Shown piece after piece: positions 1 to 64,000 of a stretch of 64,000 nucleotides of DNA (within the stretch, counting starts at the first letter, position 1; each line of letters starts with the position of its first letter). Below the pieces are notes generated by a model that ran no database searches, was not told the origin of the DNA, and was given only the letters and a program-made list of their open reading frames with translations. The DNA is from Narthecium ossifragum. Its lineage: Eukaryota; Streptophyta; Magnoliopsida; Dioscoreales; Nartheciaceae. The position numbers and the translations under genes were made by a program. The stretch spans positions 2,268,956 through 2,332,955 of the forward strand of contig OY986972.1 in NCBI GenBank assembly GCA_963920575.1, given 5' to 3'.

Positions 1-833
1 ATCAATATCATTGTCAGAGGCTTGTGTCCCATGTTTTCTAGAGTTTGGTTAGTGTATATTTTTATTATGTGTTTTCTCATTACTAAACTTGTCAATAAGG
101 CAAGAACATATCTTCCAACTTGGCCAAACATTCAGACCTGCCTACGACCACGGTGTGCAAAAATAGGTCTCACACAAAATCAAAGTTCATGGCGTTCTAC
201 TTGCTTTTAATCTCAGTCCCTGTCAGTGTAGCATCAGGGCATTTCAAACCACATGATCCTTTTGGCCACTAGGAATGTCTCAAAATAAACTCTTACTTCA
301 TAGGGGTGTCTTCCTAGTTGCTCGTCTACTCAGTTCATACTTCCCCATGTTTGTACCAGATTTTCTCCCAAGTCCCAGCTAATTATGTTGATCCTGAAGT
401 ACATTTCCAAGCAATTTATAGTCCCTCTTTTCAATATATCCTTCTCTGGCCCTTATGTTCAGCTATAATCTCTTATTGGCTCCACGTGTTCTTTGGCACT
501 GCCTTATACGAAATGGAAAATGTTCTTGAATTTTGTATTTCTCCTCGGACAAAAAAGTTTGACATGTGAGACTGAGTATTTCTCCTCAGACAAAAAAGTT
601 TGACATGTGAGACTATGAGTTAGAAAGACACAAATTCTGTTTTCTTGACCAGACACATTACCAATAAAATGAACCTCACAAGAATGGGATGTCCTTTTAC
701 TCTTAATGCAATATCTTCGCACATCTATCATTGTCGTTTTTGTTTTCTTACAGATCCAACTGTGTATTGTATCATGTCTGTTTTTTTTTTTATTATACCT
801 TTTTACATTCTTATGCGAATGCACATTGTGCAG
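1..833. other. Presumed intron of the PLD-like gene
   Basis: No exon of the PLD family was recognised here. The stretch is AT-rich, ends in a pyrimidine-rich tract and cag before the exon at 834, and is best read as an intron. It holds the short tandem duplication at 535-614. Confidence 0.5.
535..614. repeat. 39-bp tandem duplication
   Basis: Two near-identical 39-bp copies (535-573 and 576-614, offset 41 bp) differ at one base (tcggac versus tcagac). They lie in the presumed PLD intron. Confidence 0.85.
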
Positions 834-1946
834 CTTTCCTTTGGTAAGTTCCAGGCGGATGAACAAGCATGGGTGGATACAATTAAATCTGTACAGATAG
901 GAGGCATTGTTAGAATAAGTACAATGGACTGGATTGGGCAGTCACAGTTTCTACAGCAGACGGTTTACTGGTCTTCTCTCTCATCTGCAATATCAGAGGT
1001 AATGGAATATGTTTCTCTAAGCCATTTCTTGCCGATAACTGGCAGTGGACCTGCCTGCTCTGCAAATGTGAATAACTAAATTTATATGAGAAGTTTCTAT
1101 AGACGGATGCCTAATATTCCTTCGGCTTAGATTTTTTTTATGCATAATCTTGGCTTAAAGACTTGGAAATCTCAAGGTGGTGGTCTCAGAAGAATTTTCA
1201 CAAATAATTACGTATGGAACTTCGGTTTCTTTCAACATCCTTATAAATGAGGATTAGAGAATCTGAACGAGTCGCTATGTATGGCAGCGGACGAGACAAG
1301 AGATCAAAAGAACAGATAGAATCCTAGTTGTATTGTACAACCACCATTTCACTTCCTAAGAAGAACCAAGATGTTGCTTGCATATAACAGTTGACTTTGT
1401 TTCTGTTAATATTTTCTTCACCAATTATATCTTCTCACCAAGCTTGTTTCAAATTTCCTTTCTGTTCTGTTTGATCTTATTAGTGATAAATTCTCTCAAC
1501 AGGTGGTCTTCTCCAAGAATGCGACTGTCAAACTTATAGTTGCATATTGGTCGCATAGTATTCAAGGCACTGATCAATATCTCAAGTCCCTCCTCTACTC
1601 CAACATCCTGTGTACATCCTCCAACTACAACAACTGCGGTGGTAAAGTCCAGATCAAGTATTACAAGGTGCCTGGGTATGATAAGACTGGACAGGCTATT
1701 AGCCATGCGAACCATACAGGAAACATCTACCCTGGATATACTCGAGTTAACCATGGAAAATATGCAGTGAGTGATGTGAGGGCGCATATTGGGACGAGCA
1801 ATCTCGTCTGGGATTATTTCTACACCACAGCGGGCGTCAGCTTCGGAACATATAATCCTGCCATTGTCACTCAACTACAAGAAATCTTCGATGCTGATTG
1901 GAATTCACCATATGCTACGCCAGTCGAGCCATTGCAGGCTGCCTAG
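834..1946 (+). CDS. PLD3-type phospholipase D-like protein, 3' part (two exons)
   Basis: Two exons are visible: 834-998 (after a cag acceptor, closed by a gtaatg donor) and 1503-1946 (after caacag, ending in a tag stop); both joins are phase 0. The second exon holds an HKD-type motif, HGKYAVSD (HxKx4D), the second catalytic half of the phospholipase D superfamily, followed by IGTSN and DYFYTTAG and a C-terminal DWNSPY block. These are hallmarks of the PLD3/PLD4-type single-polypeptide family, as I know it. The first HKD half and the N-terminus must lie upstream of the window, so the gene is 5'-truncated by the window edge. Known relatives sit in the endomembrane lumen and act as phosphodiesterases or exonucleases; the substrate of the plant form is not deducible here. 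The upstream boundary of exon 834 is the least certain point. Confidence 0.8.
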
Positions 1947-3000
1947 AGGTTATTGAAGTTTCTTCATTTACCATGAGGAGAGCATTCGATATTGAAGTAA
2001 AACCTTTCAAAGGCTCGATCCAGTTCTTGAAGATTTAGTTTATTTTCACCATTCGCTAAATAAACATGTTCTTCCATAGGGGATGTCTGAAAATAAGGAC
2101 ATGTATGTGGGAAGACATTTGATTCATGTGTATCATGGTGTGTAAAGCTTCTCTTGTTAACACTTTGAGAAAATAAATTATTCCCAGTTCTGTGCATGAA
2201 TTGCAAGTCTGCTAGCTCGTAATATTGCAGGATTTTGTTCATACCATAGCACAACAGGCTTATGTTCGATCCCATGGACTTCAAAAATTGTAGGACAGGG
2301 GCTTTTTATATCTCAAATAGAGTAAAACATCCTTGAATATTCATGGGACAAACCCTTAATTGTGTTTCCATCTGCTTAATGACTCTTTTGTGCTGTAATG
2401 ATGTCACCCATATAATAGGAATATATGAGATTAATTATGGCTTAGTCAGGTTGTAAATTTTGATACAATGTCCTTACATGGTCGTCGCCGAAAAAAAAAT
2501 TTGGTGCGCTTCCTTTCGCTCGTAAAGATCAGCCTGTAAGCTTTTGAGAGAACATAAATCTTTAAAGCCAAAAGACAAACTTAAAATCCCTTAATGAAGG
2601 ATCCAAAAAAATTATGGTCGAACGCATACAACATCGCGACATAATAGAGCAACTTAAATGTACTGAAGGATATAAATGCAGGAACCCATTGGGTGTACAT
2701 CACTTTATGTTAATGCTCAAACTCGAAGGCATACATCATCAAACATACCAATATAAAAGAGACCAAATCACAAAATTTCATCCTGGATTCCTGGATGCGG
2801 CTCAAAATGCAGATGTACAAGAAACAGTTCACAATAAGCCAGGTTTAAAAGCCCTAAACCATAATTGTTTAGGCAGCACATCAACATAATGGTTGCAAAC
2901 GCTGTACAATAACAGAGGACTTAGAAAGAAGCAAAACAAAAACTCATTTATTTTGCCAGTAACAGAGAAAAGGGGAAAGAGTGGCAAACCTCTACTTCAT
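1947..3000. other. Intergenic, 3' ends of two convergent genes
   Basis: The PLD-like gene ends at 1946 and the minus-strand gene ends at 3001, so both 3' UTRs should lie here. No convincing coding stretch or RNA gene was seen. Confidence 0.5.
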
Positions 3001-5706
3001 CTATGAAACAGGATTCTCAGCAAGCCGCACCGTTCTCGGAAGCATAAACTCAGCAAAGATAGGATAATGCGATGATGGATAAAAACCATCCATGTTGTCA
3101 TTTACAATTTCACATGAGGCCGCCACCAAAGAGCGTCCCCTGAAAAGGATCCAGTCTACATGCAAATCCTGGGTCTGGCGATCCCAGCAGAGGCAAAGAG
3201 CTCTGAATATCAGCTTCATAAACTCCATAGCACCTTGTTTGTCACCTGCAGAACCACAGTCAAATTGTTTACAGAGATCGTTGAATGAATAATGCAAGGT
3301 TAAGTCTTTAGAGGTGTAAAATGGAACATGTTGTCTTGTCCTATAATGAAATCTTCTTCCAATAAGACAGATTAATCCAGAATGTAGGACCAAGAATTAC
3401 CCTTGAACCCGTGGTATGTCCGTATCAGAGAGACATTTTTCCGCACCCGAGCATAAGACCAAGCATCTTTCATATCACCAACAATACCGTGTTCCCTGAT
3501 GTCAAATAATGAAGAAAACCCACCAAGTAACTACCTTTATACATCAGTATAAATATGAGGACACCTCATAAACTAAAGTAAATCTGATATACTTGTGCAA
3601 AATAAGTGTTTCACCAGAAGCGAGTATTTCAATTTGGTAATTTGACTTGATGATCAATTACATAGTGATGCCTGTACAACATATCTCAAGAGCGAGGAGA
3701 GTAAACGGGCATAGAAAGGAGACCGGCATAACATCACACAGTTAATGGAGGTAAAAGCATCCAATAGGATAACATAGCAATATGCATCATGAACCTTTTT
3801 AAGTGAATGAAAAGCACCAACGGAACAATAGGTATTATGTGCTATTGAGCAAATTCCTAGTTTCAATTAGCTGTTTGATAGGTATATCTGTTGCAACTGC
3901 TTGACAATACATGCTACCTAATTAAAAGCAATAGCGAGAGAATAGCTAAGATATATCCTATCTGCTCTTTCTTTCCCTTGGTCCATAATTTTATTTCTGT
4001 AATCAATAAACTCATTTATTTATTTATAATCTAGTTTTGCAGAACTCAGTCCATTGCTCCAGAAGTTAGTTTTAATCAGTCAAATATATGCTAACGAGGT
4101 TCTCCATTTATCACGATACCTTGACCTCCCAAGCAAAAACCGCCCTGTTGTCGATTCCTTTCGTGTGTTGAATCCTCCACAATACACAACTGGCAAATTT
4201 GGAGGTGATGATGCTATATGCTGCCATGTGAGTAAAGCACTTCGTCTGCGTGCACGAGGGCTGGATTCATCCATGTTTGTATTCACAATCTGGAAGCTAA
4301 AACCTGGCGGTTCAACTCTTTTAAGCTGAAATGTGTAGAAATCATGTCAAAGAACCCAGCCCTACTTAAATGTTTGAAATCCTATATCGACAATGATGAA
4401 CAAGAGAAGAAAAAGAACAACAATATGATCGAAAGAAAGGATATAGCCCAAGTAGAGATGCATGGCACTGTGGAACCCCATGACATGCTTCCCGGAACAG
4501 AAGGTGATTCTGACAACCAAAAGGTACCTCCTTCAAGAAGTTCCACCTTCATAACATTTAGCATCAATTTCAATTCTTCGTAGATGAAGAGATATCCTAG
4601 CACTGTCAGAGCATAGAATCTCCCAGAAAAAATAGCATCGATAACTTCTTCACAAGTGCTGAATAAAAACACTACAGACCTTCTCCTTATCATAGAAAAT
4701 GGTGCAATATTCATCAGAAGTGTCCTGCGATCCTTTCCTTGAAATTCCAAATTGATCATAACCTGCATGATTAACAGCACCAATCACATTGCTAGCTACA
4801 CATTTCACTCAATGGCAAAACAAAAACAACAGAACCGGAGGTCTAAGCCAATCATGAATGTTTGTGTGCATGCTAGTCAAATAGGAGGATGGGATAAGGT
4901 AAAGATACAAAAATGTGATAATTAGTCACTAATGTGCTGATAATAAATGCATAGATAGAGCTGAAATAAAGACATAGTATTAATACCTTAGTTTTGCTGG
5001 TTTAATGTTTCTACATTCATATATACATTCCTAAAGACCATTGGAGCTTCAGATCATTTATGTGATCTCAAAGAAGCCATCGATTAGCAGATAAGAAGAG
5101 GTTGCTCAAGTTGCCAAAGTACTTAACTGTCACAGCATTAACCTTAGAGAGTTAGATTGTGATATCTCAACGAAACCATCGATTAGCAGATACGAAGAGG
5201 TTGCTCAAGTTGCCAAAGTATTTAATGCTCACAGAATTAACCTTAGAAAGTTAGATTGTGATCTATTTAGCCTAAATAATGCATTCAAGCTTCCAAGAAC
5301 AACAAGAGACGCCAGTCATTGAGAAAAGATTTGAAATTTACCTGGCAAACACTGCTGTAGAAAGTCCAACTGCCACTTTAAGCCTAAACCACCAAAAACC
5401 AACCAAAAACAAGGAAACCCATTACCGATTAAAAACCCCAAAAAGATCCCAAGAAAAAGCAAGGTGATTGGCAGCTTAGAAATGCCCCAAAACCACAATA
5501 AAACTGGAGATCTAAGAACATGGGCAAGCTGGTAATGGATCAAACAGATGGAAAGGTCCAACCTTGCTGTGTGCAGAGGATGCAAGGCGAGTAGCTGGTG
5601 ATCACCGAGACGCAGAGGTCCCTCCTCTTCGCCCACGAATTGGGGCTCTCCTCCAGCTGACCCCCCTCGTACAGGTTCAGCGTCATCACCGAGATCGACA
5701 CCTGCA

Positions 5707-5707
<1 letters not shown>
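3001..5707 (-). CDS. Endonuclease/exonuclease/phosphatase-fold protein (At2g48030-like)
   Basis: Seven exons join in phase into 308 codons: 5563-5707, 5342-5383, 4680-4762, 4445-4546, 4120-4334, 3401-3495 and 3001-3245. The start (MQVSISVMTLNLYEGG) is chosen because family similarity begins there; an upstream in-frame extension is only a GA-repeat translation. The protein has the order of a DNase I-like fold: MTLN, CTQQG, NTNMDE, CGGFNT, HVDWIL, SSHYP. Compared with canonical motifs (QE, THLD, GDFN, SDH), catalytic residues are replaced: E to Q48, H to N144, D to G178 and D to S286; only H287 and N11 remain. I infer a pseudoenzyme or a changed chemistry. The intron between exons 4 and 5 is U12 AT-AC type. 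Assignment to the At2g48030 family is from memory of its sequence. The gene follows the aminopeptidase on the same strand. Confidence 0.85.
4335..4444 (-). other. U12-type AT-AC intron
   Basis: On the minus strand the exon ends tgg gct (4445) and the intron begins ATATCCTTTC, an exact match to the U12 donor consensus. TTCTTTGAC (4354-4346) differs from the U12 branch consensus TTCCTTRAC at one position, and its branch A lies 12 nt before the terminal AC at 4335. The next exon opens ACA TTT CAG in phase. No GT donor in this region gives a sensible protein. Using the later AG (exon from 4325) would also be in frame but would lose three residues the family has. Confidence 0.85.
5058..5262. repeat. 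About 100-bp tandem duplication in an intron
   Basis: Two diverged copies (about 5058-5160 and 5161-5262) share ccatcgattagcagata, gaagaggttgctcaagttg and a gttagattgtgat end. They lie in the 4763-5341 intron of the EEP-like gene. Confidence 0.75.
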
Positions 5708-5744
<37 letters not shown>

Positions 5745-6720
5745 GTCTCCTTCCTTATGGATCTGCACCTGGTATCAAGAAAACCAAACAAGAAGAGAAG
5801 AAGCCAAGAAGTTCACATCTTTGTTTTGTACTGGAACAATACATATACTAATAAAAATCATAAACTATGAATGGGTTTCAATCAAGATAGTAAACTTTTT
5901 AGAGAGAGAAACTAGAGAGAGAGAGAGAGAGAGAGTGGTGGGTGTTCGGACATGATTGGAGGGTATGCGGCATAGAGGATCAGGACCGTCTGATTCATTG
6001 GATCATCATGCTATGACTTCCCCTGGACTCTGGAGTCTCCCCTCAATCCAGCCACTTCCGGGTGAGTTGGCAAGACACCTGCAAAATTTCAAGGGGTTGG
6101 ATAAAAAATTTGATTTACTTATTTTCTTTTATTTTTTATTTTTTATTTAACTACACTGTTTATAGGATAGTTTGGAGGGGAAAAGAAGAGTTGATATCAT
6201 AAAACCCCCTGCAAAGATACCTAATATCAGAGACCCCTGTATGTCTGACTATATAGCCCCAGAAAACATACGGATTGTATCAAGAACCCTTCAAGGCTAA
6301 TTTAATGTGAATATATAGATTAAGTGACTAAACTAACCCTAGCCACTTTTTCAGGGTGAAAAAAATACAATATTGACCAAAGAAAACAAACAAAACATAA
6401 GAGTTTTGTGAAAATTTTATAGGTGCTAAAATGGATATAGATTTCCAACTGCGAGCTTGGATTTAAATTTTAGCAACACAATTCCAGTTCAATTCCCACG
6501 CATCATAAAACAATAATGAGCCATACAAGTTACCAATCTCAATTTATGGACCAATCTTGAAACAAAAGTGTTGAAGTTTATCAAGATTTCAGACAATGCA
6601 AGCGTTCACTTTCAAGCATGTCATTTATTCCTCATATAAGGAAGGTTGATGAGATTGCCAACATCTTTGCAATCGCTTGTCCGAGGAGCACCGCAGCAGT
6701 TCTCTGTGCTTCGAGTTCAT
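5708..6720. other. Intergenic: 5' region of the EEP-like gene, 3' region of the aminopeptidase
   Basis: Contains a CT tract at about 5711-5741, read as GA repeat in the 5' UTR of the minus-strand EEP-like gene, and a second GA tract at about 5912-5935. The aminopeptidase stop is at 6721, so its 3' UTR lies in the upper part. No other gene was recognised. Confidence 0.5.
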
Positions 6721-9700
6721 CTAAGAAGAATTCTTCTGCACCCATTCTACCAAAGTTGAAACCCCAAACCCTGTTGCATTGCGTTTCTTTTCGTTCCATA
6801 CAGGACCAGCCATGTCTATGTGCAGCCACTGGACCTTCTCATCGACAAACTGCAGTCAAAATAGGGAATGCAGTATTAATTCAAATACCTCAGCACTATC
6901 GAACCAGCACTGTTCTGGTTCTGATATGTGGAGATTATAGCCAATTTAAGAGCAAAGATTGAAAAAAATAGATGTTCTTCTTGGCATATCATTGTTGCTT
7001 TACCCCGTATCATTCTTACAATATATCTACAAGATCGTATTATGTCAATCAAAGGTATCTAAAAGCTAGAACTTTTAAGGGGGATGCTCAGGAGTGAAAG
7101 GAATTAGAAGTGAAACAGAACAATGATCTCACCTGCTTTAAGAAAAGTGCAGCAGTGATAGAGCCACCTTGGCGGCCACCGGTGTTAACCATATCAGCTA
7201 CTCCGGATTTCATGGACTCCCAGTAGCTTTCCTCCAATGGCATCCTCCAAAACTTCTCGCCTGTAATATCTGAAGCTGCGAGGATCTCCTTTGCAAGGTC
7301 ATCGCTAGGTGTGAAAATTCCTGGAAGAGTAAATTCTCAATAGTTAATTAGCAGTTAAAAAGGAAACAAGTATTTCTCTCAGCATTTACTTCTGGCTACT
7401 ATAATACTGCTTAATTAAAAAATGATTAGACTAAGAAAATCATTCAAAGGATATTATCCACTACAAGCTTGAATGGTTTTGGACCATGCATAAGAAACGA
7501 TTGTGCCAAGAAATGGAGGACTAGAATACAAAAGATTTCTCACCTGCAATACTAGGTCCAAGGGCAACAACACATGCACCAGTTAGAGTTGCCAAATCTA
7601 CCACCTGAGTGCATAATTTAAACAAGGGTCAAGAACTATACTGGAAAGTCACTTAAAAAAAGAGTTTGGGAATGGGCAAATAGTCATGGCTAACATAAAT
7701 ATCTTGAGTTTGCATGAAAATACCTTCTCAACACCTTGGTTGCAAGCATAAACCAAAGCATCTGCAAGCGTAAGTCTGCCCTCGGCATCAGTGTTATTTA
7801 CCTAAAATTCATTCATGGATGTTAGGAACTAGAAGTGAATCACCATGATTCAGATTTCCTAACATAAATCATAAAGATGACCGACTACCTAAAACTCAGA
7901 TAGAACAAATTTAAACAAAAGTATGATGTGAGTCCACCAGTGGTCAGCAGCTATAGGCAGTTATAAACATGAGTTGTTATCCTTTAGTACGTTATCTATG
8001 GGTTGCTAGGTTGCACTATTCTGGTAGCCATCTCCAAGTGCCTAAAATGCTTATTCATTCAAGCGGTATTGATCTGCACTACCATTCAAGCACTATTGAT
8101 TCTGCACCTTTGTATTCGGCATAAGCATAGTTCGGGGACTGAGGTTTTGTTCCCATTCTTCAATCAATGTTATCTGCTGTAATTAGTTAGTGAAAGTCTC
8201 ACCCTGAAGAATAATATCTTCAACCTGATAATCCTAATTAAGATCTTTCATTTTGCCTAACTGCATCATAATTAGGTTGCATCAAGCATCAGAAGCAAGT
8301 GTCAGACAACCAGACAAGTGGCACATATGTCAAAAGGAGATTCTTGGAGGAGACCTCCACTGGCATGAAAGGAGACGGTTGATATAAAAAGACAGAACAT
8401 GTTAGTTGGAACTATGAATGAGGATGGGGCCAAACAGTAATTGTGTTTAGGAGTCCTCAACATTTCATATATATTTAGAAAGAAATATGAAGATGCTTCC
8501 CAAAAGGCAATTCTGGGACAAGCTGACAAGTGGCATACAAACCAAAAGGACGAGATTCTAGGAGGGAACCTCAATCGACATGTGCATGACAGAACATGTT
8601 TGGAAAAATACTTGGAGCTCACCACAAAAAATTCAGCAGGGTATATGAATGGGTATTTCGGAGATAGTAGTTGTCACATGAAAGAATTGGATAAGTAATA
8701 AGTGCTGTTACAGTAACTCAATTTGAAATGCTACAGTTATATAGCATAACACCACTTTAAAAAAAAACATGGAACAATGTCAGAATTTAATCATGACCAC
8801 AAAGAATTTGCTTCTAAAGGTGATCAACCAAAGAAGTCTGCAAAGAATTTGAGCATAGTACAAAAAGGTTAAAGTTTTTATATGCAGCATCTTTTATTAT
8901 TGGTGCCAAAGGTAAGATTAAAGAATAAGCTACCATCATGGACACATGAATTTTTAGAATATATGGAAGAAAAGGAGCTTTAATAATAACTGCAAGTCCC
9001 TATGAACAAAAGTGATAGAGGTGCATATGTGTGCCTGTGTAGGCAGCTGCACGTCTCCTGTGCTCAAAATTCGGAAATCAAACTACAACACGAGAAATTA
9101 ATGAACTTTTCACTTTACAATTAATTGATAAAATCCTCTACCAAACACTAATCTATCTGAGAATGTGCACTAAGTTAACAAGTTCACATAGATCAAACAC
9201 TTCTGAATTATTTATTGCAAGGAAGAAGAAAAGTTACCTCGATAGTTTTGCCATTAGATGCTGTCACTACATCTCCAGGTCTCATGCCTGTGCCGCTGAT
9301 CATATTTTCACAGGCAGCAACAATAAAGTGAACCTGAAAAGAAAAATTAGGGGTGCATTCATTAACACAGGCCTAGCATCTGCTGACTAACCAGCACATC
9401 TCATTTATTGCCAGCAATTCCTGCCATAAATGTATATAGAAAAGCTTGCCTCAACTCCTGTCGGTTTAATTTGACCTATGGCTTTTGCAGCACCAAAAAC
9501 TGCAGCTGAACCTCCCATATCGAATTTCATTAGCTCTATTGAACAGCCTGGCCCAGTTTTAATGTTGTAACCACCACTGCCACCAGAAAGGAAATCAATG
9601 AATGAATGCTTTGAACACCTCTGAGATTGCAGCAGATGCATCTAATAACAACCCAGAGAATTACCACTACGAAAAAAGCATGGACATACCCAAAAAAGAG

Positions 9701-12700
9701 AATGTGTGTTAACAAATTCCACAACTTCACTAGGAAATGCTAGGAAGAACTAAGAATGAAGAGGAAAGTAAGTATTTATGCTACTTTCTTCAAATTCCAA
9801 TGCAAGAAGCAATCAAGAATCAGTTTACCTGTCAAATGTTAATCCCTTGCCAACTATAGCCAACTTTCTTTTTACATCACCCTTTGGTGGTTTGTAACAT
9901 AAATGGATGAAATGTGGTGGGTTGGCAGACGCGGCAGCAACACCCAGGTATGAACCCATCTTTAGTTCTTTGCATTGCTCTGCATCTAATACTTTTGCAG
10001 TAAGAACATCACTGTATAATGATGCGATTTTTGAGGCCTCTTCTGCCAGTACACCTACAAGAACAGAAGTACAGAAAAGCAAATTCAGAACCCATTTGTT
10101 CACTTTAAACAAAGAGAATACAGAACTAAACGTTGATGATGCCAAGAACACGTTCAGCACAGGGAAAGAAGGAAAGTGAAAGATGATCCCTTACTCACCA
10201 GGAGTGAGCACATTGGCCGGTGCATTCACAAGCTCCTTTCCGAAAATGACACCAGAGCAAACATCAGTTGCATATTTGAGCTTCTGTTCTAGTTCTGCCC
10301 CAGACCCCAAGCCAATAATATCAACTGCCTTAAGTTGTGCCTTTTTCGATTCCGACTTAAACCTGTTGTCTTCAAACACCCCTAGCACAGTTCCTAGAGC
10401 CAAAACCATGATGCAGAAGTTAGTTGTAGTACAGATTCCAAATAGGCACATTAACAGCTCGGTGTAAATGCCATCGATAATCAAATGTTATATGCTCTCC
10501 TCCAAACCCCCTGGCGCATATCACAGAAAGCAGAGAACCCATACCTGATGCAATCGCTGAAGCTGCATTGAGCTTGCATTCTTCTGAAATGTTGGATGCA
10601 AAAGCAATAGCAGCATTGCTTGCCTGGGCAGCCTTAGCAGCTGCTGCAAGAGCCTCTCCAATGCTTCGATATATGCTTGTAGCAGAGGAGGTGCTGGTCC
10701 CTACTAGACTAAGCCTTTTAAAACCCAGACCAGGAAGCCTAAGGACTGTTGACTGACCAGCTTTTCCAGTGAAATCTTCCTCAGCAGAAGCCTCCGCCAA
10801 AAGACCACCAAGCCGTTCATCCAACTTTTTGAGGATAGCGTTTTCAAACTTGGAGTCTGAGTCTTTTGACATATCTTTCTCTGAGACAGCAACTGCAAGC
10901 ATGTCTCCCTTCCACTCTGCACAATCAATCTCTTTCGCGGAGAATGCAATCTACACGAGAAGGATTTGGTATAAACAAGATTTGGTATAAACAAACAAGC
11001 GAATTAGGAAATAGCTGGAAAACTCCTCGTTCAATTAATTATGTCGATACTGAAACCCAGAGTCAACAAAAATTCCAGTCCCAGATCCAAAGTGCACTAC
11101 CGGTTAAAAGATAGCACATTAAAGACTCCCAAACGAGAATCCAAATCAAATGAAAACAAGAAAACAATTTTCACAACAGAGCAAGTAATCCTGTCATTTC
11201 AATGGAACATAAGCTGACACAAAGATTAAAAGAAGCGATGATTCAAGAACTATCCGACACTATCCTTTGCAACAGAACTTTCTTTTGATGTCAAAATCCA
11301 AAAGATACAACTAGGGTTAAATAAATCATTGCGTACACCAAGTGGCCATTTCCAAATTCGAAGCAAGATAACAATCTTTGATACCCAATTCAGTAGACCA
11401 CAATTAAACCCAGGAAATTTTTTAAAAATAATATTATTTTAATAAAATATTATTAAAATATACCTCTAGTACGAGTATTTACGGGATATAGCTCCCCGCC
11501 AGCATTGCCATTGGCTTTTTAAACGCTGGTCCATAAAGTATAACTTGGAGTTACGGTTTCCATAACTCCATTTTACAAATTATCCCTGATGAAGCCGTCC
11601 TCCTCCTCCCCCCCCCCCCCCCCCAAGTACTCCTTCATCACCATCGGCCCTCTTAGCCGGAGCTCCCCCACCCTCTCCGTCACCACATCCACCACCCTTC
11701 CCTCCGTCCCGGCAATAGCCTCCGAACCGAAACCTCTCTCCCCACCGTCTTCTTCGACTTAAGGAAGACGGTCGCCGCCCCTATGGTCTCCGTCAACCTG
11801 TACTCCTGCCTCACCCTCACCCACGGGTATCTCATGGGAAACTCTCTCGCCACGTCCTCCGCTAGCGACGCCGCCCCTATCACTATTCTTCTCAAGCTCG
11901 ATAGGTCCCACTTGGCGTTGGGAGCCGCCTTAAGCATCACCAAGAGCACCGTCGGCACGGCGTGGATGATGCTGATGTGGTAGCTAGCCACGGCGTCCAT
12001 GGCGGCGGCGAGATCGAACAGCGACATCACCACCGTGGTGGACCCGTGCACGGGAACCAAGTCGGAAGTGGGATGACCAAGTCGCCGCCCTCCATCAGCT
12101 CCGTGGTGGACCGCAGGGGCGGCATCACCCCCGTGGTGGAACCCGTGCACGGCAACCCGGAAGCGGCGCCGCCTCCGGATCCCCGCCCTCCATCAGCTCC
12201 TCCGCGGAGAGGGGGATGACCAAGTCATCGGCAGAGGCAGCGGCTTCGGAGCAGGTCATGAGGAGGACGGGGATGTCGATGGCCATGAGTTTTTGGGCTT
12301 CATCAGGGGTGGAGATGGCGAGGGTACCGCCGGAGTCGTCATCTGCTTGGCGATCTCGGCGGACGTGGCGAAGGGGTTGGCGGGGGAGATGACGCCGGCG
12401 GTGGCGAGGACGGCGATCATGATTGGGGGGGGTGGGTTAGAGGATGGACTTGGGGGAGAGGTATATTTTAATAATATTTTATTAAAATATTATTATTTTT
12501 TAAAAAAATTGTCCTTAAACCCAAAGACGAGTACAGCATAATAGAAAATTCGTCAAGATCGCCTCAGAGCATCTCCAACCACATTCTCCATTTTGGAGAA
12601 TCTGACTATCATAAAAAATGTATAAAGGTGTTTTTGGAGGATGGCAACTCCAATCACCATTCTCTATACTGCTTCTCCATTTCAATATTTCTTCTAAATA

Positions 12701-13906
12701 CCTTCTACGCCCCTCTTATTAAAACATAACTAATATATATAATACAAATGACTTTTAATTCTAATATCTAATATTTATAAAATTAATCTCATGACAAAGA
12801 TATCGTCCATATCTTCGAAACGAGACTAATATTGTTGTTGTGCATTGGATGTCTTAGATTTTATCGCCGGCTCGACTTGCATTTTCGTATGAATTCATCA
12901 TATTTTTATTTTTTATCCAAATGATACAAACTTAGTGTCAAATTAATACTTCGAATGCATCTAATCATGTAAAATGATCAATCAAAATTATTGAAAATTT
13001 AGGTATAATTCAAGTTATAATATATTAAATGATTTATAAATTAAATTACATCAAATATTTGCTTTCAAAAACACTCAATATTGGTCTCATAATGAAAATA
13101 TCGATGATATCTTTCCAATGAGACTAATTTCATAAAATTTCAACATGTATATTTACAGTTATGATAAATATAACCATTTTAATATAGAAGGGTATAAGGG
13201 CTAAAATGGTCATTCAACCCATTTGGAGAATCTACAGTGACACTCCAAATTTGGAGAGTCACTGTAGCATCTGGTTGGATTGCCAACCGGTCTCTATTTT
13301 GGAGAAATAGAGACCGGTTGGAGATGCTCTCAAAGAAACCTAAAAGATCCAATGCAAGATCCAAAATTCAGATACAATATCAATCAAAAGGCCAAAATTA
13401 GACACCTCAAACGCCTCAAAACCTCCCAAAAACCAACCTTTGACATCAAAGACGCAACAAAACCTCGGGAAAACCCTAACTTTGACACCAAATACGCCTT
13501 CGAAACCTCGCAAAAAATTTCACCATGTATCACCCGACGCAAAGCTCAACCTCGCATCGCATCATCTCTCAGTGAGGCACTCAAACAAACAGGTGACTCC
13601 CCACAAAACCCGTCGATCCAGACCAACCCCAACAAACCAAAGCGTTCAATGCCATCGATCACCCGACCACAAAAGCAAAGACACCCAAAAACGCCCACAA
13701 ACCTGGGGCAATTCGACGGCGTTGGGCTTGGTGAGCCCGAGCGTGGCAGTCGGCGCCATTCCGTGGGCCATGCGAGTACCTCCTCGTCCTCTACCGCGAT
13801 CTACACAGAGTAAGCACCTCCGCCTCGAGATGCCGATCCAAAGAGAGGAAGAGAAGTGGAAGCGAGAGGAGGAGGGGGAGACGAAGCTGGCAGCGGTGGA
13901 TGCCAT
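6721..13906 (-). CDS. LAP: Leucine aminopeptidase (M17), chloroplast type
   Basis: Ten exons join in phase into 570 codons: 13703-13906, 10545-10950, 10199-10393, 9829-10054, 9450-9576, 9238-9333, 7724-7801, 7544-7604, 7133-7320 and 6721-6849 (stop tag). M17 peptidases are hexameric two-metal enzymes removing N-terminal residues such as Leu. The metal and catalytic residues are all present: K338 and D343 in [12 protein letters not shown]363 in KFDMGG, and D423, E425 and R427 in NTDAEGRL. The N-terminal ~55 residues are Ser/Ala/Arg-rich, like a plastid transit peptide. The start at 13906 has A at -3 and G at +4; an in-frame ATG at 13978 would add 24 Ala-rich residues (593 aa) and cannot be excluded. 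Intron 5 has a GC donor (9449-9448). Intron 1 is 2.75 kb and filled with two transposons. Confidence 0.93.
11611..11624. repeat. Poly(C) run
   Basis: An uninterrupted run of about 14 C residues inside the Pack-MULE next to the 4CL-like fragment; a likely site of length variation or assembly uncertainty. Confidence 0.8.
11700..12430 (-). pseudogene. Acquired 4-coumarate-CoA ligase-like fragment
   Basis: Minus-strand translation shows pieces of an AMP-binding (4CL-like) enzyme in the right order but several frames. At 12430-12340 is an N-terminal block ([13 protein letters not shown], matching the ANPxxTxxEIAKQ motif). Then comes a linker with [12 protein letters not shown], and at about 12020-11780 a block with [23 protein letters not shown] and a variant of the QGYGLTE motif (RQEYRLTET). 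The Ser/Gly-rich AMP-binding loop and the C-terminal domain are missing, and frames shift between blocks. It is an unlikely functional enzyme; it is a fragment carried by the Pack-MULE. Confidence 0.75.
12567..13329. mobile_element. MITE with GAGCATCTCCAACC termini
   Basis: A 763-bp AT-rich element whose ends are 14-bp inverted repeats, GAGCATCTCCAACC, flanked by tca on both sides (12564-12566 and 13330-13332). A 3-bp TNA-type duplication and subterminal hairpins (ggagaatctacagtgac; gaccggttgg) suggest a Tourist/PIF-Harbinger-like MITE. It has no coding capacity and lies in intron 1 of the aminopeptidase, 52 bp from the Pack-MULE. Confidence 0.7.
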
Positions 13907-14836
13907 CTTGCTTGGTGACCAACGCACGCTATTTATTATTGCCGCCACTGCTGCTGCGGCTGCTGCTGGTGGAGCCATTTGGGTGCAGCTTAGATGGCAG
14001 TGTTGGGCTCGTTGTTTCGATTCTAGATTTTGATTGGTTTTGGCGTGTTGGTAACTCCAAATCTTATCCGGATCCAATTGGCACTCAGCTCAACAATAAA
14101 CTTGTCTGACACGTTTTCTTTTCCTGTAACGTATATCCGTAAGTTGTCCATGTTTTCTGAGTTCTGTTGATAATTCAGTTATATTCATGGTTTTTAGTTC
14201 TCCATCCTCAAATCCTAACTTGAATAAATTTAGACCATCGGATTAACGTTTATTCCCTCTTCACCGTCTCTTGTAAGGTTGATTGAGTTTGCGTTGTGAA
14301 TCGGCTCTCCGAATGAAAATGGAGATGATGATGAGAATTGAAATGAGAATGAAAACTTGTTTGTCGAAGAAATTGAGAAAGAAATTTCATTTTTTCGACC
14401 AAGGTTAAGTTTTAAAATGGGAATTTAAATATATATCACTTTATGTTTTTCATACGCCACCAAATTCATGGTTATTCTCATATTATGCAACTCGGTCACT
14501 TTTTATGGGCTATTTTAACCTAACTTAGTGAAAACATGGTAATAAAATATGAAAAAATTACTAGACTAAACCTGCTTATTAAGACTGAGTATGCATGAGA
14601 GAGTATGGGAAGCGAGAGTATTTGAGTAAATCTTGCTCACGCCATTATCAAAATGGCATATTCCATGAATATTTCATGGATTATTCGCAATAGTGTATAT
14701 GAAAATATGTCATGAATTTAGTGGTGTATATGTAAATATAAAAAATATAATGGCATATATGTAGTTGAGACCTTTTGAGTGGCATATATGTAAAATCTCT
14801 ATAAAATTTCTCATTTATTGTTGAAATTGTCTGAAG

Positions 14837-15480
14837 ATGTTAGGATCTAGGTTGAGTCCAATTGTAATTTGACAATTCGATTTGCTGAGTCATGTTTTTG
14901 AGTCATGTATCCGGTATGAGCTGACTTAAATTTGAATCAATTTGGAATTAATCAATTCAATGAATTTTGGATTGATTGTGATAGGCTTGGTCAGAGGTTA
15001 TAAATAGAGTCGTGATGAGAACCCTAGTGATCCTTTCGGCATTGTGAACCTATGGTGACTGACGTGAAGACCAAAGGGGTTCTGGGACCAAATCTGGCGT
15101 GTTCCAGTTTGAAGCGCTTGGTGGATTTTCTTGCGTCATCTCGTAGAGGAAGAAGAGGGCTAGAACATGTCAGGTCTAGGTCAGAGTGTGTGTCAGAGGA
15201 GTCAGATGTATCGGCGTCAACCTTGAGTCAATGAGTCTGTATAAACCATCTTCATAGTAGATGTTTTGGTCCATGGTTTTTTTCTTCTCATTGGAGAAGT
15301 TTTTTCCGCGTTAAATATCAGTGTCTCGTGAATGCATTGCATATATGGTTGTGATGTGTTTAGTAACATAAGAATTAGCTTTATTAACAAGTAATTGGTT
15401 TATGTGTCATGTTCAGTTGCTGGTCTATGTTACATGTGTCTCCATGTGCTTTCATATTTAAGTTCCCTTTTTGCAGGCCA
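14837..15480 (+). mobile_element. Possible solo LTR (Copia-like remnant)
   Basis: The segment opens tgttaggatctaggttgagt, has a TATA-like ttataaatagag at about 14999-15010, and later a ttctcattggagaagttttt and ccgcgttaaatatc stretch that resembles the end of many plant Copia LTRs. No internal polyprotein, primer-binding site or clear 5-bp target duplication was found, so this is tentative. Confidence 0.3.
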
Positions 15481-17098
15481 TCGTCCCATTGCTTAGTGAT
15501 TTGTTTTCTTTGACTCGTTGGGTACGGGGATAATTTTATTTCGAATTAAGAGACTTTATTTTTTATTTTGAGAATAACTTTATAATGATTAATTGGAATA
15601 AGGAAAAAGTAGAGTGGAGAGTGAAAATAACTTTGTAATGATTAGAAAAAGATATTTGGGGATAAAATGTGAAATAAATAGTGGATTCAACAATATTTCA
15701 TGAAGAAATATTTCAAAAATATTCCATTCCTTAATTCAGATTAAGGGTTATTTCGTTTGATATTTTCATATTTCTTTTTGATATTTTTGTACCAGACGGG
15801 ACCTTAATGTTGTTGGACGTTACTAGCTGCTTGCTTTCAATGATCTTTCAAGTGATTCAGTCCTTCGAGGTTTAGTGAGTTTCCTTTTTGTTCGTTAGCT
15901 GAATAGTAACCGGTCAATCTTTGTTTGATCTTATCGTCTTTCTTTGTTCTAGTTTACTTTTGTTTCTTAATTGGCTTATAGGATTAGCAAACAGTCTAGA
16001 GGTAACTCTTGTTAACACGCCTAATTAAGCTTTCCTTCCTTGTCTTGTTGAAATCAATCTTTGATTGATTCTTGATTAGACAAGTGACTAATTGACCCGA
16101 TATTGATTAGCGTCTTTCCTAATCCGAAGGCTCTTTTTCTTTCAAGCTATACTCCTTGAGAATAAGAACCAGTAGTGGCTTTCCAAATCATATTTAAATC
16201 AGACTAGTTTAATTCTGATCTTAAATGATGTTAGTGTAATCTAAACTTAAATTAGATCAGTTTAAGTCAGAGTTTATCCAACCAGCTGAATTAAATCTAT
16301 AGTTATTTCTTCTTAAGCCCGGATCATATTGTATAAAACTCAAGGTTTCCCATCCTTAGCTTTTAATATACATCTTAGTTTGGTTTAATCCAAGCTGATC
16401 AGGGTTTCATTCGAATTTAATCTTTAGCCAACCGAGTGGAGTCTCCCTTCTGGATAAGTTCGGCCAAGTTAATTTTATGATTAAGCTTCCTGCACTTCTT
16501 TTCATAAAGTGTCTAAAATTCAACTTAGTTAATTGGGTCGACGGGGATTTGTTACCTTCAAAAGGTGTTGATGAAAGCCATTGGATTTGGAAGCCACTTT
16601 CTTGTTTTTATTTTGATTTGTATTTTGACATACATTGATGATGTCATTCTCATTCTCAATTTTATATTATCTTTTTAATCTATCAAACACTCCCAAGATC
16701 ATTTTAGATATCGTTCTTATTTTCATTCTCATGCCTTTATTCTCAACATCATATAAGCCCTGAAACTGGTCCTAACTCCTAAAAATTACTAAACTATCCT
16801 AGCAATATTGGATATATCCATGTATTTGTTAAGACTTTTTTCTTGATGTCGAAGGATATTCTAGGAATTTCACAATCCAATTATACATTTTTATCATGGT
16901 TGAATCTTTTGACGGACGAAGTGAGTCATGAAATGAGTCATGTTTTTTCAGGGGGCTTTTGTGATACTTATAGTACATTTTTAACGCGTTATACGGTGTT
17001 AAATCAATGAAAAAAGATCCGTGTATATGAACATGCGCCATGTGTAATACATATGCGATCGGATCTATAAAAATTGATATCTCATTACCGATTGAATG

Positions 17099-17200
17099 TA
17101 TTAGTAGTGAGATACCGATTGCTTGATCTAGTCTGGTAGTGAGATACCAATTACTTGATCTAGTCCGGTAGTGAGATACCAATGGCTTAATCTAGCCCAT
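17099..17200. repeat. About 31-bp tandem repeat, three copies
   Basis: Three consecutive copies of a unit reading approximately ggtagtgagataccaattac followed by ttgatctagtc, with a few substitutions among copies. Confidence 0.75.
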
Positions 17201-17935
17201 CGGTAGTGTGACATCTGTATTACATATGTTACATGTCATGTACACCAATCAGTGCTCTAAACCAATATACTAACCATGAGAGGGGGTGATTTACAAATAC
17301 CAATAGCATTTGTAATATAAGAACAACGTGGGGGTCTATTTGACAAATAACTCAGGATAGGATTCCCGGAATCTATTCCCGGAATCTTGCTTCACCCAGT
17401 CATCCCACGTGATCCCCACCGGCATCTCCCGGTCGCCCCACTTAAAAGTCCACCAACCCCCGACTCGCTGGCGACTCGCGACTCGTCCCCCTGGCTCGGG
17501 CCGCGGGCTCCTCTGTTCACTCCACTCGCCTAGGGTTTCGCCGCTCTCGAACCCCATTAATTGGGTTTCCATCTTCTCGAGGCGATGGGTGGCGTCTCGA
17601 GATCCATGGATGGCTTCGCCGGTGGTGGTCTCCGTGACGGCTCTGGGCTTCTCTTCGCCCTCCTTCTCGATCTCTCCAATGCCGCTCTGGAGATCATCTT
17701 TCTTTCCGTTTTCTAGGATTCTCCAGTCGACTCGAGCTCCCGAAGTGAAATGCCGGCTCTGCGAACGCTAGGTATGGCATTCCTGTTGTTTTCTAGTGAA
17801 GAAGATGAAAGATCTGAGGAAATAGATCAATTATGGACGCTAGGCTTGCAATAGTGGAGGATTGGGAGACACTGGAGGTTTGAGAGCTTTGCAGCTGAGA
17901 TCTGAGGACAAGGCTGGGTTGTTTGAGATTGTGCA

Positions 17936-20900
17936 ATGTCCGGAACGCCGAGGGCTCGATCGGTGAATGGTGATGATACGGAGGCGAGGACGGTGCTCGT
18001 GCCGGCACTGAACAAGGCGAGGTCGATGGTTTTGACTCGAAAGCCGACATTGAGACCGTCAAGAAAGGCAGAGAAAGGGGAGTTCGTTGATTCAGAGGAG
18101 AGGAGATCTCTAGACGCTAATGGTGAATCCCGGCCTTTAGTGTCGTCCTTGAGTGCTCCTTCGGCATTGAGGCGGCACGAGTTGCTTGTGAACTCGAACT
18201 TGTCCCTTAATGCGTCGTGCTCCTCTGATGCGTCCACGGATTCTTTCTGTAGTCGAGCTTCAACCGGGAGGATAGGGAGGGCTGCCTTGACGAGCCGGAG
18301 AAGACAGGGAGTTCCGAAGCCCGAGAATATCACGGCAAAAATTGAGAGAATTATTTTGGATGGTGTCTCAATGCCAATGCCAGAAGTTTCCCAAGGGAAA
18401 AGGAGGTGTGCTTGGGTCACGCCCAATACTGGTATTTCTCTTCTTGTATGACTATTGTATTTGATTGGGTTTGCTGTTTTCAGAAATGCAAGCTGCTCCA
18501 CTTTCTGTAACATGGCTTATTGTGTTGTATTGGATGTTTTAGACTATTGCAAGAGTGCATGTTTATTCTGTGACCCGAGGTGCATGTTTTTTTTAAAAGA
18601 ATTTGGATGAGAAGTTTCCCTGAAAACTCTCTTGTTCTTCGTCTTGCAATCAGTTAACAACGGATCATAAATGACTTTCAGAATGAATTAAAGAGTTGAT
18701 TTCAAACTTGCATAATTTCTTATGGTCGGGGAGACGGCTTTCTCATGCAAAGATGTGTATTTGTTCAACATAGAGCAGTAATATTGAAGGGTCAATTTTT
18801 TTTTGGATTTTTCAACTTGGCCTGCAAGATGCAATTCTATTGTCTCTATCAATAGATGTGGAGGGATTTCAGGCAATTTTATGAGTTCTGAATTGCATCC
18901 AACTCAGACGAAGGCATTATATCATCTTCTATTGGTAAATATAGTATGTCATGGGTGTTGTAAAATGGGGTTAAAAATCTTAAAATAAACACTTTCAGAT
19001 TTTGCAAAGGTTAATTTTAAGGCTTGGTTTATTCTACAAGATATATACATAACTCATCCAATTACATAGAGTAAGTTAAATTCACCAGGCATTAAACTTC
19101 ATACAACCACTCTGAACTTGTTTAGATGTGGGATCTAGAAATAAATGATAAATCCAAAGAAGGGGGGCATGTTGGACTTAGCCCGTGTCAATTTGGACTC
19201 CCAGTCATCATCAGGTTTAGAAATTTTTGTACTGAACTGGATCTTGTGCAATACTCCATTCATTCTTCAAATCTGAGCAATATGATGCTTGGCTAGAGCC
19301 TATATTGACTATTGATCGAAAACATACTCCAACGCCCCCTCTTTCTGTATACTCCATTGTCACCCTGTATAGATATCCCATTTATGGAATCATTGACCAT
19401 CAAGCGTAGACACACAATACTCAAAATCTTGTGCCAAAGGACATAGAGGTTTGAATCCTCTTCAAGCATAATATAGTCAGTGAATGCTTAGATGGGTAAA
19501 TATTTTCAAATGGCAATATATGTATCCTAAAAATCTTGACACTGCAAGATGTTTTTTTAGCCCAACATTAATATTTGGTCGTCTTTGGTCTGAGGCGACT
19601 TCGACCACGTATCATGTCATCCATTTGGTTAGCAGTATTACAAAGGTAAAAACCTATTTTACCATCATGTTAGGTGCAATCCTGTGAGTAAAGCATGCTT
19701 TGTAAGCGCTTTGTACATACTATTGTGTGTTGATTCGCTAAAAATCATAAGCTCCTGCACACTCCGCACCCATTCTAAGATCTGCAGTGCAAATGCCAGG
19801 TTTCTTTGAAATGTTTTGCAATTATGAAATTTGAAGGGTTTTTTTGCAATATTTGTGGGTATAATATTTGCAATTTTGAATAAAAGCCAATGGAACGAAT
19901 TGCATGACGGGCAAATTATGCGTAATTGTGAACAAAACGCTGATGGAGGAGGTGATGCTAGCAATTTCCCATGCTGCTTGACTATTTCGTGTTGGAGCTG
20001 CATCCTTATTTTTAACATGCCCTTGGCTGATTTCTTGTGCTTATTCCCTCGTGTATTTCAGCTTATGACATATTAAGATCTATAAGCATATGCCATAATG
20101 CTTTGCTAATGTTTATAAGTAGGTTTACTCTGCTGTTGTTTAGTTTTAACTCATTATCCAATTTATATTGAAATAAGTTTTAAATCTTGCTTCTTAATGA
20201 CATTTAGTTGTTGCATTTTCTGACAGATCCATGTTATGCTGCCTTTCATGATGAGGAATGGGGGGTTCCAGTTCATGATGATAAGTATGCAATCTACACC
20301 ATACTCTTAGAAGTAAAAAATGGAGAGGTTTAAACATCTCAAATTCAAACTAACTGGGTCATAGGGTGTCTGATATTCTGAACTATGCACAGGAAATTAT
20401 TCGAGTTGCTTATATTATCAGGTGCGTTAGCTGAACTTACATGGCCTGTGATTCTCAGCAAAAGGCTCATCTTCAGGTATGCTGCTCTGAAGTATTGGAG
20501 TGCTCAGGAATATTATGTCTTAAAATCTTATTTTGTCTTATTCCTCTTTTTCTACAGGGAAGTTTTCTTGGATTTTGACCCTGTGTTGGTTTCGAAACTT
20601 AATGACAAGAAGATTGTCACACTAGGAACTACAGTTGGCCCTCTATTGTCGGAGCCAAAGCTGCGGGCAATCATCGAAAATGCACGCCAGATTCTCAAGG
20701 TTGATTCCTGTTCTTTCTCTCCCTTTGGCTTTCTCAATCAGATCACTTCAGTGGCTTATTCATCTATGTGGGGTTTTTTGGAGTATATATCATGTCTTAT
20801 ACACAAGACTTAAAATTGATAGTCAAAAGAACGGATCCTCGTGAAAGTTCTTATACTATATCCATTAAATGATAGGGAGAGTCTTGGAGATAGTGTTAAG

Positions 20901-21410
20901 GCCCTGTCATTGCAGAGTAAGATGACTTATTCGACAGATTGCCAGGATTGAATTTAACTGTAGGGGATCTGTTTCTTGCTTATTGTCATTACATCAACAT
21001 TTGCTTTGTTGGTGTAGGTTGTAGAGGAGTTTGGATCTTTTGATAACTACTGCTGGAGCTTTGTGAACTACAAACCCATCATCAGTAGATTCCGTTATCC
21101 TCGCCAGGTCCCAGTGAAGACACCTAAAGCAGATGTGATCAGCAAGGATCTGGTCAGGAGAGGTTTCCGCAGTGTAGGGCCGACTGTCATCTACTCTTTC
21201 ATGCAGGCATCAGGGATAGCAAACGACCATCTCATGAGTTGCTACCGGTTTGAAGAATGCATTGCTGCTGCCCCTACAATGCGTACAGGTGGAGGAGAAG
21301 ATGTTAGGGCTAGCAAACAAAAAGAACGAGAAGAATTGGATGCATGCCAGGACTTGGTAGATATCAACATTGAATTTAGACGAGCTACGGATGGGTTGAG
21401 CATCTCATAG
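17936..21410 (+). CDS. DNA-3-methyladenine glycosylase I (TAG family)
   Basis: Five exons join in phase into 391 codons: 17936-18431, 20227-20284, 20393-20476, 20558-20699 and 21018-21410 (stop tag). It removes 3-methyladenine at the start of base excision repair. The core begins near residue 157: CAWVT, DPCYAAFHDEEWGVP, then KKLFELLILSG, WSFVNYKP, GFRSVGPT and YSFMQASGIANDH. The four zinc ligands known from the E. coli enzyme are conserved as C158, H173, H331 and C335. The first ~155 residues are a Ser/Arg-rich extension without a recognised domain, common in plant members and possibly carrying nuclear localisation. The upstream region has a tagggttt telo-box-like motif near 17531. Intron 1 is 1.8 kb. 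The start codon is the first ATG of a continuous frame; 5' UTR introns cannot be excluded. Confidence 0.9.
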
Positions 21411-23181
21411 CACCAGTGAGAATGGCCCTTCTACTTCTAGTGTTTGTACACAATTGAAACTGGGTTGTCCTATGGATTTACCCTTGTTGCGAGGAAGATG
21501 GGACTTTCTTGTACAGAAATTGTAGTGTTATTTATTTTTCTTGGTTTATGGATTTGTCTGACAAAAACATGGAAGGCTGCTATGACTGATTCGAGAGAGA
21601 GGCTGGGCCTGTTCAAGTGGCTTTTCCAGTGTATCATGTTTAAAAGTAGTTGACGAACATTTTAGGGCTCTTCAACCGGACCATAGCCTCGACTATATGT
21701 CAAAACAGCTAGTTAGTTCTTAGTTGTAGAGGGAACCAAAATATCATTTCGGTCTTATGAGTCAAATAATTGTTATAGTTTTGTGATAAACACACTTGGA
21801 ATTTTTTGTAATGGAAAAATTTAAATTAATAGTTTAAAATTAAATTAACGTACTAGGGTGTCTTTTGTATGGTCCATGAGGACGACTGGGGCTTGTTTGA
21901 AAGTCTAATGTAAGCGTCAGTTACCCTGTCTCGGACTCAACTTATCAAAATAATAATAATAATAATTTAAAATAATTATGCATGTAAATTTACTGCATCA
22001 TCGTTCACGTTTGAGAGTAATTTAGCATCTTTGCTCTTAATTTTAAGTGCGTGTGTATACTCTTTGGTATCGTTTGGTTGCGGGAGTCTTTTTCCGGATT
22101 AGAGAGGATAAGGATTAGTATATTAGGATAACTTATCTTTAATCAAATTTTTATATTTCTCTATCATGTTTTTAGCATGTGAGATAAAAATCGGATTGAA
22201 TTTCTTATGGGACATATTGGTAGCTTAATTAATTATATGATAATGCATATAATATTCACCTTGACTTTAATCAATTACTTAATAATATAATAATATATAT
22301 AATATGATAATACATATAATTTAATCTTGGTATAGCAACTATCTTGAGATATGAATGCTGGAACCCGGATAGCAAGTATCCCGGGGTAGGAATTCCACTT
22401 TATCCCGGTGGGATTCCTATCTCAGGATAAAGTGGCTGTTTGACTGCTATCCAGGTCAGTGCAACCCATCCCAGTACAAAACAGGGCCTTCGGAGAAGTG
22501 ATTTGGTATTATGGTCATTTTGTGCTCATCTGATTGAAAAAATGGAGATTTTGAAGTGCACATTTTGGACTTTTTTGGAGGTCATGCACAACTTCAGAGA
22601 CCTCTTACCAACCTGATATGTGTGTTGTATAGGCTGGAGCTGTGCAGTACCTCACTGGAGTGGGAGATACAATATGAATGCCACCAGTTTATGACAAACC
22701 GTCATAAAGAAAGCTGAAGCAGAGAAGGAAGAAAAAAAGAGCTAAAAGCCTACAGAACTCCGTAATCTGGGATATGCACTACAGAAACATACATGGCAGT
22801 TTTGTTTCATAGGTAGCAGCATCTCCCCTCTGAGATGGCAAAAGCACAACCCTCCAGGTTCACAAAAGAAAAGAATAGAAAACTGTAAGAATATAACTTT
22901 CAGATGATACTAGTGAAGTCTACATTATTGTTCCCTGTAAATCTGTGGTCTTCAGCAATGGACTGTACAGGCGAAGGAACTTTGAGCTTCATCACAGCCT
23001 CAGTTCACCTCTTTCGATTCTTATGCTACTAAAGATATAAATGTTTATGATCCTATATCGGTGATGCTACAGACAGAGACAGACTATACAACAGCAAATG
23101 TAACAAAGCTTGTGGCATCAGCGAACAAGCTGAAAGGTTAACCTGAAAGATAAAACAAAACTCTAGAAGAACCTGTTGATT
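21411..23181. other. Intergenic between convergent glycosylase and WRKY genes
   Basis: Both flanking 3' UTRs should lie here. The central part (about 22068-22490) is AT-rich with cgtttggttgcggg at one side and the complement of ccctgttttgtactggg at the other, which is MITE-like, but no clear target duplication was found. No gene was recognised. Confidence 0.4.
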
Positions 23182-26100
23182 TTAAGAGTTCTGGACTGGA
23201 ACGGCAGCATGGTTTTCATTGAAAATGGGCTGTTGGATGCTGTCGGAGTTGGTTTCACCACTACCCTCTCCAGATGTAGAGTTGAACCCAATGCTCAGAA
23301 GAGTTTCTGCAGATTCCAGTGCCTTTTCACCGCCAAGTTCTAATGCCTTCTGACCAGTCATTTCTTGATCTACCTTTTGTATTGGTTCCGTTGAGGGCTT
23401 TTTCTCTATCAATGACTCGGAAGAATGTGCCTCTCCCCCAGTAGTCACAGCTGCTGCTGCAGCAATAAGAAGAGCAGTTGCTGATGGATCACTGCCATTT
23501 TTCGGGGGTGGCAGATCATGGTTGTGTTTGCCCTCATAGGTTATAACAATAGATTTTGCATCCTCTGAAGCCCTCTCGACATGTTTACGGACAGGACAAC
23601 CAGTATATGTGCACCTATAGTAGCTCCTGGAGGACATTAAAGAGAAGCTTCAGGGACATGGAACTTTGAGTAAGCCATGAAGTAGTAAGTAGAAGTAAGA
23701 AGCAGATAAAGCGCGTATTATGAATTCAATCAAATAGGTTAACAAGCCGTCCTATTCATCTTGCATATCACCTAAGCTTGAAACCAAAGCATGATTCATA
23801 TAGCCCTTGAATAACTAAAGTACTTCATCCACTTAGGAAAATGTGCAAAATCATAGTTAAAGTGTCTGATGTTTCAATAGCAGCTGCCTCCAATCAGACC
23901 TTATGCAAGATTGCAACACAACTATAGTTTACATATTAGCAGTACAGCATTCGCCTGCATTAACTTTCTAAGTTCTACACACTCTCGGCCAATGACAGTC
24001 AACAAACTCGTTAAATTGACAAACGTCTTGTCTTACTCACAGTTCATGAAAAGAAACAAGCCAGGTTTATTAAATCAAATTTAGAAAAAGAACGCCTGTG
24101 CAATGCAAGATATAATTGAGTCATCAGTTACTGAAGTAAAACGCATTTTTTCAGATGTCACACACGCTTAGATATGGTAACTAACATAGATGGCCAAGCT
24201 GCAAGAAAATGAACAATGTTAGACAACTACTGAAATAGAAATATACGTTTCTCCTGTCCTCCCTAAACGCAAGAGCAGGGAAAACCCCGCAAGCATGAAA
24301 GAAACCTCTTGAGAACTGAGACAACAACAATTTAAAGAATTGAATGGACATCAAAAGGAGTTATGCAGAAATAAATGAGTAGCTGTGCATGACAGTGTTC
24401 AAGAAACGAAATATGGAGACTTGTTATGTGTGATACGTTCTCGCAAGGAAGTGAAACAACAAAATATTTGAAGGGACCCTAAATAGATAAATTTGTATCT
24501 AAAGAAAATGTCGCCTAAAATTAACCGTGCTAAGTACTCACTCACTATCAAAAGGTGAATTTATTTCATAGTCATTATTGATACCACAGAGTCAAAATAA
24601 GCATTGAATTTTCAGGGCTTTACTTCATGAGGGATGAGGAGAAGATAGATTTGTTTCCAATTTAAGATGATTCCTTAACCTATGGTGGAAGGAAATACAG
24701 CTTGAACAAAGAAACAAAGAACAAAAAAAAGATCAGACTCTCAAGGTAGAATCCTTGATTCAATCATTTTCAACCAAGATCAAGTGCATTCTTCCGAAAC
24801 ATGGGGATTATAGGTTCAAAGTTTAACCATATGCAGTTCAAAACAATAATCATATCCCTCGAGATCACACAAAGAACTAAATAAATGGCAACATGACAAA
24901 ACTGAGAAAGAAACACATACCCTTTGTCCTCTTCCTTGCTTCAATCCCAAACCTCACAAGTTTTAGTGGAGGCCGGAAACTCAACGAATCATGCATTGCA
25001 AGCTTATCGGATGTGGATTTGGATCGTTAAACTTCAGATCCCTTAAGCTATGTTAGTGCAAAATGAACTAATTTCTGATAACCCGAGACACATGGACTTT
25101 ATATTAGGAGGTTGGATGTTTATTTTTTGAAGCTATCAGAGTTTAACTTTGGATCCATTGGGATCCAATGTATTAAAAAGTGCCAGGCGCAAGAGGCTAG
25201 GCAGATGGAAAAGGGACCACCTAGCACATAGGAGCTAGACTTGAATACACAATCGAGTAAATGATATGGAACCTAGCAGCCACTGGATACAGCTAGGAGT
25301 GTAGAACTGTAGCCGGCAGGGATCCAGGGCTGCAGCAATATAGCAGCCGGCCAGAACCCACAGCAGCAACATGATAGCAGCCACCCAGCAGCTGCTGGGT
25401 ACAGCTTAGTCGGGAGGAAAAGAGTGACAGATCGCCAAAATACATGTATGGAAATGAAATGTTCATGCTATACTACAAAATGTTTAAAAAATAATATATA
25501 CCAAAGCAGAGACAGATTGCAAGCTTCACCACAGATCAACACTCATGTGAGTGTCACTGGTCCCAGTGTGGAGAGATAATTTAGGTACCTGGTTAGGATT
25601 CAGGATTTCTTTCAATCATGAGAGGGAGATCGCATGACAGAGAGTTTGTCAGTTTTAGAGGTTTGAATTGTGGAATAGAATAGGGTAAGAGAGCGGGCTG
25701 AAGTAAATTGGCAAGTTGTTAAAATCTGATCTCATGTAGAAATTGGACAAATTACAAACCCAAACCGGATTTGGAACCCAACCGAAGCCCAAGTGGGCCA
25801 ACTAAGCAGCTAAAGTGGACGCCTAGGAGCCTAATTAAGTAATTAGCGAAGCACCTATCCCATAGCCCATCTAAGGGCCCATGTGCCGCAGCCAGCTGCC
25901 CCATCTTGGGCTGCTCTCCAAAGCACAATTAGCATCTGACTAATTCTACACTTTGTCCTCTTATTTTTAACTGGGGCCTCACAAGCATGAGCACGTGTTT
26001 GCATAAACATGCACATGCCTACATGGCCGCACACTCATATTCATGAATGTTAAGAATCCATAGAATAAAATACATAGACCAATGAATCTAGTTCAAATAT

Positions 26101-29056
26101 CATTTGAGATGAACCCTCCATCTTCTCTATGCCTTGATTCTAATCTTAAACTTGAAGGAATTTATGAACTAGGTCAAAGGCTTTTGTTAAGAAAGCCCAC
26201 GTCACTTGGAACTACAGGTTGCTCGTAACTTGAGCTGAAGAGATTGCATGCCTACTAACGGGTTTATATCACAAGCCCAAAGTAAATTCAGCAAGCATAC
26301 AAATGCACATGCTTGGATGCCTACCTACTCACGTTGAAATGAAATTAAAATTGAGGGCCTTAATTGGCACGATTGAAAGTTTAGTGCTTTATTTTGAAAT
26401 AAATCCTAGAGTCGAGGGTACTAATTTGTATTTTAGCCTATAAACAAAGATGTGCACAAGAAAGTAGATCATTCCTTTGATCCAGGCCTAAATATATAGG
26501 ATGATAACACGGATACCGACATCTTAATTCAATGAAGCTTCATCATTTTCCAAGAATTTGTATGTTTTTGCCTAAATTAGAGATCATAATGAGTTAAATG
26601 CATTGACAAAGACTCAGTTGATGTGTAGCAAGTTTAGTAAAAGATACATGAGAAAACTTGGAGGAGCAAATCATTTGTCCTGAGTTCCGGGCTCAATTAT
26701 ATTCTTTACCATCTAATACAAAAACAAAGGCATATAGAACAAACCTCGGATTAGGATTGCCTTTCACAATTTTCTGCCCATATTTTCGCCACCTATAGCC
26801 ATCACTTACAAGGCCTGCATCAGACGCAGTCTGCACAACAATTTTGGGCTCTCTAATAGTTTTCAACACTGGGGCTGATGGAGGTATAATGTTTTGACTG
26901 AGCCTGTCTCATAGAAAAAGTACTTCAGCACAAAGTGAGGTACAAGATATCTAAAGAACCAGCAGAGTTCGCTATTTACCTTCGTTTTGGATCTGGTTCA
27001 TCAGGAGTATCTTCTTCACTCTTAACTCCAGCTTCCTCTTCACAATCACTTGAACAATGTACCTGCTGCTCCGGGGTATCATTCCCAGAATTTTGTTCCA
27101 TCTTTGATGAAGAAGGATCAGGTTCATTAGGTTCTTTGCTTGGAGGATTCATATTCTCATCCAGTGCAGATAACCTCCCAGATTGAGATCCCCTCTCTTT
27201 TGAGCATCTAGTTTTTTGTGGCGGGTCATGGTTGTGCAAGCCTCTGTATATTATCTCAGTCACACGACCATCTTGGCAACGCTCAACCTTCTTCTTAGCA
27301 TAACAACTCGTTTCTGTGCATTTATAGTAACTTCGGTATCTGTCGCTGCTTTTGACCTGCTTCTGACCATATTTACGCCAATTATATCCATCACTTGAGG
27401 TTGTTTTAACAACAATACGAGCAGACTGAGGTTTCTGATCAGATAAAGGTTCCTGTTCTGCATGTGGTGTACAGATGTTATCCTCAGGTAATGATGGTGG
27501 CCTCTGCTGCAATGGTGTAGGACTTATGGGAGATAGCATGGGTTGTGAAAAAGAGCTCTTCAATAACTCAGATGAAGAAGAGGGATATGCCGCCTGTAGC
27601 TGCATTTGTGCCTGAGCTGTGACAGTTGCCAATACTGCTTGATGGGTCATTGCAAATTGCCCCTGAAAGAAGAGAAAATAGAAGCATGAACAACCGAACA
27701 GCAGTTATATGCATCATAAAAATTCCAGAACCCATCAAGACTCCTAGAACATGCCAGTTTATAATATCAAATTGATGTCTCAAGTACTCAGAATATAAAG
27801 AGGTACACCCTGGGAAAATAAACAAATAGATATAGGGCATGTAATTTAAGCATACTAAAATTATGATTGCTCCAAACCAACTTAACCTAGCGGTCCCAGA
27901 GGTTGATAATCCTCTCCAAACTAGCAATAACAAGCATCTTCGTATTAAATAAACTTGAGAACAAATTCAAAGTTAAAAAGTGACACCCTCGGAGCTGCGG
28001 AATAAATCGCCTCATTTGTTATGACTAGTTTCTTCAGCGTTTATCCACTTGGTACATGTCACTACTCTTTTTGACTAGATATCTTCATACATGAAAATTC
28101 AAAGTTAAAAGTGACCCAATTGTGCCACCATCTCAGCTTTTTCGGAACAATTCCGAATCTATACTGGATCAGTTGACGCCAAAAAGATAAATCTAGGAGC
28201 TTGATCTAATAAGTATCATTCTAAACTGATTTTACAGCAGGCCATATTACTTAATTCAACTTAAAATGAACTAATTCATCAATTTCCATATCAATGAGGT
28301 CATCCTCTTGTCCACTGATGAATTAAAACTTCATTAAGTCGAAAGCTTTTAGGTGAAAATATATTCCACATATAGACATATTTCTGTAGGGTCTAACAAG
28401 TTAGAAAAAACAAGTCACTTCTCATGTACAACCACCTACACATTTCACTTAAATTTACCCAGAGACCCTTTCTTATTCCCATTGTCACAGACTAACAACC
28501 AACAATTCGACTTCAAAAACTATTCAAAGATCATAACCACATCGAAATAAATTATAGCCAAAAAGAACAATAATGTACGCATAATTGCTAGTAGGCATCC
28601 AGAAACGAGAGACATGATATCTAACAAGCAAGCAAAGATAACCGAAAACAAAATTGACTCAAAGAAACGGAATCCAAAACCCTAGAATTCTTGTCAAGAG
28701 GGCATAAGAGAGCGACTAGGTCCACAGACCGTGAATCCTGGCGAATCGAGCAACGAGGCAGGCGCGATGATGCAGGGAACCGCCACCACTGGCACCGCCA
28801 CTAGTTGCCCCGCCGCCGCCCTCGGGCTTGCCGCCGGCGACCCCATCGCCCCCGCTAGCAACTGCGAGAACGTCCTCCCGTCTCCCGCCCCTCCTAGGGT
28901 TTCCGCTTTCCCCTCCGCTGGCCCAGGGGTGTCCGGCTTAGCCAGCCCCAGCGCTAGGGATTCCGTCGGAGTACTACTCCCGATAGTAGAAGGATCGGAA
29001 TCAGCTGCGGCGAAGCTCTCCGCCGGTACCGGCGGAGGGGCGTTCGCCTCCACCAT
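23182..29056 (-). CDS. Group I WRKY transcription factor (WRKY32-like)
   Basis: Four exons join in phase into 538 codons: 28730-29056, 26980-27662, 26745-26903 and 23182-23626 (stop taa). Two complete WRKY domains bind W-box DNA: WRKYGQK at 204-210 with C-X4-C-X22-H-X-H zinc ligands, and WRKYGQK at 375-381 with C-X4-C-X23-H-X-H, which defines group I. The intron at NPNP-R inside the C-terminal domain is the position conserved in plant WRKY genes and here is 3.1 kb long. A DSPGF motif near 105 and a Gln/Ser/Pro-rich stretch precede the first domain; EPDPKRR between the domains could be a nuclear signal and, from memory, resembles WRKY32. Exon 1 is GC-rich and encodes a low-complexity Ala/Pro region. 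The subgroup name is an inference; the family is certain. Confidence 0.92.
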
Positions 29057-32000
29057 GGAGGAGAGGCGTGGGGAAGGGAATCAGGTCTCGGATTCAGGCG
29101 GAGCTCACTGCATCGTGGAAGCGATCTGATATAGAGAGGCGAGCATCGGAGGAGGGTTTCGATAGAGGAATGCTTTTTGACTGTTGTTGACCGGTGGTCG
29201 TTCTAGTTGGACGCCTTCACGCCGTTAAGGGAATATTCCAAGCTGGCGTTCCTACGGAGCTCCGAAACCCGACAATACGTCCGACTCCGAAGATTTTTGA
29301 GTATTATATTGCTTAACATTAGACCTGACACATCGGGTATGGAATAGTATGCGCAAAGAAGGATCCGACCCGTTAACGAATACATATGGGGGAGGAGTGA
29401 GGACGGTTGTAACGGACGGCGGGGACCGCCGTTTGTCGTTTCGAGTGGGGTTGGTTGACCTCCGTGCAGTGGATGCATGCGATATGTCGTCCTTCCCTTC
29501 AGACATGACTAATTTAATTAAGGTTTTTGTTTTTGTTTTTTTGCCAATAACACCCTATATAAAGTTAAATTTAGATGCAGTCTACCTTATTATTTGCATC
29601 CCACCCCCATCTATTATATTTTTATTGCAAAAGTTTACTAGGTTTATTTTTACCCAGAGAGAAACTCGCAAATCAATATTAATTTAATCATTATAACTTT
29701 GTATGGTTAATTTTGTTCTTAGGATAGAATTTAACAGTGACTAATGACAGATTTTTCTTGTAGTAAAAACGAATAAGAAAATAGATAGGAGACAAATACC
29801 AATAAGCAATAAGATATAGGGTTTTCTGCAATGAATTATAGCTATACGATAGAAGGAGTTTTGTAAGAAAATATTCAATTAATTATGCTTGTTAAGTTAA
29901 CACTTTATTAGATCCATATTGGTGGAATGTTTTGTTATCCCCGTTTTAAATAGGTGGTCAAATGGACACTGGAATCAGGACAAGTTTACTCTAAAAGTTG
30001 TTCCCAATATAATTCTTTTGATTCCTCATAATGGCCGGCATATTTTTGGTCAAATGGTTCTCATCCTTTCCCTTTTTGTTTGTCGATTGGTGTCTCCTAT
30101 AAATCGTATTTAATCCGCCAAACTTTGGCCTCTTCTGAGAAATGATCATTTGGTCAAACAGGCTTCATGATTATTAAGTGAAAAAGGCATTTGCCACTTT
30201 AATCCAAGATTAAAACTTCTAATAGAGATTTATTTGCGGATATAATCTCATGAGTAGGACTTGACACTACCCGTATAATCCTGATTTTAAAATTTAATAA
30301 CTTTTAAAGTATAGGTTTGTCTCGCGACATAAATTATAACTAGCTTTTGGATACCCATTTAGATTTAGAATATATCTTCTTTTCTGTAAAGTAGTACAAC
30401 GAATTCACATCTCGAGGCAAATTTTTGACCAGAAAAGTAGATCATCTCATGTCAAAGATTACATATAATAATACTCATCCTTCCCTTAATTATGAAATAT
30501 GACTGGCAAACATGACATTAGCAGTAACATGTACAATTCAAACAGGGACAATTGGTGTTATAACACTCTTTTTATCCAGACTAGAGTGTAGAATAGTTCT
30601 TCTGAATGTCTGAATAAATCTGATCAAACTCAAATATCCAGATTTTTATATCATTGCTCGTGTCCATTGATCGAAAGCTAGACTACAGAACAATGAACTA
30701 AGAAACTGCATGTAGTAATAGTAAATGTCAATATCCAAGTGTTAAAACTACATGTAGTAAATGCTACTTCTGTTTGCAAACACAATGTTAACAAATTTTC
30801 ACAATGCTAGTCATCCAACACCAAAACCATGGCATAGATGCACTTAGTTAAAGGAATTCACCATTCATAAGATTTTGGGCAACTTAACAAATCGATACAT
30901 TTTCCCTTTCTTTTTAATACCTACCAAATGGGGTCAAGTATCACATCAGCTGGTAAACTTTAGCAGACAAACATAGAAACACCATACCTCTCTTTGAGGA
31001 TGACCTCGTGATAGCTCTACCATGAACAACCAGTAGACATCAGCTCAGCACTTGCCTTGCCTGAAAAAACTACGCTAGATGCAGATATTTCTTGTTCTAT
31101 TATCAGTCAGAGACAACCTATCAATGAAATCATGAGATATAAGTTCAAGACCAAAAGTATCTGAATGATTGCCTAATTTCATGACATGGATAGCCCAAGC
31201 AAAATGATTCCCAAACTTGACCTAAATTCCAACAATCATATTCTCAGGAAAGCAATAAACTTTGGGTCAGTTGCTCTTCAATGTGCCAAAAACAGCCCAC
31301 CCAAAGCCAATCTTAAGCTACGAAGATGGAAAAGAGAAATAGTGCTATGAGTGATTGACTTCTTGGAAGAACTTCAAGGTTGTTCAAAAGACGAAGATTC
31401 ATAAGATAACACAGAATGCAATACCAAAAGCCATATAAAACACATCATAAAGCATATACAATAGAAGGCCTTAAGCATGGACAGGCTAAGACAATAAAAT
31501 CACTACGAACATCTGACATTAGTTCAAATTAATAAGTCTCAGAAACATAAAATTAAAATTTTATAGAACTTTTGATATATAAACTTCATCTGATGTGTAG
31601 CAAAATTACGAGTGAACATTCTGGGTTTTCAATCTCCAGCAATCATGAAAAATTGAATTAGAGAGAGAGAGCCCAAATGTTCTCCCCAGCCAGAAAAAGG
31701 GTAAAATACCAACTTTAGAGTATACTTTCCTTACAAATTACAGAAAATACACAACTGCCAATGTTAACTGCAGTTTAGCTCTCCTATGTTGTTCATAAAG
31801 ATGAGCTACACAAGTTACAAATAAACTAGTTAGAGTCATGAATCACTAAACAAACATCTACAAGAACTCTCACTTACGTTGCATGTCAATATGTTCACAT
31901 AATCTCCTGCTACTTAAACGAGAGAAAATATATTGGTATGAGGTTATATACTAACACATAAATACTGTCTGTAAGACTACCATCTTCTCCTTCATAGTTG

Positions 32001-33000
32001 AAAATCTTCAGCTGCTTAAGTATCTTGTTTTTCCGTTGACCATTGATGCATCTGGTCACTTGAGACAGACATGCAGAATCTGCCCAACAAGTAGGATGCT
32101 ATTGTCCAATCTTCCTAATGCAGTTCCTAGGAGAGTATCAGAAAGATGGCAATTACCAAATAGAAATGAGCTCTGGAGGTGGATCGTGCACACACTAGAA
32201 TATCAAATTCATCAATCTTCAATAAGAATATGATGCAAGTCCTAACAAAAATCAATAAACTCAAGGCCATAGCTTAACCCACGGTAATCTCAAACAATTT
32301 ATTTTAGCTACACAGCCTGTCCTAATATGACCAAAACCGATGTCAAAATTCCAAGAGTTTGAGCCAATTCTTCAAAAGCAAAAAAAGCGCTAAAACTTCC
32401 ATATGAGAACGTCAAGAAACAATCACTTGCTCTTCAACAATTGTGCAGTTTGTCAATGAGCATCATGCAGTTAGTTACAAAGGCAGAGTGATTGTAGCAT
32501 CAACAGTTGCAAGAAACTTCCTGCACTTAGTTCTTAACATAAAACTCATCCTAAACCTTGCAAGCTATAATTAGACCTTCTGCACATGCATTCATGCAAG
32601 TAGATGTATATCCATCAGAAAAGAAAAAGGTTTCCAAAAACATAGCAATTCAAATAAGGTTGCTCTCTGCATCTTGATCTTGAGATGCCTTTAACAACCA
32701 TTTGCATTAAATATAAGGGTGGATGGTAAGATTCTAAATAGTACTCAACAAAAGAATAACCTGACCCCACTGAAGATAGTAAATAGAACCTGGATCCAGG
32801 AAACTGGATTCTTACTCTTATCGGATCAGTTAGCGTCAAAGGATTCAAGTCAAGCCAAATTTTGGGTCCTCCAAAATGCTGAAACCTTGGAAAATAACCT
32901 GCATGAAATAAATTTAGCTTCTAATTCATTTTCTAACATGATTCAAGCAAATTTTGTTGTAATTTTAATTGCAAATGAATGAGAAGAAATTACCCTCGAA

Positions 33001-33300
33001 ACTCGGTGTGAAATCTTCTCCCTCATCTCTTTATTCCACAATTTTGCATTTTTGGTCCCAAAGATATGGGTTCACGTTCAGGACCTTAAGTTCCAAACTA
33101 TATGGCAGCACGAAGGAACTTTTTGTGCCAGTTCCTTGCCAGCAGGAAACAGATATATACGTATAAACGCAAGCACAAAACACACAAACACCCACCCCCA
33201 CCAGCCTTGAAGCTTGGTGTGGAATCCCCTCTCGTCCTCTCTTCATTCCACAATTTTGCATTTTGGGTCGCAAAGATATGGGTTCAGGACCTTAATTTCC
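33001..33300. repeat. Dispersed direct repeat, about 95 bp
   Basis: Two diverged copies, about 33001-33095 and 33208-33300, share attccacaattttgcatttt, caaagatatgggttca and caggacctta. Confidence 0.8.
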
Positions 33301-33570
33301 GACTGGACATACTTTATCTACAACACAGATAGTATGACTGAGCTTCCCAGGTGGAACCTACTTAAGACTTATGAGATATTGAAACAAACCCTTAGTGATA
33401 TCCTAAGTATCTCACACTTCACAAATGTTTAATATATCTAACTATTTATTACAAGAAACTTAAGATGTATTTGTGCCTCAGCTTCTAAAGAACTGGTTGC
33501 ATCTTTCAAAAGGACACTAGTCCATTGGCTAGGCTTAAGAAAGCATTCTCAAGATTTGTATGAATTATGT

Positions 33571-33810
33571 CCAATTGGTGCCATTATAACAAATTAACAA
33601 GATCTTACAACAACCATGTGCCCATTTTTCCTTCACGGAACAACACCCAGATATATTTCTTGAAGTGTGTTAAATCATGATGAAACAAAACCAATTGCTG
33701 CCATTATAACAAATTAACAAGATCTCAGAACAACCATATGTCAGTTTTCCCTTACCAAAACAACATCCAGATACATTTCGCAGAGTATGTTTAATCACGA
33801 TGAAACAAAA
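33571..33810. repeat. 120-bp tandem duplication
   Basis: Two adjacent 120-bp copies (33571-33690, 33691-33810), each opening ccaattg and ending gatgaaacaaaa, with scattered substitutions. Confidence 0.85.
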
Positions 33811-34614
33811 ATATTAATTACAAAACTAACGACATACAAATAAAAAACAATTCTAGGATAGTCAGATACATGACATGACATGACTAAGAGGTCAAGATAA
33901 AATTACCAAGTAGATGCATAAGATGGTCTAACTGGAAACAAATTAACTACATGATTTTTGCCTGACTGGAAATATGACAAGCTAAAAAATATAGTCAGGG
34001 GACTAGAAAAGGATATTCCTAGAAGCAGAACAATGAAAAGCTAAACGAGGTCGGAGACATGATTGACTCAGCAATAATAGACATGTATTAGTAAATCAAG
34101 CAATTTCGACAAACATATTTCACAAAACCAAATATTATTCCATTCTGTCAAAAAAATCATGTAATAATCCATACAAGCACTGAAGCACGTCTACTGGAAA
34201 TACCACCACAATAGACTCTTGATTGGCTCTGTCTGCAACCCATGGCAATCCTTTTCTGTCAGAAATATCAAACTTTGTTTAATGTAAAGGGAGCAAGATG
34301 GCTCAAAAATTAAGAGTCAAGCCCTGCTCTGAAATAAAGAATCTTGAAAGCATACTGGAACCCTCGTGTGCTTGGTATACATATGCATTGCATGATGCGG
34401 TGCGCGATGGTGCAAACTCAAACCAAAAAGAATTCTCCTGGATGCAAATCCATCCTATCCTGCACCATATATTGTGATAAAACATGTCCTTTACATAACA
34501 AGGGTCCTTTCAAGGCTCCACATCAACATTGCTCCAGACCCTCTATAAACTAAAAAACTGCTGGACTGAAGCATCTGAGTATGTGTGTCAATATGCTATA
34601 CTAACAACCTGTAT

Positions 34615-37338
34615 CTACCTGCTCAGAGGTTCAAGTTGCACCTCCATTCTTCCAGCTGGATTAGGCTCTGGCTCAGAAAATGTTCTATTCGGTTGCAAGA
34701 GATCAACCGAGTCATCCTCTTCACTGTTTCCCAACACCCAGCTGCCATTGAAAGAGTGTCTATCCCTTTTCTTTCGATTCACCTCCAAGAACTCTAAGTA
34801 CATTACTAAGAGTGCTGCTGCCAGGACCCATATAATCAATGCCCAAGTAAGCCCTTCAACATTTTCGCTATGATACCTATTTCCTAGATGTTTCATTCCG
34901 CTGAAGAGCGCCGCAACCCCAGCTATGATAGCACATCTCCCTGTGATAATGTGAAAATATTCCCAGAGGACCCGGTTTTTAGAAGCAACCTCTCCATTTG
35001 CTGGTTTTTTGGGCCGCAAATATGCATTAATAGGCTGAGCAAATGCCAACACTATAGCAGCGATACCAAATTTTACATGAACTGAGCTAAAATAGAAGCC
35101 TCGAAGTTCAGCAGCTGCAAATAGAACCCCAAGAAAGACAATAGCTACTCCGGAGTACTGCAAGTAGACATGTAACTGGTACCATCCATCACCTTTAACA
35201 CGCTTTAAGTACCTCGCAGCCAAAATCCCTCCTGGAAGCAAGATACCCCAAGCAACAAACATCATAAACCCATGAACAGCGAGCACTGGACGCAAGTCCT
35301 GCTCAGCCTCTGCATAACCTCGCAATAGCAAAACCCGTACAGGACGGCCGCTTGTAGCAGAGTGCATGTTCCTCTCACTCAAATGGTCCTCTGACCATTT
35401 TGCACCCATCGCCCATATAACCTTTAGTGGCAATGTTCGATCAATAATGTTCTTACACTCTTTCCTTCCACTACAAGAAGGTGCTAGAGGACGAATAAAC
35501 TCAAATGTGATGATGCCATTTTCAGATCTGCAACTCATAGAGGTTAAGTTCTCGGAGGTTAGATGCACACTCATTGCATCCTTGCCATCTATCCAATATG
35601 AGTTCACATGGCCTTTCCCACTATTGTCAATCCACCCGACGTATGCAAAGCTGTTCACCATTCCGCCTCCAAATCCAATAGCAAGATAGCCACTTTTCTT
35701 CTCAGCTCTAGCCGCAATGGATATAGAAGTATGAGAGAGGGTCCAGAACAAAGTTACCTGCTGGTCATCCAACATGACACTATTGTTGTACATGTCTGGG
35801 AGACCACCATCGACCACCTGAACCTTCCATCCCATCTTTTGCTCAAAAACGGACTGGTAATAAACTTGGTCGGGAGTGTTCCTCTCCGGCAACCATACCA
35901 ACTCCTTAGGGCTTGCAGGAACTCCCTCATATTCCTGTCCACCGGCATAAATCACTTCTGACACATTCCTCATTGTTGCATTTCCGCCGATGGGATCAGA
36001 TGTCATATAAAGAGCAACATCATGACCCGCTTGTATCGAGAATGTCACGCGCACCCCCCTCTCGACCCTTAGTAAAGGAGCCTCCTTCTTGTTGATGTAC
36101 AGAACCTTTGAAGGGTTTGGCGGGTTCGGGTAGTGCACTGCTGGCCCTGAAGTCACAACCAAAGGGGTTTTTCCATCTGCAATGATAATATCCTGGTCTT
36201 CCTTGTCATCGGCATCCAGCGGGCCTAGACAGTCATCCACCTTCTCTGAGACATTCAGAGTGAGGTACCCATAAGACACTAGCCTCAGACCACCATGGTT
36301 CTGCGGAAGATAGTATGGCCGGAGAGTATCCGGGGGCCGAAGAAGCCCCAGCGCCCATAGCACCGTCATATTGACTGTTGCATTCACAGGCACATCATAC
36401 TTCTCGTCCACTGAAACAAGCGGCCTCTGGTACCTAATGAACGAAACCCCATCCCGTCGATGCCCATAGAGCAATCTAGTATTGTTCACCAATCCAACCG
36501 GATCTGAGCCCTCGTAGATAGAATCCGGGCAGACCCCTTGCACCCTCCCATCTTTATTCAACAAGCACTCGCTATACTCAGTGATATAGTAATCCTCAGC
36601 AAAAGGGGCACCATCCTCCGTGAGCCCGGCAACAGCAACATCAGCACGGATCATCGATGGGGCCGACGACCCAGGCTGCGCCCAACCAAACGCCATGTAA
36701 TACTGCGATCCCACAGCCGCTTCTAACCCGATCTCGATCGAATCCGACCCCGGGTACAGAGTCCACCGGAGCCGGTACCGAGGGGATAAAGTCCGGCAAT
36801 TGTCGAACATAGTCGGCTCCCGCTTATAGCCGCGGGTTAGATCAACAAGCGGAGACGGCGACGGAGACGGGGCGAGATCGTCAACGGATTGGTTGAGAGT
36901 CTGGTTAGAAGAAAGGACAATATGACCGAAGTCGGAGCCCGTGGCGGGGTCCCAAACGGCGAGGACGGCGATCTCATCCCACGAATGGTTGGACAGCTTG
37001 ATAACCTGAGTCACGTTCCGGTACACAGTCTGGTTGAGGGAGCGGTCCGAGACAGGGAACCCCTGGGTCAGGTTCGCCAAGCCGAGGCCTTGCGCGCCCC
37101 ACCACCGCACGTCGCTGGATCCGGGGAGCAAGTCGAGTCCCCGAACCGAGAACGAGCAGCCGTCGAGCACGCGCACGACGCCCCGGAGCTGGTGCTGCAC
37201 CATGGCCAGGTCCCCCTCGAACCCCGTCAAGCTGGTGTTCGACCCGCACCCCCCAGCGGCGACGGAGAGGATCGGGATCGAGAGGAGCGCCAGTAGAAGA
37301 GCCATTGGAGATCGGAGGACGGCCGTGGGTGCCAGCAT
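34615..37338 (-). CDS. DM13/DOMON/cytochrome b561 protein (At5g54830-like)
   Basis: An uninterrupted 907-codon frame. I start at 37338 (MLAPTAVL) because a hydrophobic signal peptide (MALLLALLSIPIL) follows 11 residues later; the frame is open 54 codons further upstream, but that part is low-complexity and overlaps a telo-box. The order is: secretory signal; a DM13-like region with LDLLPGSSDVRWWG; a first DOMON-like domain (residues about 180-280); a middle DM13/PKD-like region; a second DOMON (SGYLAIGFGGGM); then a cytochrome b561 core of about six membrane helices from about residue 685, with conserved haem histidines in AVHGF, WYQLHVYLQ, SSVHVKF and YFHIITG. Such proteins are membrane electron carriers, ascorbate-dependent in known cases; the specific role of this fusion is unknown. 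Many N-glycosylation sites fit an extracellular N-terminus. The 5' end is GC-rich and the 3' end AT-rich. The stop is tag at 34615-34617. Confidence 0.9.
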   Translation of the reverse strand: MLAPTAVLRSPMALLLALLSIPILSVAAGGCGSNTSLTGFEGDLAMVQHQLRGVVRVLDGCSFSVRGLDLLPGSSDVRWWGAQGLGLANLTQGFPVSDRSLNQTVYRNVTQVIKLSNHSWDEIAVLAVWDPATGSDFGHIVLSSNQTLNQSVDDLAPSPSPSPLVDLTRGYKREPTMFDNCRTLSPRYRLRWTLYPGSDSIEIGLEAAVGSQYYMAFGWAQPGSSAPSMIRADVAVAGLTEDGAPFAEDYYITEYSECLLNKDGRVQGVCPDSIYEGSDPVGLVNNTRLLYGHRRDGVSFIRYQRPLVSVDEKYDVPVNATVNMTVLWALGLLRPPDTLRPYYLPQNHGGLRLVSYGYLTLNVSEKVDDCLGPLDADDKEDQDIIIADGKTPLVVTSGPAVHYPNPPNPSKVLYINKKEAPLLRVERGVRVTFSIQAGHDVALYMTSDPIGGNATMRNVSEVIYAGGQEYEGVPASPKELVWLPERNTPDQVYYQSVFEQKMGWKVQVVDGGLPDMYNNSVMLDDQQVTLFWTLSHTSISIAARAEKKSGYLAIGFGGGMVNSFAYVGWIDNSGKGHVNSYWIDGKDAMSVHLTSENLTSMSCRSENGIITFEFIRPLAPSCSGRKECKNIIDRTLPLKVIWAMGAKWSEDHLSERNMHSATSGRPVRVLLLRGYAEAEQDLRPVLAVHGFMMFVAWGILLPGGILAARYLKRVKGDGWYQLHVYLQYSGVAIVFLGVLFAAAELRGFYFSSVHVKFGIAAIVLAFAQPINAYLRPKKPANGEVASKNRVLWEYFHIITGRCAIIAGVAALFSGMKHLGNRYHSENVEGLTWALIIWVLAAALLVMYLEFLEVNRKKRDRHSFNGSWVLGNSEEDDSVDLLQPNRTFSEPEPNPAGRMEVQLEPLSR

Positions 37339-37355
37339 CGGGGATCTAACAAAGG

Positions 37356-37370
37356 TTAGGGTTAGGGTTT
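37356..37370 (-). promoter_or_regulatory. Telo-box (AAACCCTAA) repeat just upstream of the start
   Basis: The minus strand reads AAACCCTAACCCTAA 18-32 bases before the chosen ATG of the DOMON/b561 gene. Telo-boxes in promoters or 5' leaders of plant genes are known binding sites for TRB/TCP-type factors. Its place argues that this is leader rather than coding sequence. Confidence 0.5.
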
Positions 37371-38602
37371 GGTGGTGGGCATAGGCGGGCGGGAGGGAGG
37401 AAGGTAGAGAGAGGGAGGCAGTGGGAATATTCTGGTGAGGGGTTAGTTGGCTGGGTATGATTGGATGGTGGGCTTTGAAGAAGCTTCGCTTGGGTTTCAC
37501 GGTTGGTTACTCAGGTAAAGGAGCAGCTGCTGCTACTTTTAATAGATCTATTTGGATGTTGGCAACTTGGCATTTAAGGATGGTAGACTGGTAGTAAGCT
37601 TTCATATGTTACTGGTTGTGATAATAATGATTAGTCCACTATTTAAATTTTCAAAAACTTGACTAAAATGATAAAGAAATATTTACATATAAAATTCACT
37701 GTATTTTTTATCTTATAATTTATGACCATTTTATTTTTTCGTTGCAAAATAGACCATTTGCGTGAGAAATAGGGATAATTATTTTTGAATCCTCCAAAAC
37801 TTTTAAAATTACAAATGCACCCTTACAATCTTTGGCCTCAGGTATACACCCTTAAAAACATTGAAAAAATGTTAACCATGCCCATGAGAAACTTCTCGGC
37901 GAATAAATAGGGAATATTCCTAACGTTGTTAACGACATCATGGCAAAAGTCATTTATGTAGGGTTACATTTGTAATTAAATAACTTTACATGAGGGTACA
38001 TTTGTACTTAAGTAACCTTGTATAGTTTATTAAGTAAACTTTTCTATGCGTGATTAGATTTATACTTAGATGGATAGACGAACTTAAACGGCGGAGTATA
38101 TTTAATATTTTTTTAATATTTTCAGGGATACATACATGAGGCTAAAGAATGTAGAGGTATATTTATAATTTAAAAAAATTTAGGAGATTCAAAAGTAATT
38201 ATCCCTAAGAAATAATTATATGCCAAGTATCTCAAGACTTATAGGTAAGGATTGCTAACCAAAATGACTTCTGTAATGAAAACATGATACAACCCTAAAT
38301 TGTAAAATAAAAAATAAACTACATTCAATATGCAATGTTTTCAAATGATAAAATTAGCTTTTTTTCTTTTCTCTTTTAAAGGTTATTTACATATGTACCC
38401 CTGAAAACTTACTAAATTACATTTTTACATATATCTATATATATATCCATATATTCTCTTATATTACATATAAATACCACCGTAAACATTAAGAAATCCA
38501 AACCATACCCATCCGTTCTTACACTGTTAAAAATATCCTATAAAATAATCATTTTGCCCTTATCATATCTTGAATTAAATCCTAATAAACATGAATAAAG
38601 GA

Positions 38603-39243
38603 CTGAATTTTTTTTATTGGGAATGAGAATTCCCACCGAAGTCATATCTTTCGAACAACACTATTAGTCCGGCGTGTAAACGACCGGCGGGATGAGAGTT
38701 CAATTGGAGCAGATTTAGGTAGACTTTGTTAATAAAATTTGAATTTTCGCTGATAATGAACTGGATTTTTTAATTCGCAAGGAAAATTCCTTCGTGAGTT
38801 ATATCTTCCAAAGAACGCGCTATTAGGCGCTCAACCGGCCGGCGGGATGACCGGATGAGAGTCCAATTGGAGAAGATTTGATTGATTCTTTTAATTAGAT
38901 TTGACCCTTTTTTATTAATTATATTGTTTATCTTGTCCTAGGAGGCAAATGCCCTCCATTTAAATTTTCATAAATTTGACCCTTTTTTATTTTTCCTTTT
39001 TTTTTGTCCAGTTTAGAGTTGAGTTCCTTGCTTGAAATGATAACGAGCTAATAAGAAACTGATTTTTCTTTAATTGAAAGGGAAAGTTCTTTAATTGGAG
39101 AAAATTATCAAATAAGGTGTGCAATAATTTTGATATAGACCGTGTCATATCTATCAGACAACAATATTAGGCGTTCAAACTTCAAACGACAGGTAGGATG
39201 AGAGTTCAATTGGAGAAGATTTGAGTTGATTTTTTTAATTAAC
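38603..39243. repeat. Diverged triplicate repeat, about 150-180 bp units
   Basis: Three copies start near 38603, 38759 and 39059. Each has actg(g)attttt, an inverted-looking gaattcc or ggaaagttc piece, a catatct stretch, tattaggcg and gatgagagttcaattggag-like ends. Divergence is high, so the duplication is old. Confidence 0.65.
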
Positions 39244-39295
39244 TCTTTGTTTTTAGTATAAGAAAAATTGGGGATTTCTGAGAATAAATTGTGAT

Positions 39296-40132
39296 GGCAT
39301 GTTTCGTTCGCCCATTCTAACTGAAATGAAATGCTTTTTTTCCGTTCCGAAGAGGCATTTTATTGTTTGGTTTGTCAAATTCTGGTCGAAATGGAATGGA
39401 ATGCCCCATTCCTTCCGGATAAAGAATGGCACATTCCTCCCACCCCGGAATTGATCCATTTCATTCAGGCCTAAATGAGGAATGAGATGTTTAATGACAT
39501 AATTACCATTATGTAATCGATCTGAACCATTGAATTAATCATCTTGATTCTTGGATAAATTAAATCACCACCGTTGGATTATAGTTAGATGAATCATCTT
39601 GATTCTTGGATGAATTAAATCGCCACCGTTGGATTATAGTTAGATTAATATTCTATCTTCTCATTTGTATGTTACTTTCCATAAGGTATGTTGGGGTGCT
39701 ACTAGACTCGAAAATTTTAAACATAAAAAAAAGAAGAAAAAAAAAAGAGAAAAACAAAACCAAACTATACAAATTGAAGATCCGATGCACACACATATTT
39801 TTATAACATATGTTTAAATATACTATATATACATATTTTACGTGTATATAAATATAAATTGTGGCATGGGGGCCACTAGTAGATATATATACTTAAATAT
39901 GTATATATTAAGTGTTGTATACATCAAAGATAGCATGATCATTTACAAATTATTCTCATTTCATTTTCATATTCATTAGTGTATACCAAACATATGAGAC
40001 CATCATTCCCATTCACATTCCGTGTTCAACCAAACACAAATCATCATTAATCAATTTCTCAGTCTATTCCATTCCTGATCCCATTCCATCTCATTTCTTA
40101 TTCCATTCCTCACCGTGAACTAAACGTTTCCC
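39296..40132. mobile_element. MITE-like element with imperfect inverted ends
   Basis: The left end reads ggcatgtttcgttcgcccat and the complement of the right end reads gggaaacgtttagttcacgg, an imperfect inverted repeat of the Tourist/Harbinger type. Both ends are rich in attcc/ggaat. No coding capacity was seen, and the target duplication could not be set with confidence. Confidence 0.45.
39531..39650. repeat. 59-bp tandem duplication
   Basis: Two adjacent copies of a unit containing aatcatcttgattcttggat and ccgttggattatagttaga, nearly identical, inside the MITE-like segment. Confidence 0.85.
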
Positions 40133-40838
40133 AGAGTTTTGACATCCGAGAGAACTTTGATTTTATGGAGGGAAAAAAAGCAATGTGGACCTTACATCTT
40201 AGAATTGGGTTAATAGTATAAAATCCTTTAAACAGATACTAAATACTAAAAATATCGCAAACTTTCCTAAATTTCTGAAAATATCATAAAACCTTCCCGA
40301 AGATAATAAGGTCAATTCACAAACTTTCTCAAATTACTTTAATACAAATATATAGACAACAAGTAAACTATCTTAGCTACGGCCTCAATTCATCAAAAAA
40401 AAGTAAACTATCTTAGCTATAATGGATATGCTTATGTATTTTTTGAACTTTTGTACTAATGCTCAAGGACAATCAACTTATAATCTAGTCATACATTTTT
40501 ATCATGATGAAAAGTCTCTTAATGGGACAAAAATGATTATATCAAGAGATTTTATAATATTGTCATTATTTAGAGGGTTTTATAATATTAAGTATCTTTT
40601 TGAGGTTTTGTGATTTTTTTTTGCTTACGCAATTGTTTTCGTATCTGTTGCATTAAGAAATTTTAAGTATCTATTGCATTCCCGCCACCACGTGGCTGGA
40701 TTTGGTTGGTCAGCTAGAGGGGACCTGGACGAGCTCTTTTGCTGACTCTTTCATCATTATTGAAGACTCCATGTAGTGAGTGTTTGGCGGTGGAGGCCTG
40801 GAGCGAGTGAGCGACTGGGTTTGGGTGAACAGTTTCGA

Positions 40839-43525
40839 ATGGATAACAATCGCTCCGAAGATCCAAAATCACCTCCAGGTTCGAATTTTTCCTCCAAAAT
40901 CTGTTTTTGTGGAGGATTTTTGGTGACCCATTTGAGTAACTTAGCGATTCTGTGTATTTTCTAGTTTTTTTTTTTTTTTTTTGTGTTAAGCAATGAGTTC
41001 TGAGAAAAGTTGCGACTTCTATAGAAAATTAGGAGTCATTGGTTTGCTTGGTTGATGAGAAAGTGTATAGGAAGAATCTGATTGATCCCGATTATGTTGT
41101 TTTCAGTGGTTTGGATGACATTTTTGAGGAATCCTTGCCTCTCTTCTTTCTCATTTCTTGTCTTCAAGAGAGGCGAGTCTTACTTCTTGTAGCCATTTTG
41201 TGTGTTTGTGGAAAAGGATGCTTCTTGGGAGACAATGCCAAGTGATCGTTTCTTCGGTTGATAGATTCTTTTGTTTTTGGTAGTCTGGTGCATCTTGTTA
41301 AGAATTCTGGTGATATCTTCCACTTTGAATCTTTTCTTATTCATGTGAGCTTAGTTTAGCAAACCCATGTTGAGCCTTTCAATTCACATATTTTCGAATA
41401 AACTTGATAAATATAGGATTATCCTTTTTTGAGTAATTCATCCTTCTCTTCTCTCTTCTTGGATTTCTAAGAGTGACTGTAAAATTGTTCTTGCAAACAT
41501 CATGTAACTTTCCAAAAAAGATGAAAGTTTAGGGGACAAGTGGATGGGATTGGTTTATTTGGAGTATGGGTTCTCTGTTTTGTGGTAGTCCAAAAACATC
41601 TTTATAGTTCTTCACCAAGTGCATTATGCATATACTTTCATCCGTGATCAAAGCAACTCTTAGCAAACTCTGATTTTTTTTATTTTTGTTATGACGAAAA
41701 ATTCACATGGATCCTATGATGCCTAACTATTAAGACATCTCATTCCTGTTTGGAACTAAGTTGTGTCATCTTTCATTAAAGCTTTTAGGTGCTTTCATTT
41801 TCTCAATCTTTTGCTCTTAGATCAATCCAGTGATGTAAGTTCATTTGGGCAAGAAAATGGACAATATTATGGCTACAGTCTACTGAGTTACTCTACAATA
41901 CTACGTAACTGATCATCACCGACTGTCTTTTCTGTTAGCATATCTCAATCTGCACCAATATTTATACCTTTGAGAAAAGCGTATCTAAGAAATCTAGTGC
42001 TATAATGATGAGTAATTCTCACTAATGGGGGCTTCTTGAATAAAATCATCGTTTTAGTGCTTTCAATTATGATTTTCTATGGGAAATATAAGGTAGGAAA
42101 AAATGCATTGTATATCCATTCTCAGAACATGTGTTTCTGTAGTTACAATCCCAATCTTCCCATGAGCTAAAGTTTGAAAAGGCCATGCATTTGATTTGGT
42201 ACTTTTATATCACCACATATTTTCTTCAGCCTTGTCATATTTCTGTAATGTACCATGGTTTTCTTACAAATGATTGCCAAGGATGGCTAGACAATCCATG
42301 TTAATACTTCCAGATTAAGTACTGAACTGACTGCAATTCTCATGTGCAGCAAAGATCAAAGGGATTGAATTCATTGCCAATTCACATATGCTTCTTTATG
42401 AGTTTTTGGCTATTCTCAATGCTTTGACTTTCTAAATAAACACTTATTGTATCTAACTTAGGAGCTGCCATAGAGACATCAGGGTCGATTTTGTCAAAGC
42501 TGCAGAACAAATTAGCTGAGTTTATTAACTTGGCTCAGGAAACGTACCGAGAAAAGTCATTGTCTTATTGGCTCTTACTAATTCTAAGCAGCAGTGCTAT
42601 GCTGATAGCATTTCCTGCTTCAAGTCTCCTGTCTCGGCTCTACTATTCTGATGGTGGCACCAGCAAATGGATTCTTTCGTGGTCAGCTGTTGCAGGATGG
42701 CCTCTAACTGCATTCTGCTTGATACCTATATACTCCTTTTGTAACATCTCACCCACACCTCTCACCCTTAAGCTCATCCTTTGGTACATTGTATTGGGTT
42801 TCCTCAGCGCTGCTGACAACCTTATGTTTGCTTGGGCTTATGCTTATCTTCCAGCATCTACTGCTTCGCTTCTCGCGTCATCCTCACTTGTGTTCTGTGC
42901 TCTATTTGGATATTTTATCGTGAAAAACAAGCTCTACCTATCTTCCATAAACGCCATTGTCCTCATCACTGCTGGTGCAGTCATCATAGCGTTGGATTCA
43001 GCATCAGACAGATATCCAGGCATCACTAGCACACAATACACCTTGGGGTTCATTTGGGACATCCTAGGATCCGCTCTTCATGGTCTCATCTTTGCACTCT
43101 CTGAACTAGTCTTTGTGAAGATCCTTGGCAGAAGATCTTTTCATGTTGTGTTGGAGCAGCAGGCTATGGTTTCATTCTTTGGGTTTGTGTTCACGACAGT
43201 TGGGCTTATTGTGAATAAGGATTTCCAGACAATGAGGTCAGAAGCAAGAAGCTTCAAGCATGGGGAAACAGCATACGCCATGGTTCTTACTTGGTCTGCC
43301 ATCACCTTCCAGCTAGGAGTTTTAGGGGGTACTGCTGTTCTCTTTCTCTCTTCAACTGTGCTAGCTGGTGTTCTTAATGCAGTCAGGGTGCCACTTACCA
43401 GCATTGCAGCCGTTATCTTTTTTCATGATCCCATGAGTGGTTTTAAGATCCTCTCATTAATCCTTACTGTTTGGGGATTTGGGTCTTACATGGTTGGCTA
43501 TTCACCATCAAGTAAAGCTTCCTAG
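40839..43525 (+). CDS. Purine permease (PUP family)
   Basis: Two exons: 40839-40878 (MDNNRSEDPKSPP, ending at a gttcg donor) and 42462-43525 (after ttag), joined in phase into 368 codons ending in tag. The long exon encodes about ten hydrophobic helices. Plant PUP hallmarks are visible: YYSDGGTSKW after the first helix, a WAYAYLPASTASLLASSSL block and the C-terminal SYMVGY. PUPs are plasma- or endomembrane proton-coupled carriers of adenine, cytokinins and related compounds, in the drug/metabolite transporter superfamily. The 1.58-kb intron begins right after a hydrophilic 13-residue leader, which is common in this family. An internal ATG at 42491 would give a 344-residue form without exon 1. 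The exact substrate cannot be told from sequence. The gene converges on the chorismate mutase gene. Confidence 0.9.
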
Positions 43526-44601
43526 AACCAGACTTGTGAAGCTCTCAAATTCAACAAAACTATGCAAATTCGCGCAAACTGCTCTAGATTGCCTTTTCTA
43601 AATAAGCTTCCCTAAATCACTTCAGATAGTCCGAAGGACTCCAAAAAGGCCATTTCATCTTGATTTTGCACATCAAGTGTATTTATCACACTGTTATTGG
43701 CGGGGATTCAAATATCATAGACGCGAATCTCTTCTGACAATCACTGCAGTAAAGAGTGAGAATTTTGATGGTGAACAGGCCTTGTTATTCCTGAAAGGTT
43801 GACAAAAACAAAAGGGTGTCTGATCACAATAGGCAACCACCCTGCTATTGTCGTATGATACTTTGTATTGCTCTCGCAGTAAAGCTTTGTATCTTTCGTC
43901 ATAATTGCTCCTGAAATGTATATTATTCTTGTGAAATAGTCGACAAAATTTCTTATGAATAAAAACAATACTATTCTGAAGAAATTTGAGCTGCACTTCC
44001 TGTTCAAAAGTTTTAAAGTACTATGTTCCCTTCCACATTTCTGTGTTTTCTCCTCCTAAAAGATCACAAACACCATGATTTGATTGTTATTTTAGATCTC
44101 GCTCTCGATTTGGAGGGGATCCAGGAAGAAACATATATTTGACCCAACCTTGGATCACCTGACGAACGTTAAATGCATATACGTGTACAGGGATGGAGTT
44201 GGAGGCCTGTAGCATTAGATGATCAAGAATATGAAGCAGATATTCCTGCCATCAATCTTTTACTATGTTAGGAGTTCTACAACTTTAAAATGGATCAGGC
44301 ATGTTGTCTGGATATTCATCAGTTCATGCTGAAATAGACATGATTTCATCTCATTATCATTTGAAAAAGAACCAAATTTCTGATGCATCATGAATACTGC
44401 CAGTCCAATCTGACTCAAGGAGAAACATAATAAAAACAATTCTTTACTTGCAAATGCTGTCTGAAAATCTGACATTACTATAACTTTTACCTTGAAAAGT
44501 TGAACCTAAACTTACATGGTGACATTAGTCAAAAAAAATAGGCGGCTCTATTAGGCTCTGCCTCAACAATGAAAAAATGCTATCAGAAACAACAAAGACA
44601 A
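43526..44601. other. Intergenic between convergent genes
   Basis: Holds the 3' UTRs of the purine permease (+) and of the chorismate mutase (-). No other gene or repeat stood out. Confidence 0.5.
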
Positions 44602-46379
44602 TCAATGAAGACGACGAAGGAGGTATTCGACTTCAACAACTTTGGTGAGGGGAATAACCCACTCTGCATACAGGCGATAAATCACTTTCGGGTCAATCTT
44701 TTGCTTGGGCTGTCCATCTGTACTAGTTGCGTTGTCGCTCAGGGCGACATCCTGCCCGAACACCAGAGCTTTCTTCTCTACCCTTCTCTTTACCATTTCT
44801 TCGACGCTCTCAAATGTCAACAGTTTCATCAAAGTGTCCCTGTCCTGCATTAAACAAGATATGAGCAACAAGTAAACCGGCGATCATTTTAAAAAAAAAA
44901 AAATTAAATAAGAATCTGCCAAGCAGAGGTCAAAAGAAACATGAGGGGAAGCACTTGGTGTTTACAAATCATCTCATGTCTGTGAACACAGTTTTAACAG
45001 ATCCATTAAACCTGAACAATGCTTCTAAGCAGTTCTACATATACTGTAAAATGTTACGCAAAAGTGTGGACCTTAGCACGTATTGCAGGAGTATAATCCT
45101 GAGGGGCATCTCTGAACTTAACTTCTGCTACAAACCTGCCATAGTGGATCCTTCTAGAGATGACCTGTAAGAAAAAAGTAATTTTCAGGACCAACCAAAG
45201 ATGAATAGTGAAAAAAGCTCTGGCTTCTTTTATCTTCAAACCTGCAGGCAACTGCGATCTAATGCTGCTGTTGTTGCGTAGTTGCCATCATCACCCTGGG
45301 TGGTGAACAAAGGAAGCAGGTCTGTGAAATATATATCCCATATCTTTTTACTCTCATTAACAGATGCAGCTGGTGGATATAACACCTGCAATACAAATAT
45401 ACTAAGATTCCATGGATTCACATACGCAAAGAATGAGTTGCAACAGGAGTACTCACCTGTGGGAAGTTGTATGGAGGTACAAGTGATAACGGGAGATCCT
45501 CCGGGAAGAAGGGAACCTCTTCTGGGTTTTGGTATCGTCCAGCCTGCAAAATGTCGAGCATGTTTCAGACATTTGTAGTTATCTTAGCAAGATGATGGAA
45601 GGTTAATGCCAAAGAAAAATGGTGAAGAGAGTAATAAAACCACGCATTAAGATGTCCATCATGATACGTTGTCTAGCCTAACGTTAAATAGTCACTGGCA
45701 ACATATACACGAGAGGAATTTAACAAGAACAGACCTCATATCTATCTAAAATCAGATTAAAGGGAAGCCAGATAAAGACAAGAACAAGATAACAAAGAAC
45801 CCAGCTCGGCTCCAAAAATTCACATATCCCTCATAAAAAAAATCCAACAAGAGATCATTCATCCACTTCAAATAGAACTTCACTGTAGTAAAAGGGGAAG
45901 AAGGCCAACACCAATTTGATAAAAATGGCCAAAGAACAACAACAAAACAGAGCAAAGATCCCACCTTGGCAGCAATCAACCCTCAAAAAGAACTCTTTTT
46001 GAAACCTCCTCATTACCAAAAAGAGACGAACAACCATCACCCATTGGGGAAAAAAAGGCCAAACAACAAGAAACAAGACCCAAGTTCTCACCTTGGCGTC
46101 GATGCCCTCGGCATCCCTCAAGAACACCTCGGTAATTGAACGACCTCCAAAATCCCCTTTATAGCAAGGCACATACGCCGGCGAGTTGTAGGGAAGCCTG
46201 GCCCTCTCAATCAGCGCGAACACGATGGAATCCTCCTGCCGAATTAGTTCGTTTCGAATCGAATCCAGAGTGAACGCCATGGAGGCATCCATAGAACTCT
46301 CCTCCAGAACTCTACAATTAGACAAAGATAGCAATAAGGAGCAGAGGCAGAGGAAGAGAAGAACAATGGCAGAAGCCAT
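44602..46379 (-). CDS. Chorismate mutase with N-terminal signal-like sequence
   Basis: Five exons, all joined in phase 0, give 285 codons: 46092-46379, 45457-45543, 45242-45385, 45072-45164 and 44602-44844 (stop tga). The enzyme converts chorismate to prephenate for Phe and Tyr synthesis. AroQ-type eukaryotic motifs are present: TLDSIRNELIRQEDSIVF with the substrate-binding Arg, then NYATTAALDRSCLQ and a C-terminal VIPLTKVVEVEYLLRRL. The first ~22 residues (MASAIVLLFLCLCSLLL then SNC) look like a secretory signal, not a plastid transit peptide. Starting at Met30 (MDASMAFTLD) would give a cytosolic CM2-like protein of about 255 residues. Position 4 of the usual TKEVEVEY motif is Val instead of Glu; by recalled alignment with the yeast enzyme the catalytic Thr and later Glu remain. 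A GA tract lies directly upstream, and the long inverted repeat begins 350 bp upstream. Confidence 0.9.
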
Positions 46380-46381
46380 CT

Positions 46382-46407
46382 AGAGAGAGAGAGAGAGAGA
46401 GAGAGTG
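46382..46407. repeat. (GA)n microsatellite in the chorismate mutase 5' leader
   Basis: About 26 bp of uninterrupted ga on the plus strand directly before the start codon (TC tract in the mRNA sense). Pyrimidine-rich leaders are common in plant genes. Confidence 0.85.
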
Positions 46408-46729
46408 GAAAAGAAGGGAGATTTAAATACTTGGTGGGCTTCTCCATGGAAGCCATGGCTTTGACTTGGTAGAAGGATTTGGAGGGTTGAAGAGTTTGAA
46501 GGCAAGAAGGTGAAGGTGTTCTTGGTGGCTGCTCTTGGATGGAAAAGTTCCTTGAGTTGTGAATGCATTGAATAATAGGCATTGTCCTCAAAAGGAAGCT
46601 TCTTTTATGCTTCATGCCTGACATACCTTCATTGCATGTGTGGTAATAATAATGTTATTTCAAATTCTTTTGAATGGAGGATAAAAAAGTTCTCCTTTTT
46701 TTTTACTCTTTTTTTTGGGGCAAATATTA

Positions 46730-49021
46730 GGATTTTGCTACAGGCAAGGACCTTGCAAGGAGCTTGCAAGGATCTTGCCACGTGGCCCAATCAGCGGGCG
46801 CCACGTGGCACTCCCCAAACGGCATAATAGGCAGGCGGGGAGAGAGATTGGGCGGGCATTTTGATTTTTCATTTCTCTCCCTCTCTCCTCGGCGCAGCGG
46901 CGATCTCCCTCTCTCTCCCCGGACCCCGACCTGCCGTCCCTCTCTCTCCGACGGCGTCGCCGGCTCCGGCTCCTCCTCCGGCATCGTCCGCGCGCAAGAT
47001 ACGGTATGTTGTAAAATCCCTAAACCCCTCCCCGACCTCTCGTCCCTCTCTCTCTCCGGCGCGGCGATCTCTCTCTCCTTCCCTCCCCCCACCGCCCCCC
47101 TCCTCGTCCTCTCGTCACTCTCTCTCCCCGGCGCCGGCGTCAGCAACCCCCAAACGCACGATAAAGGCCTTTTTTTTTGACGGTCTCTCGATGGTAGGCG
47201 GTAGGGTTTCAAAACGAGGGAGAAAAGGAGGTGCCGACCTCTCTCTCTCTCTCATTCTCTCTCATTCTCTCCCTCTCTCTTCCCACCGCCCCCCTCCCCC
47301 GACGCCCCCGACCATCCCGGCCACCTCTCAGCCCAAAATCCAGCGCCTTGCATTCTCTCTCTCTCTCCCTCCCTCCCCCTACCGCCCCCATCCCCAACCT
47401 CTCGTCCCTCTCTCTCCCCGAGTCACGTAGCTTGGTTTGAAGGTCCTCTTTTGGGAGTAGACCATTGTCACCTTCCATGGAATATCTAGCTTAGGTCATG
47501 ACACAATTCGCACCATGCTAGCGGAATCTTTAGATCCTTCCTACAAGGTCACCAGTTAAGCACCGATTTAAAGTTTCCTTGGGGCATTCCAATTGAAATT
47601 TGGACTGTTATTGATATTGAGTTTGGAAATCCAACTGGTATGCTGCACATGTCTGTTTTGATTTATGTACCCTTTTTTTTTTTTTGCAATTTGGTCTTAG
47701 CAATATGTCGATATTGGTGATGTCACAGATGGCCAGTTGGAGAAATTAAAAGTTGACCAGTGCAAGGTTTACTTGAGAAAGCATGGGCTGAGACTTACAG
47801 GCAACAAAGACACTCTTATTGGGCGCATTAGAGAGCACCTTGAGTATGTTCTTGTTTTTTTTTACCTAATTTTCTGTATTGAGTATGTCCTTGCATCATT
47901 CTGTTCCACCATCAGCGCTTCATATGTTCACTTCTTGACAAAAAAACTCCTGCCTTATGAGTTAGTTGTTAAACATGTCTTTGAGCTGGTTCATCTGCCA
48001 GACCATGGAATCATTACACAACTATGTAAAACCAAGCAAATTTTTCTTGGCCATTATCCGTCTTAGTTTTTATTTTTGCGTGAATGCTTGAATTTCAGGG
48101 TAATAGATGGACTTGGGGAGAAGAAATACCCTTTATCTAGTTTCGTACTAAACTGCAAAGGTAAACTCTTACTTATATTCCAACTGTGTCATTAGACAAA
48201 ATAGTCATCTCTGCTTTCAAGATTGAGTGTTAATATATTTTGTATGGTAGCATTTCTTAGCTTCCTGGTATTAGTAATCAATTTTTAACATATATTTCAC
48301 CTGTTCCTGCTACAATCGCCTATATGATTTGCACTGTAAGTTATAATAACTGCTTCAATTTGATCAAAATCATGGGGAACATTAAATGATTTAAAGCAAC
48401 ATATTAGTGGATTTTCCTTCAAGAATAACTAATATGTGACATTAGTACTTCTCTTATTGTTGATGTTTAAAATAAACTGCTTTTTGTTTCTTCTCTGATA
48501 GATTATGGTTGTTTATAGGTAGCATTTCTTGCCTATCTGATTTGAGTAATCAATTTTTAGCCATATAATCTTGATCTATTGCTGCTACAATCAGCACTTA
48601 AAACTGGTTTCACGGTGAATTGTACATTTCCGCTTCCATTTGATCAGAAGCACAGGGAACATCATGATCCAAAGAAGCATATCAGTATAGAAGTTGCTTA
48701 TGACAATATTTGACAGTTTCTTTGATACAGGCACCTTAAGCCCACTATTTTTCTATTTACTTTGTTTGTCAGGTTGGACAAATTTCTCATAACTAGTTAG
48801 CTTATCTATATAAGTTGCTTATGACAATATTTTAAATGAATGGCACTGATCATATGCTTTGATACTCTGATTTATTAGACTGCTGCATATTTCTTTGGTG
48901 TGTACATCATTAATATGATTTTATGGAGGTGTCTATTGCTCTTTGATTGAGACCACTTACAGGATGTGGATTATGATTTTTAAACATAATATTCTTTTGC
49001 TATTGTTTTATTCTTTCCAAC
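46730..49021 (+). repeat. Left arm of the 2,292-bp inverted repeat
   Basis: Every position x pairs with position 104196 minus x in the right arm, with no net length difference over the whole arm. I noticed one substitution (48404 region, gcaacat versus gcagcat in the other arm) and a mismatch near 49017. The outer 60 bp contain repeated gcaagg/ccttgc motifs and a cacgtgg box; then comes a 650-bp CT-rich, GC-rich stretch (frames there are low-complexity Ser/Leu/Pro), then the SAP gene fragment and its introns. Confidence 0.95.
47701..48160 (+). pseudogene. SAP-domain gene fragment (CCCH zinc-finger 62-like), left copy
   Basis: Two exons with good splice sites: 47701-47843 (after ttag, donor gtatgt) and 48099-48160 (after ttcag, donor gtaaac), in phase. 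The first encodes a SAP DNA-binding helix-turn-helix (KLKVDQCKVYLRKHGLRL, then NKDTLIGRIREHLE); the second encodes VIDGLGEKKYPLSSFVLNCK. The pair recalls plant CCCH zinc-finger protein 62. The start, the zinc fingers and the rest are missing. A further open stretch at about 47569-47680 (LKFPWGIPIEIWTVIDIEFG) precedes it and is unassigned. Confidence 0.65.
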
Positions 49022-49404
49022 TGTTACCAAATTGAACCCTGATTTCCTGTCATGAGTAGAGTATAGGATAGCTTGTTAATATCATTAGACTTGAGCCTCC
49101 TTTTTAAACCAAGAACAATAAAGTGAAATTGAAACTGCTAATCTGAAGCACAACATCATGAAAAATGATCTGAGAAAACAAGTAAGAAAAGTGGTTCTGT
49201 TTATGCTTTAATTGCAATTTCTATATATTGATATATGATTAGTGATATAAGTTTATATTTGAACAACAATAGCTGAGACTGAAACATGCAACTAGATATT
49301 ACTATTTTCTTGCCACAAGGAAATCTATAGTGTCTACCTTGAACGCTACTACTTTTTACTTGGGGCATCTATGATAGCTTTTGTGAAGCTTTATCTTTTA
49401 CCTT

Positions 49405-50850
49405 GAACCAGTTATTGCAACTCTTTTGAGAGAGGTTCTCAAAGCTCTTGTTTGTCTTCATGGTCATGGACATATACACAGAGATGTCAAGGTGTGAGAT
49501 TTTGATCTTTAACTGCCACCATACAACATTTTCTAACTGGTTACTATCCTTTATTGAGCATAATTGATGCTCACTAAGGTTTAGATCCTGTCTATATTCT
49601 AGACATTAGAGTTTTACTTGATAGCCTAGTTGAGAAACATTCAGAGGAGAAAAAGCTCATGTAATCCAAATGACTAGAATAAGAAGCAAATCAATTTTCA
49701 CAAAGGCCATTGTTAGATGACAAAAGCTTCTTGAAAGTGTTATATCTTTGCTGCTCCTTGTTATGTAAGATAATCCTCTTCATTCCTTATCTTTCTATGT
49801 ATGATTTTACCTACTCGTCTGTCTATCTATGTAGATCTCTGTATGTTTGTACACATGCTTACTTAGTTGTACCTATGTATTCGTTAGTTTGTGAAAGAAC
49901 ATGTTTTAGTAAATGTTCTTTTTGCTACTGATGAAAAATTTTCAATTTGCAAATACTTCTGATGGAAGAGTATGTTTATGTTCATAATTATTCGTGACAT
50001 TTTGTTCTAGTATGAGCCTCTATTATTTACCATTTAAAATGAAGGCTTGAAAAGGAGAATGGAAGCAGTAAAGGCATTTGCAGAGCTTGTTATGACAGAT
50101 GGTGTAGCCGTATTGGTCACTTAATTAGGAAGAAGAATGTGCAAATTTGTGCAGATAGGATGCTCCCTCAGGAATGTAGGATGCAAAATATGCATGTATA
50201 GTGGGTTTGCGTTTCATGTGTCTATATGCGGTACTTACTGTCTGATTGAGAATTGAACTTGGTTTTGTCTTGTTAACCATCTGCCTTTTGATCTTTTTGT
50301 TTTATGTGTGATTTATCCATGTAGTTGACAATAATTTGCTCTCTAGGTGTTGCTTATGAGCTTGCAAAATGCACCACCAGGTCTTGATTACGAAAGAGAA
50401 AAAAGATTTTCAAAGGTTCGTGTTCTTTATATCCTCTATTTGGCAAAGCGAAAAAAAAAACAATTTACATTGGTTGAAAGTGGTCCATTTTGTAGTCCTT
50501 TAAAGAGATGGTGGCTGCTTGCTTGGTAAAGGATCCAAAGAAGCGTCCCACATCAGATAAGCTTTCAAAACATCCTGTGGAAAAGAACAAGAGCTACACA
50601 GGATTACTTCGATTCACATTCTTTTGCTGTCTAATATCTTTCAACATGCAGATTGAGGTACTTATCATGATGCTAGACAAAAATAGGACAAGAGATGGTG
50701 GCTGCTTGCTTGGTAAAGGATCCAAAGAAGCGTCCCACATCAGATAAGCTTTTAAAACATCCTATGGAAAAGAACAAGAGCTGCACAGGATTACCTCGAT
50801 TCACATTCTTTTGCTGTCTAATATCTTTCAACATGCAGATTGAGGTACTT
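49405..50850 (+). pseudogene. Ste20-type protein kinase fragment
   Basis: Three separated exon pieces of a BLUS1/FRAY-like kinase: 49405-49491 (PVIATLLREVLKALVCLHG, then HIHRDVK, the catalytic loop up to HRD..K); 50347-50415 (VLLMSLQNAPPGLDYERE, then KRFSK); and 50496 onward (SFKEMVAACLVKDPKKRPTS, subdomain XI). The N-lobe, DFG and APE segments are absent, so no functional kinase is possible. The last exon is duplicated in tandem at 50691. Family naming is from memory of plant Ste20-like kinases. Confidence 0.7.
50504..50850. repeat. 160-bp direct duplication in the kinase fragment
   Basis: Copies 50504-50663 and 50691-50850, offset 187 bp, differ at only a few positions. Each contains the kinase subdomain XI exon and following intron sequence. 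Confidence 0.9.
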
Positions 50851-51050
50851 TGGAGTACAGGACAGAAACCATTGCCTGCACTTCATCCTCTCCTCATCAA
50901 AGGAAGGAATCTTTACCGCCTTAAGACTATGAGGCAGGTATTATCTGTTTGTGTTCTGCCTCAACCTGTTTCTTTGTTCTTTGGAAATTTGTCTGTTTTA
51001 GAAAATCTTGAAGGCTTAGTTAAGAGGGGATCCTTGACTCAGGATCCAAT

Positions 51051-51257
51051 GATTTGCACTGTAAGTTATAATAACTGCTTCCATTTGATCAAAATCATGG
51101 GGAACATTAAATGATTTAAAGCAGCATATTAGTAGATTTTCCTTCAAGAATAACTAATATGTGACATTAGTACTTCTCTTATTGTTGATGTTTAAAATAA
51201 ACTGCTTTTTGTTTCTTCTCTGATAGATTATGGTTGTTTATAGGTAGCATTTCTTGC
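51051..51257 (+). repeat. Third, partial copy of arm sequence inside the loop
   Basis: 207 bp matching 48326-48532 (left arm) at constant offset 2,725, and 55664-55870 (right arm) in reverse. A few substitutions; at the arm mismatch it carries the right-arm base (gcagcat). Confidence 0.9.
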
Positions 51258-51419
51258 AGAGAACTGGTAGCTAGATAAAGTTTGCCATTTAATGCAGAGA
51301 ACTGCCTTTTTGTCTGTGTATAAAGCTCAATAACAATATTGTCAAATTGCTTCTGGCTTTTTCCCCAGCAATTTTTCCTCATCTTTGGCAACGTAATGAG
51401 ATTTAATTTTTGGTGACAG

Positions 51420-51731
51420 GCGCAGATAAGGCAACAAGGAGATTTTGAGTCCCTCCATCGGGACATGATGGTTGGTTTTGGAAAATGGGGGTTTGACCCC
51501 ATGGATCTTGAAAACCCCTTCCTGCAGAACGAAGGCTCGATCCATCTGTGGCATGGTGCTGAGGATTTGATCGTGCCGGTGATACTCTCACGTTACATCA
51601 GTGACAAGCTCCCTTGGATCCGATATCATGAGTTACCACATGCTGGTCACTTGTTCCCATTTGCGGACGGCATGAGTGATGCTATTGTCAAGGCACTCCT
51701 GACTGGAGAATCGGAGATCAGTAGCCTGTAG
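51420..51731 (+). pseudogene. Alpha/beta hydrolase, last exon only
   Basis: Exon from a gacag acceptor at 51419 to a tag stop: 104 codons with AQIRQQGDFESLHRDMM, GFGKWGFDPMDLENPF, IHLWHGAEDLIVPV (position of the acid residue) and ELPHAGHLFPFADG (catalytic His of a serine hydrolase fold). It matches, from memory, the C-terminus of plant alpha/beta hydrolases. The nucleophile-elbow exons are missing and the sequence upstream is the arm-derived repeat, so this is a captured 3' fragment. The peptide at 50850-50938 (TGQKPLPALHPLLIKGRN) may belong to it or to another gene; unassigned. Confidence 0.75.
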
Positions 51732-52536
51732 TTCTAGTCTTCCTGCCTTTCTTCAGTCCAGGACTTCTCTTTTTATTTTGTTTTGCTATTTATTCTATTA
51801 GAGTAGTTGTTAAAGGATGGATTTCAATGTAGTATTCTGGATACAAACTTCACCCAGGAAAGTGGTCGTATACGATGGATGTTCGTTCTTTGTGTCTAAC
51901 TTTCAAGAGGAAAAATTTATGTATAGATATTGATAAAAAACTATGAAGGCTCACACGTTTAAAATTTGAGCCACTAAGAAAAGCTCACCAACAACCTTTA
52001 GAATAAGTTCACATCCTATAATCTGTGGAAAAGGAAAAAATCCATGTTTACCCTTTGTATCTATTGTGAGAAAACGAAAGAAAACTTTGGACTGGATATG
52101 AGAGAAATTTGTTACGAAGGATGTTAGGAAAAACAAACCATGGTTTCAAATAGCTTCATTAGGACAACTTTATAATTTGGGTCTAGTTTGAGGGCAACAA
52201 GATGGATAAATTGAACTTTAATACGCTGTAAGTTTAAACTCTGAAAAATGGGAGAATGGAAGAGGTAAGAAGGACGAGTTTTAGGAAATACATTAGTAAA
52301 GAACATTTCAAGTACAAAATTTTCTGGAAGGCATAAGATACATTAGGAAGAATACAAATTATGAGGAAAGAAACCCTGCTTCAGAGAAATGATGCCAGCA
52401 CTGATCAAAATTTAGTGTGCCTCTAATTTTCCCGAGTAGATCGAGGTCCAGAATAACTTATTCAGTTGACTTATTGCAACAGAACCTACAAGGCGCACTT
52501 TGAGTGTTAAGATCATCATCACTCTTAAACAACTCG

Positions 52537-52963
52537 CTATGGAAGACCAGTCTCAGAGCTGATAAGAGCTTCAGCTTCATCGGCGACCAACATTGGACCT
52601 CTTCCAGATCTGGTGCAGATGAAGTAGCTGACATCCCCAGCAAATTTTTGAGATGGATACTTGTCCTTGATTTCAGGAGGTGGCTGCAGGGCTTTGACAT
52701 CTTCCATGGATTGGAGACCAGCTTCATGTAGTATTGATTTATCGCCCAAAACATAGCTAAACAGAAAAGGAATAAAGTTGGACCAAAATTGAATATGTCC
52801 ATTTAATAGCAGCCAATTCTACATAGTTATGGCTATACCTGGCCAACTCATTATCCGGTGGTGGAGGAAAGGTAAAGAGTAACCTTTGAAGCAGAAGACT
52901 CGCAATTTTCCGGTTGGGTGCAATCATAACAGCATTGGGTCCCGCATCAAATGTATAAGCAAC
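52537..52963 (-). pseudogene. MVD: Diphosphomevalonate decarboxylase, C-terminal fragment
   Basis: Two minus-strand exons join in phase: 52839-52963 ([19 protein letters not shown]) and 52537-52756 ([14 protein letters not shown], then [15 protein letters not shown] and a terminal ETGLP stop). These match the C-terminal third of plant MVD, the mevalonate-pathway enzyme making isopentenyl diphosphate. The ATP-binding and catalytic N-terminal two thirds are not in the 1.4 kb upstream, so it is a fragment. The intron is retained. Confidence 0.8.
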
Positions 52964-54488
52964 CTATGATGCACCAGTCATAAGGCTAAAGCACTCAAAA
53001 CTATTAAGGAGAGATAATCGCAAGGAGAGTTTGTCATACACTAAAAAAATCAGCAAATATGACTTTATAATATGTCTTTTGACTTCTAAATTACACTTGG
53101 AATCTACACAAGCTGAATCAAATACTCTCCATTTTTCATTCTAATATCCTTTCTTTGTGCCTAGTAACTTGCCCTATTTCATTTATTCAGCATTTTAGTA
53201 TTTCCTCTTTCTCTTAATTGAGATAAGTGAAGTTTTAGAAAGTAGCAGTATCTTCCACTACCAGTGCCTATCTTACCCCATAAGCATGGGAATGTGCTTC
53301 TCTCTAAGAAATTCACTGCTAGGTTATAAGGCATGTATGGTTGTCAAGTTATATAATAGGCGACTTTAGTTATTATATTGGACATCTAGTACAAGTACAA
53401 GTACAAGCCGAGGAATATATATCCATATAACCTGTGTATATACAAACCATCACAGATCGCTTAGATGCAGTACACGCTTTGACTAAAGGAGGTCACTAGT
53501 ATGCAGTGTGCCTAGTGTGATGCAAAAAAATTTTAAGTGATATTTTCAGCCTAAATTCTACAGAGGTATGGATCATTTGGGATACTTAAATGTCAACAAT
53601 TGGCAGACACAAGAAGCCATCGAAGGGAAAGAATAGAGGAAAACAGAGCATATTTACACAAAAACACAAACACAAATAAGTTGTAATTTGTATCATCCCG
53701 CAACAAATACTCCATCATCTCACAATTCTAGTACCACATGGTGGACCTGTTGCACTTCTAGATGCCACATTGAACCTGGAGTTGTAGGTAAAACAAGAGG
53801 AAGAGAACAACTATGAGAAATAGGAGGAAGCAACAAAATGGGAGTAAAGAGTTATGTATATAGAACCACCCTTGACTGAATCAGAGTGATAGGCAAACAA
53901 TAAGTACCATCAGTGTTTCCCATGCTTAGAGTCCCAAAATTATTATCATTTAATCATATAAGAAGCCAATGCAAACTTACTCAGGATGTTATCTCAATTG
54001 CTTTGCTTGAGTTCAAAATTTTATCACTTAGTCATATAACTTGAATCGCTAAGAGCGAATTATAACATACGAGATGTGAAAAACACAAAAAAATAGGAGT
54101 GATTCCTCCACCAATATATGATTCCAATTACCAGTATTGTGCTAATACTCTTTACTTTGTCAAAGATAAAAGGCTCATACTGAAATAATTGCTTTCCGAT
54201 AGGACTTCTTTACCTCCCATTCAATACCAGCACTCAACTTAGAATCCTAAGATTTTCTTGAACTGGATGTATGAGGTCATTTGCTGCTTGTGATGCCATT
54301 TAATGTAAAAGGACACAGAAAAAATAATAATGCAATTCAAACAACACAAAGAGATGGCAAACAGGATTTGAGATCTTTATAAGTGGTCAAAAAGCTTATT
54401 TTACATCTCAACTAAAACTTGCCTGCAGTAGTGTGAAAGAGGAAACACAGAAGAAAGCAAGAAAACAAAAAAGAAAAGAAAGGAGTAC
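52964..54488. other. Loop sequence without recognised exons
   Basis: AT-rich DNA between the MVD and DUF707-like fragments; it may be captured intron. A short agtacaagtacaagtacaag repeat is near 53391. No MVD exon was found here. Confidence 0.4.
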
Positions 54489-54846
54489 CTTGGAAGAATC
54501 ACCTGGTACATGAGTTTGGGATGTTTTGTTCCTGTCTGAATCAGGATTCGATGCCAAATCAAGGTCAGCTCCAATGGATCTACTATCATCGACAAAGGCC
54601 ATGTCAACCGTCGAAGGCAGGTTGGGGACTAAACTAAGCTGCCACATTTAAACAAAAAAAATATATCATTTAACCTTTAAGAAAGAAATCTAGATTGGCA
54701 TGCGAATGACAATGAACAGGTTATTAGAACTTACCCTTGGGACAGAGAAGTTTGGGAAACTAATCCCAACAAAGACCCCAAAAAAGACTCCCAATATTGT
54801 AGCAACAATAAGTCTGGCACTTTCATTGGACTTTTTCACAGATGCA
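54489..54846 (-). pseudogene. DUF707-like N-terminal fragment (membrane-anchor region)
   Basis: Two minus-strand exons: 54735-54846 (a Lys/Ser stretch, then the hydrophobic ARLIVATILGVFFGVFVGIS, then FPNFSVPR) and 54489-54638 (LSLVPNLPSTVDMAFVDD to HVPGDSSK, then a gtactcc donor). The membrane anchor followed by GISFP and the THVPGDSSK junction resemble the N-terminus of plant DUF707 proteins as I remember them. The globular domain is absent. The assignment is tentative. Confidence 0.4.
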
Positions 54847-55174
54847 CTGGAGGAGGAAAAAAAAGAAGCTAAGTCTACCCCAGTCACAATTATCATTTAT
54901 AACGTTCTCTGTAAGATGAAAATAGGCTGAAAAAAGGTGGAAATGAGAAAAGATGTAAACACTTTGAGAAAAGAAAGCTCTGAACTTGCGAGAAAGGGTA
55001 TGCATCATATCACACTGTCTCAACTGAAAGCAAACAGCCAGCATTGCTCAAGCAATCAGATATTGATGATAAAGCTACAGCATTCTTTGATAACAACCAC
55101 CTTTGCTAGATTATCTGCTGCAGATGATCTGTATAATTTTATATTCGACAATGATAACTTATCTGACAAAACAT

Positions 55175-57466
55175 GTTGAAAAGAATAAAACAATAGCAAA
55201 AGAATATTATGTTTAAAAATCATAATCCACATCCTGTAAGTGGTCTCAATCAAAGAGCAATAGACACCTCCATAAAATCATATTAATGATGTACACACCA
55301 AAGAAATATGCAGCAGTCTAATAAATCAGAGTATCAAAGCATATGATCAGTGCCATTCATTTAAAATATTGTCATAAGCAACTTATATAGATAAGCTAAC
55401 TAGTTATGAGAAATTTGTCCAACCTGACAAACAAAGTAAATAGAAAAATAGTGGGCTTAAGGTGCCTGTATCAAAGAAACTGTCAAATATTGTCATAAGC
55501 AACTTCTATACTGATATGCTTCTTTGGATCATGATGTTCCCTGTGCTTCTGATCAAATGGAAGCGGAAATGTACAATTCACCGTGAAACCAGTTTTAAGT
55601 GCTGATTGTAGCAGCAATAGATCAAGATTATATGGCTAAAAATTGATTACTCAAATCAGATAGGCAAGAAATGCTACCTATAAACAACCATAATCTATCA
55701 GAGAAGAAACAAAAAGCAGTTTATTTTAAACATCAACAATAAGAGAAGTACTAATGTCACATATTAGTTATTCTTGAAGGAAAATCCACTAATATGCTGC
55801 TTTAAATCATTTAATGTTCCCCATGATTTTGATCAAATTGAAGCAGTTATTATAACTTACAGTGCAAATCATATAGGCGATTGTAGCAGGAACAGGTGAA
55901 ATATATGTTAAAAATTGATTACTAATACCAGGAAGCTAAGAAATGCTACCATACAAAATATATTAACACTCAATCTTGAAAGCAGAGATGACTATTTTGT
56001 CTAATGACACAGTTGGAATATAAGTAAGAGTTTACCTTTGCAGTTTAGTACGAAACTAGATAAAGGGTATTTCTTCTCCCCAAGTCCATCTATTACCCTG
56101 AAATTCAAGCATTCACGCAAAAATAAAAACTAAGACGGATAATGGCCAAGAAAAATTTGCTTGGTTTTACATAGTTGTGTAATGATTCCATGGTCTGGCA
56201 GATGAACCAGCTCAAAGACATGTTTAACAACTAACTCATAAGGCAGGAGTTTTTTTGTCAAGAAGTGAACATATGAAGCGCTGATGGTGGAACAGAATGA
56301 TGCAAGGACATACTCAATACAGAAAATTAGGTAAAAAAAAACAAGAACATACTCAAGGTGCTCTCTAATGCGCCCAATAAGAGTGTCTTTGTTGCCTGTA
56401 AGTCTCAGCCCATGCTTTCTCAAGTAAACCTTGCACTGGTCAACTTTTAATTTCTCCAACTGGCCATCTGTGACATCACCAATATCGACATATTGCTAAG
56501 ACCAAATTGCAAAAAAAAAAAAAGGGTACATAAATCAAAACAGACATGTGCAGCATACCAGTTGGATTTCCAAACTCAATATCAATAACAGTCCAAATTT
56601 CAATTGGAATGCCCCAAGGAAACTTTAAATCGGTGCTTAACTGGTGACCTTGTAGGAAGGATCTAAAGATTCCGCTAGCATGGTGCGAATTGTGTCATGA
56701 CCTAAGCTAGATATTCCATGGAAGGTGACAATGGTCTACTCCCAAAAGAGGACCTTCAAACCAAGCTACGTGACTCGGGGAGAGAGAGGGACGAGAGGTT
56801 GGGGATGGGGGCGGTAGGGGGAGGGAGGGAGAGAGAGAGAGAATGCAAGGCGCTGGATTTTGGGCTGAGAGGTGGCCGGGATGGTCGGGGGCGTCGGGGG
56901 AGGGGGGCGGTGGGAAGAGAGAGGGAGAGAATGAGAGAGAATGAGAGAGAGAGAGAGGTCGGCACCTCCTTTTCTCCCTCGTTTTGAAACCCTACCGCCT
57001 ACCATCGAGAGACCGTCAAAAAAAAAGGCCTTTATCGTGCGTTTGGGGGTTGCTGACGCCGGCGCCGGGGAGAGAGAGTGACGAGAGGACGAGGAGGGGG
57101 GCGGTGGGGGGAGGGAAGGAGAGAGAGATCGCCGCGCCGGAGAGAGAGAGGGACGAGAGGTCGGGGAGGGGTTTAGGGATTTTACAACATACCGTATCTT
57201 GCGCGCGGACGATGCCGGAGGAGGAGCCGGAGCCGGCGACGCCGTCGGAGAGAGAGGGACGGCAGGTCGGGGTCCGGGGAGAGAGAGGGAGATCGCCGCT
57301 GCGCCGAGGAGAGAGGGAGAGAAATGAAAAATCAAAATGCCCGCCCAATCTCTCTCCCCGCCTGCCTATTATGCCGTTTGGGGAGTGCCACGTGGCGCCC
57401 GCTGATTGGGCCACGTGGCAAGATCCTTGCAAGCTCCTTGCAAGGTCCTTGCCTGTAGCAAAATCC
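55175..57466 (-). repeat. Right arm of the 2,292-bp inverted repeat
   Basis: Reverse complement of 46730-49021. Even the 13-base homopolymer (t at the left, a at the right near 56511-56523) has the same length in both arms, which points to a very recent duplication or to gene conversion between arms. The similarity stops inward at caac (55175-55178). Confidence 0.95.
56036..56495 (-). pseudogene. SAP-domain gene fragment, right copy
   Basis: Mirror copy of 47701-48160: exons 56353-56495 and 56036-56098 on the minus strand, with the same translated sequence. The two copies point toward each other across the loop, so transcription through the locus from either side would give one sense and one antisense copy. 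Confidence 0.65.
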
Positions 57467-58406
57467 CTTGTATTATGACTATATTGTGGAAAATTCTAGC
57501 CTTATTGATGTTTGTATTTGTCCCCCTTTTCTTAATTGAGTTGTTGCCAAAATAAATAAAAAAAACCTTAGCACTACTTTTCAGAGAAATCTTTTGCAAT
57601 ATTCTATAATCTTTTGCAATATTCTGTGATTTCTTAAGATCACACACACACACACACAGATTATGAGAAAATAAAACCGGTATAAATGCCACCGGCCCAC
57701 CGGCATAAAGTTATACACCATTCAAAATATTTCCAAACCAGTACGCTTTGCAGGAGGTTATATGTCTTAATAGTAGGAAGTTTTTACAACAAAAATAAAA
57801 AAAAGAGACAATATATTCAAAAAGTACAAAAAAAAGAAAAAAAAATTGATGGAACATACTACCTATCTAGCACATCGGGATTAATATAGGCATCTTGAGT
57901 CAAGAATTGGAGAAGATGAATCCACCATATGTGTCAAGTATCTATGTATAATTAATTTTTGTGAAGTATTTGTCCATAGTCAAAGAATGATGGTATTTGA
58001 AATGGATATAAGTGCCCTATCAACTTTGAAAGTTGACCATCAACTCATAAAAAATAAAAATAAAAAACTTTGAAAGTTGACTAGGAGGCACTGTGATTTA
58101 ATTGAGAGAGATTTGCTTGGTGGAGATTTGAAGTTGCCTCCAAAGATCTTTTGAGGGGGGGATTTTGTGTTCCTCCGAATCTGATGATTTACTTACATTA
58201 TTTTCGTGATTTTCGAATCTATTATTGATTATGATACTAGCCTGGATTGCCTCTGATGATGATTGATGCTGTGAATCTGTTGACTTCATTTGATACATGA
58301 ATCTGATGATTTCAAATCTGTTGACTTTTTCCTCTGTGTTTGGTTGGATTACCTCTTATGACACTGAATCTGTTCATCTTCTCTGATACATGAATCTGGT
58401 GAGTTC

Positions 58407-58582
58407 GAATCTTTTCTCATTAGTTGAGCATATATCTTGAGAAAAATTTGATCTGTGATCTCCATAATTACTACAAGCAATAACGCAAAGATCTCAAATC
58501 TTTTCTCATTAGTTGAGCATATATCTTGAGAAAAATTTGATCTGTGATCTCCATTAATTACTACAAGCCATAACGCAAAGAT
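58407..58582. repeat. About 88-bp tandem duplication
   Basis: Two nearly identical copies (about 58407-58494 and 58495-58582) containing ttctcattagttgagcatat, cttgagaaaaatttgatctg and taacgcaaagat. Confidence 0.85.
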
Positions 58583-58704
58583 TTGATCTTGTGATCTCCA
58601 ATAAATTTTTCCAACTCAAGTTCTTTTCATTAGTTATTGTGGCTTCAAACTTGTAATCTCCGTATTAGAAGTCCTAATGCAAAGATCTTCAACACAAGTT
58701 CTTT

Positions 58705-58980
58705 TCAAGGGTTTTTATGATATATAAAAAAAAGAAACCCATCAACCAACAAACTCCCATGAGAAGTATTTCTCAATTTATATCAAAATATGATAAAATT
58801 CTATGTTTTCAGTGGTTCAATGATATTGTCAAAAAAATGTAAAGGGTTTTTCTGATAATAGGTATCTTTCCAGGGTTTTTTTGATATAAAAAAAAAGAAA
58901 CCCATCAAACAACAAACTCCCATAAGAAATACATCTCAATTTAAACCAAACTATGCTAAACAAAGCTACATTTTCTCATC
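58705..58980. repeat. Diverged direct repeat
   Basis: Two copies of a segment with agggtttttatgatata, aaaagaaacccatcaa and caacaaactccca (about 58706-58820 and 58872-58980), separated by about 50 bp of unrelated DNA. Confidence 0.7.
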
Positions 58981-59880
58981 ACAATTTAATCAACAAATAA
59001 CAAATAAATAAATAAAAAGTTAAACACCCACCTTTCCAAGTAAACTCATTACAAACTAGTACATTAATCTTCAGACAAGACCCAAACTAGTACATTCAAA
59101 CAAAGGTGAGATTAAAAAAAAGGATGTGACCACACCTCAAACATTCAAACAAACTAGTACATTAATCTCCAGACAAGACCCACACCACCTTCTTTCCAAG
59201 TAGTACTTCTATCCCCTGTTTCCCTCCTTCTATCATCTCTCTCCAACACTACCAATTCACAGTACTATGAAACACAAAATCTTCAGAAGACATGCTAGCA
59301 GACCTCCCTCTGTCTCTCCTCCATTGCTCTTCAGTTGTCTTCATCAGTTCATGGAGATGTTAAAAACTTATAGTATGGCCTTCTAACTCTTAAAGTCTGA
59401 GCGGTTTTGATGCTTCAACTTTAGTACTTTTAGGCCTAGATTGATGCAGAGAATTGTGTATATTGTTGCACATTGCCTATGAAGAACATAGACCAACACA
59501 GGTTGAGTTGAGAACAGCAATGTCTTCGAGAACTATGATTCGAAAAATGTACAAGTATGTAAAGTGCTGCATAGTTTTGGCTAAATTCTTATAAGAAAGC
59601 AGTAATATTTGGCAAGATATTTGAACCCCAGAAAGGTTTCCAAATGGTAGATGCAAGCATAATTCAATTAGCTGCAGCAAGGTATTCCCGGAGCTCACAA
59701 CTTGATGAAGTTCAAGAGACATTTTTTTCCTGAAAATATCAGACAATGCCATGGTCGTCAAAATTTTCAGAAACATAAAAGCGGGATTTAATTAAACAAA
59801 AGAAGACAAAGTTTGGATAGCTGCTCAGAAAATGCGGTGAACTCCAATTCAGAAAGGAAAAATAGACTTTTGGATGGATT

Positions 59881-60494
59881 CTTTTTACATATTTCTCCTT
59901 CAAAAATTCCTAAATATCATAATTACCCTTATAATTTTTTCAGCTTACTGAACTACTCTTGAAATATTAGTAAACCTACCTCTCCGTCCACCACCGTCCA
60001 CATATCTAACCTAACCATAGTTTAAACCTGACACGGGCCAGTAGACTTACTTAATTGGCCCCATGCTATTTTAAGCCAACATGTGTAACGCCCACTTAAG
60101 TTTCTTCCCGCGCATTCATCAATCACCGGCCTAATATTATCAACATAAGTCCTAAGTTCATGGAGATGCCTTCACTCTTTGTCTCCTAATCAAGGCATCT
60201 CCAAGAACTTAGGACATAGGTTGATAATATTAGGCCCGTGATTGATGATGAATGTGCGGGAAAAAAACTTAGGTGGGCGATACACATGTTGGCTTAAATT
60301 AGCATGGGGGGCAATTAAGTAATTCTGCTAGCCCGAATCAGGTTTAACCTATGGTTAGGTTAGATATGTGGACGACGGTGGACGGAGGGGTAGGTTTGAT
60401 GATTTTTCAAGATTTCAAGGGTAGTTAATAAGCTGAAAAAATATAGGGGTAATTATGATATTTAGAAATTTTTAAAGGAGAAATATGTAAAAAG
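59881..60494. mobile_element. Foldback element, about 0.6 kb
   Basis: Arms 59881-60172 and about 60194-60494 are reverse complements with moderate divergence along their full length: ctttttacatatttctcc at the ends, tccgtccaccaccgtccaca and taatattatcaac inside, and ggagatgcctt at the tip, leaving a loop of about 21 bp. It has no coding capacity. It is a full-length foldback MITE or a fossil inverted repeat. Confidence 0.8.
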
Positions 60495-60695
60495 CCTATT
60501 TTTTATTTCCCCATAAAATTGTACTTAGATCTAGAGATCAGATGTGGCCACCAATGTCTTGATAAACCTTTCATAGACGATCACAATAATATCTGAACTT
60601 GTATGATTAGGGCACTTACTGGAAAGCAACTGAATGACAACTCCTTGCATTACTGCTCTGGTTTGCTAAATAGTCCCAGTTTTAATAAATTCTTA

Positions 60696-61611
60696 GCCCC
60701 CGTTTGGCAACGGATGTAAGAAACGGGGTTAAGGGGGTTATAAGAGGGTTAACCCCCTTAATCCTATTTTTATCCCCAAACGCTACGTGGTTAAGCTTTT
60801 GGGGTTAAGAGGGGTTAAACCCGAAAATGGGGTTAAACTTCTCTCTCATTTACACCAATCAAATATATTATAATATTATTTTGATAATGTCAATATATAA
60901 AGAATGATAAAATAATATATTTCTTACATGATATGGATCAATCATGGTATAACACGTGGCATGTGGGACCCACATATATTAATATTTTATTATAATAATA
61001 TGTTATTGATAATATTTAATACACTACGCATAGGAAAATTTTTTTACACCCTTAGCCTTTTTTATACGCTTTTAAAAATACACGTAAATATTTTTATGAT
61101 GGTATAAAAAAGTTTACGTACATAGTAACATTTTTTGTGCGTGTTTGTTTTTCTACATGCAAATATTTTTGTGAATTCATAAACATTTCTATAAGCGTTT
61201 TTATGAGCGTAAAAAAACTTTTACGCCCGCATAATATTTTTTTTATATGCGTACTATATTAAATAATATTATTCATATGTTCTTATAATAAAATATTAAT
61301 ATAAGTGGGTCTACATGGGATGCATTGATGCAATATTATATATTTTATACACTTTACGTACAAATATTTTAATTAATTTAATAGTTAATTCAAATATTAT
61401 AATCTTAACCCACTATGTAATCCATTATTATAATACATATATTTTATACAATTTACAATTTTTATCCTTATCCCAAGCTTAGCCCACTAACTTAACCTAG
61501 TTTCTGAGCCAAACACAAAAAATGGGTTAAGTTTAACACATTTATTATCCCCACGTTTTTGCCCCTAACCCCCCTTAACCCTATTCCCCTTAACCTTGAA
61601 CTAAACGGGGC
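60696..61611. mobile_element. PIF/Harbinger (Tourist-like) MITE with TTA target duplication
   Basis: 916-bp AT-rich element with inverted ends GCCCCCGTTTGGCAACGG (left) and GCCCCGTTTAGTTCAAGG (right, complement), flanked by tta at 60693-60695 and 61612-61614. The ends are followed inward by ggggttaag-rich subterminal repeats on both sides. The 0.9-kb repeat copies at 62287 and 63203 read aataaattcataaggcc across the same point without the element, giving two unoccupied sites. Confidence 0.85.
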
Positions 61612-61745
61612 TTAAGGCCAACTCAAAGCTGGTTTGCAAAGAGACACGCAAACAATACCAAGTTGAGCTTCTATCAAAAAAGAACCGCGGAGGATGACAA
61701 GCATTGAAGTCAGTGAAATAAGTCGGCCACTAATTCTCTTAAGAA

Positions 61746-62137
61746 GGCGTTTGGTTGCTTGCATCAGTTGATGCATTGCACAAAAAAATAAGTGTTTGGT
61801 TGCTTGTATCAACTGATACAGTATTAACTCGTTTTATGTTTGATTTGTATGTATTGCATCAGTTGATACAGTTGTTTCATCTGATCCAATTCTTTGTTTT
61901 CTGTTTGGTTGGTATGTGATGCATCACGTAATATCACGTTCTTCGTTTTTTGTTTGGTTGGTATGTGATGCATCACGTGATGCTGATGCTGCATCAATAC
62001 TGATGCAACCAATTTTATGACATACCTGATGCTGCATGAAGCCACCGTATTGCATCAACTAATGCCGCATCAGTTGATGCATCTGATCAACCAAACATGA
62101 GTTTGGATCATGATGTTGCATCAACTGATGCATGCCT
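61746..62137. repeat. TGATGCATCA-rich segment, copy 1
   Basis: Starts ggcgtttggttgcttgcatc and ends gatgcatgcc. It holds many tgatgca/tgcatca half-sites and full palindromes (gcatcagttgatgc, gatgcatcacgtgatgc). It looks like a MITE made of subterminal repeats. The second copy is at 62605-63052; the third is cut off after 63528-63546. Confidence 0.7.
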
Positions 62138-62604
62138 TAGAATCTCGTGAGTCCAAATCAGCATTCAAATAGAACATATTTGTCATCCAATTTGTCACTC
62201 GGATTTCTCAAAATTCCCCATCAGTAGCTCTTAGATGACAGATATTACTTTATCTGTTTTGATATGTGATGTTCAGTGCCCATTCTTTTATTTCCCCAAA
62301 AAATTGTACTTAGATCTAGAAATCAGATGTGGCCAGCAATGTCTTGATAAACCTTTCATAGACGATTACAACAATATCTGAACTTGTATGATTAGGATAC
62401 TTACTGAAAAGCAACTGAATGGTAGCTCAACTGCTCTGGTTTGCTAAATAGTCCCAGTTTCAATAAATTCATAAGGCCCACTCAAAGCTGGTTTGCAAAG
62501 GGACACACAAACAATACAAAGTTGAGCTTCTATCAAAAAAGAACCGTGGAGGATGACAAGCATTGAAGTCAGTGAAATAAGCCGGCCACTAATTCTCTTA
62601 AGAT

Positions 62605-63052
62605 GGCGTTTGGTTGCTTGCATCAGTTGATGCATTGCACTAGATGATGCAAAAATAAGTGTTTGGTTGCTTGTATCAACTGATACAATATTAACTCGTT
62701 TTATGTTTGGTTTGTATGTATTGCATCAATTGATACAGTTGTTTCATCTGATCCAATTCATTGATTCTTGTTTGGTTGGTATGTGATGCATCACGTAATA
62801 TCGCGTTCTTCGTTTTTTGTTTGGTTGGTATATGATGCATCACGTAATATCACGTTCTTCGTTTTCTATTTGATTGGTATGTGATGCATCACGTGATGCT
62901 GATGCTGCATCAATACTGATGCAGCCAATTTTACAGCATACCTTATGCTGCATGAAGCCACCTTATTGCATCAACTAATGCCGCATCAGTTGATGCATCT
63001 AATCAACCAAACATGAGTTTGGACCATGATGTTGCATCAACTGATGCATGCC
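62605..63052. repeat. TGATGCATCA-rich segment, copy 2
   Basis: Second copy of the segment at 61746-62137, with an additional tandem ggtatatgatgcatcacgta unit that makes it about 55 bp longer. Confidence 0.7.
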
Positions 63053-63546
63053 TTAGAATCTCGCGAGTCCAAATCAGCATTCAAATAGAACATATTTGTC
63101 ATCCAATTTGTCACTCGGATTTCTCAAAATTCCCCATCAGTAGCTCTTAGATGACAGATATTACTTTATCTGTTTTGGTATGTGATGTTCAGTGCCCATT
63201 CTTTTATTTCCCCAAAAAATTGTACTTAGATCTAGAAATCAGATGTGACCAGCAATGTCTTGATAAACCTTTCATAGACGATTACAACAATATCTGAACT
63301 TGTATGATTAGGATACTTACTGGAAAGTAACTGAATGGTAGCTCCTTGCATTACTGCTCTGGTTTGCTAAATAGTCCCAGTTTCAATAAATTCATAAGGC
63401 CCACTCAAAGCTGGTTTGCAAAGGGACACGCAAACAATACCAAGTTGAGCTTCTATCAAAAAAGAACCGTGGAGGATGACAAGCATTGAAGTCAGTGAAA
63501 TAAGCCGGCCACTAATTCTCTTAAGAGGGCGTTTGGTTGCTTGCAT

Positions 63547-64000
63547 TGATAAGTCACAAAATATACATAATTCACCCATTCAACTGGGCTTTGTTAGCTC
63601 TCAAGCAATGCATTTTTAATATCTTTTCATATGGTTTCAGGTACAAGAGCTTACGAAGAGAGTTGCATTGATTTCGAGCCAAAAGACATCAATTATACAG
63701 ATTCAGCTTAATTCGAATCGATCCGGACAATTTGGATCGATCCAAGGATATTTTGGATCGATCCCAAAGTAATTCGGATCGATCCCGACCCTTTTCCAGA
63801 AAGCCATACTTTTTATCCAATGTTGGATCGATCCGGATTCTTAATGGATCGATCCCAATATCTTTTCCTAAAGAGGTTGGTACAAAATGGATCGATCCAA
63901 ACCGTCATGGGATCGATCCATATTTCTTTTCCCAAGAGCACTTATTCTTGGGTACAAAATTGGATCGATCCACATTTAAATGGGATCGATCCATATTTCC
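63547..64000 (+). mobile_element. 5' start of a probable LTR retrotransposon
   Basis: The third 0.9-kb repeat copy is interrupted after ttgcttgcat by tgataagtcacaaaatatac, which opens like LTRs of plant Ty3/Gypsy (Tat-like) elements. The sequence continues past the window edge, so the second LTR, coding part and target duplication cannot be checked. It contains the palindrome cluster listed next. Confidence 0.45.
63716..63994. repeat. Cluster of GGATCGATCC palindromes
   Basis: Nine exact GGATCGATCC decamers plus one variant (gaatcgatccgg, first site) in under 300 bp, at irregular spacing. Flanks often extend the palindrome, as in ttggatcgatccaa, with others ending in ccc or cat. They occur roughly in pairs separated by 12-25 bp, the pairs being 45-60 bp apart. 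Confidence 0.9.

Follow-up and report, generated by a model that had tools for sequence, protein, structure and literature searches.

How does a piece of a host gene come to lie inside both inverted ends of a plant element? The question is raised by positions 46,730 to 57,466 of the window, the whole 64,000-nucleotide stretch of Narthecium ossifragum DNA that was analysed, where two near-identical inverted arms enclose pieces of several genes. Analysis of the sequence identified the host as a flowering plant, probably a monocot outside the grasses. A preliminary description had left the choice between a Pack or foldback transposon and a composite inverted duplication; our analysis favours a mixture of the two, a Pack-type element with later arm copying. 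Specifically, we regard it, with moderate confidence, as a non-autonomous Pack-type composite of two half-elements with captured host exons, one end of which would more recently have been copied onto the other.

Self-comparison of the window recovered two inverted arms of 2292 nt, the left at 46730..49021 (plus strand; to 49025 with one gap) and the right at 55175..57466 (minus strand), separated by 6153 nt and differing by two substitutions. The near-identity and equal length of the arms described earlier, and the mirror coordinates summing to 104196, are thereby borne out. The BLAST alignment of the arms was longer, pairing 46730-49025 with 55170-57466 over 2297 columns with 2 mismatches and 1 gap. 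The outer flanks differ between the arms, as do the inner borders. A sensitive self-comparison of the element returned only the arms, a third copy of an arm-intron piece, a tandem duplication and repeats inside the arm intron and its copies (approximately 172 columns at 73% identity, 58 at 81% and 36 at 89%), with no sign of older, longer arms.

The outer part of the arm (46730..47430, plus strand) is rich in GC, 62% versus 35% in the inner arm, and GC content jumps to this value from 42% in the left flank (1 kb) and 33% in the right flank. The terminus (46730..46829, plus strand) begins with GGATTTTGCTACAGG, carries an 11-bp repeat in 3.2 copies at 46744-46778 together with palindromes and, as single-stranded DNA, folds far more strongly than its shuffled versions (z -4.75, 0/200). 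Within the window, only the two element ends carry the terminal 20-mer, at up to 3 mismatches, for an expectation of 0.00 from 100 shuffles; IMG/VR and GTDB genomes gave 0 matches to it, the result anticipated for an element from a plant. We infer that position 46730 is a true transposon end. A Helitron, with its hallmarks of a 5′ TC, a 3′ CTRR with a hairpin and a lack of terminal inverted repeats (TIRs), does not fit: the element starts with GG, finishes with CC and has 2.3-kb inverted ends. At gathering scores, zero Rfam families were detected in the window.

Inward of the GC-rich outer part, each arm carries a pair of exons from a C3H62-like (SAP/DUF7699) gene. Exon a, encoding the SAP domain (47730..47843, plus strand; mirrored at approximately 56353-56466 on the minus strand), matched Pfam above the cut-off, and exon b (VIDGLGEKKYPLSSFVLNCK; 48099..48160, plus strand) is likewise mirrored in the right arm. 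The earlier suggestion that the arms captured a gene was right in that a gene piece is present, and is corrected in that the gene is C3H62-like and has two further, previously unlisted exons in the loop, one per strand: exon f (DUF7699 end; 50839..50937, plus strand) and exon d (FNVASRSATGPPCGTRIV; 53719..53776, minus strand). In a tblastn comparison at E up to 5 with 120 of the 315 C3H62-like proteins found, both arms and both loop strands were matched by 120/120 proteins at each of the four places; the proteins had been found with a query built from these exons, and the count is not independent proof for each exon. Independent evidence comes from exon order, which runs a-b-c-d-e-f within a single protein in 4/4 full-length C3H62-like proteins among those listed. 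The comparison reads one parent gene and two close paralogues alike, and tblastn could overlook the short exons c and e. Among the 25 clusters listed, the C3H62-like N-terminal part had no match in the element; the outer arm is therefore unlike the gene's own 5′ end.

Between the ends lie further host gene fragments, a trait of Pack-MULEs and Pack-TYPE elements, which here comprise C3H62-like, kinase, MVD (mevalonate diphosphate decarboxylase) and, weakly, hydrolase pieces. Library searches confirmed the kinase and MVD fragments of the preliminary description. Kinase piece 1 (an HRDVK exon of OSR1/STE20 type; 49409..49491) and pieces 2 and 3 (50348-50417 and 50497-50577), all on the plus strand, fall under the Pfam cut-off, yet a separate search matched OSR1 at E 3.4e-19. 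The last two MVD exons with the stop codon (approximately 52842-52966, and 52536-52757; minus strand) include a C-terminal end that matches Pfam above the cut-off. For the proposed hydrolase fragment, a 3′-terminal exon with a stop codon (51421..51732, plus strand), the matches are weak (Abhydrolase_1 at E 0.057, under the Pfam cut-off; best solved structure at E 5.8e-05); judged by this resemblance, it probably derives from an alpha/beta hydrolase gene. The open, exon-like pieces at 54491..54850 (minus strand) number two, and, in agreement with the preliminary description, we tentatively label them the N-terminus of a DUF707-like gene; Pfam gave no DUF707 match for them. Exons keep their adjoining introns (edges judged by eye), and therefore DNA was what got captured. 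The loop had been described as a mixture of plus- and minus-strand fragments; both strands are indeed used, but in order, with the identified pieces of the left half on the plus strand and those of the right half on the minus strand. Leaving out the third copy, the loop comprises seven blocks, of which the four in the left half are plus and the three in the right half minus; chance gives such an order in approximately 6% (8/128, with a free meeting point), a figure that serves as description, not as a test.

Two repeats in the loop bear on the age of the arms. A 161-bp tandem duplication (50503..50850, plus strand; units 50503-50663 and 50690-50850, with 4 differences) reaches, in each unit, from kinase piece 3 to the first 12 bp of exon f, and its 26-bp spacer (50664-50689) shares no word of at least 12 bp with the rest of the window. 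A third copy of a 209-bp arm-intron piece (48324-48532) lies at 51049..51257 (plus strand), flanked by exon f and the hydrolase exon, and has one base in common with a single arm only. The arms differ at 2/2292 positions versus 4/161 for the tandem duplication (Fisher p=0.00024; small counts) and 2/209 for the third copy (p=0.037). By this clock of 2, 2 and 4 differences, which presumes equal rates and fails if the kinase/C3H62 fusion and its duplication predated capture, the arms appear to be of more recent origin than the loop. These internal clocks put the events of a single element in order and suggest that copying between the arms came late.

In anatomy the element is Mutator-like, and one MULE trait, long TIRs, is present (2292 bp, 2 differences). 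An intact 8-11-bp target-site duplication (TSD), also a MULE trait, is absent at the flanks, as are intact copies of the 8-10-bp duplications envisaged earlier; the best register pairs the left 9-mer CAAATATTA (46721..46729) with the right 9-mer CTTGTATTA (57467..57475) at 6/9 identical positions, an agreement equalled by 2.8% of random flank pairs. Registers of 2, 3 and 8 bp agree at 0/2, 1/3 and 1/8, and the TA, 3-bp and 8-bp duplications of other superfamilies were not seen. Compared as a single former site, 2 kb of sequence from either side of the element gave one 11-bp match only. No transposase was found among 27 element peptides run against Pfam (265 open frames of at least 25 aa overlap the element). 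Membership in Mutator is not established, because there is no clean TSD (6/9 at best) and no transposase was identified.

An ordinary single-insertion Pack-MULE, with long-standing 2.3-kb TIRs that include a gene piece, arms alike from youth and a TSD decayed or imperfect, is a possible, though rather unlikely, explanation. The 9-bp register is inside the 8-11 bp that literature excerpts give as the usual MULE size, extended TIRs with acquired sequence are already described in passages of PMC3310237, and all 12 exon pieces (1452 bp in total) are open, from which it follows that the element is not old. However, beyond the 2.8% of random flank pairs that match as well, the TSD would have changed at 3/9 positions versus 2/2292 in the arms, for which no common clock is possible, and the internal duplication appears older than the arms. 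Moreover, at 17% change per copy 9.7 stops are expected in 1452 bp and 0 were seen (P 6e-5); the test excludes only great age, with 2.9 expected at 5% change (P 0.06), and is biased in that exon pieces were recognised partly through being open.

The favoured reading, a Pack-type composite with later arm copying, would begin with an element capturing part of a C3H62-like gene beside a terminus. Further pieces would then have accrued, probably through repair with template switching; the anatomy of these additions (kinase, hydrolase, MVD, DUF707-like, the displaced 209-bp arm piece and the tandem duplication with its spacer) is observed, and the mechanism is a proposal. Subsequently, with the left half already built, a break in one arm may have been repaired from the other, a step supported by the clocks and placed after the left half because the tandem duplication across the kinase/C3H62 junction diverged more than the arms. 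Copying beyond the original TIR into the captured gene would have joined gene sequence to the 2.3-kb TIR. Two histories would account for the missing TSD: two neighbouring related insertions may have fused, with their outer ends now pairing, or a rearrangement may have removed it. The C3H62-like exons in both arms and on both loop strands, the retained introns, the terminal 11-bp repeats, palindromes, displaced arm piece and 26-bp spacer support this reading; the lack of an intact TSD (6/9) and of a transposase among the 27 peptides counts against it. The search of the loop for inner termini of two fused elements gave no trace of them, the best matches being no better than in 20 shuffles, an absence that under fusion would call for deletions.

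Both processes have been proposed elsewhere. A 2012 account (PMC3310237) regarded MULE gene acquisition and gene entry into TIRs as not yet explained, and fusion and repair models have since followed (PMC8903248; PMC8277862, for animals); for Pack-TYPE elements, PMC8903248 proposes that neighbouring insertions fuse. Excerpts of PMC3573991 propose that Galileo TIRs extend through repair from the other end, pulling internal sequence into the TIR, inverted, as suggested here; unlike our element, Galileo is a Drosophila member of the P-superfamily, its longest TIRs there measure 1,260 and 1,241 bp, and what it recruits is sequence of its own instead of a captured host gene.

Rearrangement in the manner of Mu killer of maize, in which one end was duplicated inverted in place, so that both arms derive from it and the loop is left as rearrangement debris, appears improbable. 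Same-end arms with gene sequence and a missing TSD would fit, and passages of PMC3440606 report that Mu killer has TIRA at either end and that each half carries 1.298 kb of mudrA. Against this stand the 6.1-kb loop and its captured pieces on both sides; each half holds its own extra C3H62-like exon, so that the right one is more than a copy of the left. This explanation overlaps the preferred one, the chief contrast being timing and scale. According to the same excerpts, Mu killer resembles our element in that its two sides carry the same end and its inverted, gene-bearing arms are a proposed hairpin RNA source, and differs in that its repeated gene is mudrA, which encodes the transposase, and its effect is to silence MuDR, whereas the arms here hold a host gene piece; a read-through origin of its antisense RNA is disputed (PMC3440606).

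That a segment of a host locus was simply duplicated in inverted orientation, without a transposon and with ends that are mere breakpoints, is very unlikely. Copied segments always align end to end, and equal arm length therefore proves nothing; the termini have no further copy in the window, and there is no TSD. This explanation is opposed by the GC step from 42%/33% in the flanks to 62%, the terminal repeats and palindromes with their fold z of -4.75, the pieces of different genes that the arms enclose and the lack of a C3H62 N-terminal match among the 25 clusters listed. An assembly artefact, either a fold-back chimera or mis-joined haplotypes, is scarcely credible: long near-perfect inverted repeats are a well-known source of assembly errors, but the arms differ by two sites and one gap, have distinct outer flanks and inner borders (a fold-back chimera should mirror the flank too) and are told apart by the third copy, which agrees with one arm only at one base.

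Among known systems, Pack-MULEs and Pack-TYPE elements are closest, being non-autonomous with host gene pieces, in some cases from several loci, within inverted ends (excerpts of PMC3310237 and PMC8903248), and their TIR extension may take in acquired sequence (PMC3310237); gene sequence within extended TIRs is thus already known and not new here. The earlier remark that normal Mutator TIRs reach a few hundred bp at most is in line with the 100-500 bp given in passages of the literature, in contrast to 2292 bp here, where in addition a clean TSD is missing and one gene kind occupies both arms and both loop strands. Multiple-TIR MULEs share an atypical TIR structure and, in some cases, captured gene pieces, but excerpts of PMC3310237 describe mostly tandem TIRs, with 61 tomato cases bearing distinguishable TSDs, whereas our element has one long pair and no detectable internal terminus. 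Full-length copies of the histone-H3 hAT elements of the fungus Pseudocercospora fijiensis also bear a captured host gene twice; in contrast, they have TIRs of approximately 20 bp, 8-bp TSDs, intron-less capture and hundreds of copies (passages of PMC6710886). The literature searched, which covered few subscription papers, yielded no precedent for a plant Pack element with arms this long bearing host exons, and its text had 0 occurrences of GGATTTTGCTACAG. A Mutator/Foldback family has reportedly been described from nematodes.

If sister copies agree, the locus offers a testable plant history of TIR extension. Each arm would supply a promoter and 5′ exons directed inward to a 3′-terminal exon, potentially giving two convergent chimeric transcripts, and read-through would yield a 2.3-kb hairpin, with siRNAs against the element and the parent gene. 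We consider it doubtful that this amounts to a self-made convergent chimeric gene pair, in which arm conversion keeps the promoter and 5′-exon arms identical and co-evolving and the hairpin silences the parent C3H62-like gene; if true, the element would shuffle genes and at the same time serve as a hairpin source. The 2.3-kb host-gene hairpin is in itself a candidate small-RNA source.

Self-comparison revealed a single dominant inverted repeat, pairing 46730-49021 with 55175-57466 over 2292 nt at a spacing of 6153 nt, and BLAST carried the match 4-5 bases further inward, with two mismatches and one gap. The substitutions lie at 48399/55797 (A/G) and 49017/55179 (C/T). Furthermore, the terminal 20-mer occurred in the window only at the two element ends, the putative transposon termini. 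The paired, near-identical inverted arms of the preliminary description were thereby borne out, far beyond chance. Each arm is rich in CT runs over its outermost 0.7 kb, where GC content is 62%; that of the inner part is 35%. Within the arms lie two exons of a C3H62-like (SAP/DUF7699) gene, lettered by their order in the protein: exon a (SAP; about 47730-47843) and exon b (48099-48160), both on the plus strand in the left arm. An arm stretch at 47430-47700 separates exon a from the GC-rich outer part, and an open frame at 47502-47720 was without a match in Pfam. An old tandem duplication (48246-48686; about 170 bp, 73% identity) lies in the arm intron that follows exon b.

Two more exons of a gene of this kind were located in the loop, namely f (DUF7699; 50839-50937, plus strand) and d (53719-53776, minus strand). 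All four exon places were matched at E up to 5 by each of 120 proteins, the top of a list of 315, and the four full-length proteins printed carry the order a, b, (c), d, (e), f within a single protein. Among the 25 clusters printed, exons c and e and the N-terminal part had no match in the element, and the one further C3H62 cluster inside it, at 54874-55026, was a weak match given by 3 of 120 proteins at E 0.26. The loop also holds separate pieces of an OSR1/STE20-type kinase (3dak at E 3.4e-19; Pfam score below the cut-off), a 3′-terminal exon with weak matches to alpha/beta hydrolases, the final two exons of mevalonate diphosphate decarboxylase (MVD; 6n10 at E 1.7e-33) and two pieces, without a library match, provisionally labelled DUF707-like. 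AG and GT signals are visible by eye at most recognised exon edges, so the captured material was DNA, not RNA.

The order of the pieces can be read directly. Inward from the left end, the identified pieces are a, b, kinase, f and the hydrolase 3′ end, all on the plus strand; inward from the right end they are a, b, DUF707-like, d and the MVD 3′ end, all on the minus strand. Between about 51.73 and 52.54 kb the halves meet, each closing with a 3′-terminal exon that contains a stop codon. Both strands are indeed represented in the loop, as initially reported, but the supposed mixture is ordered into two inward-reading halves, a description that draws on seven blocks and is not a significance test.

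Three duplications inside the element, one of them the arms, allowed relative ages to be compared. Two 161-bp tandem units (50503-50663 and 50690-50850, plus strand), which run from kinase piece 3 to a point 12 bp into exon f, differ at 4 of 161 sites. A third copy of arm intron (51049-51257) shows 2 differences from the right arm over 209 sites and 3 from the left, and carries the right-arm base at 48399/55797. The arms differ from each other at 2 of 2292 sites (Fisher tests against the arms: tandem units, p=0.00024; third arm copy, p=0.037). By this comparison the arms acquired the sequence they now share once the left half was in place, and they look younger than the loop, on small counts and assuming equal rates. 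Conversion between the tandem units would merely make them look younger. The age argument would fail if the kinase/C3H62 fusion and its duplication had both been inherited from a donor locus; since the units span kinase piece 3 into exon f, the duplication is most simply later than the joining of the two in the element. Where the third arm copy ends on the right (51250-51305), TGCAGAGAACTG is repeated at an interval of about 40 bp, which may be a sign of template switching.

These features are best read, by analogy, as a combination of two published ideas. One, outlined for Galileo, is that a broken terminal inverted repeat (TIR), when repaired from the other, gains internal sequence and is thereby extended inward (PMC3573991); the other, outlined for Pack-TYPE elements, is that two neighbouring related insertions act as one element via their outer ends (PMC8903248). 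Galileo-like break repair would account for host exons inside the arms and for arms younger than the loop. Fusion of insertions would account for two half-elements with different contents and for flanks that do not match. A search of the loop for leftover inner termini turned up none, which disfavours fusion unless these were deleted. The 26-bp spacer between the tandem units and the displaced arm piece are the kind of trace left by repair with template switching, as proposed for animals (PMC8277862).

The best flank match, CAAATATTA / CTTGTATTA, agrees at 6 of 9 positions, and an equal match over 8-11 bp arose in 2.8% of 20,000 random flank pairs within the window. Decay of a target-site duplication (TSD) to this level corresponds to about 17% change per copy, at which 9.7 stop codons would be expected across the exon pieces (1452 bp in total), themselves recognised partly by being open; none is present. 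Only great age is excluded in this way, since the expectation is just 2.9 at 5% change and 0.7 at 1.25%. A two-insertion fusion, or TSD loss by rearrangement, fits the flanks better than a clean young single insertion, for which a perfect TSD is expected.

The anatomy fits that of Pack-MULEs. We looked for the TSD expected of Mutator-like elements (MULEs) and found no intact one, and Pfam searches of 28 peptides, 27 from the element and one from the flank, revealed no transposase in the element set; the element is therefore not filed as a MULE. We describe it as working in the manner of a Pack-type element whose TIRs have been extended. We infer that it may be transcribed and may give rise to small RNAs. 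For arms holding gene sequence, the closest structural parallel is Mu killer, as outlined in PMC3440606; a fungal hAT with two captured histone gene copies per element, outlined in PMC6710886, is a looser one.

A minus-strand frame at 45855-46379 has its first ATG about 350 bp from the element, which lies upstream of it; in its N-terminal part the frame matched structures of plant chorismate mutase (best E 5.8e-13), with no real match in Pfam. A 963-aa open frame in the window encodes a cytochrome b561/DM13/DOMON protein, whose best-scoring named relatives, searched with a 906-aa query, were from Typha latifolia (75% identity), Dioscorea zingiberensis (77%) and Phoenix dactylifera (75%), with further monocots ranking below them; a partial protein (P0052) showed 81% identity over 81% of the query (all among the 120 rows listed of 376). 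The host is a flowering plant, in all likelihood a monocot outside the grasses. A 614-bp palindrome at 59881-60494, 85% self-complementary and centred near 60187, may be a foldback or MITE-like element. The interval 61613-63546 is occupied by a cluster of direct repeats, 150-740 bp long and 93-97% identical; a 200-bp unit in parts of this cluster recurs at 60494-60692, and the cluster also contains a 49-bp tandem array (62768-62894).
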